Origin: Methylobacter sp. S3L5C
Lineage (GTDB): Bacteria > Pseudomonadota > Gammaproteobacteria > Methylococcales > Methylomonadaceae
DNA length: 64,000 bases
Reading direction: 5' to 3'
Assembly (NCBI RefSeq): GCF_022788635.1
Contig: NZ_CP076024.1
Coordinates: forward strand, 3,573,503 to 3,637,502
The position numbers and the translations under genes are program-made. The first letter of the stretch is position 1, and every line of letters starts with the position of its first letter. Shown here in pieces: positions 1 to 64,000 of this stretch. The notes below the pieces were generated by a model that did not search any database, was not told the origin of the DNA, and saw only the letters and a program-made list of their open reading frames with translations.

Positions 1-388
1 CATCGCCCACGACAATCTCGCCCGATTTTGTATCGTATTTGGCATGTAAAGCATCCATTGGGTTTTGGGACTGCTTAAACTTTTCAACTTTCGGTGCCTG
101 CCGCATCATTGCCGTTAATAGCCCTCGCATTAACTTAACGACACTTTGCTCCAAAACGTAGGTTCGTCCCTGATTATCTTCACTACGCCGATAAGCCAGT
201 GCCAAACCCCACACGGCAAGAATACTGTAGACATTATCCCTTACCCAGGCATCGGTATAGTTACCATGGGCATTAACAGCAGTACTGGCAGGCAACAAGC
301 CACTGATCCAATCCTGTTTATTAAGGATGATATCTTGTACTTGCTGGTAGTAAGTATCCAGCTTATCTTGCGAATCAATCATTTTCAT
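1..388 (-). CDS. GH15-like glucoamylase / phosphorylase-kinase-type protein, N-terminal part (cut by window edge)
   Basis: The minus strand is open from an ATG at 388 to the left edge, so only about 129 N-terminal residues are seen and the gene continues outside. The segment [18 protein letters not shown] is typical of the (alpha/alpha)6-barrel start of glycoside hydrolase family 15 proteins, including bacterial relatives of phosphorylase kinase alpha/beta subunits. Such proteins act on alpha-glucan ends or serve as glycogen-linked regulators. No signal peptide is visible, so a cytoplasmic protein is likely. The active-site region is not in view, so catalytic status cannot be judged. Confidence 0.75.
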
Positions 389-877
389 ATTTTGCAACGT
401 GTCAATTTCCTGGTAGAACCATTATATTCATATTTATATAAAAATTTCTAGCAGATGTTGTGCCATTATTTCTGTTAATAATAAATGTCGCTACTACAGA
501 CATATCGATAGACTAATTATTTATTTTTCAGGCTGATTTGAAGCTAACCAGCAAACAATTAATAAGGCTTCCCGCCATAAAAAATCAGCCAACATTTTAC
601 AAAGCCAATATCGGTTGATTGTTTGCACCAAATTAGTCCAGATTGCACTACAAAAGTGCTATGTTAATCAACAAGTAAGTCACTAACATTAAAAGAGAAA
701 CAATCAGTCATTATTTCCCTACAGCCAATACCGCTATTTCAAATTTTTGAGTGATTTTGCTAGACTGTTCAATTAAACTGACTAAAATGAATGGTAAATA
801 ACAATCTGTAATCTAAAGCCTGTTATTTCTGATTCATCCTTTGTAATACCCCATCTAAACCCAAGCGGACTTTTCTA
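389..877. other. Intergenic region between divergent genes
   Basis: About 490 AT-rich bases separate the minus-strand GH15-like gene from the plus-strand SHOCT gene and should hold both promoters. I see no convincing ORF, RNA gene or strong hairpin here. Confidence 0.5.
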
Positions 878-1765
878 ATGAAACAGCTTACGCCGGAAGG
901 CCAGCAAATAATCAACAACATTGCCCAGCGCTATAACTTTAGTCCTGATGCCGTATTCAGCATGTTACAGTCAGTCATTAAAGGTAATGGCTCCATGGCT
1001 CAGTTTAATCATCGTGAGTTTGGTGGTTCCGGCCAATGGATGAAAGGTGGCATGATTATGTTGGGCGATATGTTCAATAATGGTTTAAAAAACAGCGTAG
1101 GTGGACTGTGTCAAGAATTGTCGACGCTCATTGCCAATCAACCGGGGCTTATCCAAAGCGGCAGTTTTCAGTCGCAGAGTCAGGGCAATCAGGAACAAAG
1201 CAACTTTGGTAACGGTTATTCCAACAACAACGGCGGGCAGCAACAACAAAACGGCTCCGGACCTGTCGGAGCAGTAAGTTTGTTTGTACCACCACCTGCC
1301 GGCAGCTCCGGAAACTGGTGGCCCGCTGGTCTGCAAAACCCCAACAGCACGGGTGCACAAAATAACGTGCGCTATGCTTACTTTGCCACCATTAATCGAC
1401 TCGCTATTGACATTAATGGACAGGTAACCCTTTACGATACGCTAAATCATCACATTGGTGGCTTTTCCCAACAACAATCGACAGGAGGCTCAGTTACTTT
1501 TACCAGTCAATTCGGACTGGTCGACGTTAAAAACCTGCCCATCATTTCTATCGATAACGTGCCGGTACAAAAACCGCTGCAAGCCCCCTCAACACCTGCA
1601 CCGGTTTATACTCAAGCTAATTCTGTTAGTAACTCAAGTGGAAATCAAAATCAGGAAGCCGATATTTTTGGCGCAATCGAGAAATTGGCTGCTCTGAAAG
1701 ATAAAGGCATCTTGTCTGATAGCGAGTACAGCACCAAAAAAGCGGAACTATTAGCCCGATTATAA
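878..1765 (+). CDS. SHOCT-domain protein with a Gln/Asn/Gly-rich linker
   Basis: The 295-residue product has three visible parts: an N-terminal helical region (about 1-85), a low-complexity stretch rich in Q, N, G and S (about 95-130), and a middle beta-rich region. The last ~32 residues, starting DIFGAIEKLAALKDKGILSD and ending KKAELLARL, match the SHOCT (short C-terminal) helical module, usually a small oligomerisation or interaction motif. No signal peptide or membrane segment is evident. The molecular function is unknown. It stands alone, with its own upstream region. Confidence 0.75.
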   Translation: MKQLTPEGQQIINNIAQRYNFSPDAVFSMLQSVIKGNGSMAQFNHREFGGSGQWMKGGMIMLGDMFNNGLKNSVGGLCQELSTLIANQPGLIQSGSFQSQSQGNQEQSNFGNGYSNNNGGQQQQNGSGPVGAVSLFVPPPAGSSGNWWPAGLQNPNSTGAQNNVRYAYFATINRLAIDINGQVTLYDTLNHHIGGFSQQQSTGGSVTFTSQFGLVDVKNLPIISIDNVPVQKPLQAPSTPAPVYTQANSVSNSSGNQNQEADIFGAIEKLAALKDKGILSDSEYSTKKAELLARL

Positions 1766-1800
1766 GCTGATAACTCTGTCATCTTTATTGAGTCCAGTAG

Positions 1801-1826
1801 GTCGGGTTAGCAAAGTATAACCCGAC
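1801..1826. repeat. Perfect hairpin downstream of the SHOCT gene
   Basis: Arms GTCGGGTTA and TAACCCGAC surround an 8-nt loop, 36 bases past the SHOCT stop codon. There is no T-run, so it is more likely a REP-type palindrome than a classical terminator. Similar GTCGGGTTA-type sequence recurs in the repeats at 1958-2021 and 3269-3330. Confidence 0.6.
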
Positions 1827-1957
1827 AATTTTGGCTCAATACAGTGTAATACAATACCAGTTTTTATCAGTTTATTCTGGCAAGCGTGGCAGGGTTTGTA
1901 AACCACGACCGGCTCGAAGGATAAAAATTGGGGGGACGGTGAAATGGCTTTTGCTGA

Positions 1958-2021
1958 TAATATTGGCTATGAATAATCAAAATGTCGAGTTACGCTATCA
2001 CTAACCCGACCTACAAGACTT
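1958..2021 (+). repeat. Intergenic repeat, copy A (upstream of vapBC)
   Basis: This stretch begins TAATATTGGCTAT and ends CCGACCTACAAGACTT. It aligns by eye over about 60 bases with 3269-3330, in the same orientation, with scattered substitutions. The two copies flank the vapBC operon. Confidence 0.55.
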
Positions 2022-2338
2022 GGCTTTCCAATAACCATGATTTGTCTTAGTCTCCAGAAATAAAAAAATAACGATAAAGCCCAGAAGGTCAATGGAATGG
2101 AATCCTCCCATTGACCAGAAAGACTCCAAGGCTGACGACAAATCCACTCTACGAGTTATAAACCTCGTCATATTTCGGTGCTTGCCGAAAACAGCCGTTA
2201 TCGCTATCTCCCAAATAGGCTTATTTCTACTTAAATCTCCAATTATTTTTAGGCAAAAAGCAGGGTATAACCTTGCTCATTGCTTTACTCAAAAAAAAGT
2301 AATACCATTTAAGTATTACTCATAAACAGGTGATAACG

Positions 2339-2566
2339 ATGCGTGTAACCAGTAAAGGACAAGTAACCATTCCCCAAAATGTCAGGGAAAACATGGGCAT
2401 TTTGCCCGCTGAAACCGAAATCGAATTCTTGCAGGATGAAAACGGGCGTTGGTATATCAATAAAACCCAAGCTTCAAAGCAAAAATCCAGCCGATTCCGG
2501 ACTGCCCATAATGCAGGCAAACTGACAATGAGCACCGCTGACATCATGGCATTGACGCGAGGCTAA
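2339..2566 (+). CDS. vapB: VapB-type antitoxin, AbrB/SpoVT fold
   Basis: The product begins MRVTSKGQVTIPQNVRENMG, the classic AbrB/MazE swapped-hairpin DNA-binding motif with the TSKGQVTIP signature. Antitoxins of this kind bind the cognate PIN toxin through a flexible C-terminal tail and repress their own operon. The ATG at 2339 is preferred because AGGTGA lies 5 bases upstream; the in-frame GTG at 2330 lies inside that ribosome-binding site. The gene ends 2 bases before the PIN-domain gene, as in a vapBC operon. About 75 residues is a normal length. Confidence 0.85.
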   Translation: MRVTSKGQVTIPQNVRENMGILPAETEIEFLQDENGRWYINKTQASKQKSSRFRTAHNAGKLTMSTADIMALTRG

Positions 2567-2568
2567 AC

Positions 2569-2994
2569 ATGGCTGTTATTCTAATCGACAGCTGCATTGT
2601 TACCGATTTAGCCGCTCCTGAAAGCGCCTGGTTTGAATGGAGCGCTTCAACACTGGAGCGACTGGATCAAAACCACATCATGGTCATTAACCCGATTATT
2701 TATGCCGAGTGTTCGGTGGGCTTTGCACGCATTGAAGAGGTGGAAGCATTATTCGAGACCTTAGGCTTTGCGATGAAACCTGTTCCGAGAGAAGCCCTGT
2801 TTCTGGCCGGAAAAGCTTTTTTGCAATACAAAAAACGCAAAGGCGAAAAAGGCAATGTGCTCCCGGATTTTTTTATCGGTGCACATGCGGCAGTGTCCGG
2901 TTATTCATTAATGTCCCGTGACAAGGGACGGTTCAGTACCTACTTCCCCAGCGTTGAATTGATTATCCCCGAATCAACTGCCGGAGTTAATTGA
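2569..2994 (+). CDS. vapC: VapC-type PIN-domain ribonuclease toxin
   Basis: This 141-residue PIN-domain protein has an acidic residue at the N-terminus (AVILIDSC), a conserved glutamate in NPIIYAEC, and DFFIGAHAAVSGY followed by SRDKGRFSTYFP near the C-terminus. Together these form the metal-binding acidic cluster of VapC endoribonucleases. VapC toxins cleave tRNA or rRNA when freed from VapB. The gene directly follows the AbrB-type antitoxin and is probably translated with it. The motif set looks intact, so the toxin is likely functional. Confidence 0.85.
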   Translation: MAVILIDSCIVTDLAAPESAWFEWSASTLERLDQNHIMVINPIIYAECSVGFARIEEVEALFETLGFAMKPVPREALFLAGKAFLQYKKRKGEKGNVLPDFFIGAHAAVSGYSLMSRDKGRFSTYFPSVELIIPESTAGVN

Positions 2995-3268
2995 TGTAAA
3001 TGGCAAGGAAGCCTTAATATTATTAGGGTGGATTTATGACACCGATCAATAAAAATGCCTAGAAGATAAACATGCTAAGGGTCAGATTTTGCAAAAGCCT
3101 ATTTTGATAAATCATTGCAAGCCCTGACCCTGTTAATATATTAACCGCTTGAAGCGTGACAGGGTTTACCACCCTGTCACTCATGTTTTGAAAGCTATTG
3201 AAGTCTTTAAACATTTCGGTCGGGGTTGCAATAAACGACCGAAACGTCATAAACCCTGTCATGCTAAG

Positions 3269-3330
3269 TAATATTAGCTATAAATAACAAAATCTCGGGT
3301 GCGGTATCGCTAAGCCGACTTACAAGGCTT
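3269..3330 (+). repeat. Intergenic repeat, copy B (downstream of vapBC)
   Basis: This is the second diverged copy of the repeat at 1958-2021, running from TAATATTAGCTAT to CCGACTTACAAGGCTT. The region just before it (about 3145-3262) holds further inverted pieces such as GACAGGGTTT...ACCCTGTC. Confidence 0.5.
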
Positions 3331-3335
3331 ACGAG

Positions 3336-3770
3336 TTATTTATTTAAACCTGTAGAGCCAAATCCCCCTTCACCTCGTTGTGTGCTAGATAATTCTTTTT
3401 GTTCTTCTATATCAACAGATAGCGTTGGTTTAATAACTAATTGGGCTATTTTTTGTCCCTTGGTTACATGATAAGTTTCTTTTCCATGATTTATCAAGAT
3501 AACTCCTATTTCACCTCTATATCCCTCATCAACAGTACCAGGTGTATTTAGCACTGTGATGGCATATTTAAGAGCTAAACCACTTTTAGGTCGCACCTGA
3601 GCTTCTGTATTTTCAGGCAGTTGAACCGAAAGACCTGTACCAATTAAAGCAACTTCATTTGGCAAGATTTCTTTGTCACAGATAGAACATAAATCCATTC
3701 CTGCATCACCTGGGTGAGCGTATGATGGAATTATTGCATCAGCATGTGTTTTTTTAAATATTAGTTTCAT
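3336..3770 (-). CDS. dut: dUTP diphosphatase (dUTPase)
   Basis: All five trimeric dUTPase motifs are present in order: [42 protein letters not shown] and the C-terminal [10 protein letters not shown] arm. The enzyme hydrolyses dUTP to dUMP and pyrophosphate, keeping uracil out of DNA and feeding dTMP synthesis. I chose the ATG at 3770 because AAGG stands just before it; an ATG at 3785 overlapping the upstream stop codon is also possible. The gene is coupled to a second dUTPase-superfamily gene and is AT-rich compared with its neighbours, which suggests acquisition from a phage or plasmid. Confidence 0.9.
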
Positions 3771-3781
3771 TTTAACCTTGT

Positions 3782-4522
3782 TCATTTTTTTACGTCATAA
3801 TATTTCGAAGCATATATAGCTAAAGCAACGCCAGTAGCTACAATCCCATTAAATAAATAGTTATTATTGTTACTAATATTGGCAACAAAAGCCCCAACTA
3901 TTGTAAAACCGACAACTAAACTAGGTGGTATCCAGAGTCCTCTGCACCGTGTTTTTTTTTCGTTAGCTAATTTGGTATCATTTTCTTTTATTTTTTCATC
4001 AATATTTATTGATGAAAATAACTCAGTAATAATATCTGCTCTACCACCAGAATGGCGGCTTATTTTTTTTGGAGCTACATTATTTTTAACAAAAATAATA
4101 GTACAAAATTTTTCCTTATACTCTAGTTCTATTTTTTCTGACGAATGATTATGTATAGCTATTAGTAAATGACCACTCCAATCAGGGTCAATAGTTGTTG
4201 ATATATGCGATAAACCTAAACTTACCTTTTTAACTTTAGACTCGATTAATCCAGCATATAATCTATTTTTTGGCATTTGAATATTTTCAAGTGTCGAAAT
4301 AAGTGTTGTTGAATTCGGGAGTAAAATAATAGGAGCTTCATCTGAAGCATGATTGGCTCCTTTTTTTTCTAATGTATAGTAATCACTACCGACTCTTAAA
4401 TCATAACCTATTGCCGTCATTGATTTATCACTGTGAGGAGAAATAACTAACTTAGTTAAATCCGAACAATTAGTATCAGTTGAAAGTATTTCTTCTAATT
4501 CACCATCTGTTAAAAATGACAT
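3782..4522 (-). CDS. Membrane-anchored dCTP deaminase-like protein, probable pseudoenzyme
   Basis: Residues 1-155 resemble the dCTP deaminase branch of the dUTPase superfamily: [25 protein letters not shown] and a following beta-barrel. Against E. coli Dcd as I recall it, Ser111, Arg115 and the catalytic Glu138 are replaced by V, S and A, so deaminase activity is doubtful. A charged linker (about 170-192) leads to two hydrophobic segments (about 200-216 and 222-240), so the nucleotide-binding-like domain should sit on the inner membrane. Stop and start codons overlap with or lie close to the downstream dUTPase gene, so the two are probably one operon. A regulatory, sensing or defence role is an inference. 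Confidence 0.65.
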
Positions 4523-5094
4523 TAATGCTTCCCTATTTAGTATTCATAAATGATCTCTTAAATTTCCTCTAAGAAAAGATATATTAGGACACCTACATTG
4601 AAGGAAAAATCAAAGCACTCATGATTGATGCATAATTAATTATTCGAATCAATGAACCAAACTCGATTAATTCAAGCTTAGACATCTAAAAAGTGCTTAG
4701 TAATTCTTTATAAAATTCAAAAATAAACATCTACTATTTGTTTTATTTTATCTTTTTTATAATATTATCATAATTTATTTTTGTTAGCGACCTAAACTTA
4801 TGCAAATTAATTCTAGATTTCCCAATCTACTGGGTAATCAATGGAACCAGGTATGCCGGGCAAATGCTTTTCGTGCCCGACATTTTCACGTTAAAAGACA
4901 CGAATGGCATTGAAGTAATCTCTCGATATTCTGATTTTGACCGTTGAATGTTGGGCAACGAAAAGCTGTTGCCCAACCAACATTACTGTTATCGGTTCTT
5001 ATTGATTAATTACCAGCGCAGAAAAAGCCAACAATTCAGGCCTTTGTTCGTGCTTTTCGTGTCTTTCGTGGATATTGCTTTTTGCTTGTTTATC
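4523..5094. other. AT-rich intergenic region with hairpin and repeat fragments
   Basis: This stretch holds the likely promoter of the dCTP-deaminase-like operon. It contains a perfect 10-bp hairpin (GTTGGGCAAC 4950-4959 with GTTGCCCAAC 4968-4977). TTCGTGTCTTTCGTGG at 5056-5071 is a half copy of the terminal sequence of the repeat at 8118-8261. No ORF is convincing. Confidence 0.5.
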
Positions 5095-5790
5095 TTATTT
5101 ACCTAATACGACCCGTTGTATCGGGCTCCATTCACCATGAGCCTGACTTTTGTCCCACCAGCGCATTCGGTATTCGCGGGTTTCATAAGTGCCACCGTCT
5201 GCCACCGGGCGCTCATCATAATAAGGTTTTACGGTATTAATGGCTAAAAAACTCCAATCGCCACCATTACTATTCGTCTCTATCCAGATGCCATCATGAC
5301 CATGTTTTTTAAAATCAAAACGGACACGCGGGCCGGTATCACCTTGTTCCAGCGTCAGCGTATAGTCAGGAATGGGGTATTCAACGGTATTAACCGAGCC
5401 AATAATACCCAAATCGTGGCCGATGACTTCGGTGTACTTAAGGCTGGCTTTGATGCGGACAATCTGGTTAAACAGACGCTTTTGAATGCCCGGGATAACA
5501 GCAGGCGGTGGCGTGGTAAAGACTGATGCTTGCGGATAGTTGATAATATCATTGCCGCTACCGCTTATCATGAGTTGCTTATAGGCGGTTGCTTCTTTGG
5601 CATCGCGGCGCATGGCAGGATGCCATTGCTCTAACAGCCAAATATAATAAAGCAGATCCGCTGAGGTCGCCTTAAGCTCTTGATTATTAATACCGCACTC
5701 AGGGCCGTTAACCGGCAACTTTAAATTATAATGGTTTAGCCAGATAATTTGGGCAGCTTCGGTGGTAGGAAAAAAACTGTTACTGGTCAT
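5095..5790 (-). CDS. Uncharacterised 231-residue protein
   Basis: I do not recognise a family. The N-terminal half (1-120) looks helical, with many W and Y residues and a proline-rich link (TTPPPAVIPG). The C-terminal half looks like beta-sandwich: GPRVRFDFKKHGHDGIWIET through EYRMRWWDKSQAHGEWSPI resembles a fibronectin-III-type domain. There is no signal peptide. SD-like GGAGAG precedes the ATG. It is flanked by repeat-rich intergenic DNA and is monocistronic. Confidence 0.6.
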   Translation of the reverse strand: MTSNSFFPTTEAAQIIWLNHYNLKLPVNGPECGINNQELKATSADLLYYIWLLEQWHPAMRRDAKEATAYKQLMISGSGNDIINYPQASVFTTPPPAVIPGIQKRLFNQIVRIKASLKYTEVIGHDLGIIGSVNTVEYPIPDYTLTLEQGDTGPRVRFDFKKHGHDGIWIETNSNGGDWSFLAINTVKPYYDERPVADGGTYETREYRMRWWDKSQAHGEWSPIQRVVLGK

Positions 5791-6419
5791 AAAAAGGTCT
5801 CTCCTGGTAGGTTAATGGTGGTTATAAAATTATTTTAAGACATTATTGATGCGATTAAGATCGCTGCCTGGAAGTATTGGCAGAGTTTTATGCCTTGTGA
5901 GGAGTATTCTTAAGGATATTTCCTGATTTGTCTAGCTTTTGAGTTAAGTCTTTTTTACTGACTGTTTTCAAGTTATTCTTGCAAGGTAATCCCTGCATCT
6001 ACCAAGGTAATCCCTGCGTCTTAGCGGGAATATATTTAATAATTTGGTTGGCAATAAATAGTATTTGAGAGTGGCTAATAACCTTGAAGGATTGTCGGCA
6101 CAGGCTAATGGATCGCCTAAAACAGCGAGGACGTTCCCTGTTAACCATTGTGATTCTCGACTCACTCTGCCGACTCTCCCTGAGGCTCTCAGGGATTAAC
6201 CAATAACTTTCGGTATATTCCCTGAGACTCTCGGCAGGTTCCCTGAAAGATGCAATATGAGCACAGGCACGAGCGTAGACTTGATAAATTTTATTGATAA
6301 CAAAAAAACCGGCAAGGGCGTAATACATCAAAATGGGATATAGCCTTATTTAGGCTACCCATGTTAAGCGGAACGCTTTTACAGATACCAGTCCTTGAAG
6401 AATTGGTATCTGTAACAAC
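5791..6419. other. Repeat-rich intergenic region
   Basis: Reading frames here are created by repeats rather than protein constraint. Visible structure includes a tandem pair around CAAGGTAATCCCTGC (5982-6020) and several GACTCTC/CCCTGAG blocks between 6160 and 6255, including the palindrome CCCTGAGGCTCTCAGGG. The 3' end near 6385-6415 has inverted GATACCA/TGGTATC sequence next to the GTPase stop codon. Confidence 0.5.
5982..6020 (+). repeat. Tandem direct repeat CAAGGTAATCCCTGCNTCT
   Basis: Two copies of a ~19-base unit lie 21 bases apart and differ at one position. Only two copies are seen and there is no spacer diversity, so it is not a CRISPR array. Confidence 0.65.
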
Positions 6420-7340
6420 TTAATTTGACCCTTTCCAAGTCTGCTTTCTGGCTTTTTTCTTGGCCGCTTTCTCTTCACGAATAATCTCAAGCTCCACCAG
6501 CTCTTGTTCCATCATCGCAGGCGTTTCAAAAGTAACCCGGCCTATCGTCCCTGCGCGTAATTCGGCCAACAAAATTTTAGCGACTTTATCCATTTCGACA
6601 CGCCCACCTGAGCGCAAACAACCACGATTTTTGCCAATGGCCTGCATCAATTCATGTTCGGTTTGCGGCAATGGCTCCAACTGAAAACGAGCTTTCAAAA
6701 AATCGGGGTAATGGTTTAATAAATATTCAGCCGCAAAAGAAGCAATTTGTTCATGATCTATAGCGGTATCTTTGATAGCACCGGTGGTGGCAAGTCGATA
6801 ACCGCTATTTTTATTTTCGACGTTACCCCACAGCAAACCGGGCGTGTCCAACAAAACAATGCCGTTGCCTATTGCTATACGTTGTTGTGTTTTGGTAACG
6901 GCGGGTTCATTACCGGTTTTGGCAATCATTCTGCCGGCCAATATATTGATGAAGGTGGATTTTCCCACATTGGGAATACCCATAATCAGAGTGTTGATGA
7001 GCCTTGAACTGGTCGCTTTATCCGGCAGCATTTTATGGCACAACTCAGAAAGTTGACGAATTTTTTCAGGATGATCAACGGTAACAGCCAGGGTTTTTAC
7101 GCCTTGTTCCCGCTCCAGATAAGTTTGCCATTGCAAAGTTCTTTCCGGGTCGGCAAGATCACTTTTGCTGAGTATTTTGATGCAGGGCTTGTCGCCACGC
7201 AGCTTGGCAACCATGGGGTTTTGGCTACTAAAGGGAATACGCGCATCCAAAACTTCAATAATCAAATCAACCTGAGGCAGGATTTCTTTGATCTCTTTGC
7301 TGGCCTTGTGCATGTGACCGGGGTACCACTGAATAAGCAT
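6420..7340 (-). CDS. ylqF: Ribosome biogenesis GTPase YlqF/RbgA
   Basis: This 306-residue circularly permuted GTPase starts MLIQWYPGHMHKA, the family signature. G4 (KILSKSDL) precedes G1 (MGIPNVGKSTFIN), with G3 (LLDTPGLLW) last. The C-terminal ~100 residues form the RNA-binding helical domain and end in a lysine-rich tail. RbgA binds the late 50S precursor and promotes its maturation with GTP hydrolysis. Length and motif order are standard. It is transcribed alone, divergent from yfbR. Confidence 0.9.
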   Translation of the reverse strand: MLIQWYPGHMHKASKEIKEILPQVDLIIEVLDARIPFSSQNPMVAKLRGDKPCIKILSKSDLADPERTLQWQTYLEREQGVKTLAVTVDHPEKIRQLSELCHKMLPDKATSSRLINTLIMGIPNVGKSTFINILAGRMIAKTGNEPAVTKTQQRIAIGNGIVLLDTPGLLWGNVENKNSGYRLATTGAIKDTAIDHEQIASFAAEYLLNHYPDFLKARFQLEPLPQTEHELMQAIGKNRGCLRSGGRVEMDKVAKILLAELRAGTIGRVTFETPAMMEQELVELEIIREEKAAKKKARKQTWKGSN

Positions 7341-7502
7341 AATTTTGTATTTGATTAAGATGATGTTGGCTTTAGCGCGTAAAATACGCCTGAATGCGAA
7401 CTAAATTAAATAGGGTTTAACACGTTCTCTCATCACGGTAGACAAGATGTCAGCCGTCCACAATACCAGAATGCAGCATTAATAAGTAGGAAAATCAATA
7501 TC

Positions 7503-8108
7503 ATGAAACAGATAACCATAACCAGTAGTTTTTATGCCTATTTATCACGATTAAGATGGATCAAGCGCTGGGGACTTAAACGCAATGCCTGTGAAGAAAA
7601 TGTCATGGAACATAGTTGGGAAGTATCCGTGATTGCCCATACCCTGGCCTTGATTAAAAACCGCTATTATGATGGCACTGTTGACGCCAACGCGATCGCT
7701 ACCGCAGCTTTGTACCATGATATTACCGAAGTGATTACGGGTGATTTACCGACGCCGATCAAATATCACTCCAAAGCCATCAATACCGCTTATAAGCAGA
7801 TAGAAAAACAGGCTGAACTTGAATTGCTGGCGCTGTTACCGGCAGAACTTTATGAAGATTTTGAGGCGCTTATTCATCATGGCAACATGCCTGAAGAGCA
7901 TGTAAAGATCATCAAGGCCGCCGATAAAATATCCGCTTATCTGAAATGCCAAGCGGAATTAAAAGCCGGCAATACCGAATTTGAAACCGCCGCCGAACAA
8001 CTGGCGCTGGCAATTGGTGAATCTGAACAACCGGAAGTTATATTTTTTATGCAGGTTTTTGTACCCAGTTGTGGTTTGACGCTGGATGGTTTGATGAAAA
8101 CCAATTGA
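7503..8108 (+). CDS. yfbR: 5'-deoxynucleotidase YfbR (HD domain)
   Basis: The 201-residue HD-domain phosphohydrolase carries ENVMEHSWEVSVIAHTLA and the metal-binding HD pair in ALYHDITEVITGDLPTPIKY. YfbR removes the 5' phosphate from deoxyribonucleoside monophosphates and helps balance dNMP pools. The N-terminal SRLRWIKRWGLKRNA segment is characteristic of the family. A promoter should lie in 7341-7502, shared with ylqF. Downstream is a small inverted-repeat element. Confidence 0.9.
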   Translation: MKQITITSSFYAYLSRLRWIKRWGLKRNACEENVMEHSWEVSVIAHTLALIKNRYYDGTVDANAIATAALYHDITEVITGDLPTPIKYHSKAINTAYKQIEKQAELELLALLPAELYEDFEALIHHGNMPEEHVKIIKAADKISAYLKCQAELKAGNTEFETAAEQLALAIGESEQPEVIFFMQVFVPSCGLTLDGLMKTN

Positions 8109-8117
8109 GCTGGAAAA

Positions 8118-8261
8118 AGCTGTTCACCACGAAGACACGAAGATAAAAATGTTTTTTTTAGAAGCAGGAGCTTCCAAACTGCATTCCCAAGTCGGAACTT
8201 GGGAATGAACTCAATCCATAAATACAACCTGTCTTTCTTCGTGTCCTTCGTGGTGATAGCT
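8118..8261. repeat. MITE-like element with ~25-bp inverted ends
   Basis: The left end AGCTGTTCACCACGAAG is mirrored at the right by CTTCGTGGTGATAGCT; both arms continue as ACACGAAG/CTTCGTGT with one-base slippage. The ~95-base interior is non-coding and contains a small TTCCCAAGTCGGAACTTGGGAA palindrome. It fills the gap between the yfbR and sbcB stop codons. Confidence 0.65.
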
Positions 8262-8262
8262 T

Positions 8263-9711
8263 TTAATCTTTACACAAACTAGCAGCATAAGCATCGAGGG
8301 CGTTAATAATAGCCATGTTACTATTGCTGTTACTGCGTAATTCTTCCAGTCGTGCCAAATAAGCATCAAGGGTAATACTGGCTCCGGATTGCCTGCCGGT
8401 TAACCGATTCTGGCAAAGTTCATGCCATTTTAACTGCTCATCAGCACTGAGTGTTTCGGGATAATTACGCGCCCTATATCTAAAAAGCATTTCAGGGAGA
8501 CGGGCATCGTTGAAACTCATGGCTGATGTTGCCAACTGCTCTGGAGACATTTCCCTAATGGTTACCATTTTCTGCCGGTCGGCTTCAGAGAAAAAGCCGC
8601 CACTATAGATGGACAAATCGGGGTCGGAATCCTGCTCGGCATAAGTATGACCGCTAAATACAGCAGCCAATTTTTTAACCAAACCTTTAGCCGCTTTAAT
8701 TTTGTCAATATTGCTCAGACATAAAACCCAATCAATCGCCAGTCGCTGTGCATCGTCCGGCTTGATAACAGACACCGGCGCTACAACCGGGCACTTATTA
8801 ATATGCACGGTTTTTAGCGGTATTCTCGTTACCCCTTCGGGCAAGTCATCCGTCGCGGTAAATAGTCGTTGCTGAATGGCTTCTATTGATAAAGTCAGCA
8901 ATGGCTCAGGATCAACCGACAAATCATAAACAATAATTCCATTGTTATTGGTCGGGTGCTTGCAAAGAGGCAAGACAATGGCAAGGCCGTTCTTAACGAT
9001 AGGGTACATACCGGATATATGTACCACCGGATTAAAGCTGCCTAACTGAAGCAACTCCAAAACTTTGGCTTTACCCCTATTATGCAAAAGAAACTGATAC
9101 AATTTTGGCTGGGCTTGACTGACTAATTTAGCGATGCCGATGGTTGCATAAACATCTGACAGCGCATCATGCGCAGCTTCGTGAGCAATGCCATTGGCAA
9201 CCGTTAATTGATCAAGTCGCAAACTGGGTCTGCCGTCATCATTAACCGGCCAATTTATGCCTTCAGGCCGTAACGCTCTTGCAGCTCTAACCACATCAAT
9301 AAGGTCCCAGCGGGAATTGCCATTTTGCCATTCGCGGGCATAGGGATCATAAAAGTTACGATACAGGCAGTTACGGGTAACTTCATCATCAAAACGCAGA
9401 TTGTTATAACCCAGGGTACAGGTATTGGGCTGAACAAGTTGTTGGTGTATCCGGCCAATAAACTCGGCTTCACAAACGCCTTTTTGTTCAGCCAACTGTG
9501 GGGTAATGCCGGTAATCAGACAGGAATCAGGGTTTGGCAGGCAATCTGAGGCCGGTTTACAATAAATAACCAGAGGATCTTCGATAACATTAAAATCAGC
9601 ATCGGTGCGAAGACCGGCAAATTGCACCGCCCGGTCTCGCTGAGGATCAATACCGAAAGTTTCGTAATCGTGCCAATAAAAGGTTTGCGTGTTGGGGTTG
9701 CGTTCAGGCAT
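8263..9711 (-). CDS. sbcB: Exodeoxyribonuclease I
   Basis: The product has 482 residues, near the E. coli ExoI length. The DEDDh exonuclease signature begins with WHDYETFGIDPQRDRAVQFAG (D and E ligands) and continues with TLGYNNLRFDDEVTR and the later HDALSDVYATIGIAKL. Next come the ExoI-specific SH3-like and helical domains (about 200-480). The enzyme degrades single-stranded DNA 3' to 5' in recombination and mismatch repair. It ends next to the MITE-like repeat, and the downstream CBS gene stop codon is 4 bases upstream of its start. Confidence 0.93.
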   Translation of the reverse strand: MPERNPNTQTFYWHDYETFGIDPQRDRAVQFAGLRTDADFNVIEDPLVIYCKPASDCLPNPDSCLITGITPQLAEQKGVCEAEFIGRIHQQLVQPNTCTLGYNNLRFDDEVTRNCLYRNFYDPYAREWQNGNSRWDLIDVVRAARALRPEGINWPVNDDGRPSLRLDQLTVANGIAHEAAHDALSDVYATIGIAKLVSQAQPKLYQFLLHNRGKAKVLELLQLGSFNPVVHISGMYPIVKNGLAIVLPLCKHPTNNNGIIVYDLSVDPEPLLTLSIEAIQQRLFTATDDLPEGVTRIPLKTVHINKCPVVAPVSVIKPDDAQRLAIDWVLCLSNIDKIKAAKGLVKKLAAVFSGHTYAEQDSDPDLSIYSGGFFSEADRQKMVTIREMSPEQLATSAMSFNDARLPEMLFRYRARNYPETLSADEQLKWHELCQNRLTGRQSGASITLDAYLARLEELRSNSNSNMAIINALDAYAASLCKD

Positions 9712-9715
9712 CTTG

Positions 9716-10108
9716 CTAAATGGTCATTAAAGCTCTTAAAACATCGACACGACTGATAACGCCAACAAATTCACCCTCATCAAATACCGGAAAACTTCTG
9801 ACCTGTGACTTCTGAAATTGTTCAGCCAGATCGACAATAGTCGACTTGGCATCAACGCTGATAGTATCTATGGTCATGTAGTCACCTACTTTCCCACTCA
9901 TGCCTTGATTATAAACCGCCTCTAAAAAAACCTTGATACCGTCTTTTTCAGAAAACATACCAATCAAATCACCCTTTAAGTCAACAACCGGAGCACAGGT
10001 GATTTTATGATCCAGCAATTTCTTGATGGCATCTATCACATTTGTATCTTTGGTTAAGGTGACTAATCTTTTAGCCATGTAATCTGCTACCGTAATTTTT
10101 ACCAGCAT
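9716..10108 (-). CDS. Two-CBS-domain protein
   Basis: The 130 residues consist almost entirely of a CBS pair: MVKITVADYMAKRLVTLTKDTNVIDAIKKL... and VGDYMTIDTISVDAKSTIVDLAEQF...GEFVGVISRVDVLRAL. Such Bateman modules bind adenine nucleotides and regulate partner proteins. No catalytic domain is fused. It is probably cotranscribed with sbcB, 4 bases downstream. The partner is unknown. Confidence 0.88.
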   Translation of the reverse strand: MLVKITVADYMAKRLVTLTKDTNVIDAIKKLLDHKITCAPVVDLKGDLIGMFSEKDGIKVFLEAVYNQGMSGKVGDYMTIDTISVDAKSTIVDLAEQFQKSQVRSFPVFDEGEFVGVISRVDVLRALMTI

Positions 10109-10159
10109 AATAAATTCCTCATTAGTATTTTTATTATTATCGGTCTGCTGAAGCGTAAA

Positions 10160-10351
10160 TCAACTTTGCGTTAAACGGGCCTCTGCGTCCATTTTCTTTC
10201 TTTTATCACATTTTTCTACACAAACGCATTCTGCCTTGCTCATACCGCCACCACATGAGCCTTTAATGGCGCGTCTGCCAAAAATAACACCGATTGCCAT
10301 AATGGCAATAACGATTAACATCACTACAAAAGTTACTAAAAAATAAGTCAT
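10160..10351 (-). CDS. nqrM: NqrM-like (Na+)-NQR maturation protein
   Basis: A 63-residue small membrane protein with one N-terminal transmembrane helix (about 3-24), then GVIFGRRAIKGSCGGG and a cysteine cluster CVCVEKC. This matches the DUF539/NqrM family, needed for assembly of the Na+-translocating NADH:quinone reductase, probably by delivering iron to the NqrD/E centre. The nqr operon itself is not in the window. A 5' hairpin (about 10373-10411) precedes the gene. Confidence 0.85.
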   Translation of the reverse strand: MTYFLVTFVVMLIVIAIMAIGVIFGRRAIKGSCGGGMSKAECVCVEKCDKRKKMDAEARLTQS

Positions 10352-11218
10352 GATACTACCTCATAAAATTGGCAAACAGTGATGTCATTTTTACATCAAT
10401 CTTGTTTGCTGTTTTAAACATTAATAGACGCAGGTAAAGAGGTTTTCTCAAAAAAAAACATTTACCGGCATTGGCCCCGGCCTTGTAGCTATTGGGCTGG
10501 CAATTATCGTTTTATTCAAGCTACGGATCTTGATCGTTTAGCGATATCGGACACTTTTTTTAAAAAGAGTCTACAAAAAACCACTTATCATCTTTAATAA
10601 GCTATTGCTAATGGTTTAATTTTACCATCCCGCGTCTATTAATATTCAGTATTTTTCCTGTTATTATTTTTTAGCAGTAACAACAAGCCTGTTTACCGAG
10701 ACTAATAATCATGACAATGACAAAAAATAGCGGTTAAATTTAACTGAAAAGCCAATAGGTTAACGCTGGCAAATCCAATGGGTAAAATACCAAAAGCAAG
10801 CTAACCTCAGTTACCCACAGAAGCTGTGGATAACTCTGTGTATAGCTTGTTATATTTAAGCCTTAAGTGCAGTTTTTATTACAATTTTGTCAAATCGTAT
10901 AAAAATACGACAATCTGTTGGCAATTATAATTATCAATGAGTTACGGCTTGTTATTTGGTAATCTCGCAGTTGTCAACAACTTAAATGAAAGACATCCAA
11001 GCGATTGATTTTTACTGTGCACAAATCACAGCTAAGCATAAAGCAAGGTATTTTAGGCTACCAACAAAAAGTAAACGCAAATGCGCACCAGCCTGTAAAT
11101 AAACCAAGCAAATGCAGCGGCATTAATAAAATTGACGACCACAAATAAAAATCGCCTATCATATTGTCACGCAACGATTACAGCGTCCACTATGATTTAA
11201 TTTATTGATGAGGTTTTC
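10352..11218. other. Long intergenic region with DnaA-box-like cluster
   Basis: The 867 bases contain no convincing ORF. At the nqrM end is an imperfect hairpin built on GCAAACA/TGTTTGC. Near the middle is a cluster of DnaA-box-like sites, annotated separately. The right part should contain the promoter of the GH17-like gene. Confidence 0.45.
10811..10845. promoter_or_regulatory. Cluster of three DnaA-box-like sequences
   Basis: TTACCCACA (10811-10819, one mismatch) faces TGTGGATAA (10825-10833, perfect inverted TTATCCACA). TGTGTATAG (10837-10845, near match) follows. No AT-rich unwinding repeats or dnaA/gid genes are adjacent, so this is not an obvious replication origin. Confidence 0.4.
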
Positions 11219-12208
11219 ATGAAGCATTTGTTATTGTTTGTGTTTTATATCGTGCTGTTAAGCTATGGACATAATGCATCTGCAAGTAAGCAGAATAAAA
11301 ATCCCCAACAAGAGGTATTACAATGTGCCGCGTTCAGTCCTTATGTGGGAAAATTTAATCCCAATTATGGTGCGCATCCTTCCAAAGAATTAATCAATGA
11401 ATTGCTGGATAAATTAGTTAAAGAAACCCCTTTTCGTTGCATTATGACTTATGGTGTTCTAAACGGCCTGGACACTATTTTTACAGCGGCAGAAGCCAAG
11501 CATATTAAAGTCATTGCCATTCTCTGGCTGGATGATGACATTACAGTTAATTCACAATCCATTGCCAAAGGCATTGAAGTTGCCAAAGCTTTCCCGAAAA
11601 CCATCATCAAACTAAGCTGCGGTTCTGAAGTAAGAACCCGTCATGCCTATGCTTTTGATGGTGAAATAACCCGTTGTATCGATGCCTTGCGCAAAGCCGG
11701 TGTAACTCAGCCGATTACTACCATAGATACCTGGTGGGAATGGTGTAATCGGTCATTAGAATGTGGGCAGACCAGTTTTTCAGCCCAGGTTGATTGGATA
11801 GGCATCAATATATTTCCTTGGTGGGAAAACAAGTATTCCGGCATTCATACCTGCATTAGCGCAGAAACAGCCGCTGATTTTCATATTGCACGGCTTAATG
11901 AAGTTCACCGAATCAATCCCGACAAAGAAATTATGGTCACTGAGTTTGGCTGGCCCAATGGTCCGGAAGGCGGCACAGAAATCAATAATAAAACCAAGCA
12001 GCATTGCGGTATAGCCGGCAAGAAAAACCAAACGTTGGTCGTTGAATCGACTTTTAAAAAACTGGCCAAAAAGAAATGGTCCGGCGTGGTATTTGAGGCA
12101 TTTTCAGAAAACTGGAAACCCAGTGAAGAAGGTGATTTTGGCAGTTTTTGGGGAATATGTCTCGGCGAATCTCCTTACACTTGCAACAAGAAATTAACTA
12201 TCCACTAA
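11219..12208 (+). CDS. Secreted GH17-like beta-glucanase/glycosidase
   Basis: A signal peptide (about 1-22, ending near NASA) precedes a TIM-barrel protein of 329 residues. GSEVRTR (Glu about 137) and VTEFGWPNG (Glu about 242) fit the acid/base and nucleophile strands of clan GH-A; the second matches family GH17 well. The likely substrate is a beta-1,3- or mixed beta-glucan, acted on in the periplasm or outside the cell. Eight or more cysteines suggest disulfides. Whether it degrades or remodels the cell's own glucan is not known. Confidence 0.7.
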   Translation: MKHLLLFVFYIVLLSYGHNASASKQNKNPQQEVLQCAAFSPYVGKFNPNYGAHPSKELINELLDKLVKETPFRCIMTYGVLNGLDTIFTAAEAKHIKVIAILWLDDDITVNSQSIAKGIEVAKAFPKTIIKLSCGSEVRTRHAYAFDGEITRCIDALRKAGVTQPITTIDTWWEWCNRSLECGQTSFSAQVDWIGINIFPWWENKYSGIHTCISAETAADFHIARLNEVHRINPDKEIMVTEFGWPNGPEGGTEINNKTKQHCGIAGKKNQTLVVESTFKKLAKKKWSGVVFEAFSENWKPSEEGDFGSFWGICLGESPYTCNKKLTIH

Positions 12209-12504
12209 TGAAACAAGATGATTGTACCAAGATTAACAAAATACCATATTATCATTGCGTATCGTTTGATAGAATACCCGCCTTACGGTCACCAATGAAA
12301 CTTGACTACATTAGCTAAAATTCTATTCGCTTTAGGTTGCCAATCATTTTTTATTAACTTAAAAATTGGTAACCTACTGTAATCATTTTACTTATTTAAT
12401 AAATCCTGAATAACTCAAATCATTAAAACCAAGTATAGCTTAAATTTACCATGCAATAGCAAGTAAATACACAATCCATAAACTACTAGAGGCCCCCTTT
12501 TTAA

Positions 12505-13593
12505 ATGAAAACTGTGAAATCGATACTACTTATTTTGATGCCTGTCTGGTTATTATTGCTACCGGCATCCAGTTATGGACGCCATGCTGCGATAATAATT
12601 GATGCGGATAACGGTAGCGTATTGCACGAAGAAAACGCAACTCACTCATGGTTTCCGGCTTCACTTACCAAACTGATGACACTTTACATGACCTTTGATG
12701 CGTTACAAGCAGGTCAAATTCATCTTTACGATACTTTAACAACATCCAATCATGCCTCACGCCAACCCAATAGCAAACTGGGCTTGAGGCAAGGTGAATC
12801 ATTAACGGTTCAAGAAGCGATATTAGCGCTTATTACCCGCTCTGCCAATGATGCCTCTGTCGTTTTGGCCGAACATATTGGCGGTACTGAAGAAAGCTTT
12901 GCTGTTAAAATGACCACCAAGGCACATAATCTGGGCATGTACGATACCCACTTTATGAATGCAACCGGCCTCCCCCATCAATGGCAAGTCACAACTTCTC
13001 GTGACATGGCGATACTGGCATGGAAGACACAACGAAACTTCCCTAACTATTATCCTTATTTTGCTGCACACAGCTTTAATTTTAAGGGCCGTGAACTACG
13101 CGGAATCAACAAATTTACCGCCAGTTATCCTGGCGCTGAAGGTATGAAAACCGGGTTTACTTGTGGCTCCGGTTACAATCTTATTTCTGCCGCCAGTCAA
13201 AATGGCAAGCATCTGATCGGGGTAATATTAGGTGGAATGACGAGTGCAGAACGTTATCAGTTAATGATCAGCATGATGAATAATGGTTTTGCCAATAAAT
13301 TCCCCCCTTATCCCGCTAAAAATATCACTACCATGGTCAGCAATTCAGCGGGTACACCACCCTATCAACTGGGTTGCGGAAATATAGCACCTACCGCCAT
13401 AGGTTCCAACGATAATAGCAATAAAAAAGCACATATCAATCAGAGTCGACACACAAGCAATCGCAAAAATTTTAAGAAAACCAAGGTTAGCAGTAAAAGT
13501 AAAGTTGTCAGTCACAAAAAAGTTATTATCAAGAGCAAGAAAACTGCCAGTAAAATCAAGCCTAAATCCAGTAAAACCCGCTATCATCGATAG
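12505..13593 (+). CDS. dacA: D-alanyl-D-alanine carboxypeptidase (S11 family, PBP5/6-like)
   Basis: A signal peptide (1-25) is followed by the three penicillin-binding motifs: S53-L-T-K56, S113-A-N115 and K215-T-G. These form the acyl-serine active site that removes the terminal D-Ala from peptidoglycan pentapeptides in the periplasm. After the catalytic domain there is no clear PBP5 beta-domain and amphipathic anchor. Instead, residues ~300-362 form a very lysine/serine-rich tail ending KPKSSKTRYHR, which could bind nucleic acid, wall polymer or membrane phosphate (inference). Symbol by family only. Confidence 0.85.
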   Translation: MKTVKSILLILMPVWLLLLPASSYGRHAAIIIDADNGSVLHEENATHSWFPASLTKLMTLYMTFDALQAGQIHLYDTLTTSNHASRQPNSKLGLRQGESLTVQEAILALITRSANDASVVLAEHIGGTEESFAVKMTTKAHNLGMYDTHFMNATGLPHQWQVTTSRDMAILAWKTQRNFPNYYPYFAAHSFNFKGRELRGINKFTASYPGAEGMKTGFTCGSGYNLISAASQNGKHLIGVILGGMTSAERYQLMISMMNNGFANKFPPYPAKNITTMVSNSAGTPPYQLGCGNIAPTAIGSNDNSNKKAHINQSRHTSNRKNFKKTKVSSKSKVVSHKKVIIKSKKTASKIKPKSSKTRYHR

Positions 13594-13631
13594 CTATTAT
13601 CTAAAACATCATAAGATAATTTGCTGCCAGA

Positions 13632-13672
13632 AAACGTACATCAAATAAAATCAACTTGTTTCATGTACGTTT
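13632..13672. terminator. Inverted repeat between convergent genes
   Basis: The 10-bp perfect arms AAACGTACAT and ATGTACGTTT are separated by 21 bases. The site lies between the convergent dacA-like and membrane-protein genes. T/A richness at the ends could allow bidirectional termination, though the large loop makes this uncertain. Confidence 0.4.
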
Positions 13673-13711
13673 GTAAAGCCTGTAATCATTAGCCTAAAAA
13701 TACTATATCTC

Positions 13712-14218
13712 TTAACTGTTTCGACCTTCCACACAACTTGTTAGAGTAAATCTTATTATCAAAAGCGTCATCATGACAGGATATAACATGAAGTTTTCAG
13801 GAAATGCCAGACAGCCTAAAACAAAAGTCATTACGACCCAAGGCTGAATTAAGCTTTTTTTGGAAAGGGATAGCATAAAACCAAAACTTTCCTCATCAAT
13901 TTTATGCCGCTGGCTAATAAAAAATAATGATACAAAAGCAGCAATCAGTGCAAAATAAAGCGGATAGAAAAAAAATATCGGTGAATCATTGTTAAACAAC
14001 GGCTTCCAATAACCAAACCAAACCAACAAGATACTGCTGGAAAAAATATCGTAACAAATTATGACCGATATTTTTTTAAAAATACTGGTCATAATACTGA
14101 CAATAGCAATCGCTAAACTAATATAAGTCACCAACTGCTCTGCCAGTAGGACTTGTAATGGACTGGCCGTTTCCACCAGAAAACAAAGTCCAAGGCTAAA
14201 AACAATAAAAATCGGCAT
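13712..14218 (-). CDS. Small multi-pass inner-membrane protein
   Basis: The 168-residue product has about five hydrophobic segments (near 1-20, 28-47, 52-70, 82-102 and 125-160) and few charges. I recognise no family; the composition is that of an integral membrane protein. It is convergent with the dacA-like gene and monocistronic. Confidence 0.55.
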   Translation of the reverse strand: MPIFIVFSLGLCFLVETASPLQVLLAEQLVTYISLAIAIVSIMTSIFKKISVIICYDIFSSSILLVWFGYWKPLFNNDSPIFFFYPLYFALIAAFVSLFFISQRHKIDEESFGFMLSLSKKSLIQPWVVMTFVLGCLAFPENFMLYPVMMTLLIIRFTLTSCVEGRNS

Positions 14219-14939
14219 GGCGGTCAGTTAATATCCATAAAAAGTATCATTAAAAATATAGACTGGAAGCTTCCAGACTATGAAGATGTATTAATCGACA
14301 ATAACAACTCAACCCGCCAAAGGCTTACAACAAGTATTATTGTTAATACCCATATACGGTTTAGTGTAGCCATATCAACTATCATAATGTATATCGTGAA
14401 GTCAATTCCAATTAGTTCGTTACCGAACAGACCAAGTTCTGCCTCGTGTGTAGAATCTATGTCCAATGATAGAAAATAGTATTTTGAACCTCTTCATGGC
14501 TAATTTATCAGGAGATTCTCATGATAAATACTTCGGACAGCTTTGATTGTGCTACTTTACCAATAACAAAGCTTGTGGGGAATTAAATCAAACTTATGCA
14601 AAATACAAGGCTGTATTAAATATAAGTAAACTGTCGGCTAACCTATCGTAATGTAAGATAGCTTGCAATTAAGAACTCACTTGTGTTGATGTTATTTATG
14701 CTGATAAATTTTCTATACCTTAGAAAAATAAAAGAAATTGATATAAGCCGTTATTTAGCGTTAAATATGCTCATTTATTTTTCAATAATATTTAATTGAC
14801 GGACCTATAAAGTCGGTAGTGTGACAGGTTATATTAGAGTGTATCCACTAAAAACAAAGAATAAAATGATGAGTGTCTAATACACACATCGGGTAATGCT
14901 ACATAGCAACAATACTAACCATCCAGGAAAAGATTAATC
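14219..14939. other. Intergenic region upstream of mlaA
   Basis: About 720 AT-rich bases. A 62-codon minus-strand frame (14278-14466) and a 21-codon plus-strand frame at 14521-14586 (MINTSDSFDC..., preceded by AGGAGA) are the only candidates, and neither has supporting homology. The promoter of mlaA should be in the right part. Confidence 0.4.
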
Positions 14940-15860
14940 ATGAGTACACAAAAAACCACTATCCATAAACCGCTATTACTGAGTAGCCTGGTCATTTCGG
15001 TTACCTTGGCAGGTTGTGCATCAGCGCCAACGACTGTCGAACCTGAACAAAATGATCCTTGGGTAGGTTGGAACCGGGGTACTCAATCGTTCAATGACAA
15101 TCTCGACAAAGCTATTATAAAACCAATGGCAAAAGGCTATCTATGGATAACCCCAGACTTTGTTGATGAAGGTGTAACCAATTTTTTCAGTAACATTAAC
15201 GATATTGGCGTAACTATCAACGATGTATTGCAATTTAAGATGGCACAAAGTGGCATGGATGCAGGTCGTTTTCTGATTAACACAACAGCAGGCGTTGCCG
15301 GTTTTATTGACGTAGCAACCATGATTGATCTGCCTAAGCATAAAGAAGATTTTGGACAGACCCTAGGTTTCTGGGGAGTTCCATCAGGTAACTATCTGGT
15401 ATTGCCACTCTTTGGTCCAAGTTCACCCAGAGATACGATTGGCCTGGTTGGCGATGCGTTATTTAATCCATTGACTTATGTTTCGATATTTGGCGGTGCT
15501 GCAGCAACTGCAGCAACAGCAGGTTCCAAAGTTCTTGATGTGACCGATAAACGCGCAAATTTGATGACCACGGAAAAAATTCTTGATGAAGGTGCGGTCG
15601 ATCGTTACGACTTTATTAAAAACTCTTATGAACAAAATCGTGATTATCTTATTCATGATGGCAATCCTCCTGAAGATCCTGATTTGTTTGATGAGAACTT
15701 TGAACCCGGAACCAGTGATGGAACCACTGATGGAAAAGGTTCTTCAAACACAGCACCTGCAAATAACAGTGCTAAAGGCAGTAATAAATCAAATGGTTCA
15801 AAATCACCAGCGACTGATAAAAAACCTGGCCACTATTTGGACTTGTCAGAACCCAAATAA
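14940..15860 (+). CDS. mlaA: MlaA/VacJ outer-membrane phospholipid-transport lipoprotein
   Basis: A lipoprotein signal with LAGC lipobox is followed by NDPWVGWNRGTQSFND and DFGQTLGFWGVPSGNYLVLPLFGPSSPRD, hallmarks of MlaA. MlaA forms a ring in the outer membrane that removes misplaced phospholipids from the outer leaflet and passes them to MlaC. The core ends near residue 235. The last ~70 residues are a low-complexity extension rich in D, G, S, N and K, longer than usual. The rest of the mla operon is not nearby. A long hairpin follows the stop codon. Confidence 0.92.
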   Translation: MSTQKTTIHKPLLLSSLVISVTLAGCASAPTTVEPEQNDPWVGWNRGTQSFNDNLDKAIIKPMAKGYLWITPDFVDEGVTNFFSNINDIGVTINDVLQFKMAQSGMDAGRFLINTTAGVAGFIDVATMIDLPKHKEDFGQTLGFWGVPSGNYLVLPLFGPSSPRDTIGLVGDALFNPLTYVSIFGGAAATAATAGSKVLDVTDKRANLMTTEKILDEGAVDRYDFIKNSYEQNRDYLIHDGNPPEDPDLFDENFEPGTSDGTTDGKGSSNTAPANNSAKGSNKSNGSKSPATDKKPGHYLDLSEPK

Positions 15861-15880
15861 ATAGCCGCCGTTGGCAAATA

Positions 15881-15938
15881 AATTACCTTATTCTCGTCAC
15901 TGGTTAGATAATCTGTAACCAGTCGGTTTAAGGTAATT
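15881..15938. terminator. Long nested hairpin after mlaA
   Basis: The outer arms AATTACCTTA and TAAGGTAATT and the inner arms ACTGGTTA and TAACCAGT form a 58-base cruciform 20 bases after the mlaA stop codon. It lacks a T-run. It may protect or terminate the mlaA message, or be a mobile palindrome. Confidence 0.5.
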
Positions 15939-16025
15939 AGCCCTATTACCCTCTCCCTGACCAAATTAACAACCGACAATTTATACGATAACATAGCAAT
16001 ACCCCCTAAAACAAAGGAGTATGAA

Positions 16026-16592
16026 ATGAAATCACAAGAACTGGTTAAAGTATGGGATCTTCCACTTAGAATTTTTCACTGGCTATTGGTTGCCGGATTT
16101 GTTGTTGCTTACCTGACTGAAGATAACTTGTTAACAATTCATGTTTGGGCGGGCTATCTGGTATTTGGTTTACTGGTATTTAGGTTAATCTGGGGATTTA
16201 TAGGCAATGATTATGCCAGATTCTCCAATTTTTTATGTAGCCCCGCTCAGTCAATCGCCTATATCAAAGACCTGATTGCCTTAAATGCTCAACGTTTTCT
16301 TGGCCACAACCCTGCCGGTGCCGCCATGATTATGTTATTACTCGTCAGCCTGCTACTGACATCCATCACAGGATTTGCTGTTTATGGTGCAGATCAGGGG
16401 GCAGGACCATTAGCCGGCATCATAACCTCCAGTAATGAAGATTTATGGGAAGAAACGCATGAATTCTTTGCCAACTTTACGCTATTTTTGGTGCTTGTAC
16501 ATATCGTCGGGGTAATCATTGAAAGTGTTATACACCACGAAAATCTGGCAAAAGCAATGTGGAACGGCCTTAAAAAACCTGAAGAAAAATAA
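16026..16592 (+). CDS. Cytochrome b561-family di-haem membrane protein
   Basis: The 188-residue four-helix membrane protein begins VWDLPLRIFHWLLVAGF, the family signature with an axial histidine. Further histidines lie in LLTIHVWAGYLVFGLLVFRLIWG and near the C-terminus (ETHEFFANFTLFLVLVHIVGVI). Such proteins pass electrons between quinones and periplasmic c-type haem or hydrogenase partners. AAGGAG stands before the ATG. It is followed by a metal-transport ATPase, so a link to a metal-dependent redox enzyme is possible but not shown. Confidence 0.88.
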   Translation: MKSQELVKVWDLPLRIFHWLLVAGFVVAYLTEDNLLTIHVWAGYLVFGLLVFRLIWGFIGNDYARFSNFLCSPAQSIAYIKDLIALNAQRFLGHNPAGAAMIMLLLVSLLLTSITGFAVYGADQGAGPLAGIITSSNEDLWEETHEFFANFTLFLVLVHIVGVIIESVIHHENLAKAMWNGLKKPEEK

Positions 16593-16733
16593 GCCATTCC
16601 AAGCTGTATTATATCGATTTAAACTATTACTGCTTTTTTCACGATCAAGACCATGCAGGCTTTAGCACCGAAAAGCAAATGCGGCAATCACCGTCTTGAG
16701 TATTGACTACGCTAACCCAACAATACCAAAAAC

Positions 16734-18689
16734 ATGACCAACTCGGCTAAAGAACAGCAAGTTGTAGCCACTTCAAAGTATGAAAATGGCATTGCCATTT
16801 TGAGCATACTCGGTATTGGTTGCTATCTGATGCTAAGGTATGTTTTTGATATGGGTCATGACGTTTATACACTATCCGTCAATACTGCCTTAACGTCAGC
16901 CATTTCATCGCTATATCAGGGACAGGCAACCTTTTCTACTGCATTGCTACAACTACCACTCCTGACGGTTTTGCTGCTCGGTGGTATGCCTTTACTTTAT
17001 CAGCTCACCGTAAAACTATACCATGGCGATTTTGGTGCCGATTTACTGGCAGGAATATCCATCGTTACGGCAATCGTGCTGGATGAATATCTGGCCGGGA
17101 GTCTCTTGGTATTAATGCTCTCGGGCGGAGCTGCACTGGAACATTATGCCGTGCGTAAAGCGTCTTCAGTACTTGAAGCGCTGGCAAAACGTATGCCGTC
17201 AGTAGCACATAGAAAATCAGTTGATGCACTAACCGACATCACTACAGAACAGGTAAATATCAACGATATTTTATTGGTACTGCCTCATGAAATTTGTCCC
17301 GTTGACGGTACCGTTCTGGAAGGAACCGGCACCATGGATGAATCCTATTTAACCGGCGAGCCTTATATGATGTCGAAAACCATAGGTTCACTGGTCATAT
17401 CCGGTGCGATTAACGGTGATTCAGCCTTAACTATTCGTGCGGATAAACTTTCTGTTGATTCCCGTTATGCAAAAATCATGGAAGTCATGCGCTCTTCCGA
17501 GCAATATCGTCCCAACATCAGACGACTGGGCGATCAACTGGGCGCGTTGTATACGCCATTAGCCGTACTCATTGCCTTGGTTGCCTGGCTAATCAGTGAT
17601 GATGTCGTTCGTTTTCTGGCCGTATTGGTTGTTGCCACGCCCTGCCCTTTGCTAATTGGCATACCCGTTACCATTATCAGCTCAATTTCGCTGGCAGCCA
17701 GGCGGGAAATTATTATCAAAAATCCGGCTATTCTGGAAACGATAGGTACCTGCCGTACCGCCATTTTTGATAAAACCGGCACACTAACCTATGGTCGCCC
17801 CTCGTTAACGGGTTTGATACCCGGAAAAAACCAGACTGAGCAAGACGTATTAACCCTAACAGCCAGCCTGGAACGTTATTCAAAACATCCACTTTCAGGC
17901 GCAATTATTAAAGCCGCAGAAAAAGCTGGATTATCTTTATTAAGTGTGACCAATATCGCCGAATTACCTGGTAAAGGCCTTACCGGTACTGTGATGGGTA
18001 AACAGATACAAATTACCAGCCGTAAAAATTTTATTGAAACAGCACTGACTGGTATTGAAGAATTACCGCCCCTGTCGGGAGGCCTTGAATGTGTTGTACT
18101 AATTAATGGAAATTATGCCGGAACGCTGCAATTTCGTGACGAAGTTCGCACTGACAGCTCTTCCTTCATCAATCACTTGCAGCCCAATCACTTATTTGAA
18201 CGGGTGATGCTGGTATCCGGGGACAGAGAATCCGAAGTACGCTATCTGGCAGAACAAGTTGGCATTAAACATGTTTACTTTAGCCAAAGCCCTGAACAGA
18301 AACTGGAATTGGTACGCAAAGAAACCAAAATGGCAAAAACCATATTTCTGGGTGACGGTATCAATGATGCTCCGTCGTTAACGGCTGCGACTATTGGTAT
18401 AGCCTTTGGCCAAAACAGTGATATTACCGGCGAATCAGCGGATGCAGTAATCATGGATAGCTCGTTGTTAAAAGTCGATGAGCTGTTTCATATCGGTGAG
18501 CGAATGCGAAGTATTGCCTTGCAAAGCGCGCTAGGCGGTATGGCGTTAAGCTTGATCGGTATGGGTTTTGCCGGCTTGGGTTATTTGTCGCCGGTAGCGG
18601 GAGCCGTAACCCAGGAAATTATTGATGTACTGGCTGTTTTAAATGCTTTAAGAGCCGCCATTCCGCCAAAAACACTCTCGGATTTTTGA
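16734..18689 (+). CDS. P1B-type heavy-metal-transporting ATPase with TPC motif
   Basis: The 651-residue P-type ATPase has the actuator TGEP (about 207), transmembrane ATPCPLLIG (about 301), phosphorylation DKTGTLTYGRP (Asp about 346), the His-Pro dipeptide SKHPLSGA typical of P1B pumps (about 384) and hinge GDGINDAPS (about 539). The metal-site motif is TPC rather than the CPC or SPC of well-known copper/zinc and cobalt pumps. There is no N-terminal HMA domain or cysteine motif, so substrate cannot be read from family rules. It follows a cytochrome b561 gene in the same direction. Confidence 0.88.
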   Translation: MTNSAKEQQVVATSKYENGIAILSILGIGCYLMLRYVFDMGHDVYTLSVNTALTSAISSLYQGQATFSTALLQLPLLTVLLLGGMPLLYQLTVKLYHGDFGADLLAGISIVTAIVLDEYLAGSLLVLMLSGGAALEHYAVRKASSVLEALAKRMPSVAHRKSVDALTDITTEQVNINDILLVLPHEICPVDGTVLEGTGTMDESYLTGEPYMMSKTIGSLVISGAINGDSALTIRADKLSVDSRYAKIMEVMRSSEQYRPNIRRLGDQLGALYTPLAVLIALVAWLISDDVVRFLAVLVVATPCPLLIGIPVTIISSISLAARREIIIKNPAILETIGTCRTAIFDKTGTLTYGRPSLTGLIPGKNQTEQDVLTLTASLERYSKHPLSGAIIKAAEKAGLSLLSVTNIAELPGKGLTGTVMGKQIQITSRKNFIETALTGIEELPPLSGGLECVVLINGNYAGTLQFRDEVRTDSSSFINHLQPNHLFERVMLVSGDRESEVRYLAEQVGIKHVYFSQSPEQKLELVRKETKMAKTIFLGDGINDAPSLTAATIGIAFGQNSDITGESADAVIMDSSLLKVDELFHIGERMRSIALQSALGGMALSLIGMGFAGLGYLSPVAGAVTQEIIDVLAVLNALRAAIPPKTLSDF

Positions 18690-18741
18690 TAAATTTATAA
18701 TGCGCAGTTATCTTCAAAGGCAAGCTATAAAGATCTTCTGT

Positions 18742-19530
18742 TTAAAGCTTAAAATGCACGAGTACTGTTCTAAAAGTATCCGTTGATATCGTCACCGATC
18801 CGGTAAACGGGAAGTCAAGCGTCATAATGGTAAAAAGCGACAAGGCGACCAGAGTCGATAACATTGACGACATAATCAATTGAGCAATAAAATTTTCTGT
18901 CCCAAAAAATATCGTAAACAATATCGTAATCAAGCCACCAGATAACAATACAACCCAAAGAATCGGCGGAATCCCCGGCCCTGCGGCCAATATCCGCTCA
19001 CGTCGCAGTTCAGCGGCTTCATTTAATTTCACCACGGATTGTTCAAAAAATATTGCCTGACTTTCATTTTCAGGCAAAAAAGACGTATAAAGATCCCAAA
19101 TTATATCGGAAGCGGCCTGCACCTTTTCGCTGCGCTTCCCAACTGCCAGTGTCGTCCATTCATCGTTAACAATGGCAGAGGCATAATTTCTTAGCGCTAA
19201 TCTCACAGCATTCTTAAAAACAGGCGGAAAACCGGTAGAATCCCGGTAGAGATCTTCAATACAAATAGCTTCTTGGGCAACATTTCTGTCAGCCCTGGCA
19301 AAGTTTTGCCAAGAGACAATAACCATAAAAGCCAGCAATACCGCATAAATAACGCCGATGGTAGAGAAGATAAAACCTGCCACATCGTTATGGGTTTTAA
19401 GCTTGTGAAAGGGAATAAATCTTCTGACCATAAAAAGCGAACCTATGGTCACCCCAAGAAATAAGCCGATCACTAAAATCGCCAGAATAGAGCTTGGGAC
19501 GTAAAACAACAACCATTGATTTAAAGGCAT
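18742..19530 (-). CDS. DUF4239 (bestrophin-like) membrane protein
   Basis: The 262 residues have two N-terminal hydrophobic segments (about 10-34 and 50-70, GFIFSTIGVIYAVLLAFMVIV), a long charged middle region, and two further helices (about 187-205 and 213-235). The segment IYAVLLAFMVIVSWQNFARADRNV is characteristic of DUF4239. Members are predicted inner-membrane proteins of unknown role. GGAGAAAC precedes the ATG. It is monocistronic. Confidence 0.8.
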   Translation of the reverse strand: MPLNQWLLFYVPSSILAILVIGLFLGVTIGSLFMVRRFIPFHKLKTHNDVAGFIFSTIGVIYAVLLAFMVIVSWQNFARADRNVAQEAICIEDLYRDSTGFPPVFKNAVRLALRNYASAIVNDEWTTLAVGKRSEKVQAASDIIWDLYTSFLPENESQAIFFEQSVVKLNEAAELRRERILAAGPGIPPILWVVLLSGGLITILFTIFFGTENFIAQLIMSSMLSTLVALSLFTIMTLDFPFTGSVTISTDTFRTVLVHFKL

Positions 19531-19672
19531 GTGTTTCTCCTAAAAAATAAATGCTATCTGTTGGTCGTTTATGTGTCAATACGGATATTTACCAATATCG
19601 TTCGATATAGATTATTTATCTAAAAATATATACGTAAAAACATAATCAGAAAATGTAGCATATTATCATCAG

Positions 19673-20203
19673 CTACTTCATAGCGCTGATAAGTCGGGCA
19701 AACAACTCGACTTGTGGCCAATCGGTAAATTCAATAACGGCCAGGGGATCTGTCGGACCTTTGGTCACACACATAATCAGCCTGATTAGTAAACGGTCAA
19801 AAAACCGATAACTTGGATAATCAAGCTTACCGGCAAAAACTGCCTGTTCTTTAGGTTTCCAGACTATTTGTTTAAGAAATTTTTGCAGATAAGGATTGTT
19901 TCCCGGCCTGCATTTATCGTGTTTACGGGCAACCAAACTCACCGAAAAAAAAGCATTCGGTTTACTGTCCAATAACCGTCTGTTTTTCTCAATAAACGCA
20001 ATAACTTGCGAACTGTGATGTCCGTAGCGGATACTGGCACCTATCACGATTTTATCAAACTTCGCCAAATCCGGTTGGGGAGCTTCATTAACCGAAACGA
20101 CGGTAACCAGATGCGCTTCTTGCTCAATGACAACTCGCAGTCGATGACAAATTTTTTGAGTTTGTCCGTCAGTGCTTGAATAAACGATAAGGATGTTGGC
20201 CAT
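19673..20203 (-). CDS. hemG: HemG-type protoporphyrinogen oxidase (flavodoxin fold)
   Basis: The 176-residue flavodoxin-like protein begins ILIVYSSTDGQTQKICHRL (FMN phosphate loop), with IVIGASIRYGHH in the second FMN loop and a HemG-specific insert around RKHDKCRPGNNPYLQKFLK. HemG couples oxidation of protoporphyrinogen IX to reduction of respiratory quinone at the inner membrane, the penultimate step of haem synthesis. Length and motifs are normal. It stands alone. Confidence 0.88.
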   Translation of the reverse strand: MANILIVYSSTDGQTQKICHRLRVVIEQEAHLVTVVSVNEAPQPDLAKFDKIVIGASIRYGHHSSQVIAFIEKNRRLLDSKPNAFFSVSLVARKHDKCRPGNNPYLQKFLKQIVWKPKEQAVFAGKLDYPSYRFFDRLLIRLIMCVTKGPTDPLAVIEFTDWPQVELFARLISAMK

Positions 20204-20451
20204 ATTGCGAACCTTAACCTATACTCCGCACGGAGTATGATTTCACTAAAAAAGAACTTGAAAACATTTTCAGCTCACCTCTTGTCGACTTCCTGTTAAC
20301 GTCTGACAAATGACCAGACTAAGACAACAATCAACCCAGCCCATCCATTGACTGGAAACTGTTGACTTTAACTGGTTTTTTTAAATCAAGCTTCAAATAT
20401 TAGTAAGCCGTCATCATGCACTGCAATTATTCTACTGTTGAACATGTTGGC

Positions 20452-20961
20452 TTAATAAGCGCCCATAAAATCGCCTTTACCAACTTCCAGTCCATTATGC
20501 CGCAAAATATCATAGGCAGTGGTGACGTGGAAGAAAAATTGCGGCAACCCGTAGTTGCAAAGGTAGGTATTACCAAGCAATTTTTTCTCTTTTGGTGTAC
20601 CTGGACGCAACACGATTTCACGACTGTCACTACCTTCAAATTGCTCAGGTGTCAGACTTTCGATAAACGCCAGGGCCTTGGCAATTCGTTCTTGTAATTC
20701 AGAAAATGTCTGTTCATTAGTATCATAAGCAGGTACCTCAATACCCGCCAACCGGGCAGTTACACTCATGGCAAAATCAGCGGCAATTTGTACTTGACGG
20801 TTCAAAGGGAACATATCAGGAAACAGCCGCGCATCCAGTAATACTTGCGGTTCAAATTTTTTTTCAGTGGCGTGTTCTTCCGCTTTGATCAAAATAGCGC
20901 TGAGGCTGGTCAATAACTGTTTAAAAACGGGTACAGACGTGGTGTACATATAATTGGACAT
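20452..20961 (-). CDS. DUF1993 family protein
   Basis: The 169 residues begin MYTTSVPVFKQLLTSLSAILIKAEEHA, with RLFPDMFPLNRQVQIAADFA and a C-terminal PQFFFHVTTAYDILRHNGLEVGKGDFMG. This is the usual full-length layout of DUF1993, a helical-bundle family related to DinB-like folds. Function is unknown. It is monocistronic. Confidence 0.85.
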   Translation of the reverse strand: MSNYMYTTSVPVFKQLLTSLSAILIKAEEHATEKKFEPQVLLDARLFPDMFPLNRQVQIAADFAMSVTARLAGIEVPAYDTNEQTFSELQERIAKALAFIESLTPEQFEGSDSREIVLRPGTPKEKKLLGNTYLCNYGLPQFFFHVTTAYDILRHNGLEVGKGDFMGAY

Positions 20962-21221
20962 AGATTTTGCTCGGTTAATTGATTACAGTTATTGTTTTAT
21001 ACTGGCGATAAGTATCTCATGGATAGGCTGGGTTTGGTAAATTCAACACGGAGTCGATCCACAAGGTAACCACCTATAAAATTAAACATTGATAAAACCA
21101 CATTACTTTATGTAGGGAGTAACATGCGAAATTAATTCATGGCTCTGAATCACTCACGGATGTTATGCAGATAATTATATAGTCAGCGTTAGTGTCGTTA
21201 ACATAAACAGACCGGTAAAAA

Positions 21222-22124
21222 TCAGTCAAATACAATAACCGGCGTACCGTCTTTGATATTTTCGTAAAGCCATTGTGACGTTGCTATGGATATTCGGACA
21301 CAACCATGAGATACATTGTCAGCTGGAACCAACGGTGAACCATGAATGGCAAATCCGCCATTAAAATACAGCGGGTTATAAAGTTTGCCCAGATCACTTT
21401 CGCGCCAACCGGAAATTCTCCACTGAATGCGAAACTTGCCACGCGGCGTGCGAGCCACGCCGCAAATCCGCTCTCCCGACTTTTTTGATATTTCGCAATA
21501 TTTGCGATTTGAACCCGTTGATACCGCAATAACACGATTGAGTCCTTGCTTATCAAAAAACAGGAGTACCTGACGCGTAAGATTTATCTCGATACGCGGC
21601 AAACCCATTTCAGGATGCTCCCCTGAAGGAATTACTGCTTTTAGCAAGGCTACTTGTGTTTTCAACGTATACGTGCCGGTGCGCTTTAACCTTGCATATT
21701 TTTGAAACGCCACAACGCCCTGCCACATCTGTTGGTCGTAATATCCATCGACAGCCCCCACGTCGTAACGAAGTTCTGCAAGCCTTTTTTCCAGAGCCAA
21801 TACCGCATCGCCTTGTGAGCCGACTTTAAGAACATTGAAGGTCGCAAACGATCCTGAATCAGGTGGTGGCGTTGGAGCGACTGTTGAAGTTGCTGGCGGT
21901 GTGCTTATACTCTCGGTAAGGTGTGTCGCTGGCGGTGGTGGCAATGCCTCTGCAGGTGCCGACGTTTTTAACCTGGAAACATTGTCCTTATTAATCGAAA
22001 ACAGTGTCACGTCCTTTGCTTTTGGCAAATCAGCATAGAATCGTTGCACAGATTTTAGCGCAAGCGTAAGGCTACCACAACCGGTCAGCAATACGACGAC
22101 TAGCAATGCAAATAAAGCTTTCAT
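21222..22124 (-). CDS. Lipoprotein L,D-transpeptidase with peptidoglycan-binding domain
   Basis: A lipobox (LLTGC) is followed by a proline-rich linker and a PG_binding_1 domain (about 105-165: GSQGDAVLALEKRLAEL...VVAFQKY). A YkuD catalytic domain (about 180-300) carries the active-site pattern HG...SHGCVRI with Cys near 275. Such enzymes make 3-3 cross-links or attach proteins to meso-DAP in the periplasm. It is probably anchored to a membrane by its lipid. An IS3 element lies just upstream of its promoter region. Confidence 0.9.
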   Translation of the reverse strand: MKALFALLVVVLLTGCGSLTLALKSVQRFYADLPKAKDVTLFSINKDNVSRLKTSAPAEALPPPPATHLTESISTPPATSTVAPTPPPDSGSFATFNVLKVGSQGDAVLALEKRLAELRYDVGAVDGYYDQQMWQGVVAFQKYARLKRTGTYTLKTQVALLKAVIPSGEHPEMGLPRIEINLTRQVLLFFDKQGLNRVIAVSTGSNRKYCEISKKSGERICGVARTPRGKFRIQWRISGWRESDLGKLYNPLYFNGGFAIHGSPLVPADNVSHGCVRISIATSQWLYENIKDGTPVIVFD

Positions 22125-22440
22125 GATGAATTATTTATTTTGTTTGTGCTGATCTATGCTGCAATGGAACCAAAATGCACTATTTATCGCTTTAAACAGG
22201 CAAGTTTACAGAAACAACAGCAATATCTCATAGCATTTACAATCCATTCGCTATTGTAATCCACACAGACTAACAAACGATACCATTGATCTAGCTATTA
22301 AGATATAGAGTCCGAAGTTGATTTAAGCGACATTACTTTCTGTCGGGCACGGTAATTGTCAATGTAGTTGTCGCCTCGACGGTTAAATCTTACTCTGGTT
22401 TGTTTTCTAAATAATCACTTCCTTGGTAGCATTTTTTTGT

Positions 22441-23469
22441 TTAGACCTTGTCTGGGTTAAGGTGGGCTGTCTGGATTTTTTCCCAATTACGGGAACTTCC
22501 AGTCCAGCGTTGCGGATGTTTAGCACGTGCTGCTTCGTAGACGACTTTACGGTTATCCAGAAGCTTGTCGTCCAAGCCTTCATGGCGTTGCGCTGGAGTA
22601 ATAAACCGAATAGCGCTGTGACGATGCTCATGGTTGTACCATTCCACTAAGCTTGTGACCCACTGACGCGCTTCCGTAACATCGGCGAACGGCTTTAGCG
22701 GATAGTTAGGACGATATTTCAAGGTCTTAAACAACGATTCTGAGTACGGATTATCGTTGCTAACCGATGGCCGACTAAACGAAGGCATGACACCCAGTTG
22801 TTGCAAGGTCGCCAGCATAGTCGATCCCTTCATCGGACTGCCGTTGTCAGAATGCAGGATAAGCTGTTCTGCCTGTATCCCTTCACGATGACAGAGATCA
22901 CGTAACAATTCGCCAGCCAAGGCGCTGTTTTCTTCTTCATACACCTGCCAACCGACGATCTTTCGGCTGAAAATATCAACAAATAGATACAGATAGAAAA
23001 ACTGTCCACGGATCAGTGATGGCAGATAAGTAATGTCCCAACTGTACAGTTGATTAGGTGCTGTAGCACATGCCGCGCGTGGCTTTGTTCGTGTTTGAGC
23101 CGGACGTTCGCTACGCCGATGGGTAAGCTGTTTTTCCTCGCGCAGGATGCGATAGAAGGTCGACTCAGACGCCAGATAGCTACCTTGGTCGGCCAGTCGT
23201 GGCACGATCTGACTCGGTGGCAGATGACCAAATTCATCTGAATTAGCGACGATCAGCACCTCGGCACGCTCGATTGCTGTTAGTTTGTGTGGCGGTTGAT
23301 AGTCACGCAAGGGGCGTTGATCGCAGTGAATCGTCTCACCTGTCTGCCAGCGTTGTAAGGTACGCTCACTAAGTCCTAATACTTCACAGGCTTTAGCTTG
23401 ACGTGCTCCCGCAGTTACTGATTCATTAAGTAAAGCAATCACTTGTTCGCGCTCTTCGTGGCCAGTCAT
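22441..23469 (-). CDS. IS3-family transposase OrfB (DDE integrase core)
   Basis: The 342-residue product starts with its own helix-turn-helix (AKACEVLGLSERTLQRWQTG). The rve integrase core follows: WDITYLP (first Asp), ILHSDNGSPMKGSTM (second Asp) and SNDNPYSESLFKTLKYRP (Glu), then a typical C-terminal YNHEHRHSAI. Its ATG overlaps the OrfA stop codon (ATGA), so translation is probably coupled; a programmed -1 fusion as in other IS3 elements is possible. Confidence 0.9.
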   Translation of the reverse strand: MTGHEEREQVIALLNESVTAGARQAKACEVLGLSERTLQRWQTGETIHCDQRPLRDYQPPHKLTAIERAEVLIVANSDEFGHLPPSQIVPRLADQGSYLASESTFYRILREEKQLTHRRSERPAQTRTKPRAACATAPNQLYSWDITYLPSLIRGQFFYLYLFVDIFSRKIVGWQVYEEENSALAGELLRDLCHREGIQAEQLILHSDNGSPMKGSTMLATLQQLGVMPSFSRPSVSNDNPYSESLFKTLKYRPNYPLKPFADVTEARQWVTSLVEWYNHEHRHSAIRFITPAQRHEGLDDKLLDNRKVVYEAARAKHPQRWTGSSRNWEKIQTAHLNPDKV

Positions 23470-23966
23470 TCGACCTCTCCCCCCAAGAGCGCCCGGAACT
23501 TTTTTTGCAGTACCAACAGCGCTGCGGCTTCTGCTAAGGCTTTGTCTTTACGCAATAAATTGCGCTCAAGGCTTTGGACTTCTTCTTTCAATATACGCAG
23601 GACCCGCGCTTCTTCACGCTTGTCTACTAAGTCATCCTGGCGGCAGAAATCAGCTTTCCATTGTTCCAACTGATGAATAAAAACGCCGCGTTCACGACAC
23701 CAGGCATTTAAGTCTTCACCGATCAAATTATAGGTTTTTTGTAAAGCAGTAAAGCGTTCTTCAGAGCTCCAATCTTCGGGACGCTTTGATTTTAGCGGTG
23801 CAAGTTTGACGTCCTGTTCCTTCTGTTTCATCCAAGCCTTCAAGGTTGTTAAATGGATATTCAATTCGTTTGCGACGGACTGAACTGATTGGTCATTACT
23901 ACGATTGTATACTTTTACCAGGGCCTGCTCTCTGAAGCCTACTGAATACCTTTTATATTTTTTCAT
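23466..23966 (-). CDS. IS3-family transposase OrfA (helix-turn-helix protein)
   Basis: About 166 residues begin MKKYKRYSVGFREQALVKVY and contain an HTH (SVQSVANELNIHLTTLKAWMK) that recognises the element ends, then a leucine-rich coiled region near the C-terminus for dimerisation. The ATG at 23966 is preferred to an in-frame TTG at 23978. It is coupled to orfB by a 4-base overlap. Confidence 0.85.
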   Translation of the reverse strand: MKKYKRYSVGFREQALVKVYNRSNDQSVQSVANELNIHLTTLKAWMKQKEQDVKLAPLKSKRPEDWSSEERFTALQKTYNLIGEDLNAWCRERGVFIHQLEQWKADFCRQDDLVDKREEARVLRILKEEVQSLERNLLRKDKALAEAAALLVLQKKFRALLGGEVE

Positions 23967-24300
23967 TTCTACTCTCAAATTTTATTTTTTCTTAAAAGTT
24001 GAGGCGACAACTATTCTGACGCAGGGGGGGCATGCCATTGTGCGATTTGAAAGCAATGACCCGCACGGCATGCCCTACCATGTACTATAACTCTTTTCAC
24101 AAGCACTAATGTGCGCTATCGTACTGACTGTGTTTAGTATTGTAGTTATAGTGGCATTGTAGTTTTGACTCCCTCAAGAAATACCCGAAACTGGGGAGCA
24201 TTTGAAACCTTACCCTACAGACTCTTAATTCTTGGGCTTACCTTAAACCTTACAAAGGTTTTTAGCTTACCGGAATAAATACTTAATTGGAGATTTACTC

Positions 24301-24615
24301 ATGAAACAACTTATCAGATTTTTATCCGCATTTTTTTTGGCACTAACATTATTGACTGCCGTGGGTTGTGCATCAACGCAAAAGCATGAGGCAACCGGCG
24401 AATACGTTGATGACAGCATCATCACCAGTAAGGTTAAGGCAGCCATACTCAATGAGCCGGGGTTAAATTCTGCGGAGATTAACGTTGAAACTTTCAAAGG
24501 CATCGTGCAATTGAGTGGCTTTGTAAGTTCGAGTGCCGATATTAACAAAGCAGTTACACTAACACGTGATGTTGGCGGCGTAAAGTCAGTAAATAATGAC
24601 ATGAAACTTAAATAG
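24301..24615 (+). CDS. BON-domain lipoprotein (OsmY-like)
   Basis: A lipoprotein signal (FLALTLLTAVGC) is followed by one BON domain (about 38-104: DDSIITSKVKAAILNEPGLNSAEINVETFKGIVQLSGFV). BON domains bind phospholipid, and OsmY-like proteins stabilise envelopes under osmotic stress. It is the first gene of a run of small envelope-stress genes (24301-26454). Confidence 0.85.
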   Translation: MKQLIRFLSAFFLALTLLTAVGCASTQKHEATGEYVDDSIITSKVKAAILNEPGLNSAEINVETFKGIVQLSGFVSSSADINKAVTLTRDVGGVKSVNNDMKLK

Positions 24616-24629
24616 ATAAGGAAACCATT

Positions 24630-24860
24630 ATGGAAACAATTAAAAAAGCATCCAAATCTGCACATGAGACGGTTGATAAAATCGCCAATGCAAGTAATCA
24701 GGCAGCGGAAACTATCAACGAAAAAAGTGCAGAACTAAAAATTGCCGAACAGCAACTGGTAGAAACTTGCCGTGGTTATGTCCGCGACAACCCCATAGCA
24801 TCGCTGGGTATCGCGGCAGCGGCCGGCTTTTTTCTGAGTCGTCTGTTAAGCAAACGTTAA
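24630..24860 (+). CDS. DUF883 / YqjD-ElaB-like membrane-anchored protein
   Basis: The 76-residue product has an amphipathic helical N-terminal part and the C-terminal tail VRDNPIASLGIAAAAGFFLSRLLSKR, the DUF883 signature with a membrane-inserting glycine/alanine-rich segment. E. coli relatives bind ribosomes at the inner membrane in stationary phase. It lies 14 bases after the BON gene and 10 before the YqjE-like gene. Confidence 0.85.
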   Translation: METIKKASKSAHETVDKIANASNQAAETINEKSAELKIAEQQLVETCRGYVRDNPIASLGIAAAAGFFLSRLLSKR

Positions 24861-24870
24861 ATCGTAAATT

Positions 24871-25317
24871 ATGATGGACCCGGATGCTCTGGAACAAAAA
24901 ACCCATGAGCAGGATGCAAAGGGTAACGATCCATTAAGCAATTTCGGCATATTTAAAGATGGCCAAGCATTATGGTACGAACTGCGTGGCTTAATTCTGG
25001 CTCGCTTTCAGCTTGCCATACTGGAGACACAGCAGGCCGGTAATAGCCTCGTAACCATGCTTATTGCCGGGGTGATAATCGCCATCTTGCTGGGCAGTGC
25101 ATGGTTGGGCTTAGTGGCTGCTGCCGCTGTCTGGCTGGTCGAGAATAACGTGGTAATGGCTAGTAGTGCCATTCTGTTGGCGGTCGCTTTAAATTTGTTG
25201 CTTGCGATAATTCTATGTGGCGTTATACGCTGCAAGAGTCGCAATCTGCAATTTCCGGCGACCCTTCGCGCCCTTGAGCCAAAATCCCCAGAGAGTCCAA
25301 ATACGGAGAAGTTATGA
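24871..25317 (+). CDS. YqjE-like / phage-holin-III-superfamily membrane protein
   Basis: The 148 residues have two strong hydrophobic segments (about 65-90 and 95-120) between charged ends. LILARFQLAILETQQAGNSLVTML fits the YqjE/Holin-X family. In many proteobacteria it follows yqjD, as here. Its stop codon overlaps the next start. The role in envelope stress is inferred from context. Confidence 0.78.
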   Translation: MMDPDALEQKTHEQDAKGNDPLSNFGIFKDGQALWYELRGLILARFQLAILETQQAGNSLVTMLIAGVIIAILLGSAWLGLVAAAAVWLVENNVVMASSAILLAVALNLLLAIILCGVIRCKSRNLQFPATLRALEPKSPESPNTEKL

Positions 25318-25742
25318 TGAAGACCTGCCTAAGTAAGTCCAAGTCTCTTAAGGCCCAAATCAACGCTATGGAGCAGATCGTCTTAATCCGTCAACGCAAG
25401 GTCAGTGTTCGCACCACGATATTAATTGGTAAAATACACCAACAAATGACCACTCCGACAACTCTGCTACTGGCGGGTGGCATCGGCTTTATCATTGGCG
25501 AACTTACCAAACGGAGGACTCCAGGCAGCGGCAGTCATACCGATCAGTCAATCACTACCGAAACCTCACCCTTAACAACTGCACTTAACCTGATTGTCTC
25601 GGCACATACCTTATACATGGCTTTACCTGTAGCCTGGATAATGCAGACCTTCAATCAATCAAGAGCCTCTTCAGATAAACAAGCTCATCCGGCACCAAAC
25701 AATATCAATGACCACGAAAATCATCGAAGCTCAATGCACTAG
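25314..25742 (+). CDS. YqjK-position uncharacterised membrane-associated protein
   Basis: The 142-residue product has a basic N-terminus, a hydrophobic segment around 50-65 (TTLLLAGGIGFIIGELTKRR) and a second near 95-115. It occupies the third position of a yqjD-yqjE-yqjK-like operon, and its ATGATG overlaps the previous stop codon. The sequence itself is poorly conserved, so the assignment rests on order. Confidence 0.6.
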   Translation: MMKTCLSKSKSLKAQINAMEQIVLIRQRKVSVRTTILIGKIHQQMTTPTTLLLAGGIGFIIGELTKRRTPGSGSHTDQSITTETSPLTTALNLIVSAHTLYMALPVAWIMQTFNQSRASSDKQAHPAPNNINDHENHRSSMH

Positions 25743-25894
25743 TTGCTGGCTGTTTTTTCAAAAGCTAGATGATTATAAATGGCTACAAAAGAGAATTTAC
25801 TTACCGAAGCAGGCGTACATAATCGACATTTTAGCCGACACGATCCTAAATAAAATTAACGTTAAATCGCCAATTAATAATTAAAGGAAAAATC

Positions 25895-26182
25895 ATGAAA
25901 ACTAAAGACGAATACATAGAAAATCTGGCATCAGATCTGAAAGAGTGGAGCGCTCAAATTGATGTTTTAGCTGCCAAGACAGAAAAAGCATCGGCAGATG
26001 CAAAGCTTAAGTACACCGAAGAGCTCAACGACTTACGAGCCAAACAGGATGCAGCAACTGAAAAAATGAAGGAGCTGAAGGAAGCTGGTGGTGATTCTTG
26101 GGATACGGTTAAAGAGACTGCCGATAAGGTCTGGAATGACCTCAGCAAAGGCTTGACCAGCGCCGTTTCCAAATTTAAGTAA
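25895..26182 (+). CDS. Coiled-coil stress protein of the sll1863 type
   Basis: The 95 residues are almost wholly alpha-helical, with heptad spacing (NLASDLKEWSAQIDVLAAKTEKASADAKLKYTEELNDLRAKQDAATEKMKEL). The conserved SWDTVKETADKVWNDLSKGL ending is seen in small stress-induced proteins annotated as sll1863 family. AAAGGAAAAATC precedes the ATG. It probably belongs to the same stress regulon as its neighbours. Confidence 0.75.
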   Translation: MKTKDEYIENLASDLKEWSAQIDVLAAKTEKASADAKLKYTEELNDLRAKQDAATEKMKELKEAGGDSWDTVKETADKVWNDLSKGLTSAVSKFK

Positions 26183-26307
26183 GTTAATGACTAACTTGTC
26201 TTATGGTTCTGCTATGCCGATAGCAAACTAATGCAGGATATCGTACAGGCAGGGTCAGCAGCTCTTGCTGCCAATCTTTTTTTACTTTATTTATTAGGAT
26301 AATCACC

Positions 26308-26454
26308 ATGAACCTGAATATTGCAGCCGAACCTTTGCTGGCACTTGTGATAGGTATATTAATTTTACTGGTACCACGATTTTTAAATTATTTTGTCGCT
26401 GTCTATTTGATAGTGGTAGGTGTCTTGGGACTAATGCACCATAACCTCACTTAA
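26308..26454 (+). CDS. DUF3096-like small membrane protein (48 aa)
   Basis: ATG at 26308 to TAA at 26454 encodes a 48-residue protein with two hydrophobic stretches (EPLLALVIGILILLVPRFLN and FVAVYLIVVGVLGLM). This is the DUF3096 layout. TTAGGATAATCACC provides a ribosome-binding site. It is the last gene before a hairpin terminator. Function is unknown. Confidence 0.8.
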   Translation: MNLNIAAEPLLALVIGILILLVPRFLNYFVAVYLIVVGVLGLMHHNLT

Positions 26455-26471
26455 GATATAGCTATCTACAC

Positions 26472-26517
26472 AAATACTGCTATTCCCTCTCCAACAGGAC
26501 AGGGAGCAGCAGTATTT
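26472..26517 (+). terminator. Hairpin terminator after the DUF3096 gene
   Basis: The arms AAATACTGCT and AGCAGTATTT, with inner CCCT/AGGG pairs, form a stable stem 18 bases after the stop codon, followed by a T-rich stretch. Confidence 0.65.
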
Positions 26518-26750
26518 TGTAACACTTTGTTTTTATAGTACGAAAAATAATATTAACACCCATGCGGTTGAGACAAAAATCATTACCTCGTCGGTTTGGT
26601 ATAAGTTTTTAGTTTAACGTTTTTGTCTTAATAGGAGTACCGTTCATAGCACATGGCACAATTTTACAACTACTCCCAACAATTGAAGTCTAAAATTGTT
26701 GAGGGGTCATTAACTTGCCAGCAACCTGTAAAAGCCCCAATTGAAAAATA

Positions 26751-27515
26751 TTAAAGATCTATCTCGATGCCGACCGGACAATGATCCGATCCGGTAATAT
26801 CCGGCAGAATAAAAGCCTGCTTGACTTTATCGACCAGAACTTTGCTGGTCAGCACATAATCAATCCGCCAACCGACGTTTCTTGCCCTGGCACCCCCGCG
26901 ATAACTCCACCAACTGTAAGCGATGGTATCCGGGTGAAAATGCCGATAACTATCGACCAATCCGGCATCGACAAACCCGCTGAAACCGTCGATTTCAACT
27001 TGCGTATATCCCGCCGATTTATTGTAATTAGGTTTTGGACGAGCGATATCAATTTCCTGATGCGCGACATTAAAATCACCGCAGATAATGAGCGGTTTTT
27101 TGCTTTTCAGTTGCAGGCAATAAGCCAGAAAGTCAAGATCCCAGCTATGCCGATAATCCAGTCGTGCCAAGGCCTCGCCCGAATTTGGTACATAAACATT
27201 CAGCAGAAAAAAATGTTCAAACTCGGCAACCATCACGCGACCTTCCCGGTCGTGCTCGGCAATACCCATATCATGGATAACTTGCAGCGGTGCCTGCCGG
27301 GATAACAGTGTAACCCCCGAATAGCCCTTGCGTTCGGCGCAGTTGGAATAAATATGATAGCCCTCAATGCCCTCCAGAGCTTTTTCAACCTGATCTACCT
27401 GAGCCTTGTTTTCCTGCAATAAAATGCAATCGGCATCCAACTGCGCGAGCGTTTCAGCAAAGCCTTTGCCTTGTATCGAGCGAATGCCGTTGACATTCCA
27501 GGAAATTATTTTCAT
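26751..27515 (-). CDS. xthA: Exodeoxyribonuclease III / AP endonuclease
   Basis: The 254-residue endonuclease/exonuclease/phosphatase-fold protein has NVNGIRS at the start, LLQENKAQ (metal-binding Glu), ICGDFNVAH and the C-terminal TGSDHCPVGIEI with the catalytic His. It cleaves abasic sites in base-excision repair and has 3'-exonuclease activity. The ATG at 27515 follows a weak ribosome-binding site. It is monocistronic. Confidence 0.92.
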   Translation of the reverse strand: MKIISWNVNGIRSIQGKGFAETLAQLDADCILLQENKAQVDQVEKALEGIEGYHIYSNCAERKGYSGVTLLSRQAPLQVIHDMGIAEHDREGRVMVAEFEHFFLLNVYVPNSGEALARLDYRHSWDLDFLAYCLQLKSKKPLIICGDFNVAHQEIDIARPKPNYNKSAGYTQVEIDGFSGFVDAGLVDSYRHFHPDTIAYSWWSYRGGARARNVGWRIDYVLTSKVLVDKVKQAFILPDITGSDHCPVGIEIDL

Positions 27516-27767
27516 ACGATGATTGCGCCTTCTAGGGTTGAAATTACACTTTCAACAGTGAAAATGTGTCTGACGCTATTGTAACCTTCTGCCTTTTGGC
27601 TAACCAGTCGTTTTCGGATTGATTTAAAAGTCAGTGCCCTTCATCAATAAAGGAGTTATACAATAAGGTGATGTTGTACGACTTGTTTGATCCTTTTTGT
27701 ATCAATTGGCAGTGAGGTAAGCCCAAATATTTGACGCATTTAATGCACCAAATTGTCGGGTTACCTT

Positions 27768-27927
27768 AGGTGATTTCCTGCGAAGAATATACCCAATTTA
27801 CTGGTCTTTTTATTTGTTTTCTGCGTTGTCAAAATAGTTACGTAGCCAGCTACGTGCCAATTTTACCGCTTTGAAAATAAACAAAAATCCTGCGCCACTT
27901 GGGTATATTCATTCTTGGATATCACCT
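27768..27927. repeat. MITE-like element with ~29-bp inverted ends, 160 bp
   Basis: The left end AGGTGAT...GAATATACCCAA and the right end TTGGGTATATTC...ATATCACCT are inverted copies with about 23 of 29 positions matching. The interior has the palindrome ACGTAGC...GCTACGT and no coding capacity. It lies just past the glnN stop codon. Confidence 0.7.
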
Positions 27928-27976
27928 TAACTCACCACTAACCTGCAAAACAATCCCAACGGCATTGCGCCAATGG

Positions 27977-30151
27977 TTATTTGATAAACAACATTTCTTG
28001 ATAGGTTGGATAAGGCCACAATTCATCGGCAATTTCACCTTCAAGCGCATCGGCATAGTGACGCACGTCATCCATGAGTGGACGGATGGATTTTGCACAG
28101 AAGTGCATATGTTCTTCGGGTGTTGAAAAATCATGCTGACTGATAGCAGCGCTTAGTTTATCTACCGTCTCCATCATTGATGTCAGCATTGCTGCGATCT
28201 TGACCAACCGTTCATTATCCAGTTCGATACCGTTGCTTTTAAGACTGCTGATGGTAGCGGAAAGCTCGGACAAATATTTGACAACAGCGGGATAAATGCC
28301 GGTTTTTGCCATACTCACGACCAGTTTTGCTTCCACATCAATGGCGAGTATGTATTGCTCGGAATAAATTTCGAAGCGACTGGCCAGTTCAACCGGTGAT
28401 AATACGCCAAGCTTGTCGAATAATTCCTCAATATAGGCTTCTTTTAAAACCGGTAACGCATCGGCTGTTGTTTTAAGATTAGCCAAGCCACGTTCTTCAA
28501 CCGCCATTTTATGCCACTCGGCGGAATAGCCGTTACCACCGAAGACAACTGCGCCATGCTGATCGATTAATTCTTTCAGTGTTTTAAGGATTGCCGTATC
28601 AAGATCAGCCCCTTGACTTATATTGCTTTCCAGAGTGTCGGCAACCCAGTTAAGTGAATCAGCCAACATCGTGTTCATAGCCACCAGAGGACCTGCGACC
28701 GATTGCCCGGAACCAACAGCACGAAATTCAAAACGGTTACCGGTAAAGGCAAAAGGCGAGGTACGATTTCTATCGCCCGAATCTTTATTAAAAACAGGCA
28801 AGGTATTGATACCCAAATTCATAACGCCAGCGTTTAGTGAGCCGGTTATCTTGCCATTGCTGATTTGCTCGAAGACATTATCAAGTTGCGACCCCAGATA
28901 AACAGACATGATGGCCGGTGGTGCTTCGTTGGCACCCAGACGGTGATCATTACTTGCCGTTGCGATAACGGCACGTAATAGTGGCCCGTATTTGTGGACA
29001 CCACGAATAACTGCGCCGCAGAACAGTAAAAACTGGGTATTGGAATGCGGTGTGGTACCCGGATCAAGCAAATTGCCTTGGCTTGCATTACCGACTGACC
29101 AGTTAACATGCTTACCTGATCCGTTAATGCCTTTAAACGGTTTTTCATGCAGCAGACAGACCAGACCATGTTTTTTGGCGGTATTTTTTAATACCGTCAT
29201 CAGTAATTGCTGATGATCCGTTGCTACATTGGCTGCTTCAAAAAAGGGTGCAATCTCAAATTGTCCGGGAGCCACTTCGTTATGCCTGGTTTTGGCAGGA
29301 ATACCCAAACGATATAACTGTTCCTCAGCATCCTGCATATACACCTGGATGCGTTCAGGTATCGCGCCGAAATAATGATCGTCAAATTGCTGGCCTTTAG
29401 CCGCCGATGCGCCAAACAAGGTTCTCCCTGCCAGCAGCAAATCCGGACGATTATTGACAAAATTAGCATCGACCAGAAAGTATTCCTGTTCAGCTCCGCA
29501 ACTGGAATTAACGGGCGCAATGTCAGTGTGACCAAGAAGCGACAAGACTCTCTGGGCGGCTTTATTCATCGCGGCATTGGCACGCAGCAACGGCGTTTTT
29601 TTATCCAGTGCCTCGCCAGTCCAGGAAACAAAAACCGTTGGAATACAAAGCGTAGCACCGTTGTCAGTTGTCATGATATAAGCAGGACTGGTAACATCCC
29701 ATGCGGTATAGCCGCGCGCTTCAAAAGTCGAGCGTATGCCGCCATTCGGAAAGGATGAACCATCCGGCTCGCCTTGCACCAGCACTTTGCCACTAAATTC
29801 AGAAATAACTGAACCATCACTTTGCACGGAAATAAAGCTATCGTGCTTTTCTGCCGTTGCATTGGTTAACGGATAAAATACATGAGCGTAATACAAGGCA
29901 CCCTTGGACAGGGCCCAATCTTTCATTGCCAATGCCACGACATCGGCAATAGAGACGTCAAGTTCTGCACCGGCTTCTATGGTCTTTTTTACCGATTTAA
30001 AAACGTCTTTAGGCAGGCTTTCCTTCATCTTGCTTAGCGTAAACACATCACTCGCCCACAGATTACTGAGCGATTCCGGTGTTTTAGCCGGCATGGGTAT
30101 TCGATTGGTAATGTTTTGTACAGCCTGAACGCGGGCACTATTTCCAGTCAT
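27977..30151 (-). CDS. glnN: Type III glutamine synthetase (GlnN)
   Basis: The 724 residues match the large GSIII subunit size. The N-terminus has the GSIII-specific [32 protein letters not shown]. The core includes [43 protein letters not shown] and [16 protein letters not shown], which carry the metal and glutamate sites. The enzyme makes glutamine from glutamate, ammonia and ATP. A sigma-54-type promoter lies 34 bases upstream of the start codon by predicted +1, so nitrogen-responsive expression is likely. A MITE-like element follows the stop codon. Confidence 0.93.
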
Positions 30152-30193
30152 TTTTATTCCCCTGTGTAATATTGAATGTCAATCAACAATAAC

Positions 30194-30212
30194 AAAGCAA
30201 TAATCGAACCAA
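30194..30212 (-). promoter_or_regulatory. Sigma-54 promoter of glnN
   Basis: The minus strand reads TTGGTTCGATTATTGCTT, with GG at 30210-30209 and GC at 30198-30197: the exact GG-N10-GC spacing of the -24/-12 class. The predicted start is near 30185, giving a 5' leader of about 34 bases. Confidence 0.75.
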
Positions 30213-30336
30213 TATACTTATTTAAGCATATATGTCCCAAGAAGAAGCAATACAACACACAATAAGGTATACACACAAATTAACACGTACAATAAACGAG
30301 CATTTTCAGTGCAAAAAAAGGCGCTTTCCATTCAAA

Positions 30337-30346
30337 TTGGTGCAAA
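30337..30346 (-). promoter_or_regulatory. Possible NtrC-type half site upstream of glnN
   Basis: TTTGCACCAA on the minus strand lies about 150 bases upstream of the predicted glnN start, in the range used by NtrC enhancers (consensus TGCACC-N5-GGTGCA as recalled). A second TTTTGCAC lies ~30 bases closer to the gene. Only half-sites are seen, so binding is uncertain. Confidence 0.4.
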
Positions 30347-30512
30347 TTATCACGAATAGATTAACTTATGGTCTCTATTTAGAGCGGTCTTGTGCCAATG
30401 CAGGGCAATAAGGCTCAACGTTAATAACAACGGTTATCGGCAGTTTTTACAAACGACGATCCCTGTCTGAATGATTCAAGCCATCGGATTGACAGTTTTC
30501 ATCTTTTTATAA

Positions 30513-30544
30513 AACGCACCATAGACCGGTTATTGATGTGCGTT
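30513..30544 (-). terminator. Terminator of the rhodanese-nafY operon
   Basis: The arms AACGCAC and GTGCGTT lie 16-47 bases after the nafY stop codon. On the minus strand the stem is followed by TTTTATAAAAAG, so termination of the leftward operon is likely. Confidence 0.6.
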
Positions 30545-30559
30545 CTTTTAAGAATTACC

Positions 30560-31273
30560 TTAACAACCCTCATCATGAGTAAACCTCACGCGCTCCTCCG
30601 CTGAATGCCCTAATGCTTTGGCAAACCACGGCGGCGGCGCAGCAAATACTTTCTGAAATTCGGTTAACTGGTCAACCGCCCCGGTTACCTCAGGAATCTT
30701 GATCGGGTAAATATCGGCGCGTATCACTTTAGCTGCTGCCGGACCGCCAATTGATTGCACAAAAACTACATGACAATCTTTAATCAAATTAGCACGAAAC
30801 AGGTTTCTGTCATCACTACTATCGGCTTCAATAGTTGAACGTATATCAACCAGCTTATAATCATTTTGTGATAACTGATAAACCAGAAAACGTATGCAAG
30901 AGCCGAAATGCCCGTTAATCAATGCACCACTGTTTGAACTGATAGCGACACGAATAGAATCGGGGATTTCACCGTCTTTATAAGGTAGTATTTCCGGCAA
31001 ATCTTCATCTTCAGCCTCGTCGCCCCAAAGATACCGGACCGCCAGCTTTATATTGGCAAGGCCGATACCGATATCTTCACCATCTTCTTCGCCATCCAGA
31101 CTGCCCAAACCAGTCTTAAGATTGGTCACTGTGATCGATTTTAATTTTTCATCATCCAACGGCGAACCGACTCGCTCATGTAAAATTTCCAGTAATGCGG
31201 GTATGTCAATACCAGGTAGAATGCGCGACGCCAAGGCAATACGCAAAGCCAGTTCACGGGGTAATGCTTCCAT
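30560..31273 (-). CDS. nafY: NafY/NifX-family nitrogenase cofactor-binding protein
   Basis: About 237 residues with two parts. An N-terminal helical region (about 1-85, ALPRELALRIALASRILPG...) resembles the NafY apodinitrogenase-binding domain. A C-terminal NifX/NifB-like domain (about 108-237) has GALINGHFGSCIRFLVYQL, whose His and Cys are in the position proposed to bind iron-molybdenum cofactor. Such proteins hold FeMo-co or its precursor during nitrogenase assembly. The ATG at 31273 has GAGG upstream; an in-frame TTG at 31303 is less likely. It follows a rhodanese gene in one sigma-54-type operon. Confidence 0.82.
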   Translation of the reverse strand: MEALPRELALRIALASRILPGIDIPALLEILHERVGSPLDDEKLKSITVTNLKTGLGSLDGEEDGEDIGIGLANIKLAVRYLWGDEAEDEDLPEILPYKDGEIPDSIRVAISSNSGALINGHFGSCIRFLVYQLSQNDYKLVDIRSTIEADSSDDRNLFRANLIKDCHVVFVQSIGGPAAAKVIRADIYPIKIPEVTGAVDQLTEFQKVFAAPPPWFAKALGHSAEERVRFTHDEGC

Positions 31274-31333
31274 TTTGATATCCTCATTTAACAAGTATGG
31301 CAAATAATAATTGCTTTATAACCAAGTCCTTAT

Positions 31334-31642
31334 TCAGGCTTCCTGATGTTTATCTTTCCAGCTGGAATAACCGCCCTCCAGGCTGTAAACCTTCTTAAAG
31401 CCAAAATCAAAGAAAAACTCGGCAAGATGTTCGCTGGCATGACCGTAATAGCAATAAATCAACAAGCACCGCTGCTTATCGCCGCGTTTGACTAAAGAAT
31501 CTTTTAAACCTTCATGAACATGAAGGGCATCTTCCAAGTGCCCTGCCCGATAATCTTTTAAATCCCGGCAGTCAAGAATCATGGGATTGATTTCTTTAAT
31601 TAATTTTTCAGAATCGGTAATAGAGATAGTTTTATATTTCAT
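31334..31642 (-). CDS. Single-domain rhodanese (sulfurtransferase)
   Basis: The 102 residues comprise one rhodanese domain: MILDCRDLKDYRAGHLEDALHV (CH2A-like) and the active-site loop CYYGHASEH with Cys64, ending VYSLEGGYSSWK. It is GlpE-like in size and transfers sulfane sulfur. Its place directly before nafY, behind a sigma-54-type promoter, suggests sulfur supply or redox support for nitrogenase cluster assembly (inference). Confidence 0.85.
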   Translation of the reverse strand: MKYKTISITDSEKLIKEINPMILDCRDLKDYRAGHLEDALHVHEGLKDSLVKRGDKQRCLLIYCYYGHASEHLAEFFFDFGFKKVYSLEGGYSSWKDKHQEA

Positions 31643-31789
31643 CGTATTATTAATGACTATAAAAAGTCATTCCTCAAGAATGGAAAGATTGTTTTAAACC
31701 TGACAATAAAACTGACGTTGTTGCTCCCTGTATCGTTTTTTGACCTTTATCAGCTCTGAATTTGAGTTAATTCGGGATACTGAATAATT

Positions 31790-31807
31790 AAGCAAATTAT
31801 CTGCCAA
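31790..31807 (-). promoter_or_regulatory. Sigma-54 promoter of the rhodanese-nafY operon
   Basis: The minus strand reads TTGGCAGATAATTTGCTT, with GG at 31805-31804 and GC at 31793-31792, exactly ten bases between. The predicted start is near 31780, about 138 bases before the rhodanese ATG. I looked for a NifA-type TGT-N10-ACA site upstream and did not find one. Confidence 0.75.
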
Positions 31808-31852
31808 ATTTTAGATTGAGCCGTTTTTAAACAACCGGCAAGATCATCAGAC

Positions 31853-31886
31853 AAAAAAAAGCGCCCTGACCGAGAAGGCAGGACGC
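31853..31886 (-). terminator. Intrinsic terminator of the candidate small RNA
   Basis: On the minus strand the stem GCGTCCTG...CAGGGCGC (8 bp with one G-U) is followed directly by eight T residues. It cannot terminate the rhodanese operon, which starts downstream of it, so it needs a separate minus-strand transcript. Confidence 0.8.
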
Positions 31887-31934
31887 CAAAGGTAAATGCC
31901 CAGGAGAGAGCAACAGAAAAGAGAGGTATCTTAA
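31853..31934 (-). ncRNA. Candidate sigma-54-dependent small RNA, about 82 nt
   Basis: A sigma-54-type promoter (31943-31961) gives a predicted start at 31934, and a strong intrinsic terminator ends at 31853. The intervening ~82 bases have no ORF. The transcript would begin with a short AU-rich part, then a pyrimidine-rich single-stranded stretch containing CUCUCUCCUGG, complementary to Shine-Dalgarno-like GGAGAG, then the terminator hairpin with eight U residues. This is the usual build of a trans-acting regulatory RNA. It lies in a nitrogen gene block. No known family is recognised. Confidence 0.55.
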
Positions 31935-31942
31935 TAAGGTAT

Positions 31943-31961
31943 TAAGCACTATCGATGCCAA
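31943..31961 (-). promoter_or_regulatory. Sigma-54 promoter of the candidate small RNA
   Basis: The minus strand reads TTGGCATCGATAGTGCTT, with GG at 31959-31958 and GC at 31947-31946, ten bases apart. CTTAATA...TATTAAG, a 7-bp inverted repeat, spans from the -12 element to the predicted start. TTTGCACCAA lies about 90 bases upstream at 32021-32030. Confidence 0.65.
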
Positions 31962-32020
31962 AACTTTATATCTATATATTTCAGTTACTTATATTAAATA
32001 CATACTTTTTATGCTTAATA

Positions 32021-32030
32021 TTTGCACCAA
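32021..32030 (+). promoter_or_regulatory. Second copy of TTTGCACCAA, upstream of the small-RNA promoter
   Basis: The same 10-base word as at 30337-30346 lies 87-96 bases upstream of the predicted small-RNA start, in the opposite orientation. NtrC-like activators can act from either orientation; binding is not proven. Confidence 0.35.
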
Positions 32031-32596
32031 AGACAAGCATTTATGTATTTTTACTGACCTAACTTTGTGCAATAAGATGTGCTGCCGAACGTGGCACATC
32101 CCTCGCTATCAAAAGGTTGTTTTATCCGTACCTTTTATGGACTTATAGTATATTTTGTTACTATTCAAACACAATAAAAAAATGAGCCATTTTCATACCG
32201 CTGTTAAAGAACACAATCCAGATAATGTGCCGCTATTCTTGTTTTTCAAATAACAGCCGTCCTTGCCTGAATTTCGTAAAAACATTATTTATTAGATTAT
32301 CCAATTGATAAATATGGATAAATTATTTAGATAGAGAATCAACAGAACCTAATAATTTAGATTATTGACTGAAAATCTATACGAAATAATTAAAATAAGT
32401 AAATAAAAATTCAAATTTAAAGTAAAAATATATAAAATACTTACACTACCCAAGGTAATTAGAGATTATTGATATGGCATCCGACAAAATCAGACTGACT
32501 GAGTACCAGACTTTACCTGTAAGATTGAAATAGTTAAGACAATCATATAGTTAATATTTTTCCGTATAAATTAAAAACCATCAAGAAGGTAATTTA
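32031..32596. other. AT-rich host intergenic DNA
   Basis: No convincing gene is seen. Features are GATGTGC...GCACATC (inverted arms near 32080-32101), a long A+T-rich stretch at about 32280-32460, and a 19-codon frame starting at 32474 (MASDKIRLTEYQ) without family support. Confidence 0.4.
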
Positions 32597-32744
32597 TTGG
32601 TAAGCCCCGAGAAAAACCTGACTAATTTAACCGAACAGGCACAGCTATTTGCCGAAAAGCAGTTACCGATTTTTACATTATTACAAATTGCGTTAATTGG
32701 CAGGGTTTTTATCCGAAGCTGAGATCAAATGGCTTACGCGTTAA
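32597..32744 (+). pseudogene. Frameshifted 5' gene fragment at the prophage junction
   Basis: From a TTG at 32597 with AGAAGGT upstream, the frame reads LVSPEKNLTNLTEQAQLFAEK and on to IALIGRVF, then stops at 32722. Shifting one base at the T-run restores LSEAEIKWLTR before another stop codon. The coding pattern continues up to the proposed prophage end at 32766. It looks like the start of a decayed gene interrupted by the prophage. The family is not recognised. Confidence 0.4.
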
Positions 32745-32765
32745 ACCTTATTGATGGCAACGTAC

Positions 32766-32815
32766 TGTAACGACGCGCGATATTTGGCATAGTTTTGTTC
32801 GATATTTGGCATAGA
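32766..32815 (+). repeat. Candidate prophage right end with transposase-binding repeats
   Basis: TGTA at 32766 begins a non-coding stretch with two identical 15-mers, CGATATTTGGCATAG at 32778-32792 and 32800-32814, spaced 22 bases start to start (two helical turns). Mu-family ends begin with TG and carry repeated transposase sites just inside. The other end is not available for comparison. Confidence 0.5.
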
Positions 32816-32900
32816 AATAAACCTATAAGCCATCAAAAAACCAATCTATCTCACCTGATTCAGCGTTAAATATAGCAAAATTTAACAGCACATTAAGCCA

Positions 32901-33710
32901 TCAAACTTCATCAATAGTTAACCCCGTCGAATAGGCAGAATACCGCGCAATTATAATGGCTGATTGCTGCGATAATTTCCCCCAAATCTGGTAGTCTTGT
33001 TCAAGGTTTTTGTCCGCATCATTTGGAAATACGCTTATATATAATGGTGAGCCAATCCCATTGCGCATGACCGCCATAAGCGCGTCTCTATCACTCGGTG
33101 ACGCATTGGAAAAATTAAGCGTTAATGTTTTTGATCGCGTTTTAATGTCAGTAAGCAAATCGCCGGCATCGTTCCGAACATGCTGGCTGTCATCGTTCCA
33201 ACCAATTGACGCGCCATAGTCCGCATTAATAACCGGCTCAAAATACTTACCCACCAGCAATCTTGACGCTTCGACATAGCCTGCTGGATTATTGCTATCT
33301 GAGACATAAACTACTATTCTTTTTACTGTCCCACCTACAAAAAATAGTGACGCATAAGCACCGCCAGCATAGCCAAAATTAGCCACTCCAGGAACTGTGT
33401 TTCTTGATGCATAACCACAACACGGCAATACTCCACTATCAAAAACAGCCGTAGTATCAGCGGCATTTGCGTAGCCCATAACCCGTATAGTTGCAGTACT
33501 GCTAAAATTAGTAAATGGAAGCATCACACAGTTGATAAATTTTGGAGTAGCCCATAGCGCCGCTATTTCTGCAACCGTTGTCGATGATCTAAATATTTGG
33601 CTTTTAATATCAGTTGCCAAATTTGAGTGCGGCAATGATGCTGGAGTAATTCCACCGGATAAGCTAGCACTATCAATTTCATTTTTATAAAGCACCCTTA
33701 AATTACTCAT
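32901..33710 (-). CDS. Phage tail tip / receptor-region protein
   Basis: The 269-residue protein is probably beta-rich with Gly/Ala/Ser-rich turns. It has no recognised catalytic motif. NFGYAGGAYASLFFVGGTVKRIVVYVSD and DALMAVMRNGIGSPLYISVFPND resemble the beta-sandwich proteins found at the tail tip of siphophages. It is the last gene of the late operon and its start overlaps the stop codon of the gene before. Specific role unknown. Confidence 0.55.
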   Translation of the reverse strand: MSNLRVLYKNEIDSASLSGGITPASLPHSNLATDIKSQIFRSSTTVAEIAALWATPKFINCVMLPFTNFSSTATIRVMGYANAADTTAVFDSGVLPCCGYASRNTVPGVANFGYAGGAYASLFFVGGTVKRIVVYVSDSNNPAGYVEASRLLVGKYFEPVINADYGASIGWNDDSQHVRNDAGDLLTDIKTRSKTLTLNFSNASPSDRDALMAVMRNGIGSPLYISVFPNDADKNLEQDYQIWGKLSQQSAIIIARYSAYSTGLTIDEV

Positions 33711-34291
33711 AATGCCGCCATTGCTCCAATAAAAACTTGTTCCGCTGCTTGTATATCACCATCGGTTAGTGCGGCTGACACCTTATTTTTTGCTGCAATT
33801 CGTTGGCTCTCGATAGCTGCCCCTACTTGCCCCCATAAATTAGCCATATAATTGATTAAATTAGCCACCACCGTTGCTGTTGTGCCAGTCGCTAATGCCT
33901 CAGCGTTTACCCACGTATAGGGTGCTGCGTCGGCAGGATAACCCGCTGCAATATACGCTTTCGCATCAGCAAGTTTGGCTGTATATGTTATGTCTTGACC
34001 TGCTGAGACTGTTATATATTTTAGCCGAGTCATACCGGCCAAGGCATCAATTCTATCCGCTGATTCAGCTTGCAAAATTGCAATCGGTATTGGTTCAACA
34101 GGCTTTAAAACAATAGAAAATGTTGCCAAATCATATCGGTAATTTATGTAATTATCGCCATTGAACAGGTATTCATTCTCGTAAAAATCTATGCCAACCG
34201 TGTTACCGAAATAGCTTAAACAGTCGCCATTTGCCTGAGTGACCGCCAAAATACTTCCGTTATCGTCAAGTGTCATTGATGCATAAATCAT
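33707..34291 (-). CDS. Tail fibre assembly-like protein
   Basis: The 194 residues start with a short beta-rich part (YASMTLDDNGSILAVTQANG...) and end in a helical region with DIQAAEQVFIGAMAAL. The central YTAKLADAKAYIAAGYPADAAPY segment recalls the DUF4376/tail-fibre-associated family found after tail fibre genes. It could be a chaperone or a minor tail component. Starts and stops overlap on both sides. Confidence 0.5.
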   Translation of the reverse strand: MIYASMTLDDNGSILAVTQANGDCLSYFGNTVGIDFYENEYLFNGDNYINYRYDLATFSIVLKPVEPIPIAILQAESADRIDALAGMTRLKYITVSAGQDITYTAKLADAKAYIAAGYPADAAPYTWVNAEALATGTTATVVANLINYMANLWGQVGAAIESQRIAAKNKVSAALTDGDIQAAEQVFIGAMAAL

Positions 34292-36615
34292 TTAACAACC
34301 TCAAGCGTTATAATAATGTGCTCCGCCCATGAAGCTATACTTGCATCATTAGTTATTTGAAATGCATAAGCTGTTGTTTCAGCGCAGGTTATTGTTAAAT
34401 GAAAAGGGACCTTTACGCCACCACCACTAACCATTGAAATTGTGGCCTGATCATAAACAACTTCTCCGCCCGCATAAATTGGAGTCCACGCCGACGAGTC
34501 AGCGTTAACCTTTAATGCTGATAGCCTGGCTCTAGAATTAACTGATCCCCCATTTGTTGTTATATAAACCGCTCCTGTTATTAGTATCGATGTTGGTACT
34601 GCTGCGCTGCCATGCACATTTATTTGATGCCAAATGCCTTTTGTTGACGACGCATAGCTTGTGCAATTATTAGCGAGGTATGCGTCCCGATTCGCAGGTG
34701 TTACCTTTCCGATTAAATTTGCATAATCACCAGGGTTTTTTGTTGCGTTATCAACGGGCTTTTTACCTGTTGGGTCAGATACCGAATCCCAAAGCGATGT
34801 TGTAGCGGCTTTAGCAGTTATTAGGCTTATTGAAGAAGCCCTAAAAGCATAGTAATAAACAAATAGATTTTTAAGAGTAACACCGTTTATATTTGTGTTT
34901 GTTGTAAGATTTGCATCATTGATATACAGAGGTTCTGGAGGGTATGTAGCCATATTAACTGTACCACCACCATTTAAGTAGTTATACAAATCACTTATTG
35001 CAGCAGTATAGTTTACTCTATCTGTACCAAGCTCCTGAGCCTGCCCATCTATCACATAGTATTCTTCATAGATGGAATCCCACTCTTTACGCACCCGTGG
35101 TTTTTCAGATTTATCTAAAATATTATCATCGACAATGATTGCTATAGCAGAGTTGGCAGTATCAGCAAGTGATTTATTTTTTGTTACGAAGGCATTAAGC
35201 AGTAGCTGTTTCTGCTTGTAAACTTCCTCAAATTTAGAATTAAAGGTTGCTGAAACAATAGGTGTGTTTTGGGTTGCGTCATTCCATGCAGGGGTTAGTG
35301 CATTTAAGTAAGTACCTAAAGCAGTTATAGCAGTATCATAAGCTACTCTACTAATTACAAGTGCATCAGCTTGAGCATCAATACCAGCTTTATCATTATC
35401 AATGGTCTTAGCTTTTAGGATAGTATCAGGCTTCTCACTCTTAGATAAAATACCATCATCAGAGATAGCATTTACCTCTGCTATCGCGGTGTTGGTCTTA
35501 GCTTGCAGGGCAACTAAAGTGGCTTCCGAGCTGTAAGGGGTAGCTGGTAGTTGTCTGCGCTCTACTTTGATTTGCCTACAACCGATAATTACATTTGTAC
35601 CCGATACTTGTGCTACAAATCTTGCCATAGCAGATACCGCACCAGCAGGAGCTTGTGAAGAAACTGCATGTACATTTCTATTTGAACTGGTAATACTAAA
35701 ATCATGATGGGTAGTCATAGTATTTTGAGCACCATCACCTACTACTGCACCAGCACTGTTTTTAAAGATAAGATCAAAATAGACACCATCATTAACACCA
35801 GGATTAAGAAGCAAAGAGTCCCCTGTGATTGTGCACCAATCACTTGCTTGAACAGAGACTCCTATTGATTGCTGTAATACATAAGTTCCTGCAACAAGAC
35901 CAGTCTTTGTAATTGCAGTACCCCATATAGAGTTATCAACCGTAGCTGCAAAGTTATTCACCCAACCATCTGTACCATTTTCAAAACCACCATTGTAAAG
36001 CAAGTTAGGGCTAGAAGTTAAGGCAGCAACAAGTGAATTACCATCAGTGATATTAAGCGTAGCTAGTGAAGTTGGTCGATTAACTACGCCCAACCATGTC
36101 GCCGTCATTGCCGCTGCATCAATGCTGGCTTGTGTGTCTTCCGGTGCCGCTGTCCACGTTGATGATTTATTGCCCTCTTCAAACTTAATGTCAGTTATAT
36201 AAAGTGTTTGACCTGATATTGTTGGTACAAAGAACCGCAAAATGCAACTGAGCATATCCGCGCTGGATGAATTAAAAACATACCTGATCGTTGTTTTTGT
36301 CGTTGTGGCTATTGGTAGAAATTGAGGCAGGGAATCAGGGAATAAGTCGGCATAGAATGGCACGGTGCCAGTGCTGCACCAGCATAAAAAACTGGCAGTA
36401 TAATCGGTATTTTGCTTTAGTGACATATACTGCGAATTGCCAATATACGACCCATTAACGCTTGTAGTCATGCCCCAACCGGATAATCCACCCGCAACCG
36501 GTGTGTTTGAGCTGCCTGATTTTATGATTAAATTGCGGCCACCAACCGCGCCGATAATCAGCCGTGGTGCTGTAGCTTGCAACGCAAGATCAACTTGGTT
36601 TCTTGTTATGGCCAT
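34288..36615 (-). CDS. Tail spike / receptor-binding protein
   Basis: The 775-residue protein starts with a beta-rich region with carbohydrate-binding-like character (about 20-165), then a second one (about 195-360, SSPNLLYNGGFENGTDGWVNN). Two helical modules follow, DDGILSKSEKPD near 384 and DDNILDKSEKPR near 493, then a C-terminal beta domain. Such modules are common in tail-tip host-specificity proteins. No lyase motif is evident. It probably sets host range. Confidence 0.65.
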   Translation of the reverse strand: MAITRNQVDLALQATAPRLIIGAVGGRNLIIKSGSSNTPVAGGLSGWGMTTSVNGSYIGNSQYMSLKQNTDYTASFLCWCSTGTVPFYADLFPDSLPQFLPIATTTKTTIRYVFNSSSADMLSCILRFFVPTISGQTLYITDIKFEEGNKSSTWTAAPEDTQASIDAAAMTATWLGVVNRPTSLATLNITDGNSLVAALTSSPNLLYNGGFENGTDGWVNNFAATVDNSIWGTAITKTGLVAGTYVLQQSIGVSVQASDWCTITGDSLLLNPGVNDGVYFDLIFKNSAGAVVGDGAQNTMTTHHDFSITSSNRNVHAVSSQAPAGAVSAMARFVAQVSGTNVIIGCRQIKVERRQLPATPYSSEATLVALQAKTNTAIAEVNAISDDGILSKSEKPDTILKAKTIDNDKAGIDAQADALVISRVAYDTAITALGTYLNALTPAWNDATQNTPIVSATFNSKFEEVYKQKQLLLNAFVTKNKSLADTANSAIAIIVDDNILDKSEKPRVRKEWDSIYEEYYVIDGQAQELGTDRVNYTAAISDLYNYLNGGGTVNMATYPPEPLYINDANLTTNTNINGVTLKNLFVYYYAFRASSISLITAKAATTSLWDSVSDPTGKKPVDNATKNPGDYANLIGKVTPANRDAYLANNCTSYASSTKGIWHQINVHGSAAVPTSILITGAVYITTNGGSVNSRARLSALKVNADSSAWTPIYAGGEVVYDQATISMVSGGGVKVPFHLTITCAETTAYAFQITNDASIASWAEHIIITLEVVK

Positions 36616-38045
36616 TAAATCATCACCTCAATTTGCACGCGAAAATTTATCCAGTCTGGTTGTAACTTGGTCACGATGCCGGTTTTTCCTGCGTTTAGGC
36701 CAAATCTGCTATGCGTTAGCGTTACAGCTTGGCCTAAAACCAAATCAAGGCACCGGCTAAAACCTTCAAATCCGTAAATAGTGCGTGGCACTGAATAAAT
36801 CGCAAGTTGCCGTTCTGCCTCGGCCGTAGCTTCTGTTGTGTTAATTAATACTGTGTTTACCTGGACTGGTTCTGCATCTAATTTATAGTTAGCTGCCACG
36901 GTTGCGTTACTGCTTGTGACTGTTAAAAACTCGGTATTCAACAGATTTTTGCTTGATTCAGGTATGCCGGTCTGGAGATTATTTTGTACTGTCCAGTTTT
37001 TGCAATAGCCAAATTTTACTGATGATTTAACTGGCAATCGTCTGACTATATGCAGACTTGACTGAACCATATCAACATTGGTTATTGCTGTGGCCACGCC
37101 CAATGGTGGGAACGCAATTTGCAGTAATGAGAGTTTACCTGCGCGGGTAATAACGACTTGAGCGCCAATGCTTGCGGCCAATTCTTGCATCGTAGTAATG
37201 ACATTTTCACGACCTGATAAATAAGTTCCTACGGCCTGCGTGTGTGCTGATTCAAATGTGGCAAGGGCTATTATATCGAGATCGCCAGCGACAAAGCGTG
37301 TTGATAATTTGCCATAAGCTGTTGCCAGACGCTGTATTAATGATGATACCGTATTGATATAGGTTGACTGCTTGCTACCTTGAACGCTGCAAGTAATCAC
37401 TCCCGCTGGTGCTATTGTTAGTACAAATTTACCCGTGGTTAAATTAGCGGTAAATGTAGTGATCGGTACACCGTTGTCCCGAACTTCAATTATTGATTCA
37501 ATAGCCCCGTTATGCACTTGATATTCAAGTGTAGCGGGGTTGGTCAATAGCGGTGTAATGTTGCAGACCTCACCAAACACCAGCGGCAAAACCATGTCTG
37601 CATTCGCGGTTGTCCCGCCAAGTTTGGTATCGCTGACAGGACAATTCAGGCGTTGTAATTTATCTCTGATTTTTAAATTTATCCGGTCACGGCTGCTGGA
37701 GCCAATATCATCAACTACACCATCAAATAATAATGTGAACGATGACCGAGCCGCACCAAGATTGCCGTTAAAAACTTTTACCGTGCGATTCGACCACACA
37801 TAGTCAAGCCAGCCGTCACGCTCACCGGACACGTTATATAGCTCAATATCGCCGTATGACATAGCCGCTGAACCATCAAGCGAGATTTCTTCTGTAACCT
37901 GAACGCCACCGGCTATTGCTGGCATATAGACTGTGTTCGCGGGGTTATCTGCTGCGCCCGATACATAGCCTTTTGTCGACAAATACAGCGTGGTTTCTAC
38001 TCCGGCAATGCTTGCTATTACTTCAACTAAAATACAGGGGATCAT
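36615..38045 (-). CDS. Tail tip / baseplate hub-like protein
   Basis: The 476 residues follow the tape measure gene, the usual place of the distal tail and hub proteins. The sequence is mainly beta: EITASIAGVETTLYLSTKGYV at the start, a hub-like middle with TVSSLIQRLATAYGKLSTRF, and TLTHSRFGLNAGKTGIVTKL at the end. It probably joins the tail tube to the spike. ATGA overlap with the tape measure gene indicates translational coupling. Confidence 0.6.
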   Translation of the reverse strand: MIPCILVEVIASIAGVETTLYLSTKGYVSGAADNPANTVYMPAIAGGVQVTEEISLDGSAAMSYGDIELYNVSGERDGWLDYVWSNRTVKVFNGNLGAARSSFTLLFDGVVDDIGSSSRDRINLKIRDKLQRLNCPVSDTKLGGTTANADMVLPLVFGEVCNITPLLTNPATLEYQVHNGAIESIIEVRDNGVPITTFTANLTTGKFVLTIAPAGVITCSVQGSKQSTYINTVSSLIQRLATAYGKLSTRFVAGDLDIIALATFESAHTQAVGTYLSGRENVITTMQELAASIGAQVVITRAGKLSLLQIAFPPLGVATAITNVDMVQSSLHIVRRLPVKSSVKFGYCKNWTVQNNLQTGIPESSKNLLNTEFLTVTSSNATVAANYKLDAEPVQVNTVLINTTEATAEAERQLAIYSVPRTIYGFEGFSRCLDLVLGQAVTLTHSRFGLNAGKTGIVTKLQPDWINFRVQIEVMI

Positions 38046-41000
38046 GCAATCACCGCACGTGAGTTATTCACCCAGGCTGATTGTTTGGCCGTGTCTTTTC
38101 CGCCAGCCACCACCTTGTCTGCGGCTTGGTCGTTTGCGTCATAATTACTTTGAATCAATGCGCCTGTGCTGTCGCGCTGCTCTGCTCTGAGTTTTGCCAC
38201 TTCTTCTCTCAACGCCCTGAGTTCCAAAATTATCTCCTGAGAATTTCCACCGCTGTTTCTCGCTTGGCTGGCTGTCAATACCCGTTCGCCCCTGTGTAGT
38301 TCTGCGCGGTAACCATCAAACGGCACAAAGTCCAAGCCGTTGGCGTGTGAGCCGTTTATCAGTCTGTCGGATGCCGCAGAGTAGTTAGTGTTTGCCGCCT
38401 CCATATTTGCTTTGTATATCGCAACCGCATTATAAAATACCGGCAAGGTTGCCGCGCTTGCTGCTGCCAGTCGGGTAAACTCTGCCGCTGCTGCGACTGC
38501 TGCCGTTTTAGCTACTGAATCAGGCATTACCGCTGCTTTGTTTGTATCAGATAGTGCCGCCGCTGTCCCTGCCGCCGTTCCAAATAACGCATTATCCAGA
38601 TTTTTAACGCCGAGGTTGTACATCGCTGTTGCATCTGCTAAAGCTGATTGTGTGGCATTTTTAGTTAATGCATCACTAGCAGTGCCAAGGCCAAGAATCG
38701 CGTCTTTAACAGATAACACAGAGGTATTTAGAGTTATCAATCCATCAACTGATGCTGTCAACACGGTAAGCTGTTTTTCTGCGTCTGTTTGCTGTGAGCC
38801 TGCGCTAATGCCTAAGCTGTCTATTAGTGACATAATTTGTTGATAGTCTGCCGTGTAACCGCTGCCACTCGCATTGTATGTTTTTGACGCATCCAAAAAT
38901 CCGGTTATTTTTGCGTTAATCCCGCCAACTGCTGAATCATAAGCCGCTTTGCTTGCAGTTGTAGTTCCTGCGCCACCACTAATTGTTGCTGCCGTGGTGT
39001 TTAACTGACTGCGTGACTCGTTGTATTTATCAAGCGGGGTCCCGGTCGATAAATTGCCCAGCGACAATGAATCTTTCAGAGTTTTCAGTGATGAAATGAA
39101 TGATGTTAATTTGCTGATCGTTCCACTTATTGCATCTGATTCGGTTTTATAAGCTGTTGCCAGATTGCTCTTTGCTGTGCTTATTGCATCTGTGTACACT
39201 TTTGTTTGTGCATCAATCGCGGTGTAATAGCTATCAGCCGCATCGCTTAATTTCAGCATCATGGAATAACGCTTCTGATCGAGTGCGTCATTAAGATTTA
39301 AACTCTCAAGATATTTACGATATTCTTCCCGTGTTTTTGGCAGGACATAAAGCACATCGAGCATGGATGATGTCAGTGATTTATAACTTGCTGCTTGTTT
39401 TTCTGAATCAGTGTAAAACTTGTCAAAAAAGGCTGAGAATTGCTTTTGAAATTCAGCAAGGCCACCTGCTGCTTGTACCAGTGCGTCTGATATTGCGATT
39501 GCATTTGTTGCTAGGCTTAGGCCTGATTTTGCCAGCGCGTCCTTCACCACTGCGACTTCCGAGACTATCCGTACCGCTGTTTCCAGCATGCCTTCGCCGA
39601 GCTTTTGATACTGCCCGATAATATCGCCAAAGACAGCGATTGACATGGTGTCGAGAGCGGTTGAAATGACACCGTTTAATTTCTTTGCTGCTTCTTCCCC
39701 GGATAGATCCTTTAAATCTACGTTCATGGCTGGAATGATGTAATCCTTAACACTTTGCTCAAGATTGCCACCCAATAACTTCGCAGCCTGCATCATAGAC
39801 GCACCCATGCCATTAAAAACCTGACTGATAGAGTTGGTTACTTTGCTGTCAAGCTCTTTAAAATAGGTATTGTAGCTTGTCGATTTTGATAATCCCCACC
39901 ACGAACTTTTATCTGTTTTTACAGTATCAAACTGACTTCCTGATACCTGGCTTCCAGCCATAATGTCAGACACACTGATCGCATTAGTATTAATTCCAGA
40001 CGCAGCGATACTTTGTTTGCTTGAATTAAAGCCCATTGCTCCTGATGTATTTTTTGTGGGTACTGATACCAGCCCACCTCCCTGAAAAATTGCAGTTATA
40101 GTTCCGGTTATAGCCGAGGCCAAACTACCAATGCCAGCATTGATACCCCTAAGCTCAGAATATTCATCGGCATGAATGCTTTTCAGTAGATCATAGGTTT
40201 TGTTAACTGATTCGGATTTAGCTGTGCTATCACCCAAAACTGTACCTGTGTCCGGTGATGTTGCTGGTGGGGGTGCTACTGACGCACCACTCCCACCTGA
40301 TCCAAAACCGATCGCCGCCATAGCAACTGCCATAGCTGCCATAAGAGCAAAGCCAATGTAAGGACCAGCCGCGGCTTGTGTCGCTATACCTGTTGCTGCC
40401 GCCGCCTCCCCTTTAACCATTTCTCCTGCCACGAATGGAACTACCGCCGCGGTATGTGCTGCCGCTTCCGCACCAATGCCTAGTAACTTAATTAGCGTCT
40501 GCGCCATTTGAGCGCCTGCTATACCCATCTCAATAGCATGAGCAACTCGCTGTTCGGTACTACCTTGCTTAAGCATGGAGCTTACTGCACCAGCTATTTG
40601 CCGGGTACCAGATAATTTATCAGATAATATCTTGCCGTTTAGGACGCTTTCTTCTTTGGCATACTTTGCCGTATTAGATGCCTTGGCCGCTTGATCTACG
40701 GTCGACTCATTAAGCACTTGCATCTTGGCATTTTCATCTAGCGCTAATGATGACTTATTAATGGAGTTAACCATATTGTCAAATGCACCAGCCATAGTAT
40801 TAATGCCGCCTAAAGCCCCATCAAATATTGCCGATGTCACCGCGCCCAGATCACTGGTTTTAACGTGGGCATCATCCAGGGTTTTGTTATAGGCCTCAAG
40901 TGCTACCCTTGCTGTTTCAGTCGTTTCTTTCTGTATAATTCCGCTGCCTTTCGCTGGAAGATTTCCGCCCTGACTTGTTAATGCCGATAGCTGCTGATCT

Positions 41001-43606
41001 GCTGAGTTTTTAGTGTCTGTATATCCAGCAACTACATCCTTTGGCAAATAAAAGTTTGCTTCAATTGCGGCCTTTTTTTGTTTTTCTAACTCTATTTGCT
41101 CTTTAATTGCCGCATTGCTGAATCCTTGCAGTTGCAATGATTTAGCCATATTTGCCAGCTCTGTAGCATAACGGGAATCATCTTTTAGCTTATCGAGCTC
41201 ATTTGCCTGGCTTATAGTTTCATCCCACATAGATTGCTGGATTCTTCTGGTCTCGGTTTCTGCGGCTATTTGCTTGGTAATTAACTCAATCTCTACTCTC
41301 TCATCACCAATGGCATCTTTCAAGTTGGTTCTTAAGGCTATTTGCAATGCCTTGTCTTTGGCTGAAAGCGTATTTACATAAAGCTCACTGGATAATGACT
41401 GGAGTAATTCCAGTATTTTTTTATTATGAGTATCTGAGGCAGTCGCGGCTTTTTTGGCTTCTGAGTTCTGCTCTTTGGTATCTTTTGTAAGAGCTTTTTT
41501 GCTTTCCTGAAGCGTTAAAATCGCATTACTTAGCCGCTCGACAGAGGCTATTTCTTCTGGACTACCTGCAAATGACTGTGCATTCTGCTTATTATAATCT
41601 TTAGGCGATAGCGTTAATTTGTCATACTGGTCTTGGAGCTTTGCGGCTTCTTTCCCGGCCGCTGATAACTTTGCATTTTGTTCTTCTGCATTAGCTTGGC
41701 TCCATATTTCCAATGCTTTAGCCCCTAGGGCCAATCGCTGATCTTCGGTAATAAGGAGCTTTCCGGTAGTTGCGTCCAGCGTCTTAGCTGCCTCGTTAGC
41801 ATCAATTAATTTTTGGTTATAAACCTCTTGCGGTGACTTTAGCGATTCAAGTGCAGAGGCCATTTCGCCGGTTAATGACGAACCTTTTTCTTTTGCATTA
41901 TTGTTGGCAATTATGCTGGCTGTTATTTCATTGTGAGAAGCCATACTAGCCTCATGCTCAACCCGTAACTGCCTGGCGCGGTCAAAATCCAGCTTTGACA
42001 ATAAAATGGCTTTTTCGGTGACATAGTTCAATGTCTCCATGGTTTTTATCAAGTAATTGGCTGCCGATGCGCCCGCGTTCTGAACGGCCACAAACTCATT
42101 CAGATAGGTTGCCAGCTGAAGGCCGATAAATATACTGGTGGCTGCGCTTAATGCCGCCATAGCGACACCAGCCAATGTCAAACCGGCAATAAATCCTGTC
42201 AGTGAAAAAGTGGCGACTCTTTGTGCGGCTGCCAACTCCGCAGTTGCAGCTGCCTGCGCTTCTTCGGCAATGGTTAATTGCGTGGCCATAGCAGTTTGTT
42301 GCCTGCCCAGCACGTTTAATTCCGTTATGATCCCGACCCGCGCTTGCTGTGCAATTGCTAAATCCTGCGTAGCCTGGCGATTCAGATAAAGAATCGCTGT
42401 ACTTTGCACAGTTGCCGACGTTGCCGCTATCGTTGCCCGCGCTTGTGCTATTGACGTATCTACCAATGCTAATCGAGATGTTACCGCTGCCTCTTCTGCT
42501 ATTGATAGACTTACCTGTGCCGCTCGATAAGCTACTACTGAAGCAGTTGCAGCAATGGTCGCTTCTGCCCTGGCAATGTTAACCTGTGCATTTTGTACGA
42601 TAGCTGCGGAATGCGCCGACTCAATAGCCATTGCACCTCTAGTAGCTGCAATATATGTGGCAATGTAGGTGGCAATACTGCCTGCCATTTGTGTAACAAA
42701 AACAGCAACAGCTATTTTACCCAGGGTAATAATGCCATCCAAAACCGGTGTTAAATTTTTAGCCAGGTCATTTACTGATTGCGCCAGTCCCGCTGTTGCT
42801 CCAGAGCCTTTGTTAACCTCCAAAACATATTGCCCAAAGGCCGTGTTGATATTCTCCATAGCCGCGCCGACGGTCAGTGGGATTTTTGCAAACTCTTCAT
42901 TAATGACCGATGATTGACTTTGTATTGCCGTGATAACGCGTTTTGAGGTTAATTCACCAGCCTCAGCCATCGCCCTTAACGCACCGATACTGACATGCAT
43001 ACCATCCGCCAGTGCCTGTGATAACCGTGGTGAGTTTTCCATCAGACTGTTAAATTCATCGCCGCGCAATACCCCAGAAGCTAACGCCTGCGACATTTGG
43101 CGAATAACTGACGCGGCTTCTCCAGCACTGGTGCCGGATATCCGTAATGATTGCGCCAGGGTTTCAGTAAGCGCTGTCGTGTTGCGCGTGGTGCCGCCCA
43201 TCTGCTCCATGGCTTTATTGATTCGCGAGAAGATAGTCGCGTTAGCGTCAAAACTGGTACCGGTGCGCAAACTGATAGCGACCAGCTCTTTTGACGACGA
43301 TAAATAATCCGCTTGGCTGCTGGTAGCGATTTTTATCCGTGAATCCAACAGCGTCATGGCATCGGCAAGATGAATAAGTTCTTTTGCAGACTGGTAAATT
43401 GCCAGTGCTGACAAGCCTGCAGCTAAGCCCTTCAAAGCACTACCCAACCCCAAGGTTTCCCGTGCCATTGCAGCAAAGGATCTATTGGCATTTTTGGCAG
43501 CGCTGTCAGCACCATTGATACTACCGCGTACCCGATCTAAGTCACCGGTAACTTGAGCAGAGCCATTAGCCCGGATGGTAATCCCTAAAACAATCGGTGC
43601 AGCCAT
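38042..43606 (-). CDS. Tail tape measure protein (1854 aa)
   Basis: The N-terminal region (about 60-260) carries the tape-measure signature: GLAAGLSALAIYQSAKELIHLADAMTLLDSRIKIAT and LAQSLRISGTSAGEAASVIRQMSQALASG. The rest is helical, with an Ala-rich coiled region at about 330-470, predicted membrane-inserting segments, and a C-terminal FDGYRAELHRGERVLTA that is common in these proteins. It fixes tail length; at about 1.5 angstroms per residue the tail would be roughly 280 nm. Its start overlaps the GT stop codon. Confidence 0.92.
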   Translation of the reverse strand: MAAPIVLGITIRANGSAQVTGDLDRVRGSINGADSAAKNANRSFAAMARETLGLGSALKGLAAGLSALAIYQSAKELIHLADAMTLLDSRIKIATSSQADYLSSSKELVAISLRTGTSFDANATIFSRINKAMEQMGGTTRNTTALTETLAQSLRISGTSAGEAASVIRQMSQALASGVLRGDEFNSLMENSPRLSQALADGMHVSIGALRAMAEAGELTSKRVITAIQSQSSVINEEFAKIPLTVGAAMENINTAFGQYVLEVNKGSGATAGLAQSVNDLAKNLTPVLDGIITLGKIAVAVFVTQMAGSIATYIATYIAATRGAMAIESAHSAAIVQNAQVNIARAEATIAATASVVAYRAAQVSLSIAEEAAVTSRLALVDTSIAQARATIAATSATVQSTAILYLNRQATQDLAIAQQARVGIITELNVLGRQQTAMATQLTIAEEAQAAATAELAAAQRVATFSLTGFIAGLTLAGVAMAALSAATSIFIGLQLATYLNEFVAVQNAGASAANYLIKTMETLNYVTEKAILLSKLDFDRARQLRVEHEASMASHNEITASIIANNNAKEKGSSLTGEMASALESLKSPQEVYNQKLIDANEAAKTLDATTGKLLITEDQRLALGAKALEIWSQANAEEQNAKLSAAGKEAAKLQDQYDKLTLSPKDYNKQNAQSFAGSPEEIASVERLSNAILTLQESKKALTKDTKEQNSEAKKAATASDTHNKKILELLQSLSSELYVNTLSAKDKALQIALRTNLKDAIGDERVEIELITKQIAAETETRRIQQSMWDETISQANELDKLKDDSRYATELANMAKSLQLQGFSNAAIKEQIELEKQKKAAIEANFYLPKDVVAGYTDTKNSADQQLSALTSQGGNLPAKGSGIIQKETTETARVALEAYNKTLDDAHVKTSDLGAVTSAIFDGALGGINTMAGAFDNMVNSINKSSLALDENAKMQVLNESTVDQAAKASNTAKYAKEESVLNGKILSDKLSGTRQIAGAVSSMLKQGSTEQRVAHAIEMGIAGAQMAQTLIKLLGIGAEAAAHTAAVVPFVAGEMVKGEAAAATGIATQAAAGPYIGFALMAAMAVAMAAIGFGSGGSGASVAPPPATSPDTGTVLGDSTAKSESVNKTYDLLKSIHADEYSELRGINAGIGSLASAITGTITAIFQGGGLVSVPTKNTSGAMGFNSSKQSIAASGINTNAISVSDIMAGSQVSGSQFDTVKTDKSSWWGLSKSTSYNTYFKELDSKVTNSISQVFNGMGASMMQAAKLLGGNLEQSVKDYIIPAMNVDLKDLSGEEAAKKLNGVISTALDTMSIAVFGDIIGQYQKLGEGMLETAVRIVSEVAVVKDALAKSGLSLATNAIAISDALVQAAGGLAEFQKQFSAFFDKFYTDSEKQAASYKSLTSSMLDVLYVLPKTREEYRKYLESLNLNDALDQKRYSMMLKLSDAADSYYTAIDAQTKVYTDAISTAKSNLATAYKTESDAISGTISKLTSFISSLKTLKDSLSLGNLSTGTPLDKYNESRSQLNTTAATISGGAGTTTASKAAYDSAVGGINAKITGFLDASKTYNASGSGYTADYQQIMSLIDSLGISAGSQQTDAEKQLTVLTASVDGLITLNTSVLSVKDAILGLGTASDALTKNATQSALADATAMYNLGVKNLDNALFGTAAGTAAALSDTNKAAVMPDSVAKTAAVAAAAEFTRLAAASAATLPVFYNAVAIYKANMEAANTNYSAASDRLINGSHANGLDFVPFDGYRAELHRGERVLTASQARNSGGNSQEIILELRALREEVAKLRAEQRDSTGALIQSNYDANDQAADKVVAGGKDTAKQSAWVNNSRAVIA

Positions 43607-43896
43607 TATTTATCTTTCCTTTTGTTTAGCTCATTAACAACGGTGCGGGTAAAGAGCATCAACCCTATAAAGGTATCTTTGTTAGGCTTAATGCCCGCAT
43701 AGCCCCAGATAACCTGTGCTGCCTGATAATTGAGACCAATCAAGTCACCCATACCGGCATATTGCCAGGCACAGCCATCGAGGATAAAGAATGCCTCCAG
43801 CACTGGCCAGTTGCCTTTCATCACTTCAAAATTAATCTCTTCCGGTTGTTCAATTTCCGGTAGCACCAAGCCAAACAGGGCGGCATCCTCATCCAT
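43606..43896 (-). CDS. Tail assembly chaperone T part (DUF1799-like), expressed as GT fusion
   Basis: This 96-codon frame could start at ATG 43896, but the same frame is open back to 43953, where it meets the slippery site of the preceding gene. It is therefore probably read as the C-terminal part of a G-T fusion (about 211 residues in all). The sequence NWPVLEAFFILDGCAWQYAGMGDLIGLNYQAAQVIWGYAG resembles DUF1799 chaperones. GT proteins bring tail tube subunits to the tape measure protein. The stop codon abuts the tape measure start. Confidence 0.75.
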   Translation of the reverse strand: MDEDAALFGLVLPEIEQPEEINFEVMKGNWPVLEAFFILDGCAWQYAGMGDLIGLNYQAAQVIWGYAGIKPNKDTFIGLMLFTRTVVNELNKRKDK

Positions 43897-43949
43897 GAGC
43901 TCGGTACTTAAATCTTGCGGCTGACTACAATAGTATTCAGCCGCTTCAA

Positions 43950-44297
43950 TTAGTTTTTTCTTCTAAGTGTCTTGCCGGCAATAGACTCAAAGAAGCCCTT
44001 AACCAGTGCGCCACGAACAAAGGGCACTGATAGTATCAAGTCCTTGTTATCCTCGTTAAAGGCCAAGTCCGCACCTGCTTCATCTTTAAAAGCGCCATCA
44101 TCCCAACCGATCAGCACATCATTCAAAATATCAGCATCTTCTTCCGCTTCATTTTTAACGATTTCATCAATGCGGCCTTGCGATAGCATCTTGAATTTAA
44201 CACGGACCTTTTGATCATTAAACTGACCGCCGTCAACAGGCTCTGAAATAGTAATGGGCCAGGTGTAACTTTTATCTTTCTTGATAACGAATGCCAT
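43950..44297 (-). CDS. Tail assembly chaperone G
   Basis: The 115-residue protein begins MAFVIKKDKSYTWPITISEP and ends GKTLRRKN. It lies between the tail tube and tape measure genes. Its last codons AGA AGA AAA AAC TAA contain a canonical -1 slippery heptamer, so a minority of ribosomes should continue into the T frame. Unlike the tube protein it is not expected in the virion. Confidence 0.8.
   Translation of the reverse strand: MAFVIKKDKSYTWPITISEPVDGGQFNDQKVRVKFKMLSQGRIDEIVKNEAEEDADILNDVLIGWDDGAFKDEAGADLAFNEDNKDLILSVPFVRGALVKGFFESIAGKTLRRKN
43953..43959 (-). promoter_or_regulatory. Programmed -1 frameshift site A AAA AAC
   Basis: The heptamer is in the right register (X XXY YYZ) and is followed at once by the TAA stop codon of G. 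After a -1 shift the reading continues KKLIEAAEYYCSQPQDLSTEL into the downstream frame without a stop codon. Confidence 0.85.
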
Positions 44298-44371
44298 GTT
44301 AATTTTTTCCTAAAAAAATGAGAGGTGAGTTGGGCGTGAGTTCTACTGTTTTTGTCACGCCCTGGTTACGG

Positions 44372-45562
44372 TTATTTACTGCAAATCCTGATTTCGTCAT
44401 TGCCACTGACACCGTATGGCAATAGCGCCATGCTCAGATCAAGCATCGCGACACCATTAGAGTCAGAATACTTGGGGGCCGATAACTGCACTTTCGGGCA
44501 GGTAAAGCCAACGATATTACCGGCCGTTTGGCCGTGCTTAATAGCAAAGGCACCGGTGGTACTATCTTTAACAGCCGTCCACCAATCTTTGGTCGCAATA
44601 AGGCCCGCCTCCAATGAAATAGACCCGGAAGGCTTTCTGTCAGTAATCAATACCGACTCAGAGCCGAGTGTTTGACGGTAAGTGACGGTATTAGCGATAT
44701 CAAAACTTAACTTTTCAATCGCTGCGCCGTTATAGCCCAGCAAATGGATATCGGTCGTATTGGCTGTCGATACAGTGACGGGTGTTTGCCAGCCGGTAAA
44801 GTCTGTGGCGGGGGCCACTTGCGGGCTATCAGTAATAGTGCCCAGCAAACCGGTGAATTTCCACTTCATTTTGGGGATGGCTTTTGGTGACAGGTCAAAA
44901 CTCATCGTACCGCGAGCGCCCAACAATACATGTCTAACGCCGTCAAGATTGAAATAAATAGTTGCTGAGGTATTAGCAGTACCGGTACTGAAATTACTGT
45001 TAGGGGTATAAATAACATTAGCCCCAATAGAATAAGTACTGGTAGTGAGCGCCGGCGCCAATGCCCAGGGCCGAGAAATTGTTGCTACCTTGGTGCTACC
45101 GACATAACCGATAATTTCACCAGTTTGAGTGATGCCGGTACCGGCGACAATCGTTACTGTCATGCCCGTGTAAAAATCATCAATTGCCGAAGCGGCTGCG
45201 GCCAGGGCAATAGTCGTCAATGAGCCGGCGGCACCACACGCCCCGGTAATGGCAGCCGCAGTAATAGTCTCACTGAAACTTGCCGCTTTTAATAGCAAAC
45301 CCCATTCCGGAGCTACACCTGCTGCGCCCATACTGCCTGCTACTTCAGTATCAAACGATACCGAGGCATAGCTTTCTACCCGAATAGATCCAGAGTTAGC
45401 AAAATAGGGCCTGATAAAGTCACGCTCAACTGATGAGCCCTCTAATGGGGCAATATCTAGCCCACTACAGAGTACTGCATCAGTAATAGCAGGGCCAGAA
45501 TCAGTGCCGTAGGCAGCTTCCAGCTTAATGAGAATAAGCCGCTTTTTTTGTGATAATGGCAT
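44372..45562 (-). CDS. Siphovirus-type tail tube (major tail) protein
   Basis: The 396 residues are mainly beta. RLILIKLEAAYGTDSGP at the start and the ring-like fold around IEKLSFDIANTVTYRQTLGSESVLITDRKPSGSISLE are typical of tube proteins. An Ala/Thr/Gly-rich insert (about 105-215) is probably a surface Ig-like domain. The absence of a tail sheath gene next to it, with G/GT and a long tape measure, marks a non-contractile tail. GATTTTTT spacing suggests it heads the tail block. Confidence 0.78.
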   Translation of the reverse strand: MPLSQKKRLILIKLEAAYGTDSGPAITDAVLCSGLDIAPLEGSSVERDFIRPYFANSGSIRVESYASVSFDTEVAGSMGAAGVAPEWGLLLKAASFSETITAAAITGACGAAGSLTTIALAAAASAIDDFYTGMTVTIVAGTGITQTGEIIGYVGSTKVATISRPWALAPALTTSTYSIGANVIYTPNSNFSTGTANTSATIYFNLDGVRHVLLGARGTMSFDLSPKAIPKMKWKFTGLLGTITDSPQVAPATDFTGWQTPVTVSTANTTDIHLLGYNGAAIEKLSFDIANTVTYRQTLGSESVLITDRKPSGSISLEAGLIATKDWWTAVKDSTTGAFAIKHGQTAGNIVGFTCPKVQLSAPKYSDSNGVAMLDLSMALLPYGVSGNDEIRICSK

Positions 45563-45726
45563 TAGACAGTCTCGTTAATGGGTGATTTGGTCGTTTTTGC
45601 AACAGAAACCTTTGCAGCGGCAGCTTTAGCGGCTTGCTCGGCTTGGTATTGCTCCAGCGGGATTCTTATTCCTAGTTCAGGGTCAACAACGAATGTCCCT
45701 GCTTCCCCGGCATATTGATCTTGCAT
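45562..45726 (-). CDS. Small phage protein (54 aa) at the Mu gp38 position
   Basis: ATG at 45726 to TAA at 45562 encodes MQDQYAGEAGTFVVDPELGI and a C-terminal Ala/Lys-rich tail (AEQAAKAAAAKVSVAKTTKS). The stop codon overlaps the tail tube start by one base. No family is recognised; the place between gp37 and the tail proteins is that of Mu gp38. Confidence 0.65.
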   Translation of the reverse strand: MQDQYAGEAGTFVVDPELGIRIPLEQYQAEQAAKAAAAKVSVAKTTKSPINETV

Positions 45727-45728
45727 AA

Positions 45729-46172
45729 TTAAACTCCTGACCGTATAAATTGGTGGGTTATAAAAGACTCTTTCCAGATAAAAAAGCCGTTGACGAATGG
45801 CACCAGCGCACCGCCACTGTATTCCAAAGGATCAGCGCTGCCATCTGGACACCAGCCTAGCAACGCCGATTTAACGCTGGCTTGCAATAGATAACTGGCG
45901 TCTGCTGCATCACCACCGCGCGCATCGCGGACATTACGAACGGCAATCAGCACCGCAAACGATACGGCCAAGCGCTGCATGGTCGCGCCAATCAAGTCAC
46001 TTTCAGTCGCCATTACCCGCTCATGAAAGATATAACAACCGGCATCGCTTAAGCGTCCCGCCATAACATTGGTTAAATCAGCGGCACCGGCCACTTCTTT
46101 AAAGGCCGGTATTTGTGTCCGAATACGAGCTTCGATAAGGGGGCGTAAATTAGTAGCCACTTTCACGCCCAA
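45729..46172 (-). CDS. Mu gp37-like protein
   Basis: About 147 residues beginning VATNLRPLIEARIRTQIPAF and ending with FIWKESFITHQFIR match the Gp37 family in layout. The start is non-ATG (TTG at 46172 or GTG at 46166) and overlaps the end of the gp36-like gene. The role is probably in neck/tail joining. Confidence 0.75.
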   Translation of the reverse strand: MGVKVATNLRPLIEARIRTQIPAFKEVAGAADLTNVMAGRLSDAGCYIFHERVMATESDLIGATMQRLAVSFAVLIAVRNVRDARGGDAADASYLLQASVKSALLGWCPDGSADPLEYSGGALVPFVNGFFIWKESFITHQFIRSGV

Positions 46173-46560
46173 AGAGTGAAGCGCTTGAAGTAAAGCTGGC
46201 TGACTGTGTTGTCACCGCATCGGCAATGCCAGCAATGTCGGGCGCAATAGCCACCTTCCCCTGTCCAACCAGCTTTAAATAAGCAATCGCCTGAGAATAA
46301 AGAAACTCAACTTTCTCGATTTTCTGATCTTCATATAAATAATACCGGGTAATATCGCAGGCAATCCGCACCAGATTGGCAGGTATGTTGGTCAGCGGCA
46401 GATAAGCGACTAAATAGCCGTTAATTTCTGCCGTGGCATCGCCGATCACTTGATCAAGTACCGTGGTATTAATAGTGCCGACATTATCCCGATCAGTGAG
46501 ATGGATTATTTCCCGCTCACCGTAGCGATTGATTAGGTCTTGTTGGGTGCAGTAGGTCAT
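46150..46560 (-). CDS. Mu gp36-like protein (DUF1320)
   Basis: The 136 residues start MTYCTQQDLINRYGEREIIHLTDRD, the clear DUF1320 signature, and go on with a helical bundle (IACDITRYYLYEDQ). DUF1320 proteins resemble head-tail connector adaptors. It overlaps the gp37-like gene by 23 bases. Confidence 0.85.
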   Translation of the reverse strand: MTYCTQQDLINRYGEREIIHLTDRDNVGTINTTVLDQVIGDATAEINGYLVAYLPLTNIPANLVRIACDITRYYLYEDQKIEKVEFLYSQAIAYLKLVGQGKVAIAPDIAGIADAVTTQSASFTSSASLFGRESGY

Positions 46561-46569
46561 ATCATATTT

Positions 46570-46710
46570 TCACTGATTTAAAGTCACATCACCAGCCAGC
46601 AACGCCCATGCCACATTCCCTCGCGCCAAATGATATACACTTGCATCTGACACGCTGGATAGGCTTTCTGATGTTGTGAGGGCTGTGAAGGTTTCTGTGA
46701 GGAGGGTCAT
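46570..46710 (-). CDS. Small phage protein (46 aa)
   Basis: ATG at 46710 overlaps the SGNH gene stop codon (ATGA), and the frame ends at 46570, nine bases before the DUF1320 gene. The product, MTLLTETFTALTTSESLSSV through NVAWALLAGDVTLNQ, has a short hydrophobic stretch. Tight coupling supports translation; function is unknown. Confidence 0.6.
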   Translation of the reverse strand: MTLLTETFTALTTSESLSSVSDASVYHLARGNVAWALLAGDVTLNQ

Positions 46711-48671
46711 AATCTGATTAAATTCACTTCGGGTATGTAAATAGTCGCTGAACTTCCCGCCATTAATATTATTTGCACAGATACATACGCAAATCTAATT
46801 GGATTGCCGGTTGGCTGTATTAATGTAATTTCAGGTGATCTAAGGACACCAGCTCTCGGTATGTATTTACCCGGATAGCCAGAACCGGGATTACCCATTG
46901 TGTTGTCATATTTAGGGAATAGAGCTACCCCATATGCCTCAGCAACCGTATTTGATACGCCAACTAGATAAGCTCCAGCGGCTACTTCAATACTTCCAGA
47001 TAAGCTCTTTATTTCATAAGATAAATCCGCTTGAAATATATCACCTGCTGCCGGTAGTTTTTTCCATACCCATAGAACAGTCCCGTCCAATACTGATTGC
47101 CCGTAGTTGGATTCTGATGTAGGCAATGGAACAGTTCCAGTAGTTGTGACACCTGATTTTATACATTGCCAAAATCCTGTAGTAAAGCCAGTTGCTCTAA
47201 CATTATCTCCTAACTTCATTGCTGTAGACTGTGACCAGCCTTTAGCGCCATTGATATACCCATACTGAGTACCAGCTAAAGTGTTTGCCGAACATCCAAA
47301 ATCTAAGGTAATTGATGCTTGATCTGAGGGCGCATTAACTATTGTAATTAGTGTTCCACCAAATGTATGGTCTTCTTCCCCAGAGGCAATGTATGGTGCA
47401 ATAGTTACTGTATTTGTGCCACCTACCCACGTACCTTTTGTTGTTGCAATAGATACCGAATCAGGCCCACCAGCTACCGTAATTCCAGAACCAGCATAAA
47501 AGTTATTTGCACCACTAGCATTGTTTCCAGATAACCGTGGATTTGGTAGGTACTGCCTATCTGATCTTTGGTTAAGATGTATGTAGGTAGGTGAAACAAG
47601 GTTTTTAATTGACCTCGCTACCTGAATACCCATTACTTTTGCGCCTGATGTATTTGGGTGTACGCCATCAGTAGTAAATTCACTCTGGAATAAACCTGTT
47701 GATGGGTCAGCAAGTATGCTATCAGTATTTACATAAATTGCATTATCCAATAGTGCTATATAACCAGCTAACCATGATAGTAATTGTTGGCGCTTAATTA
47801 CACCTAAAGCGGTAGGGTTGGTAGTAGAGTTGGGTGAATTACTTGGGCTAGGTGATAGCACTACTACAGTTTTTCCAGCACTTAACGTAGTCTCTATGAT
47901 ATAGATATAATCAAGAATCATCTGCTCTATCAAATAAGAGTCATCTGAGTAATCGTTAGGGCCGGGTTCAAATATTAGTAAGTCAAAATTATCAAAATTT
48001 GCTGCAACATCAGAAGCGTACCTAGCTCGCATTTGCCAAACTTTGTTACCACCAACACCTTTATTAATTAGTTTACCAAATGGAAACTTTAACGCAGCAG
48101 ACATCCAGAACGCCCAGCCATTTGAGTTGTATAGCTCTGTGTTTGGTTGAGGGGTAGAATCGGTAGTACGTAATGAGGCTGAGGTCATGTTTGTTATTGA
48201 TGTTCCTAATAACAATATATTTTTAGCTATATTGCTATTACCACCAACCTCACTCCCCTCCAAAAACATCCTCTTCCCAACTCTCTCTGCGCCAATGCCA
48301 GTGAGGGCAGCGATTGAGGTGCGGGGGGTTATGGTTTCAGTACCCGCATATGCTTTAACCGGTATCGAAAACTCCACCGAACTCCCGGCCGAATAATTCC
48401 CCCGCGCATCAAAGGCTCTAACAGATATACTATGCGCACCAGCCGGAATGCCCGACAAGTTAATTATTGTCGTATTGCTACGCCCCACCTCATTTACCTC
48501 ACCATTCAAAAATGCTGCATAGCCAATTACACCAACAGCATCCGTTGATGCTGCGACAGTAACGGTTGCTGTTCCGTTTTCCAGCGCATTGGTAATGACT
48601 GGCGTACCAGGTGCTGTGGGTGCATTTGTATCGGGCGCAGGGTAAGTACCATTAAATGGGGCAGTAGCCAT
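46707..48671 (-). CDS. SGNH-hydrolase phage structural protein with N-terminal Ig/FN3-like domain
   Basis: The 654 residues form an Ig/fibronectin-like N-terminal domain (about 20-105), a GDSL/SGNH esterase domain and a beta-rich C-terminal domain (about 380-654). The esterase has block I GTSITN (Ser158), block II GGNK (about 208), block III GPND (237-240) and block V DGVH (335-338). Such esterases remove acetyl groups from sugars. In a phage particle this would fit de-acetylation of surface polysaccharide. Its place between the HI1506-like and gp36-like genes suggests a capsid- or neck-linked fibre. Confidence 0.75.
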   Translation of the reverse strand: MATAPFNGTYPAPDTNAPTAPGTPVITNALENGTATVTVAASTDAVGVIGYAAFLNGEVNEVGRSNTTIINLSGIPAGAHSISVRAFDARGNYSAGSSVEFSIPVKAYAGTETITPRTSIAALTGIGAERVGKRMFLEGSEVGGNSNIAKNILLLGTSITNMTSASLRTTDSTPQPNTELYNSNGWAFWMSAALKFPFGKLINKGVGGNKVWQMRARYASDVAANFDNFDLLIFEPGPNDYSDDSYLIEQMILDYIYIIETTLSAGKTVVVLSPSPSNSPNSTTNPTALGVIKRQQLLSWLAGYIALLDNAIYVNTDSILADPSTGLFQSEFTTDGVHPNTSGAKVMGIQVARSIKNLVSPTYIHLNQRSDRQYLPNPRLSGNNASGANNFYAGSGITVAGGPDSVSIATTKGTWVGGTNTVTIAPYIASGEEDHTFGGTLITIVNAPSDQASITLDFGCSANTLAGTQYGYINGAKGWSQSTAMKLGDNVRATGFTTGFWQCIKSGVTTTGTVPLPTSESNYGQSVLDGTVLWVWKKLPAAGDIFQADLSYEIKSLSGSIEVAAGAYLVGVSNTVAEAYGVALFPKYDNTMGNPGSGYPGKYIPRAGVLRSPEITLIQPTGNPIRFAYVSVQIILMAGSSATIYIPEVNLIRL

Positions 48672-48674
48672 AAT

Positions 48675-48878
48675 TTATTCCTTGGTTTTTCTAATAGACT
48701 TACTGGTTGCTTTGATAGCCTCATCAGTGACTATCTCAACAATCAACATTGGTTCGGCTTGTAATATATCAAGCTCATCTGCAGTGAAATGCTCATCTGA
48801 ATATTCCACTGGAATACTTGAATGAGCAACCCCACAGCGCCGAAAACCATCTGCCCTTGACGTGATTATGATAGTCAT
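48675..48878 (-). CDS. HI1506-related / Mu gp35-like protein
   Basis: The 67-residue product begins MTIIITSRADGFRRCGVAHS and contains FTADELDILQAEPML, a pattern shared by small Mu-like proteins following the major head gene (HI1506 in FluMu). It may be a head accessory protein. It lies four bases from both neighbours. Confidence 0.75.
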   Translation of the reverse strand: MTIIITSRADGFRRCGVAHSSIPVEYSDEHFTADELDILQAEPMLIVEIVTDEAIKATSKSIRKTKE

Positions 48879-48881
48879 AAA

Positions 48882-49775
48882 TCAACCTAAAGCCGGAACA
48901 ATAACCAGCTCTACCGAGTTGTACCAAGGGTTAGTTGTGCCGCCGATATTTTCCAGCCTAATCAACTGGCGAGCTGCCGCCTCATTAGAAGGACCAACCA
49001 ACAAATGGGTCGGCATAACATTCATGCTACTGCCATCTGGTTTGCGTTGCGTGCCGATAGCGACACGTGCAGCCGTGTAAGCGGCGACATCAAGTGCAGT
49101 CTTGCCCATATACGCCAACTGATGAAAGCCAAAGCCCACGTTATAACGCGCATCTGCGCCGTACATAAATTGGCGCTTTAAAAACACATTGTCGTCAGTT
49201 TCTCTGTCCAAATTGACAAACTTCACGTCTTGACGCTTTTGCATGACTAGTGGCTTCATGTAAGTGCGAGACAAGTCCATCAGGAACCAGGGCGCCGCAG
49301 CACCAGCTGCATAGTTGCTATAAACCGCTTCAACACCGGCAGCATCATAACCAACGTGATCAGTATCAAAAAAATACTGCCCATCAAGACCGATAGTTGA
49401 ATTACCCAGCAATAGCGATGACCACACCAGCGTATCGCCATGCTGGGCTGCTACCTCACCTTGCATGGCAAAGCGATTTCGATACAAGCCAAGCTGATCA
49501 TCTTCAATATCATTGCGATCGACACCAATGGTGTGCTCCCAATTTTTATTGATCAACTGGTAATTAGTCGCTTCAAGGTTATGGATAACCCTGCCACCAA
49601 CCCATTCGCGCATACCCGGTAAATCCCGCATCCAGCCGTAGTTTTCAATTTTTGCAGTAGACTGCACTTCCATGGCAACTAAGGGCCATTGCGGCTTGAC
49701 CGACTCAATACCTTGTAAAAACGCAGCCTGAAAGCCCTGCCCCAGGGCACGTAAAACACCTTGTGTAATTTGCAT
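48882..49775 (-). CDS. Major head protein, Mu gpT family
   Basis: The 297 residues match the Mu-like gpT major head subunit: LGQGFQAAFLQGIESVKPQW at the start and IENYGWMRDLPGMREWVGGRVIHNL in the middle. LLVGPSNEAAARQLIRLENI is near the end. It is HK97-fold by family. AAGGATCATC ahead of the ATG is its ribosome-binding site; the insertion sequence starts only 16 bases upstream of the start codon, leaving the site intact. Confidence 0.92.
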   Translation of the reverse strand: MQITQGVLRALGQGFQAAFLQGIESVKPQWPLVAMEVQSTAKIENYGWMRDLPGMREWVGGRVIHNLEATNYQLINKNWEHTIGVDRNDIEDDQLGLYRNRFAMQGEVAAQHGDTLVWSSLLLGNSTIGLDGQYFFDTDHVGYDAAGVEAVYSNYAAGAAAPWFLMDLSRTYMKPLVMQKRQDVKFVNLDRETDDNVFLKRQFMYGADARYNVGFGFHQLAYMGKTALDVAAYTAARVAIGTQRKPDGSSMNVMPTHLLVGPSNEAAARQLIRLENIGGTTNPWYNSVELVIVPALG

Positions 49776-49790
49776 GATGATCCTTAATTA

Positions 49791-51694
49791 GTGTTTGAAC
49801 GGTAATAAATTATTTAATACAAAACAATAAGTTGCGATAAAATAGGCTATTGAAAATCAAATAACAGCCTATTGGCGTATAAAATGCTGAATTTAAGTAA
49901 CTTGCTGATAATTATGATTATTATTTTCATCGAAAAGGGCTTGGCAAAAGCTACCTCCCGGATAAGCGCCTCAGCTTTCAAATTCTCGTTGGAAAACTCC
50001 CGATGAGAAAGGTATTTTCTCCACAAATGAGCATCGGTCAACGCGATATTGCTGATATCAAAATAGATGTTTCCTCCCGTGATGACATTCCGATCATCTT
50101 GCTGGGCTTGCAACACATTTATACGACTCAGCCATTAAGGGATGCTGTTTTTAAAATACTGGAGGATGTGGTGCCTACTAAAATTGACGCCGAAGTGACA
50201 AAAATCGTTGCCATCGACAAAGGCCGCCCCGGTATGAATCAATGGTCGATTTTGGTGTTAGGATCGCTACGCGTAGGACTGAATACAGACTATGATCGCA
50301 TTCTGGAGTTGGCCAATCAGCATAACACCCTACGTGAAATGCTCGGTCTTGGTTGCTTTGATGCCGACAAACGCTATCGCCTGCAAACCTTGAAAGACAA
50401 TCTCAAGCTGTTTACGCCAGCGATCATGGCGCGTATTAGTACTGAAGTTATTCGAGCCGGCTATCAATTACTGGATCTGGATATTCATGCGCTGATCAGA
50501 GGCCGTTGCGATTCTTTTGTGTTAAAAACCAACGTGCATTTTCCAACCGATATCAGTTTACTGCATGATGCGATCCGGATTCTGATTCGGACGTGCGTCA
50601 AATGGAGCTTGCAACATGCCTTGCCTGAATGGCGATTGCATAAGCACAACCTGTCTAAATTTAAAAGGCGGTATCGCACGCTGCAAAAACTCAAACATTC
50701 CACGTCAAAAAATGACGCTATCAAGGCCGCCAAAGCACTTGAGATCAAACAGGCCTACCAGGACTATATTGATTTGGCAGGGTTTTATCTTGAGCGCACT
50801 AAAGCCAGTATGTTGACGTTAAAAAATCACTTTCACATACCAGAAGTGTTGCTTACCGATCTGAGCACTTTTAGCCTGCATGCCGAACGTCAAATCGAGC
50901 AGATTAGACGTCGCGCTATTCAAGGAGAAACCATTCCCCATGATGAAAAAGTCTTTTCCCTGTTCCAGACCCACACCGAATGGATCAGCAAAGGCAAAGC
51001 CGGAGTCCCGGTTGAACTGGGCTTGCGGGTCTGTATCATGGAAGACCATCAGGGCTTTATATTGCACAGTCAAGTCATGCAAAAGACTACCGACGACAAA
51101 GTCGCCGTGCCGATGGTTAAAGCGACTCAAGTAAAATTCCCAAGTTTTAACGCCTGTAGCTTTGACAAAGGTTTCCACAGTCCGGCCAATCAAACCGACC
51201 TGAAAGCCCTCCTTGAGCAAGTCGTTTTACCCAAAAAAGGCAAGCTATCCAAAGCCGACCAGAATCGTGAATACACCGCGGAATTTAAACAGGCAAAAAA
51301 GCAACATTCCGCCGTAGAATCGGCTATTAATGCGTTAGAAGTACATGGGCTGGATAAGTGCCTTGATCATGGCATTGAAGCCTTCGAGCGTTATGTTGGC
51401 TTAGCCGTGTTATCGCGTAACATTCAAAAGCTCGGCACAATTAAACGCGACATGGAACGGCTAAGGCTTGTTAACGAGCAACAAAAACTAGCTGCCTGAC
51501 GCTTTTTTGAGAACAGCCAACAGGTTATCCACAGGAAAGGTGCGCTTATAATTTGTGATTATTAGAAATAATTCTGAAAAACTGATGGTAAATCAGAAAA
51601 TAAGTCGTTTGTTCCACTCCGGAAAGATTTTTCCAAAAAATATTTCCGGATGTTGAGCTGGTTTTTTTGAAAAGTGGCTTTTTCGTTCAGGCAC
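49791..51694 (+). mobile_element. ISNCY-type insertion sequence inside the prophage
   Basis: The element is 1904 bp, with inverted ends GTGTTTGAACG (49791-49801) and CGTTCAGGCAC (51684-51694), 9 of 11 matched. It is flanked by a 6-bp direct duplication TAATTA at 49785-49790 and 51695-51700. Removing it restores a natural junction from the decoration gene stop codon to the gpT ribosome-binding site. A subterminal hairpin AATAGGCT...AGCCTATT lies at 49841-49873. The transposase is on the plus strand, against phage transcription. Confidence 0.8.
50003..51499 (+). CDS. ISNCY-family (ISDol1-like) transposase
   Basis: The 498-residue protein has an N-terminal region GQRDIADIKIDVSSRDDIP and NTLREMLGLG, typical of ISNCY transposases. 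A DDE-type core follows, with FNACSFDKGFHSP and later AVESAINALEVHGLDKC. It appears full length with no internal stop codon, so the element may still be active. A DnaA-box-like TTATCCACA lies just after the stop codon. Confidence 0.85.
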   Translation: MRKVFSPQMSIGQRDIADIKIDVSSRDDIPIILLGLQHIYTTQPLRDAVFKILEDVVPTKIDAEVTKIVAIDKGRPGMNQWSILVLGSLRVGLNTDYDRILELANQHNTLREMLGLGCFDADKRYRLQTLKDNLKLFTPAIMARISTEVIRAGYQLLDLDIHALIRGRCDSFVLKTNVHFPTDISLLHDAIRILIRTCVKWSLQHALPEWRLHKHNLSKFKRRYRTLQKLKHSTSKNDAIKAAKALEIKQAYQDYIDLAGFYLERTKASMLTLKNHFHIPEVLLTDLSTFSLHAERQIEQIRRRAIQGETIPHDEKVFSLFQTHTEWISKGKAGVPVELGLRVCIMEDHQGFILHSQVMQKTTDDKVAVPMVKATQVKFPSFNACSFDKGFHSPANQTDLKALLEQVVLPKKGKLSKADQNREYTAEFKQAKKQHSAVESAINALEVHGLDKCLDHGIEAFERYVGLAVLSRNIQKLGTIKRDMERLRLVNEQQKLAA

Positions 51695-51701
51695 TAATTA
51701 A

Positions 51702-52118
51702 TTAAACGCCCAAGCCGAGCAATACCCAAACACCAGCCGATTCAACGGCAACGATTTTACCGGCACGAGAGCGGGTAGATGTGCCGCTGGTTTTAGCGAC
51801 AGTTTGATCGTCAACCAGGTAACAATCCGAACTAACATCAGCCTGGGCAATCAAATCGGTTGATGCTGAATTGCCAAACAAGAAGGTTCCGCGACCTACG
51901 CGCGCCTTAATCGCCCCTGCACCACCCGCTGAATTGTCAGCCGTATCTTCAAAGCGGCCAATGGCAATCAGTCCGGTTGCTGTGGTTGCGGGAGCTGCAT
52001 AGCCACCACTTAAAACAGCCAAGCCACCTTGCAGGCATTTAACGGCGGCTTTTACAGGAAACTCGCCGATATCACCGGTACGCTGCTTGGTATTTCTTTC
52101 TACTACTAATGCGGTCAT
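51702..52118 (-). CDS. Head decoration-like protein
   Basis: The 138 residues are rich in Ala, Gly and Thr: TTATGLIAIGRFEDTADNSAGGAGAIKARVGRGTFLFG. This resembles small beta proteins that stabilise phage heads, encoded between the protease/scaffold and major head genes. Its TAA stop codon lies next to the right target duplication of the ISNCY element. Confidence 0.65.
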   Translation of the reverse strand: MTALVVERNTKQRTGDIGEFPVKAAVKCLQGGLAVLSGGYAAPATTATGLIAIGRFEDTADNSAGGAGAIKARVGRGTFLFGNSASTDLIAQADVSSDCYLVDDQTVAKTSGTSTRSRAGKIVAVESAGVWVLLGLGV

Positions 52119-53195
52119 TTATTCGCTCCGGTATTTAATCATTTGCTCATCGGTTAAGCCGAGCTGTGACGCTACAGCCTGCTCATCGACAGAAAGTGCA
52201 GCGGTGACTGTGCCTTCTGGCGCCTTACCTTTGGTTTGCATACCAGACAAGGCGGCAATAGGTTGTGCCGAGTCCAGATAAGCCGATAACGATTCCAGGT
52301 TAGATTCACCTAACTTTTGTGCCCAGCCTTTTTGCGCAGCCAGCAAACGCCCATCGGCTAACGCCGGTTCAATCAACTTGCTTATCTTGTCAGTATTAAC
52401 AACGATGGATAGCGCAGCAAAATCAGCTTGCAATGCTGCCATCACCTCAACCGAGACAAATAAAGCCGGGTCCGGCGTTTGTGCGGACAGTGCAGACAGC
52501 GCAGTCAATTGATCAGTCTGAGCTGCCAAGAAAGCGGACAAGCCGGTTGTGGTGCCTTCCGGCGTAGAAATAGCGGCTTTCAGCTTGTCCAGTTCCGCGA
52601 GGATTTCGTCGAGCGTTGCCAGGGTGGGCAGGTTGAGCATATAGCGCAACCGCTCCAATAGTTCATCTTGATCCATAATCGAGCCTTGTAGTGATAAATC
52701 AAAGTGTGCCGCAGCCAGATCGGTTAGGCCGTCCAGTGCGGGGTAATTTACGAGTGCCGCCATTAGCAGGCCGGTAATTTCGCCGGTGCTTGGGTTGTAT
52801 TTCAAGACGGGAGAGATATAGCGGTATTCTTTGGCCTCAATTGCGGCTTGCGCTGATTCATTCCAGCCCACATCAGTCGCGTAAAGCCCATCATTAGGCC
52901 GCCAAGACAACGCAGAAAACCACCCGGCTGCCGGTGCTTTTTGGCCATTGGTTTTGCTGTGTAAGGTTTGGTGGTCGTAATCAATAAGATACTCGTCAGC
53001 TTGTTGCGCTGACGCACTTAATAGGGCGCTAGCGCTGGCCTCGGTCATCACCCAACCTGACAAGCCCAGTGGCCTTCCGTCTTTGGCGCGAAATCTACCG
53101 GCCGGCAATAACCTAAATTCAGTAGGCGCAGTACCGCTTAACTCGATTAATTGAGCAGACAGGGCAATGGTTTCGGTATTGGGTGTTTTTTTCAT
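52119..53195 (-). CDS. Mu I-like head protease / scaffold
   Basis: About 358 residues from the ATG at 53195 (MKKTPNTETIALSAQ). The N-terminal half is the Mu-like I protease: FRAKDGRPLGLSGWVM, DYDHQTLHS (with the likely catalytic His) and YRYISPVLKYNPSTGEITGLLMAALVNYPAL. The C-terminal half is helical and charged, as in an internal scaffold (Mu Z analogue). Upstream in-frame codons to 53285 are unlikely to be used. Confidence 0.82.
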   Translation of the reverse strand: MKKTPNTETIALSAQLIELSGTAPTEFRLLPAGRFRAKDGRPLGLSGWVMTEASASALLSASAQQADEYLIDYDHQTLHSKTNGQKAPAAGWFSALSWRPNDGLYATDVGWNESAQAAIEAKEYRYISPVLKYNPSTGEITGLLMAALVNYPALDGLTDLAAAHFDLSLQGSIMDQDELLERLRYMLNLPTLATLDEILAELDKLKAAISTPEGTTTGLSAFLAAQTDQLTALSALSAQTPDPALFVSVEVMAALQADFAALSIVVNTDKISKLIEPALADGRLLAAQKGWAQKLGESNLESLSAYLDSAQPIAALSGMQTKGKAPEGTVTAALSVDEQAVASQLGLTDEQMIKYRSE

Positions 53196-53373
53196 GGCTG
53201 TAGAATAAAACAGCCGGGGAGTTTTTAGCTTAAGCAAGCATTCGTAATCAACTATAAGCCTATAGCATGTGATTAGTCGCTTCAAAATAGCGCTAAAACT
53301 GCATTTAACGCCTATTTAACGGGGGTAAAATCAAAAAGTCTGATACTGATATAGATAGCAATAAAAGCAGGGC

Positions 53374-53826
53374 TTAAAATGCAGATTCCAAGTGGTCGCG
53401 AATAATAGCCAGTATGGCTGATTCATCTTCTGTCGATATGCCTAAAAACGGCCGCGCGGGGATATCACCCCATAGATTAGGAAATTCGGCTTTGGTGCCG
53501 CCAAATTGCATCATGGCGGCGTATTGCATTGGGCTGTAAATCATTACGCCGTCATTGCCCAGCAATTTACTGTTAATGGTATTACCCAAGGTGCCTCCGT
53601 CCGTTAACGGTATACCGCTACGGGAGGCTTTACGCTCATAAGTAACATCGCTATTCGCCTCCCACATCGCTCCATCCGGCCCAGTGTAGCTTGCAAACCG
53701 TTGTTGTGTGGATTCTTTCAGGGTTTCGCCAATCTCTTTAAGTACCGGACGCAAGTTGGCCGCGTGGTTTTGCAGCTGGCGCAAGGCAGCCAGAATGGCA
53801 CGGTCATCGACCGTAACGTTAATCAT
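53374..53826 (-). CDS. Virion morphogenesis protein (Mu gpG-like)
   Basis: The 150 residues match the phage virion morphogenesis family: RQLQNHAANLRPVLKEIGETLKESTQQRFASYTGPDGAMWE, MMQFGGTKAEF and IPARPFLGIS. It acts in head completion or head-tail joining. No Shine-Dalgarno sequence is seen before the ATG; a REP-like palindrome occupies that place. Confidence 0.85.
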   Translation of the reverse strand: MINVTVDDRAILAALRQLQNHAANLRPVLKEIGETLKESTQQRFASYTGPDGAMWEANSDVTYERKASRSGIPLTDGGTLGNTINSKLLGNDGVMIYSPMQYAAMMQFGGTKAEFPNLWGDIPARPFLGISTEDESAILAIIRDHLESAF

Positions 53827-53828
53827 AC

Positions 53829-53854
53829 GGTAGAAACGCGCTTTATCGCGTCTG
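53829..53854. repeat. REP-like palindrome immediately upstream of the gpG-like start
   Basis: GGTAGAAACGCGCTTTATCGCGTCTG begins two bases from the start codon, so it fills the ribosome-binding site region. The same sequence with one change recurs at 61627-61652. Confidence 0.7.
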
Positions 53855-53906
53855 CAGTCTGTACATCAGAGGTTTTCATAATTAAAAAGTTGCCTTATAA
53901 TTGCAA

Positions 53907-53996
53907 GGGAGAGCGAGGCGTAGCAAATCGGCTTCTACGTGTCGTGACCCGGTAACAGGGGTAGACGAATGGAGGAACGGCCGACCTCCCGCTCTC
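53907..53996. other. Highly structured 90-base element overlapping the gp30-like 3' end
   Basis: Nested arms pair as GAGAGCG (53909-53915) with CGCTCTC (53990-53996), AGG with CCT, TCGGC (53928-53932) with GCCGA (53980-53984), TCTAC (53934-53938) with GTAGA (53961-53965) and CCC with GGG around GGTAACA. An alternative hairpin pairs GGAGG (53971-53975) with CCTCC (53985-53989). It is not a recognised tRNA or ribozyme. Strand of action is unknown. Confidence 0.5.
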
Positions 53997-55266
53997 ATTT
54001 AACCACCACATAAATACCACCGCGTATTTTTTCTGCAATCGTGGCATTCGACTGCCTAAACCCAGAAACTACCTGATTTATAAAGGGACTGCCTTTTTTA
54101 AGATAATCAAATTCTATAGAAAACTTTGTTGATGCATCGCTAGAGGCGCCAACATAAAGCAATTTTCCCGTTTGCATGTCAAATAATATCCGCTCAGGGT
54201 TGCCTACAATCTCCGGCAATTGCCGCCACTCCATTTCATTCAGAGCATCCCCCGATTTTTCATGCCTAATCTGCTTAGTCCCTTTTATCAGACCTTCGCT
54301 GATAGCTATTTCAGCAGTTTTCGGGGCTATTTTTTTGTTATCAACTAACCAGGCAAGTGTTGGTGAATCAATAGCACCAACGATAGCAACCCGTCCAACT
54401 TGCTCAGTAGCCAGCCACGTATCCAGCGTGCCCACCCATTGCAATTGCGCTTCCATCGCCATGACTGGCTTAAGCGCCTCCATCATCGCCGCACCCACGG
54501 GCGCAGGCAAGCGGATTAGCTTGCCATCAATCAGGCTCTTAAAAGACTGGGTAACCGATGCTCCCGGCGCATAGTCCCACCCGTAATCTACGCCCTGTGG
54601 CAAGGTATGCACCGTGCCATTTCGGTCAGTTTTAGTATAGGTTCCGTCATCCGGTGCTGGATGGCCCTTGTACTCGGTGGCTCGTACTGCCGCTATCCGG
54701 CAGCGACAACCAAAGCCGTTCGGGCAAAAATGGGATTGCCACCAGGGATCGTCATACCTCAATACCGTCCCATTCCAGCTTTGATGTAACGGCCTTGGGT
54801 GCGCTACCGTATCGTTGTGGATATACTTCCAGTAAGGCCGTGACTGTAACAACTCGGGGTCGGTCAATTGCGCATAACGCCCGGCGGCATAACTGGCACG
54901 CATATTGGTGTTGTAAATCACCCGCGCCCGCCAATCCCGACCCGCTACGGTATCACTACCTGTCCAGCCTTCCCAGCCGTTCTTTTTTACGATACGTTCA
55001 AATTCTTGCTTAAACCAGCCTATCGACTTGCCGTCAGCCGCCACTTTGTTAATTGCGTCGTGAAAATCCGTTAACAAATCCGCCTTGGCCGCACCGGCAA
55101 CTATAAATGCCCGGTCATGCGCACTATTTAGAATATCGTCCCAGTGCGCCGTCGGCAGGTTCAGCTTTTGCTTTAAAAAGTCGGCCTGTTCCTGGAACGG
55201 TTGATTAAACTTGCCGTCGCCCCGCGCGTTAAATGCCAGTTGGGTAGGCGATAAATTTAGCGGCAT
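53995..55266 (-). CDS. Mu gp30-like head morphogenesis protein with C-terminal PBECR-type domain
   Basis: The 423 residues start with the gp30/SPP1 gp7-type minor head domain (about 1-215): RDWRARVIYNTNMRASYAAGRYAQL and HNDTVAHPRPLHQSWNGTVL...HFCPNGFGCRCRI, with conserved His and Cys residues. The C-terminal ~130 residues (AEIAISEGLIKGTKQIRHEKSGDALNEMEW to IRGGIYVVVK) resemble phage-borne PBECR domains of the Barnase/EndoU/colicin/RelE-like fold. The head domain is sure; the nuclease-fold call is by resemblance. Confidence 0.8.
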   Translation of the reverse strand: MPLNLSPTQLAFNARGDGKFNQPFQEQADFLKQKLNLPTAHWDDILNSAHDRAFIVAGAAKADLLTDFHDAINKVAADGKSIGWFKQEFERIVKKNGWEGWTGSDTVAGRDWRARVIYNTNMRASYAAGRYAQLTDPELLQSRPYWKYIHNDTVAHPRPLHQSWNGTVLRYDDPWWQSHFCPNGFGCRCRIAAVRATEYKGHPAPDDGTYTKTDRNGTVHTLPQGVDYGWDYAPGASVTQSFKSLIDGKLIRLPAPVGAAMMEALKPVMAMEAQLQWVGTLDTWLATEQVGRVAIVGAIDSPTLAWLVDNKKIAPKTAEIAISEGLIKGTKQIRHEKSGDALNEMEWRQLPEIVGNPERILFDMQTGKLLYVGASSDASTKFSIEFDYLKKGSPFINQVVSGFRQSNATIAEKIRGGIYVVVK

Positions 55267-55294
55267 GCTTCGGCTCCGCTCAGCACAAGTAGAC

Positions 55295-55405
55295 TCATCT
55301 TAGTATTATCCACGCGAATCGTACCAACCTGGCCAATAGTGCCAAGCCTGCTCCATAAAGAGCGGCATACGCTAAACCTTCCAGGCTGACAGTCAGATCA
55401 ATCAA
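55295..55405 (-). CDS. Candidate 36-residue membrane microprotein
   Basis: A TTG at 55405 overlaps the portal stop codon (TTGA) and has GAGGG just upstream. The frame to 55295 encodes a hydrophobic helix (EGLAYAALYGAGLALLARLV) and a basic end. It fills the only gap in this part of the late operon. The non-ATG start and short length keep this tentative. Confidence 0.4.
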   Translation of the reverse strand: MIDLTVSLEGLAYAALYGAGLALLARLVRFAWIILR

Positions 55406-56979
55406 GCGCCCTCCTTAACATCAAAGCGTCCCGATAAATCCGAACAAGCAAAAGCCAGTGCCATTACCTTGACCAGCTCCGTACTGTCCAGATCACCGTA
55501 ACTGTTGAGCAAGTCATCACGCAGACTGTCCAGGCTGTCAGCTGCATCAACCTTACTGCGAATGGTTTCCACCCAGCCTTTTAGCACCGGCGCTGCCTCT
55601 TGTGCCAGTAAATCAGCCTGCGCGGTAACCGGTGAGTTATCAATGTCGGGTACAGACGCGATTAATCGCGTCTCTACTGCCAACATTGCGGCACCATTCC
55701 CTGGTGGTAAAGGGGCGACCTGTGCAGACACGCCTAATATCGCTTCACCGGCTTCCGGTTCCGGTATCTTTAATTTCAAATTAACATAACTTACCGGTAT
55801 CTGGGCTCCGGCAGCCGCCAGCGCGGGCAAGGCAGTAGCAAACAAGGCCAGATCACTCGGCTCCTGGGTATCGCTGACCCATGTCGGACAGCGGTTATCA
55901 GCAAACAGGCCATTAAGCATCGCCATCGGATACACCAGATAGGCGCTTAAGGTTTGATCTAGCTGGGCAACATCATCATCGCGAATATCCAGACGCACTT
56001 CGTTATGAACTTCGCCCAGGCTACGATTACCACTTGCACCGGTGGAGCTGGTCAGCGTGCCACCTAAAATCGTTTTACTGACACTGCCTTCACACCAGTC
56101 GATCATGACCTTAAAAGCATCGGCACTGCCGGTCGCCATCACCTGCTGTAACTCCAGCTTCATCGAGTCAGGGATAATCCCGGCGGCGTTATGACCAATA
56201 CTCAACACGGCATTCATCAAGGCGCGTTTTTCATCATCAGAAGCCCCCGGGGGATATTGCCCGACCCGAATCGGCAAGCCATAAACTTCCAGGAACTCGG
56301 CCAGATCACGTACTGAAAAATTCTTATACAGGTATGGCCAGGCTAATACCCGATGCAAACCAGAACGGGCCAGATAGCCGGAGCGGGAGCTATGGATATG
56401 GACAATCCAACCAAACGGTTGCAAGGGTACGCCGTAAGTCGAGCGATTATCCCGTAAATGCAGGGTATTGCGGTTTTCTTGCGGACAGGTAAACCAAGTC
56501 GGCGGCCGGTGCTCGACTTGATCGGGAAACCATAAGCCGGCAGCGGTACGGCCCCACCCTAACTCAATACAAGAAAAGCCATGGCCAATAGCATCCAGCA
56601 AGCTCATCCGCAAGGCACCGGCATCCAGCTCATCACGAATCAAGGTCTCCAGCAGCTTGGTCGCCTTTTTCTCGGTAGCAGTGGCATCACGCGGCGGTAC
56701 CAACTTCCAGTCCAGCTTTTTGGCAGCCATCTTGCGCTTGCTTAATTCAGCGGCAATATGGGCATCCTTCTCTTCCATGTCCATAAACAGCTCGGCCTGG
56801 GCAAGCATATTGCCTTGTTCGGCCTGTACCAGTATTTGGGCCAGCTTTGCCGGTGTCAGCCCTCGGGAAGGGTGCGAATCGAACTCACGATGCAATAGCG
56901 CCGCTTGTGGCGAGTCGGTCTGTCGCTCGGCGACCAGCGCCGGGGTTAACTTTTGTTTAAACCAATCAGCAAAGCTCAT
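55402..56979 (-). CDS. Portal protein, DUF935 (Mu gp29-like)
   Basis: The 525 residues match DUF935: RGLTPAKLAQILVQAEQGNMLAQAELFMDMEEKDAHIAAELSKRK and later LAWPYLYKNFSVRDLAEFLEVYGLPIRVGQYP. It forms the ring through which DNA enters the head. A REP-like palindrome has been inserted in frame near residue 438, reading VETRLIASV, and is apparently tolerated. Confidence 0.93.
   Translation of the reverse strand: MSFADWFKQKLTPALVAERQTDSPQAALLHREFDSHPSRGLTPAKLAQILVQAEQGNMLAQAELFMDMEEKDAHIAAELSKRKMAAKKLDWKLVPPRDATATEKKATKLLETLIRDELDAGALRMSLLDAIGHGFSCIELGWGRTAAGLWFPDQVEHRPPTWFTCPQENRNTLHLRDNRSTYGVPLQPFGWIVHIHSSRSGYLARSGLHRVLAWPYLYKNFSVRDLAEFLEVYGLPIRVGQYPPGASDDEKRALMNAVLSIGHNAAGIIPDSMKLELQQVMATGSADAFKVMIDWCEGSVSKTILGGTLTSSTGASGNRSLGEVHNEVRLDIRDDDVAQLDQTLSAYLVYPMAMLNGLFADNRCPTWVSDTQEPSDLALFATALPALAAAGAQIPVSYVNLKLKIPEPEAGEAILGVSAQVAPLPPGNGAAMLAVETRLIASVPDIDNSPVTAQADLLAQEAAPVLKGWVETIRSKVDAADSLDSLRDDLLNSYGDLDSTELVKVMALAFACSDLSGRFDVKEGA
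55654..55673. repeat. Perfect 20-base REP-like palindrome inside the portal gene
   Basis: AGACGCGATTAATCGCGTCT is fully self-complementary and shares the GACGCG/CGCGTC core with 53829-53854 and 61627-61723. It is read through in frame by the portal gene. Confidence 0.8.
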
Positions 56980-58550
56980 TACCAGGCACCTGTTGTAGAG
57001 TGTTCAAAATCGTCAGTTCCCCAGTAACGCGCGTCTTTACTGGGCAGAGGGTTATATTCAATAATTTGCGCTTCGGTCAAGCTGGCAAAATAGGCCAGTG
57101 CTTTCGAGATCGCGCTGTCACCATGGCGTTGATTGGGACCGGTTTCGGTCTTGGTTTTAGGCAAGCGGATAATGCCGTTAATCACCTGCAAGGCGCGTAG
57201 ATCGTTCATTTGGTCGGCATCGGCCGGAATCGTCAGCTTGCCGTCTTCAAAAGCCGCTTTCAGCTTGGGCATGTTTTCCAGATACCAGCTTTCCGATAAT
57301 TTTATTTCCTGAATACGCCCGGAACCATAACGGTGCCGTGCCTGCTCGGCCAGATACATGCCGTTACCACCGGCATCCAAGGCACCGCCGATTAATTTAG
57401 GCAAGCGATCAACAACATAAAACAGCACCTGCTCTTGCTGTTTAAAGGGGATGTTGCGCAGCTCCACGCTAAACGGCACGGTTCTATCCAGATTCTGCTC
57501 GATAGTGACTGGGTCGATGACCGATAAATCACCCAAACGGCCAAAATCCATGCCAAAAGCATGCATGAGCTTGGGGTTAATCTTATCAAGCTCCGGACGC
57601 AGCAGCCCATCACACCAATCCCTTATTTCCGCCTGGCGCAAATGCTCCGGCCACTCGTTAAAGCTATTATCTTTACTTAATCGAAGCACGGGATAGCGCT
57701 TATCCATCCGTGCTTCAATCAATACCCGACTTAAAGCCGCGCCACCAGACTGACTGGGTACGCAAAAATATTCTTCGTCGGCAGCTTCCTTGCTAGGCGC
57801 ATTGGCAATGGTCTTGGTGCGCCATGCCAGCTCGGCGTCGGGGCTCCAGACTTGGCCAGTAACATAACAAATACGCTTAAAGACGCCATCGGCCAGCGCA
57901 TCATCCAGCGTTATCCGGTGCACACTGTAGGGCTTACGACCGGCCCTTGCATCCTGAACGTACTGGTTGTATTCGTTATCGACGCCGTTATGGGTGCTGA
58001 TAATCCGCACCCGCGCACCCCACATGGTCAAGGCCATGGCGGCTTTTAACAGGCCATGCAAGGAGTCATGAAATGCCGCTTCGTCAATAACGACATCGCC
58101 CTGCATACCTCTTAAATTCGAGGGGCGCGACGACAACGCGGTAATTTTAAAACCCGAGTTCGGGAAGCGAATGGTATAAGCAAGGATCTCCTTACTGCCT
58201 TCTTCGTCTTTGAATAAGGACTGGTCCACGCTGCCTGCCAACTGGTTAAAGGCCTTGGCAAACAATGCACAGGCGGCAATATACTCCAAAGCCATTTCTT
58301 GACGACTACCCACATAATAGACATTGTGCCCTCCGCGTTTTTTAGGTTTTGAAGCAGTAATAACGTTACAGGCGGCTTCCGCCCAGGTTAAACCGGTACG
58401 CCGTGACTTTTCGGCAATCTTGACTTCCGACTCGTCTTCAAACCAGCGCGCCTGATAGCCCAGTAAGACTGGCTCGTTGGCGGGAAAATAGTCGCCGGTT
58501 TGCAATTCCTCAACCGGCTCGACGGGGACTGAAACAACCGTGTTAGTCAT
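56979..58550 (-). CDS. Terminase large subunit (Mu gp28-like)
   Basis: About 523 residues. The ATPase part has a variant Walker A, KSRRTGLTWAEA (about 48-59), and Walker B VVIDEAAF. The C-terminal RNase H-like nuclease begins at FGMDFGRLGDLSVI and has further acidic residues (GGALDAGGNG, GDSAISKAL). It cuts and pumps phage DNA into heads. The ATG at 58550 overlaps the small terminase stop codon; a GTG at 58553 is an alternative. Confidence 0.92.
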   Translation of the reverse strand: MTNTVVSVPVEPVEELQTGDYFPANEPVLLGYQARWFEDESEVKIAEKSRRTGLTWAEAACNVITASKPKKRGGHNVYYVGSRQEMALEYIAACALFAKAFNQLAGSVDQSLFKDEEGSKEILAYTIRFPNSGFKITALSSRPSNLRGMQGDVVIDEAAFHDSLHGLLKAAMALTMWGARVRIISTHNGVDNEYNQYVQDARAGRKPYSVHRITLDDALADGVFKRICYVTGQVWSPDAELAWRTKTIANAPSKEAADEEYFCVPSQSGGAALSRVLIEARMDKRYPVLRLSKDNSFNEWPEHLRQAEIRDWCDGLLRPELDKINPKLMHAFGMDFGRLGDLSVIDPVTIEQNLDRTVPFSVELRNIPFKQQEQVLFYVVDRLPKLIGGALDAGGNGMYLAEQARHRYGSGRIQEIKLSESWYLENMPKLKAAFEDGKLTIPADADQMNDLRALQVINGIIRLPKTKTETGPNQRHGDSAISKALAYFASLTEAQIIEYNPLPSKDARYWGTDDFEHSTTGAW

Positions 58551-59098
58551 CACTTGCCCAGTAAAATGCGCTTAATGGACGCTTCCAGCTCAACACTGAT
58601 GCCGTCGCTTTTAAGGCCTGCCGTCAGCTCTTCAGCGGCTTCCGAACGCGCTTCCTGCCTAATTCTGGCTGTGTGCTTTAATTGCCACTCTTTCTGTAAG
58701 GTACTGGCGCGGGTCATATCTGCCACCGCTTTGGCTGCATCCTTTAATAAGCCCACCCGCTCATACGGCTCGGCATATTCCAAGTCCTGCAAGCTAACCA
58801 TCACATCAAACAACTCAGATTGCACCAGACTGATAACTGCCGCCGAGCGCAAGTCGGAATCATCCGGTGCCGCCTCGGCAATCATCCGCGCCGCTTCGGT
58901 GCTATTGCGTACCGCTTGGATGCGGCGCTTCAGCTTGGTAGCATGGCGATAAGCCGCACTACGGGACAACTCAAAACCGTTGTCATTCAGCCAGACAACC
59001 AGGCCGTCATAATCGGCAAAGTTACGGCGAATCAGTTCGCGCTCAAAGTCAGCACGCTGTTCCGGTGTCCAGCCATCGATCTGCGCGGGACTAGACAT
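58550..59098 (-). CDS. Small terminase-like protein, DUF3486 (Mu gp27-like)
   Basis: The 182 residues from the ATG at 59098 begin MSSPAQIDGWTPEQRADFERELIRRNFADYDGL, with a helix-turn-helix (VVWLNDNGFELSRSAAYRHATKLKRRI). This is the DUF3486 pattern of Mu-like phages, proposed to recognise DNA for packaging. It overlaps the gp26-like gene by 8 bases. Confidence 0.88.
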   Translation of the reverse strand: MSSPAQIDGWTPEQRADFERELIRRNFADYDGLVVWLNDNGFELSRSAAYRHATKLKRRIQAVRNSTEAARMIAEAAPDDSDLRSAAVISLVQSELFDVMVSLQDLEYAEPYERVGLLKDAAKAVADMTRASTLQKEWQLKHTARIRQEARSEAAEELTAGLKSDGISVELEASIKRILLGK

Positions 59099-59402
59099 CG
59101 AAATACTTCTCGGGCCGGGCAATGCCGGGCTCTAAAACGACCGTATACTCGACGATATCAACCCCGTAGCGGGCAATTTCGATAAACCAGCGACCATCGG
59201 GGCGCTTGTCGACCTTAACCAGATCCCTATCGTGTAAATACTCGCACTCGCGGCGAATCTCGTTTTGGGTGGCATCGGTGTATTCAGCTTGAATAACCGA
59301 CAAGACAATGCGCTCGTAAGTCCCGATGGGCCGGGCATTGTTCAGCGTTAACAAGATTTGCCAGCGGATGTTCTCGCGGCGTATTTTCGGCATATCAGCC
59401 AT
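59091..59402 (-). CDS. Mu gp26-like winged-helix protein
   Basis: The 103 residues start RRENIRWQILLTLNNARPIGTYERIVLSVIQAEYTDATQNEIRRECEYLHDRDLVKV, a winged-helix layout seen in Mu gp26 relatives. It may bind DNA during packaging. Neighbouring genes overlap at both ends. Confidence 0.78.
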   Translation of the reverse strand: MADMPKIRRENIRWQILLTLNNARPIGTYERIVLSVIQAEYTDATQNEIRRECEYLHDRDLVKVDKRPDGRWFIEIARYGVDIVEYTVVLEPGIARPEKYFDV

Positions 59403-59784
59403 GTCGGTCCCCTTTTAAAAAAGCATTTTCAAGCCGTACCGCCAAGCCATCGATCTTGGCTTCGATAACACTCTGGTTACGGATATAGTCGTCACGACGG
59501 ACATAGTGGATCGGTAAATCGGCTTTCATCTGCATAATGTCCCGCTCTACCCGCTGCCACTCCCGTGCCTCATTGGCAGCTGCCAACTCCAGCGCCGCAA
59601 ATTTAACGTCCCAGTGCCGCTGTGCCGAACTACGCGCTTCTTCCTGGGTAGAAAACTTCTCATCCAAGCGCGCTTCAAACTGTCCTACCAGCAATTTACC
59701 GGCAGTGATAATCACGGATACCAACGTACCCAGCAAAGCACCGGCAACGCCCAATAACTGCCATATATCAACTGCAACAGTCAC
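59395..59784 (-). CDS. Mu gp25-like / DUF2730 protein
   Basis: The 129 residues have an N-terminal membrane segment (WQLLGVAGALLGTLVSVIITAGKLL) and a long coiled coil with FAALELAAANEAREWQRVERDIMQMKADLPIHYVRRDDY. This matches DUF2730-type proteins of Mu-like phages. The start is GTG, overlapping the TraR-like stop codon. Function unknown. Confidence 0.75.
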   Translation of the reverse strand: MTVAVDIWQLLGVAGALLGTLVSVIITAGKLLVGQFEARLDEKFSTQEEARSSAQRHWDVKFAALELAAANEAREWQRVERDIMQMKADLPIHYVRRDDYIRNQSVIEAKIDGLAVRLENAFLKGDRHG

Positions 59785-60017
59785 AAGCTTCTCCCGGTTT
59801 TTAGTTGTTCATGAGCCGTTTGGCAATGAATACAGCGAACACATAGCGGTAGTGCTGCCAACCGGTTTTCCGGTATCGCCCGATCACAATCCAGACACAG
59901 CACACTCTCGGCAACAATACGTTGAAGGGCCAAGCGATGCCGGGCCAATTCCTGCTGCACCGCCCTGTTGGTATCAAACAGCATCCGATCATTGGCACGA
60001 TCAATATCATCACTCAT
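59781..60017 (-). CDS. TraR/DksA-like zinc-finger protein
   Basis: The 78 residues from the ATG at 60017 have a short coiled N-terminus (MSDDIDRANDRML) and a C4 zinc finger CLDC-N17-CVRC. TraR proteins enter the RNA polymerase secondary channel and mimic ppGpp with DksA. The phage copy may redirect host transcription during the late phase. Its start overlaps the Rz1 stop codon. Confidence 0.85.
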   Translation of the reverse strand: MSDDIDRANDRMLFDTNRAVQQELARHRLALQRIVAESVLCLDCDRAIPENRLAALPLCVRCIHCQTAHEQLKTGRSL

Positions 60018-60324
60018 CAGGCACCGAGACTTTCCCGATGACAGCACCGGACTCCCCAAGCGACGGTCGCGTCGATTTGATAATAACTTCAAGGCGCTCG
60101 GCATACTGGCGCTGTAAGCGGTTGCGGGTAGCAAGACGCAGATAAGTGTCGCCAGACAGGCACGCCAGTTCATCAGCTTTAATCGCCGGCAGTACTGGAC
60201 GTACCGGTAGCGGCAGAACTGTCTGTGTGATAATCGGTGCCGGCAGGGTCGTACAGCCCAGTTGCAGCAGCCCAATCATTATCCAGACCATCACGCCTGG
60301 CCAGCGTTGTTGCGGTTGTTTCAT
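60010..60324 (-). CDS. Rz1-like outer-membrane spanin lipoprotein
   Basis: The 104-residue protein has a signal peptide and lipobox (GLLQLGC) followed by a proline-rich region (TTLPAPIITQTVLPLPVRPVLP), as in Rz1 o-spanins. It overlaps the 3' half of the Rz-like gene in another frame for more than 140 bases. The C-terminal part is longer than in lambda Rz1. Confidence 0.8.
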   Translation of the reverse strand: MKQPQQRWPGVMVWIMIGLLQLGCTTLPAPIITQTVLPLPVRPVLPAIKADELACLSGDTYLRLATRNRLQRQYAERLEVIIKSTRPSLGESGAVIGKVSVPDE

Positions 60325-60535
60325 TGAGTGTCTCTTGACGTTGTTGGTGTTCTACCGTTGATAAGGCCTGATCCAGCGTGGCCCGGTGTTGGGTTTGATT
60401 AAGTGCCGCCTCGGCGATGGTGCTTTGGATAGCAGCATAATGTTCGGCCTGCTTGGCTTTGCTGCGATAAGCCAGGGCAATAACCACTAACAGCAAGCCG
60501 ATGGCGATAATAATTAAAAACAGGGTTAGCGACAC
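60179..60535 (-). CDS. Rz-like inner-membrane spanin
   Basis: The 118-residue protein has one N-terminal helix (LTLFLIIIAIGLLLVVIALAY) and a coiled periplasmic part (AEHYAAIQSTIAEAALNQTQHRATLDQ), the type II membrane topology of i-spanins. With Rz1 it fuses inner and outer membranes in the last lysis step. The start is GTG, overlapping the holin-like gene. Confidence 0.78.
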   Translation of the reverse strand: MSLTLFLIIIAIGLLLVVIALAYRSKAKQAEHYAAIQSTIAEAALNQTQHRATLDQALSTVEHQQRQETLNETTATTLARRDGLDNDWAAATGLYDPAGTDYHTDSSAATGTSSTAGD

Positions 60536-60780
60536 AGGCCCACCTTGTCGCTGGTCGCAACGGTTAAATAACTGTTAATAAGACCGCCTATTAACGCAAT
60601 GCTGGAGGCGATAGCATCCAGATCATCAGGCGACAATTCCACCGGCAAAAACTTAACCAGCAGATATAAAATGGCCAGAATGGCGTTTACGCATAACTGT
60701 TTATTTTTCCAGGCAGCAGGATCGGCCAGCGACTCGCCAGCTTGCAGAGCACGACACAACAACAAAAAACCGGCTAACAT
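60526..60780 (-). CDS. Holin-like membrane protein
   Basis: The 84 residues have hydrophobic segments at 1-10, about 32-45 (CVNAILAILYLLVKFL) and 58-74 (ASSIALIGGLINSYLTV). Its position between lysozyme and Rz is that of a holin, which opens the inner membrane at lysis time. No family signature is certain. Confidence 0.6.
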   Translation of the reverse strand: MLAGFLLLCRALQAGESLADPAAWKNKQLCVNAILAILYLLVKFLPVELSPDDLDAIASSIALIGGLINSYLTVATSDKVGLCR

Positions 60781-61022
60781 TGGCCACGCTCCTGTAAAAA
60801 TTTGATAAAACTGCGGTGAGATGAACTTAGTAGCAACTCGAATAGCGCCGCCTTGCCTTGGGCTATCAATGCATCCAGCTCAACTTGTAAGGCAGCAATA
60901 ACTGCCACATGACTTTCACTGTAATTTAAGTAATACAAACGCATAGCCAATTGCTCGGCACGCTCGTTCGCCAAAATCGTCAAGCTATCTATGCGCCGTA
61001 TTAAGGCTTTATTTTTACTCAT
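60774..61022 (-). CDS. Small helical protein in the lysis operon
   Basis: The 82 residues are charged and helical (LIRRIDSLTILANERAEQLAMRLYYLNYSESHVAVIAALQVELDAL), with no membrane segment. It overlaps the lysozyme and holin-like genes by a few bases. It may be a lysis regulator, but nothing in the sequence shows that. Confidence 0.55.
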   Translation of the reverse strand: MSKNKALIRRIDSLTILANERAEQLAMRLYYLNYSESHVAVIAALQVELDALIAQGKAALFELLLSSSHRSFIKFLQERGQC

Positions 61023-61570
61023 ATACCCTCAAATAAGGCGCGTTCCGCCGCACGTCGCGTGACCAGACCTGCCAGCTTGATCTTTTTACCGTCTACCGTA
61101 GCAAACACCCAACGATCAAACTCGGCAGCAGCACCGGCAAAATCACCGGCTTTTAGCTTTATCCGTAAAGTTGAGTCGCAGTAATTACCCTGGCCAATGT
61201 TAAAGACCAGACTTACCAAGGCATCAAACTGGTTAGGGGTTAAATCAGGACGGGTAATGGAGCTGATAAACTCGGCCACTTGCTGGGTATCGTTACGCAG
61301 TAAGGTATCGGCTTGGGCAGGACTGATAAATAAACCAGCCGCTTCACGCGTTAACTTGCGGATACTCCGACAGGCATAAATAATGCGCTGCAAAGCCGTG
61401 GCATCAAAAGCCTTAAACAGTAAGTGATCACGAGTCGGTAAAATAACATGACCGTAACCAATGGTGAGCTTATTAGTCGGGCATAAATACGCCTTTAGCT
61501 TTAAGCCTTCACTGGTTTTGATGATATTAAGCCCGGCTGTGCCGAGAATGTAGTGGGGTTGTGTTTTCAT
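61019..61570 (-). CDS. Phage lysozyme (GH24 muramidase)
   Basis: The 183 residues have the GH24 core: KTSEGLKLKAYLCPTNKLTIGYGHV with catalytic Glu (about 21) and the usual Thr; Cys stands where T4 lysozyme has Asp, as in several P2/P21-type endolysins. FDALVSLVFNIGQGNY and LVTRRAAERALFEGI complete the family pattern. The N-terminus is not strongly hydrophobic, so holin-dependent export is likely. Confidence 0.88.
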   Translation of the reverse strand: MKTQPHYILGTAGLNIIKTSEGLKLKAYLCPTNKLTIGYGHVILPTRDHLLFKAFDATALQRIIYACRSIRKLTREAAGLFISPAQADTLLRNDTQQVAEFISSITRPDLTPNQFDALVSLVFNIGQGNYCDSTLRIKLKAGDFAGAAAEFDRWVFATVDGKKIKLAGLVTRRAAERALFEGI

Positions 61571-61626
61571 GGTGCCAGTGTAAAGACTGGCACGACTAAG
61601 GGGATTTAGCAGGTCTTCGTATGCGC

Positions 61627-61723
61627 GGTAGAGACGCGCTTTATCGCGTCTGAATGTACGGTAATTAGTACAGGTGTGATAAATCAGACGCGATAAATCA
61701 GGCGCGATAAAGCGCGTCTCTAC
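61627..61723. repeat. Cluster of REP-like palindromes between lysozyme and mor
   Basis: GGTAGAGACGCGCTTTATCGCGTCTG is followed, after ~32 bases, by CAGACGCGATAAATCAGGCGCGATAAAGCGCGTCTCTAC. The outer units are inverted copies of each other. The last GTAG carries the mor stop codon (TAG at 61720-61722, minus strand). Confidence 0.8.
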
Positions 61724-62124
61724 AACGAAAAAATATCCAGCTGCCTATCCAGCCTGACCGTATTGCAAATCTTGTTAACCTGTCGCTCGGTAATGCCATG
61801 CTCCAACGCCATTGTTGATTGAAATATACCCTGAGCAAAGCCCTTAAGAATCTTCTGATTACGTAGCGCCCTAATAGCGACGGCTGCTCGTGGTATCTGG
61901 ATAACCTCATTGCCATACAGCTCACACAGCTGCACAAAGGCAGCAAAGCCCAGCAACTCGGCTAGCCTATGAGTCGGCAGGGGATTTTTTGGAATGGCGA
62001 CATGCACGCCGGGGTAATGCAATAACAAAACCATGGCAGTTTGCTGGCCACAGTAGCTGGCTATTTCCTGCATTCGCTCGGGAATTAATTCGGGGGGCAG
62101 ATCAAACAAGGGCAAGGATGGCAT
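61720..62124 (-). CDS. mor: Mor-family transcription activator
   Basis: The 134 residues from the ATG at 62124 (GGAG seven bases upstream) match Mor: MPSLPLFDLPPELIPERMQEIASYCG, a central dimerisation part, and a C-terminal helix-turn-helix (MALEHGITERQVNKICNTV). Mor turns on middle/late genes with host RNA polymerase. The last residues RQLDIFSL end in a TAG within a REP-like repeat. An N-terminal extension to 62244 overlaps a terminator and is not likely. Confidence 0.87.
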   Translation of the reverse strand: MPSLPLFDLPPELIPERMQEIASYCGQQTAMVLLLHYPGVHVAIPKNPLPTHRLAELLGFAAFVQLCELYGNEVIQIPRAAVAIRALRNQKILKGFAQGIFQSTMALEHGITERQVNKICNTVRLDRQLDIFSL

Positions 62125-62191
62125 GGCAAGCTCCAATAAAATAAAGGTAACCGCCACCATTATAAATAATGTTCCTCTATTGAGCGTACAT

Positions 62192-62214
62192 AAAAAACCC
62201 CGCGTTAGCAGGGT
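62192..62214 (-). terminator. Intrinsic terminator upstream of mor
   Basis: On the minus strand CCCTGC-TAAC-GCGGGG is followed by TTTTTT. It should end the transcript of the preceding genes and leave mor under its own promoter, or act as an antitermination point. Confidence 0.8.
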
Positions 62215-62311
62215 TAGTGTGGACATTACTGAGAATAGGCTCATATAAGCCAGTCCTGAGTATATTTTTTGTCAAATCTAAACTTTTTTGTGCCTTTCGT
62301 CGATATCTAAT

Positions 62312-62728
62312 TTAACAACTTTGGGTCGTATTGCGCTTATCTGCTACTGCCCATGATTCAACCTTAAACTTAGCATCATAGGTAGCGATTCCGGTACATG
62401 TGGCACTATCCAGTGCCGTCATCTCCAACGGCCATAAGACAATCTCAGCCAATCCCAATGTAAAGACATCAGCCGCTACATAAAAAACGGCCCTCACTTT
62501 GCTGGCTTGATTAAATCCAGACTGGAATTCAAAGATATCCTGCTTATTGCCATTCGCCGCAGTATCGATCATTTTGGGCGCACCTAACTGGATAATTAAT
62601 GATTGCCGAGAACTCCCTATACCTATGCCTGATAAATCCGCAGGGCCTGGCTGCGATATTGCTTTATAGGCTGAACAGCCTGCTAATTGCATAGATAGCG
62701 CTACCATAATGATTATCTTATTTCTCAT
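62312..62728 (-). CDS. Prophage-borne lipoprotein (possible moron)
   Basis: The 138 residues have a clear lipobox (SMQLAGC) and DLSGIGIGSSRQSLIIQLGAPKMID, reminiscent of small BamE/SmpA-like lipoproteins, then a hydrophobic helix near 90-105. It has its own flanking spacers on both sides and a terminator downstream, the arrangement of a moron expressed from the lysogen. A surface-altering role is an inference. Confidence 0.6.
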   Translation of the reverse strand: MRNKIIIMVALSMQLAGCSAYKAISQPGPADLSGIGIGSSRQSLIIQLGAPKMIDTAANGNKQDIFEFQSGFNQASKVRAVFYVAADVFTLGLAEIVLWPLEMTALDSATCTGIATYDAKFKVESWAVADKRNTTQSC

Positions 62729-62799
62729 GCTTTAGCCTGTTTTATGTTGAAAAAGTAAAGGGTGCACAGTATGGCACCATTTTATTAATCATTATGTTT

Positions 62800-63237
62800 T
62801 TATCGTTTAAACACCCCTTTCATCATCGCTTTAATCCTTACCCGATTAGCTGCTGCCTTCTCTGGCGGATATTCCGGCGCTGACAGTTCCGGCAAGGGGT
62901 AAACCCGTGGCGGCAAGTCCTGCCTTAGCTGTCCGGGACTTGGCCAGCGCGTTGACCGGCCTGCCAAGGTTAAAAACGCTATCGTTAACCGTGGTCGGTC
63001 CAGCGCCTCATCCCAGACTATCGGCCAGCCCTTAATCACCCGATACCAAACATCGGCAGTCTGGGTGACGGTTTCACTGCTTGGGCTGCCGTCCAGATGT
63101 AATACCACCAGCGCCGATAAGCCCTTGCCTACCTCGCTCTTTAGCCAGTTAAGCAGCGCTTTGGGTGGCTCACTATCCGACTGTATAGGCCCATCATAAA
63201 TAGTGCCCTCAATAACTATCTTTGCTACTTTATTCAT
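62800..63237 (-). CDS. Uncharacterised Mu-like middle-region protein
   Basis: The 145 residues contain ALLNWLKSEVGKGLSALVVLHLDGSPSSETVTQTADVWYRVIKGWPIVWDE and a basic C-terminus (RVRIKAMMKGVFKR). No family is recognised. It overlaps the CPIC-motif gene by 8 bases and belongs to the same transcript. Confidence 0.6.
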   Translation of the reverse strand: MNKVAKIVIEGTIYDGPIQSDSEPPKALLNWLKSEVGKGLSALVVLHLDGSPSSETVTQTADVWYRVIKGWPIVWDEALDRPRLTIAFLTLAGRSTRWPSPGQLRQDLPPRVYPLPELSAPEYPPEKAAANRVRIKAMMKGVFKR

Positions 63238-63673
63238 TACCGAACCCCTCTAAGGCTGCTAAAGCCTGTGCTGTTTTTGACCGACCGATAATCTGACCAG
63301 GCATGGCCCGAGACTCTTTCATCGGTAATGGAAAAGGCGTCAACAAAAGCGCCTCTAAGACTTTCTTTAAATAATTATGATTGGTTAATGCCCTGCCACC
63401 TTTGCCTTGCAAGCTCTCCACGGTTTGTTGCATAGCCGCCGCAACCATTTCCCAAGGCGCCAAAGCTAGCGCAGACTTAGCCAACCTTAGCGCCTTATCG
63501 TTAGCCAGATCACGTGTTGTCGAGCGAAACAAACCCAGATAAGCCACCAAGGCGCTACCGGCCTCGGTGTTTAGTTTGCACAATAAACCCAACAGCTCTC
63601 GCCCTGACTCGTCTTGCACCAGGGCATCCACGCCAATACGGGCATGACAGATCGGGCATCTATTCAGTTGCAT
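63230..63673 (-). CDS. Uncharacterised phage protein with N-terminal CPIC motif
   Basis: The 147 residues begin MQLNRCPICHARIGVDALVQDESGRELLGLL; CPIC and a nearby His suggest a small zinc knuckle. The rest is helical with basic residues. The ATG at 63673 has GGAGG seven bases upstream and overlaps the previous stop codon; an extension to 63850 would read through the neighbouring gene and is rejected. A DNA-binding or replication-related role is possible. Confidence 0.65.
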   Translation of the reverse strand: MQLNRCPICHARIGVDALVQDESGRELLGLLCKLNTEAGSALVAYLGLFRSTTRDLANDKALRLAKSALALAPWEMVAAAMQQTVESLQGKGGRALTNHNYLKKVLEALLLTPFPLPMKESRAMPGQIIGRSKTAQALAALEGFGNE

Positions 63674-64000
63674 TGATAACCTCCTCTGGCTGTGCGGCAC
63701 GTAATTTAGCAAACGTCTCATAGTCCAACAGCTCAATCGATGGGTTATGTTTTTTAATGTGCGCAATAAAGGCACCGGGGGTTCTAAATTCCGGCCAGAC
63801 ATAGCAGCTCCTCTCAAGATAGCCGCCTTCCCGACAACCCTTCTTGCCATAAATGTTCACGAGTAGTGCCGCTCGCTTCGCTGGCTGCCCCTTACTGTGT
63901 AGGCAATAGAAGCGCCTGGCGATATTGCTCATTTCCGCCAGCTTGCTCTCTTTGCCACACCAAACGTCTCTACCTCTAAAGTAGCCGTCGACATAAACCA
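63660..64000 (-). CDS. Uncharacterised phage protein, 5' end beyond the window
   Basis: The frame is open to the right edge: VYVDGYFRGRDVWCGKESK precedes the internal methionine at 63932, so the protein most likely starts outside the window. Visible parts include IARRFYCLHSKGQPAKRAALLVNIYGKKGC and PEFRTPGAFIAHIKKHNPSIELLDYETF. Four cysteines are spread along it. No family is recognised. Confidence 0.6.
   Translation of the reverse strand, partial: VYVDGYFRGRDVWCGKESKLAEMSNIARRFYCLHSKGQPAKRAALLVNIYGKKGCREGGYLERSCYVWPEFRTPGAFIAHIKKHNPSIELLDYETFAKLRAAQPEEVINATE

Follow-up and report, generated by a model that had tools for sequence, protein, structure and literature searches.

A predicted sigma-54-dependent small RNA gene in the nif region of Methylobacter-type methanotrophs

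In a 64,000-nucleotide stretch of DNA from Methylobacter sp. S3L5C (hereafter the window), the minus strand upstream of a rhodanese-domain ORF carries a sigma-54 promoter word followed by a stem and a T run. We asked whether this element is a small RNA (sRNA) gene in its own right or a part of the neighboring transcription units. The best reading of the sequence is that it is probably a free sigma-54 sRNA gene that belongs to no Rfam family. The features are listed in Table 1.

Table 1. Features of the sRNA locus in the window
Feature	Coordinates	Strand	Basis and remarks
NtrC-like site 1, TGCACAAAGTTAGGTCA	32055-32071, centre ~-129	minus	8/10 consensus positions; predicted from the general consensus
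NtrC-like site 2, TGCTTGTCTTTGGTGCA	32023-32039, centre ~-97	minus	8/10 consensus positions; conserved in six-genome alignment
IHF-like word TAAGTAACTGA	31981-31991, ~-57	minus	one mismatch to YAANNNNTTGA
Sigma-54 promoter -24/-12, TGGCATCGATAGTGC	31960-31946	minus	GG 31959-31958, GC 31947-31946, N10 between; read directly
Predicted sRNA, 82 nt	31934-31853	minus	model R2 77.8 bits; fold z -3.64
CU-rich conserved stretch CUCUCUCCUGGGC, candidate pairing region	31910-31898	minus	conservation within the window's genus
Intrinsic terminator: stem, UUCUC loop, eight T	31887-31853	minus	fold and covariation over 47 sequences
Sigma-54 promoter word of rhodanese operon, TGGCAGATAATTTGC	31806-31792	minus	same word <=120 nt downstream in 39/91 matches
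Rhodanese-domain ORF	31334-31642	minus	PF00581; commonest conserved downstream neighbor
NifX/NafY-like ORF	30560-31303	minus	PF16844 and PF02579; TIGR02663 nifX 90.9 bits, cut-off 112
Type III glutamine synthetase (glnN-like)	27977-30151	minus	PF12437, PF18318, PF00120

The original prediction placed a GG-N10-GC promoter on the minus strand, and the word is present there. It also described an 82-nt unit that starts at 31934 and ends in a strong stem with eight T residues; both direct reading (predicted +1 at 31934, T run at 31860-31853) and a shuffle-tested fold bear this out. The folding energy of positions 31934-31851 is -24.4 kcal/mol, where shuffles average -15.3, and 0 of 200 shuffles folded as well. 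The second-best place for model R2 in the window scores 13.6 bits, against 77.8 bits at the sRNA. The unit had been described as free of ORFs. Close homologues differ by 1 nt in length inside the conserved RNA block, which favors a noncoding unit. The same length differences speak against the element being the mRNA of a small protein, a reading for which its short length is the only argument and which we consider highly improbable.

A search at the DNA level gave matches in 10 of 41 genomes. Six of these, the window's own genome included, carry the promoter together with the RNA block, and three (L007-L009) carry the terminator and core alone, which we read as a promoterless form; the match in L010, a 26-nt terminator match, was dropped. 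The first covariance model was built on the RNA part of the six sequences from the predicted +1, hence without the promoter. At E <= 0.1, this RNA-only model found matches in 89 of the 237 genomes searched in the window's family, the Methylobacter-type methanotrophs. We examined the 91 of 110 matches that scored at least 30 bits, leaving out 19 below 30 bits. With a second model, based on 47 sequences, 91 of the 311 genomes searched in the order gave matches at E <= 0.01, and all those listed belong to the window's family. Class-wide, this model matched 4 of 369 genomes, two in the family and two weakly outside it (L147, L148). Stricter filters apply when more than 40 genomes are searched, so that absences of the sRNA are soft. 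The promoter-plus-RNA pattern was found in 27 records of the species collection, of which 25 are named Methylobacter, Methylovulum, Methylococcaceae or Methylococcales. The locus is also present in M. tundripaludum SV96 (L105). The matches in a Paludibacteraceae MAG (L102) and in Cupriavidus agavae (L123) were taken as chance matches, as were L147 and L148.

Within the window, the promoter word offers little support by itself: TGGCAYN6TGC is present six times where 2.0 are expected, and 2 of 100 shuffles contain at least six. Across the family, however, TGGCA-N7-TGC lies upstream of 66 of the 91 RNA-model matches, compared with 1 of 273 background windows taken farther upstream; a search for the looser GG-N10-GC gives 71/91 and 63/273. 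This upstream conservation, together with the covariation of the terminator stem, places the promoter word above chance. The covariance search of relatives that had been proposed thus finds the RNA family-wide, with a sigma-54 promoter at the right distance both in the window and in those 66 matches.

The nine-pair terminator stem is the best conserved part of the element, with 98.6% of cells paired over the 47 sequences. Two-sided changes occur in 10 cells, distributed over three pairs. None of 500 shuffles reached the covariation score of the stem; 9 of 500 reached three covarying pairs, and 86 of 500 reached the number of pair types. The terminator loop and the single-stranded core that precedes the stem are also well conserved. 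The promoter association and the stem covariation support the predicted free-standing sigma-54 sRNA gene outside Rfam. The original prediction called the middle of the RNA CU-rich and unpaired. A conserved CU-rich stretch, CUCUCUCCUGGGC, is indeed present, strongly conserved in the window's genus and drifting between genera. CUCUCUCCU is not wholly unpaired: a weak GCUCU...GGGC hairpin in the window's own fold includes part of it and adjoins the rest. This upstream hairpin is not kept in the 47-sequence consensus. A CU-rich part that drifts beside a conserved single-stranded core and loop would also suit a CrcZ-like RNA that titrates Hfq or some other RNA-binding protein instead of base-pairing. 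GGA forms the core of CsrA/RsmA sites, and the window's transcript contains no GGA and is short for this role; we regard titration as improbable.

NtrC sites follow a TGCAC-N7-GTGCA type consensus, the IHF consensus is YAANNNNTTGA, and the glnA promoter of E. coli has a pair of NtrC sites 32 bp apart. Two predicted NtrC-type sites lie upstream of the sRNA promoter in the window, also 32 bp apart. In 67 family promoters, the best site of this type reached at least 8/10 in 35, compared with 95 of 1340 shuffles, with clusters near -129 and -97. Two such sites were found in 5 of 67 promoters (the window's included) versus 3 of 1340 shuffles, and 32 of the 67 are without a site of 8/10 or better. 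The exact IHF-like word is present in 26 of 67 promoters, always at -56 to -58; counted anywhere in the stretch, it occurs in 83 of 3350 shuffles. NifA-type TGT-N10-ACA sites are not enriched (4 of 67 promoters versus 80 of 1340 shuffles), and NifA was rejected as the activator. The NtrC-like clusters, the IHF-like word and the lack of NifA-site enrichment argue for an NtrC/sigma-54, nitrogen-limitation sRNA as the most likely identity of the element. The window's genome encodes NtrC, RpoN and Hfq. Because it encodes other NtrC-like activators too, NtrC itself is the likeliest candidate, yet one among others.

Elsewhere in the window (451-465 and 620-660, minus strand), a sigma-54 word, TGGCACAACATCTGC, has two good NtrC-like sites upstream. 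It precedes a 1079-aa ORF (L149) that combines a Glyco_hydro_15 domain with a phosphorylase b kinase C-terminal domain; nitrogen may here control metabolism of the glycogen type.

The sRNA lies most often immediately before the sigma-54 promoter of a rhodanese/NifX-like operon in the nif region. The original prediction had placed it beside glnN and nafY; the neighbor most often conserved is the rhodanese/NifX-like operon. Fifty of the 91 matches have a rhodanese ORF no more than 500 nt downstream, and the sRNA promoter is present in 37 of these. In many matches the rhodanese ORF is on the same strand about 210 nt downstream, an arrangement that would fit a leader or attenuator, with conditional read-through from the upstream sigma-54 promoter yielding a long-leader rhodanese mRNA. 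However, the sRNA terminator had been predicted not to serve the rhodanese operon because the promoter of that operon lies downstream of it, and the operon does have its own sigma-54 word there. The same holds across the family: in 38 of the 39 matches with a second sigma-54 word, that word precedes the rhodanese gene. Copies without a rhodanese neighbor also speak against a leader, which we think a poor candidate. Between a GAGG motif and the start codon, the rhodanese leader (31780-31643, minus strand) contains a small inverted repeat, GAATGACTTTTTATAGTCATT; sequences similar to it are found in many relatives.

Upstream of the sRNA there is often an unnamed ORF (upX) or an AAA ATPase. One neighborhood (L101) contains a NifX-associated protein and a nif-specific ferredoxin. 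No marker genes were found near 26 of 68 promoter-bearing matches; one of these loci precedes an EAL-domain gene, and another is flanked by a GHMP kinase and a NUDIX gene. A genome contains up to four matches at E <= 0.1 and three at E <= 0.01. In three genomes of one genus (L054, L063, L065), the interval from the AAA ORF to the rhodanese contains two copies of the sRNA, spaced by a few hundred bases. A divergent version with UCCUCCUCC is found in the g27 genus (L086, L088, L091, L093), where three of four loci adjoin a COX1-domain gene. Within the family, nifD was found in 64 of 76 sRNA-positive and 71 of 161 sRNA-negative genomes, counts that ignore relatedness and include some incomplete genomes. 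Twelve of the 76 thus have the sRNA and no nifD found, and 71 have nifD without the sRNA; the sRNA therefore accompanies nitrogen fixation but is neither confined to nor universal in diazotrophs.

In the window's genome, a Mu-like prophage separates the sRNA from upX and nifHDK, and the upstream sites of the sRNA are intact. The prophage extends from ~32901 to 64000 and on into L134, with portal, head, tape measure and lysozyme genes, and a Mu transposase C-terminal domain in L134. Beside upX lies a 2111-aa ORF (L134:9041-15376) whose antisense frames recur every ~306 bp, which indicates internal repeats.

The promoter word TGG[CT]A-N7-TGC is present in 68 of the 91 matches and absent in 23. 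Seventeen of the 23 promoterless matches follow upX or the AAA ORF at a distance of at most 150 nt and in the same orientation, compared with 21 of the 68 promoter-bearing ones. The closest relative found (G092; NafY-like protein 98%, rhodanese 96%) belongs to the promoterless group. Its upX ends ~20 nt before the start of the RNA model, and its similarity to the window stops at ~31912, inside the RNA. Loss of promoter or terminator in close relatives had been named in advance as evidence against the sRNA gene. The promoter is absent in G092, which counts against a strictly conserved free gene; the RNA core and terminator persist there, as expected of a GlnZ-type 3'UTR-derived sRNA. In some relatives, the RNA core may thus be released from the 3' end of the mRNA of the ORF that it follows.

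The position of these 17 matches directly behind upX or the AAA ORF would also suit a conserved terminator or insulator that separates two nif-region operons, protects the rhodanese promoter from upstream transcription and leaves the short RNA as waste, and so would a stem that is better conserved than the rest of the element. Against this, most matches have their own promoter with spaced activator sites, the loop and the upstream single strand are conserved as well, and copies occur at unrelated loci. We consider an insulator unlikely. An NtrC/IHF-activated sigma-54 gene for an ~80-nt, Hfq-assisted, trans-pairing sRNA of nitrogen limitation remains the probable function. Sigma-54 RNA polymerase would transcribe the ~80-nt RNA; to go by the sites, NtrC bound ~130 and ~100 bp upstream, aided by IHF bending, would switch it on when nitrogen is short. 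The RNA would end at its own conserved intrinsic terminator. With Hfq, its mostly single-stranded, CU-rich 5' half could pair with the start regions of trans mRNAs and alter their translation in nitrogen limitation. That the CU-rich segment masks Shine-Dalgarno sites is a guess.

Target prediction with the CU-rich segment, also suggested in the original prediction, gave nothing robust. Against 135 candidate start regions in five stretches of the window's genome, the sRNA reached -30.9 at best (1% shuffle level -31.0). Among five other genomes, only G193 fell below its 1% level (-30.2), with nifD at -35.4 and one further ORF at -30.5. Pairing with nifH/D/K was compared for 14 start regions of six genomes, with 300 shuffled sRNAs each. 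Shuffles as good numbered 1 for nifD and 32 for nifH in G193; 35 for nifD and 48 for nifK in G093; and 39 for nifD, 67 for nifK and 267 for nifH in the window's genome, the remaining regions being weaker. The nifD of G193 alone stands out, and given this inconsistency we do not claim nif targeting. When the complement of CUCUCUCCUGGGC was sought with at most one mismatch, only the sRNA locus itself matched. CAGGAGAG-N1-9-ATG occurs at 19 places versus 7 for the reversed control, and CCAAAGGTA-N0-9-ATG at 20 versus 10 for its control. Thirteen ORFs behind such sites were scored, and for five, among the many tested, at most 8 of 300 shuffles were as good: window 5095-5790 (unnamed), one ORF each in L168 and L159, and two whose sequences we take to be IscA-like and Rieske-like. 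These five are leads only.

These methanotrophs limit the amount of methane released and often grow where nitrogen is scarce. If it is real, a conserved sRNA of the NtrC/sigma-54 type would offer a direct handle on their carbon-nitrogen coupling. Tentatively, we picture a nitrogen-status sRNA family peculiar to these methanotrophs that has alternated in evolution between two modes of production, one as the 3' end of nif-region mRNAs and the other from a free NtrC/sigma-54 gene, that has spread to several loci per genome, and that might link nitrogen supply post-transcriptionally to a wider regulon of the methanotrophs. The layouts with and without promoter are a natural test of conversion between 3'UTR-derived and free-standing sRNAs. 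Beyond the original prediction, the analysis adds the NtrC-type site pair, the IHF-like word, the family-wide conservation, the copies at extra loci and the promoterless form.

The locus was said to resemble no recognized family, and Rfam 15 gave no match at gathering score in the whole window and 20 family loci. MmgR / alpha-r8 of Sinorhizobium meliloti has a layout similar to that of the window's sRNA; membership in its family (RF00519 suhB) was rejected because the window (26.7 bits) and L004 (22.7 bits) stay below the gathering score of 41. In the open-licence literature, as far as the excerpts of the matches listed extend, no native sRNA of such kind appears for gammaproteobacterial methanotrophs. 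Excerpts on the alphaproteobacterial methanotroph Methylosinus sporium name EcpR1 and alpha-r45, those of a Methylomonas paper concern synthetic sRNAs, and those of a methylotroph review mention no sRNA of such kind.

Judging by the excerpted sources, sRNAs controlled by NtrC and/or RpoN are a known kind, represented by NrsZ, NfiS, NfiR and GlnZ. Excerpts also give MmgR and NfeR1 as NtrC-sRNA links in rhizobia, mmgR being positively regulated by NtrC according to a title cited in PMC9170634. The original prediction pointed to sigma-54-driven RNAs of nitrogen control elsewhere, and NrsZ of Pseudomonas aeruginosa is one: NtrB/C, together with RpoN, induces it when nitrogen is limiting (PMC9308961, in part). 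The window's sRNA is predicted to share this control, but NrsZ differs in being at least 226 nt long, processed and encoded beside ntrC, and the window's sRNA has no Rfam match to it. In the diazotroph Pseudomonas stutzeri A1501, NfiS is sigma-54-dependent and NfiR has a confirmed NtrC-binding site (PMC6606865, in part), and they act on nifK and nifD mRNA (PMC9170634, in part). For the sRNA of the window's family, predicted pairing with nif start regions is not consistently above shuffles. The Qrr sRNAs of Vibrio, as excerpted, are also sigma-54-driven and present in several copies; they differ in serving quorum sensing through LuxO, and their comparison with the window's sRNA is through the Rfam search. 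The enterobacterial GlnZ is an NtrC/RpoN-controlled sRNA released from a 3'UTR (PMC9731577, in part). It is made from glnA mRNA, whereas the window's RNA has its own promoter; the GlnZ-type layout, in a 3'UTR and with no promoter of its own, is absent from the window and is found in 17 of the 23 promoterless relatives, the form that GlnZ resembles.
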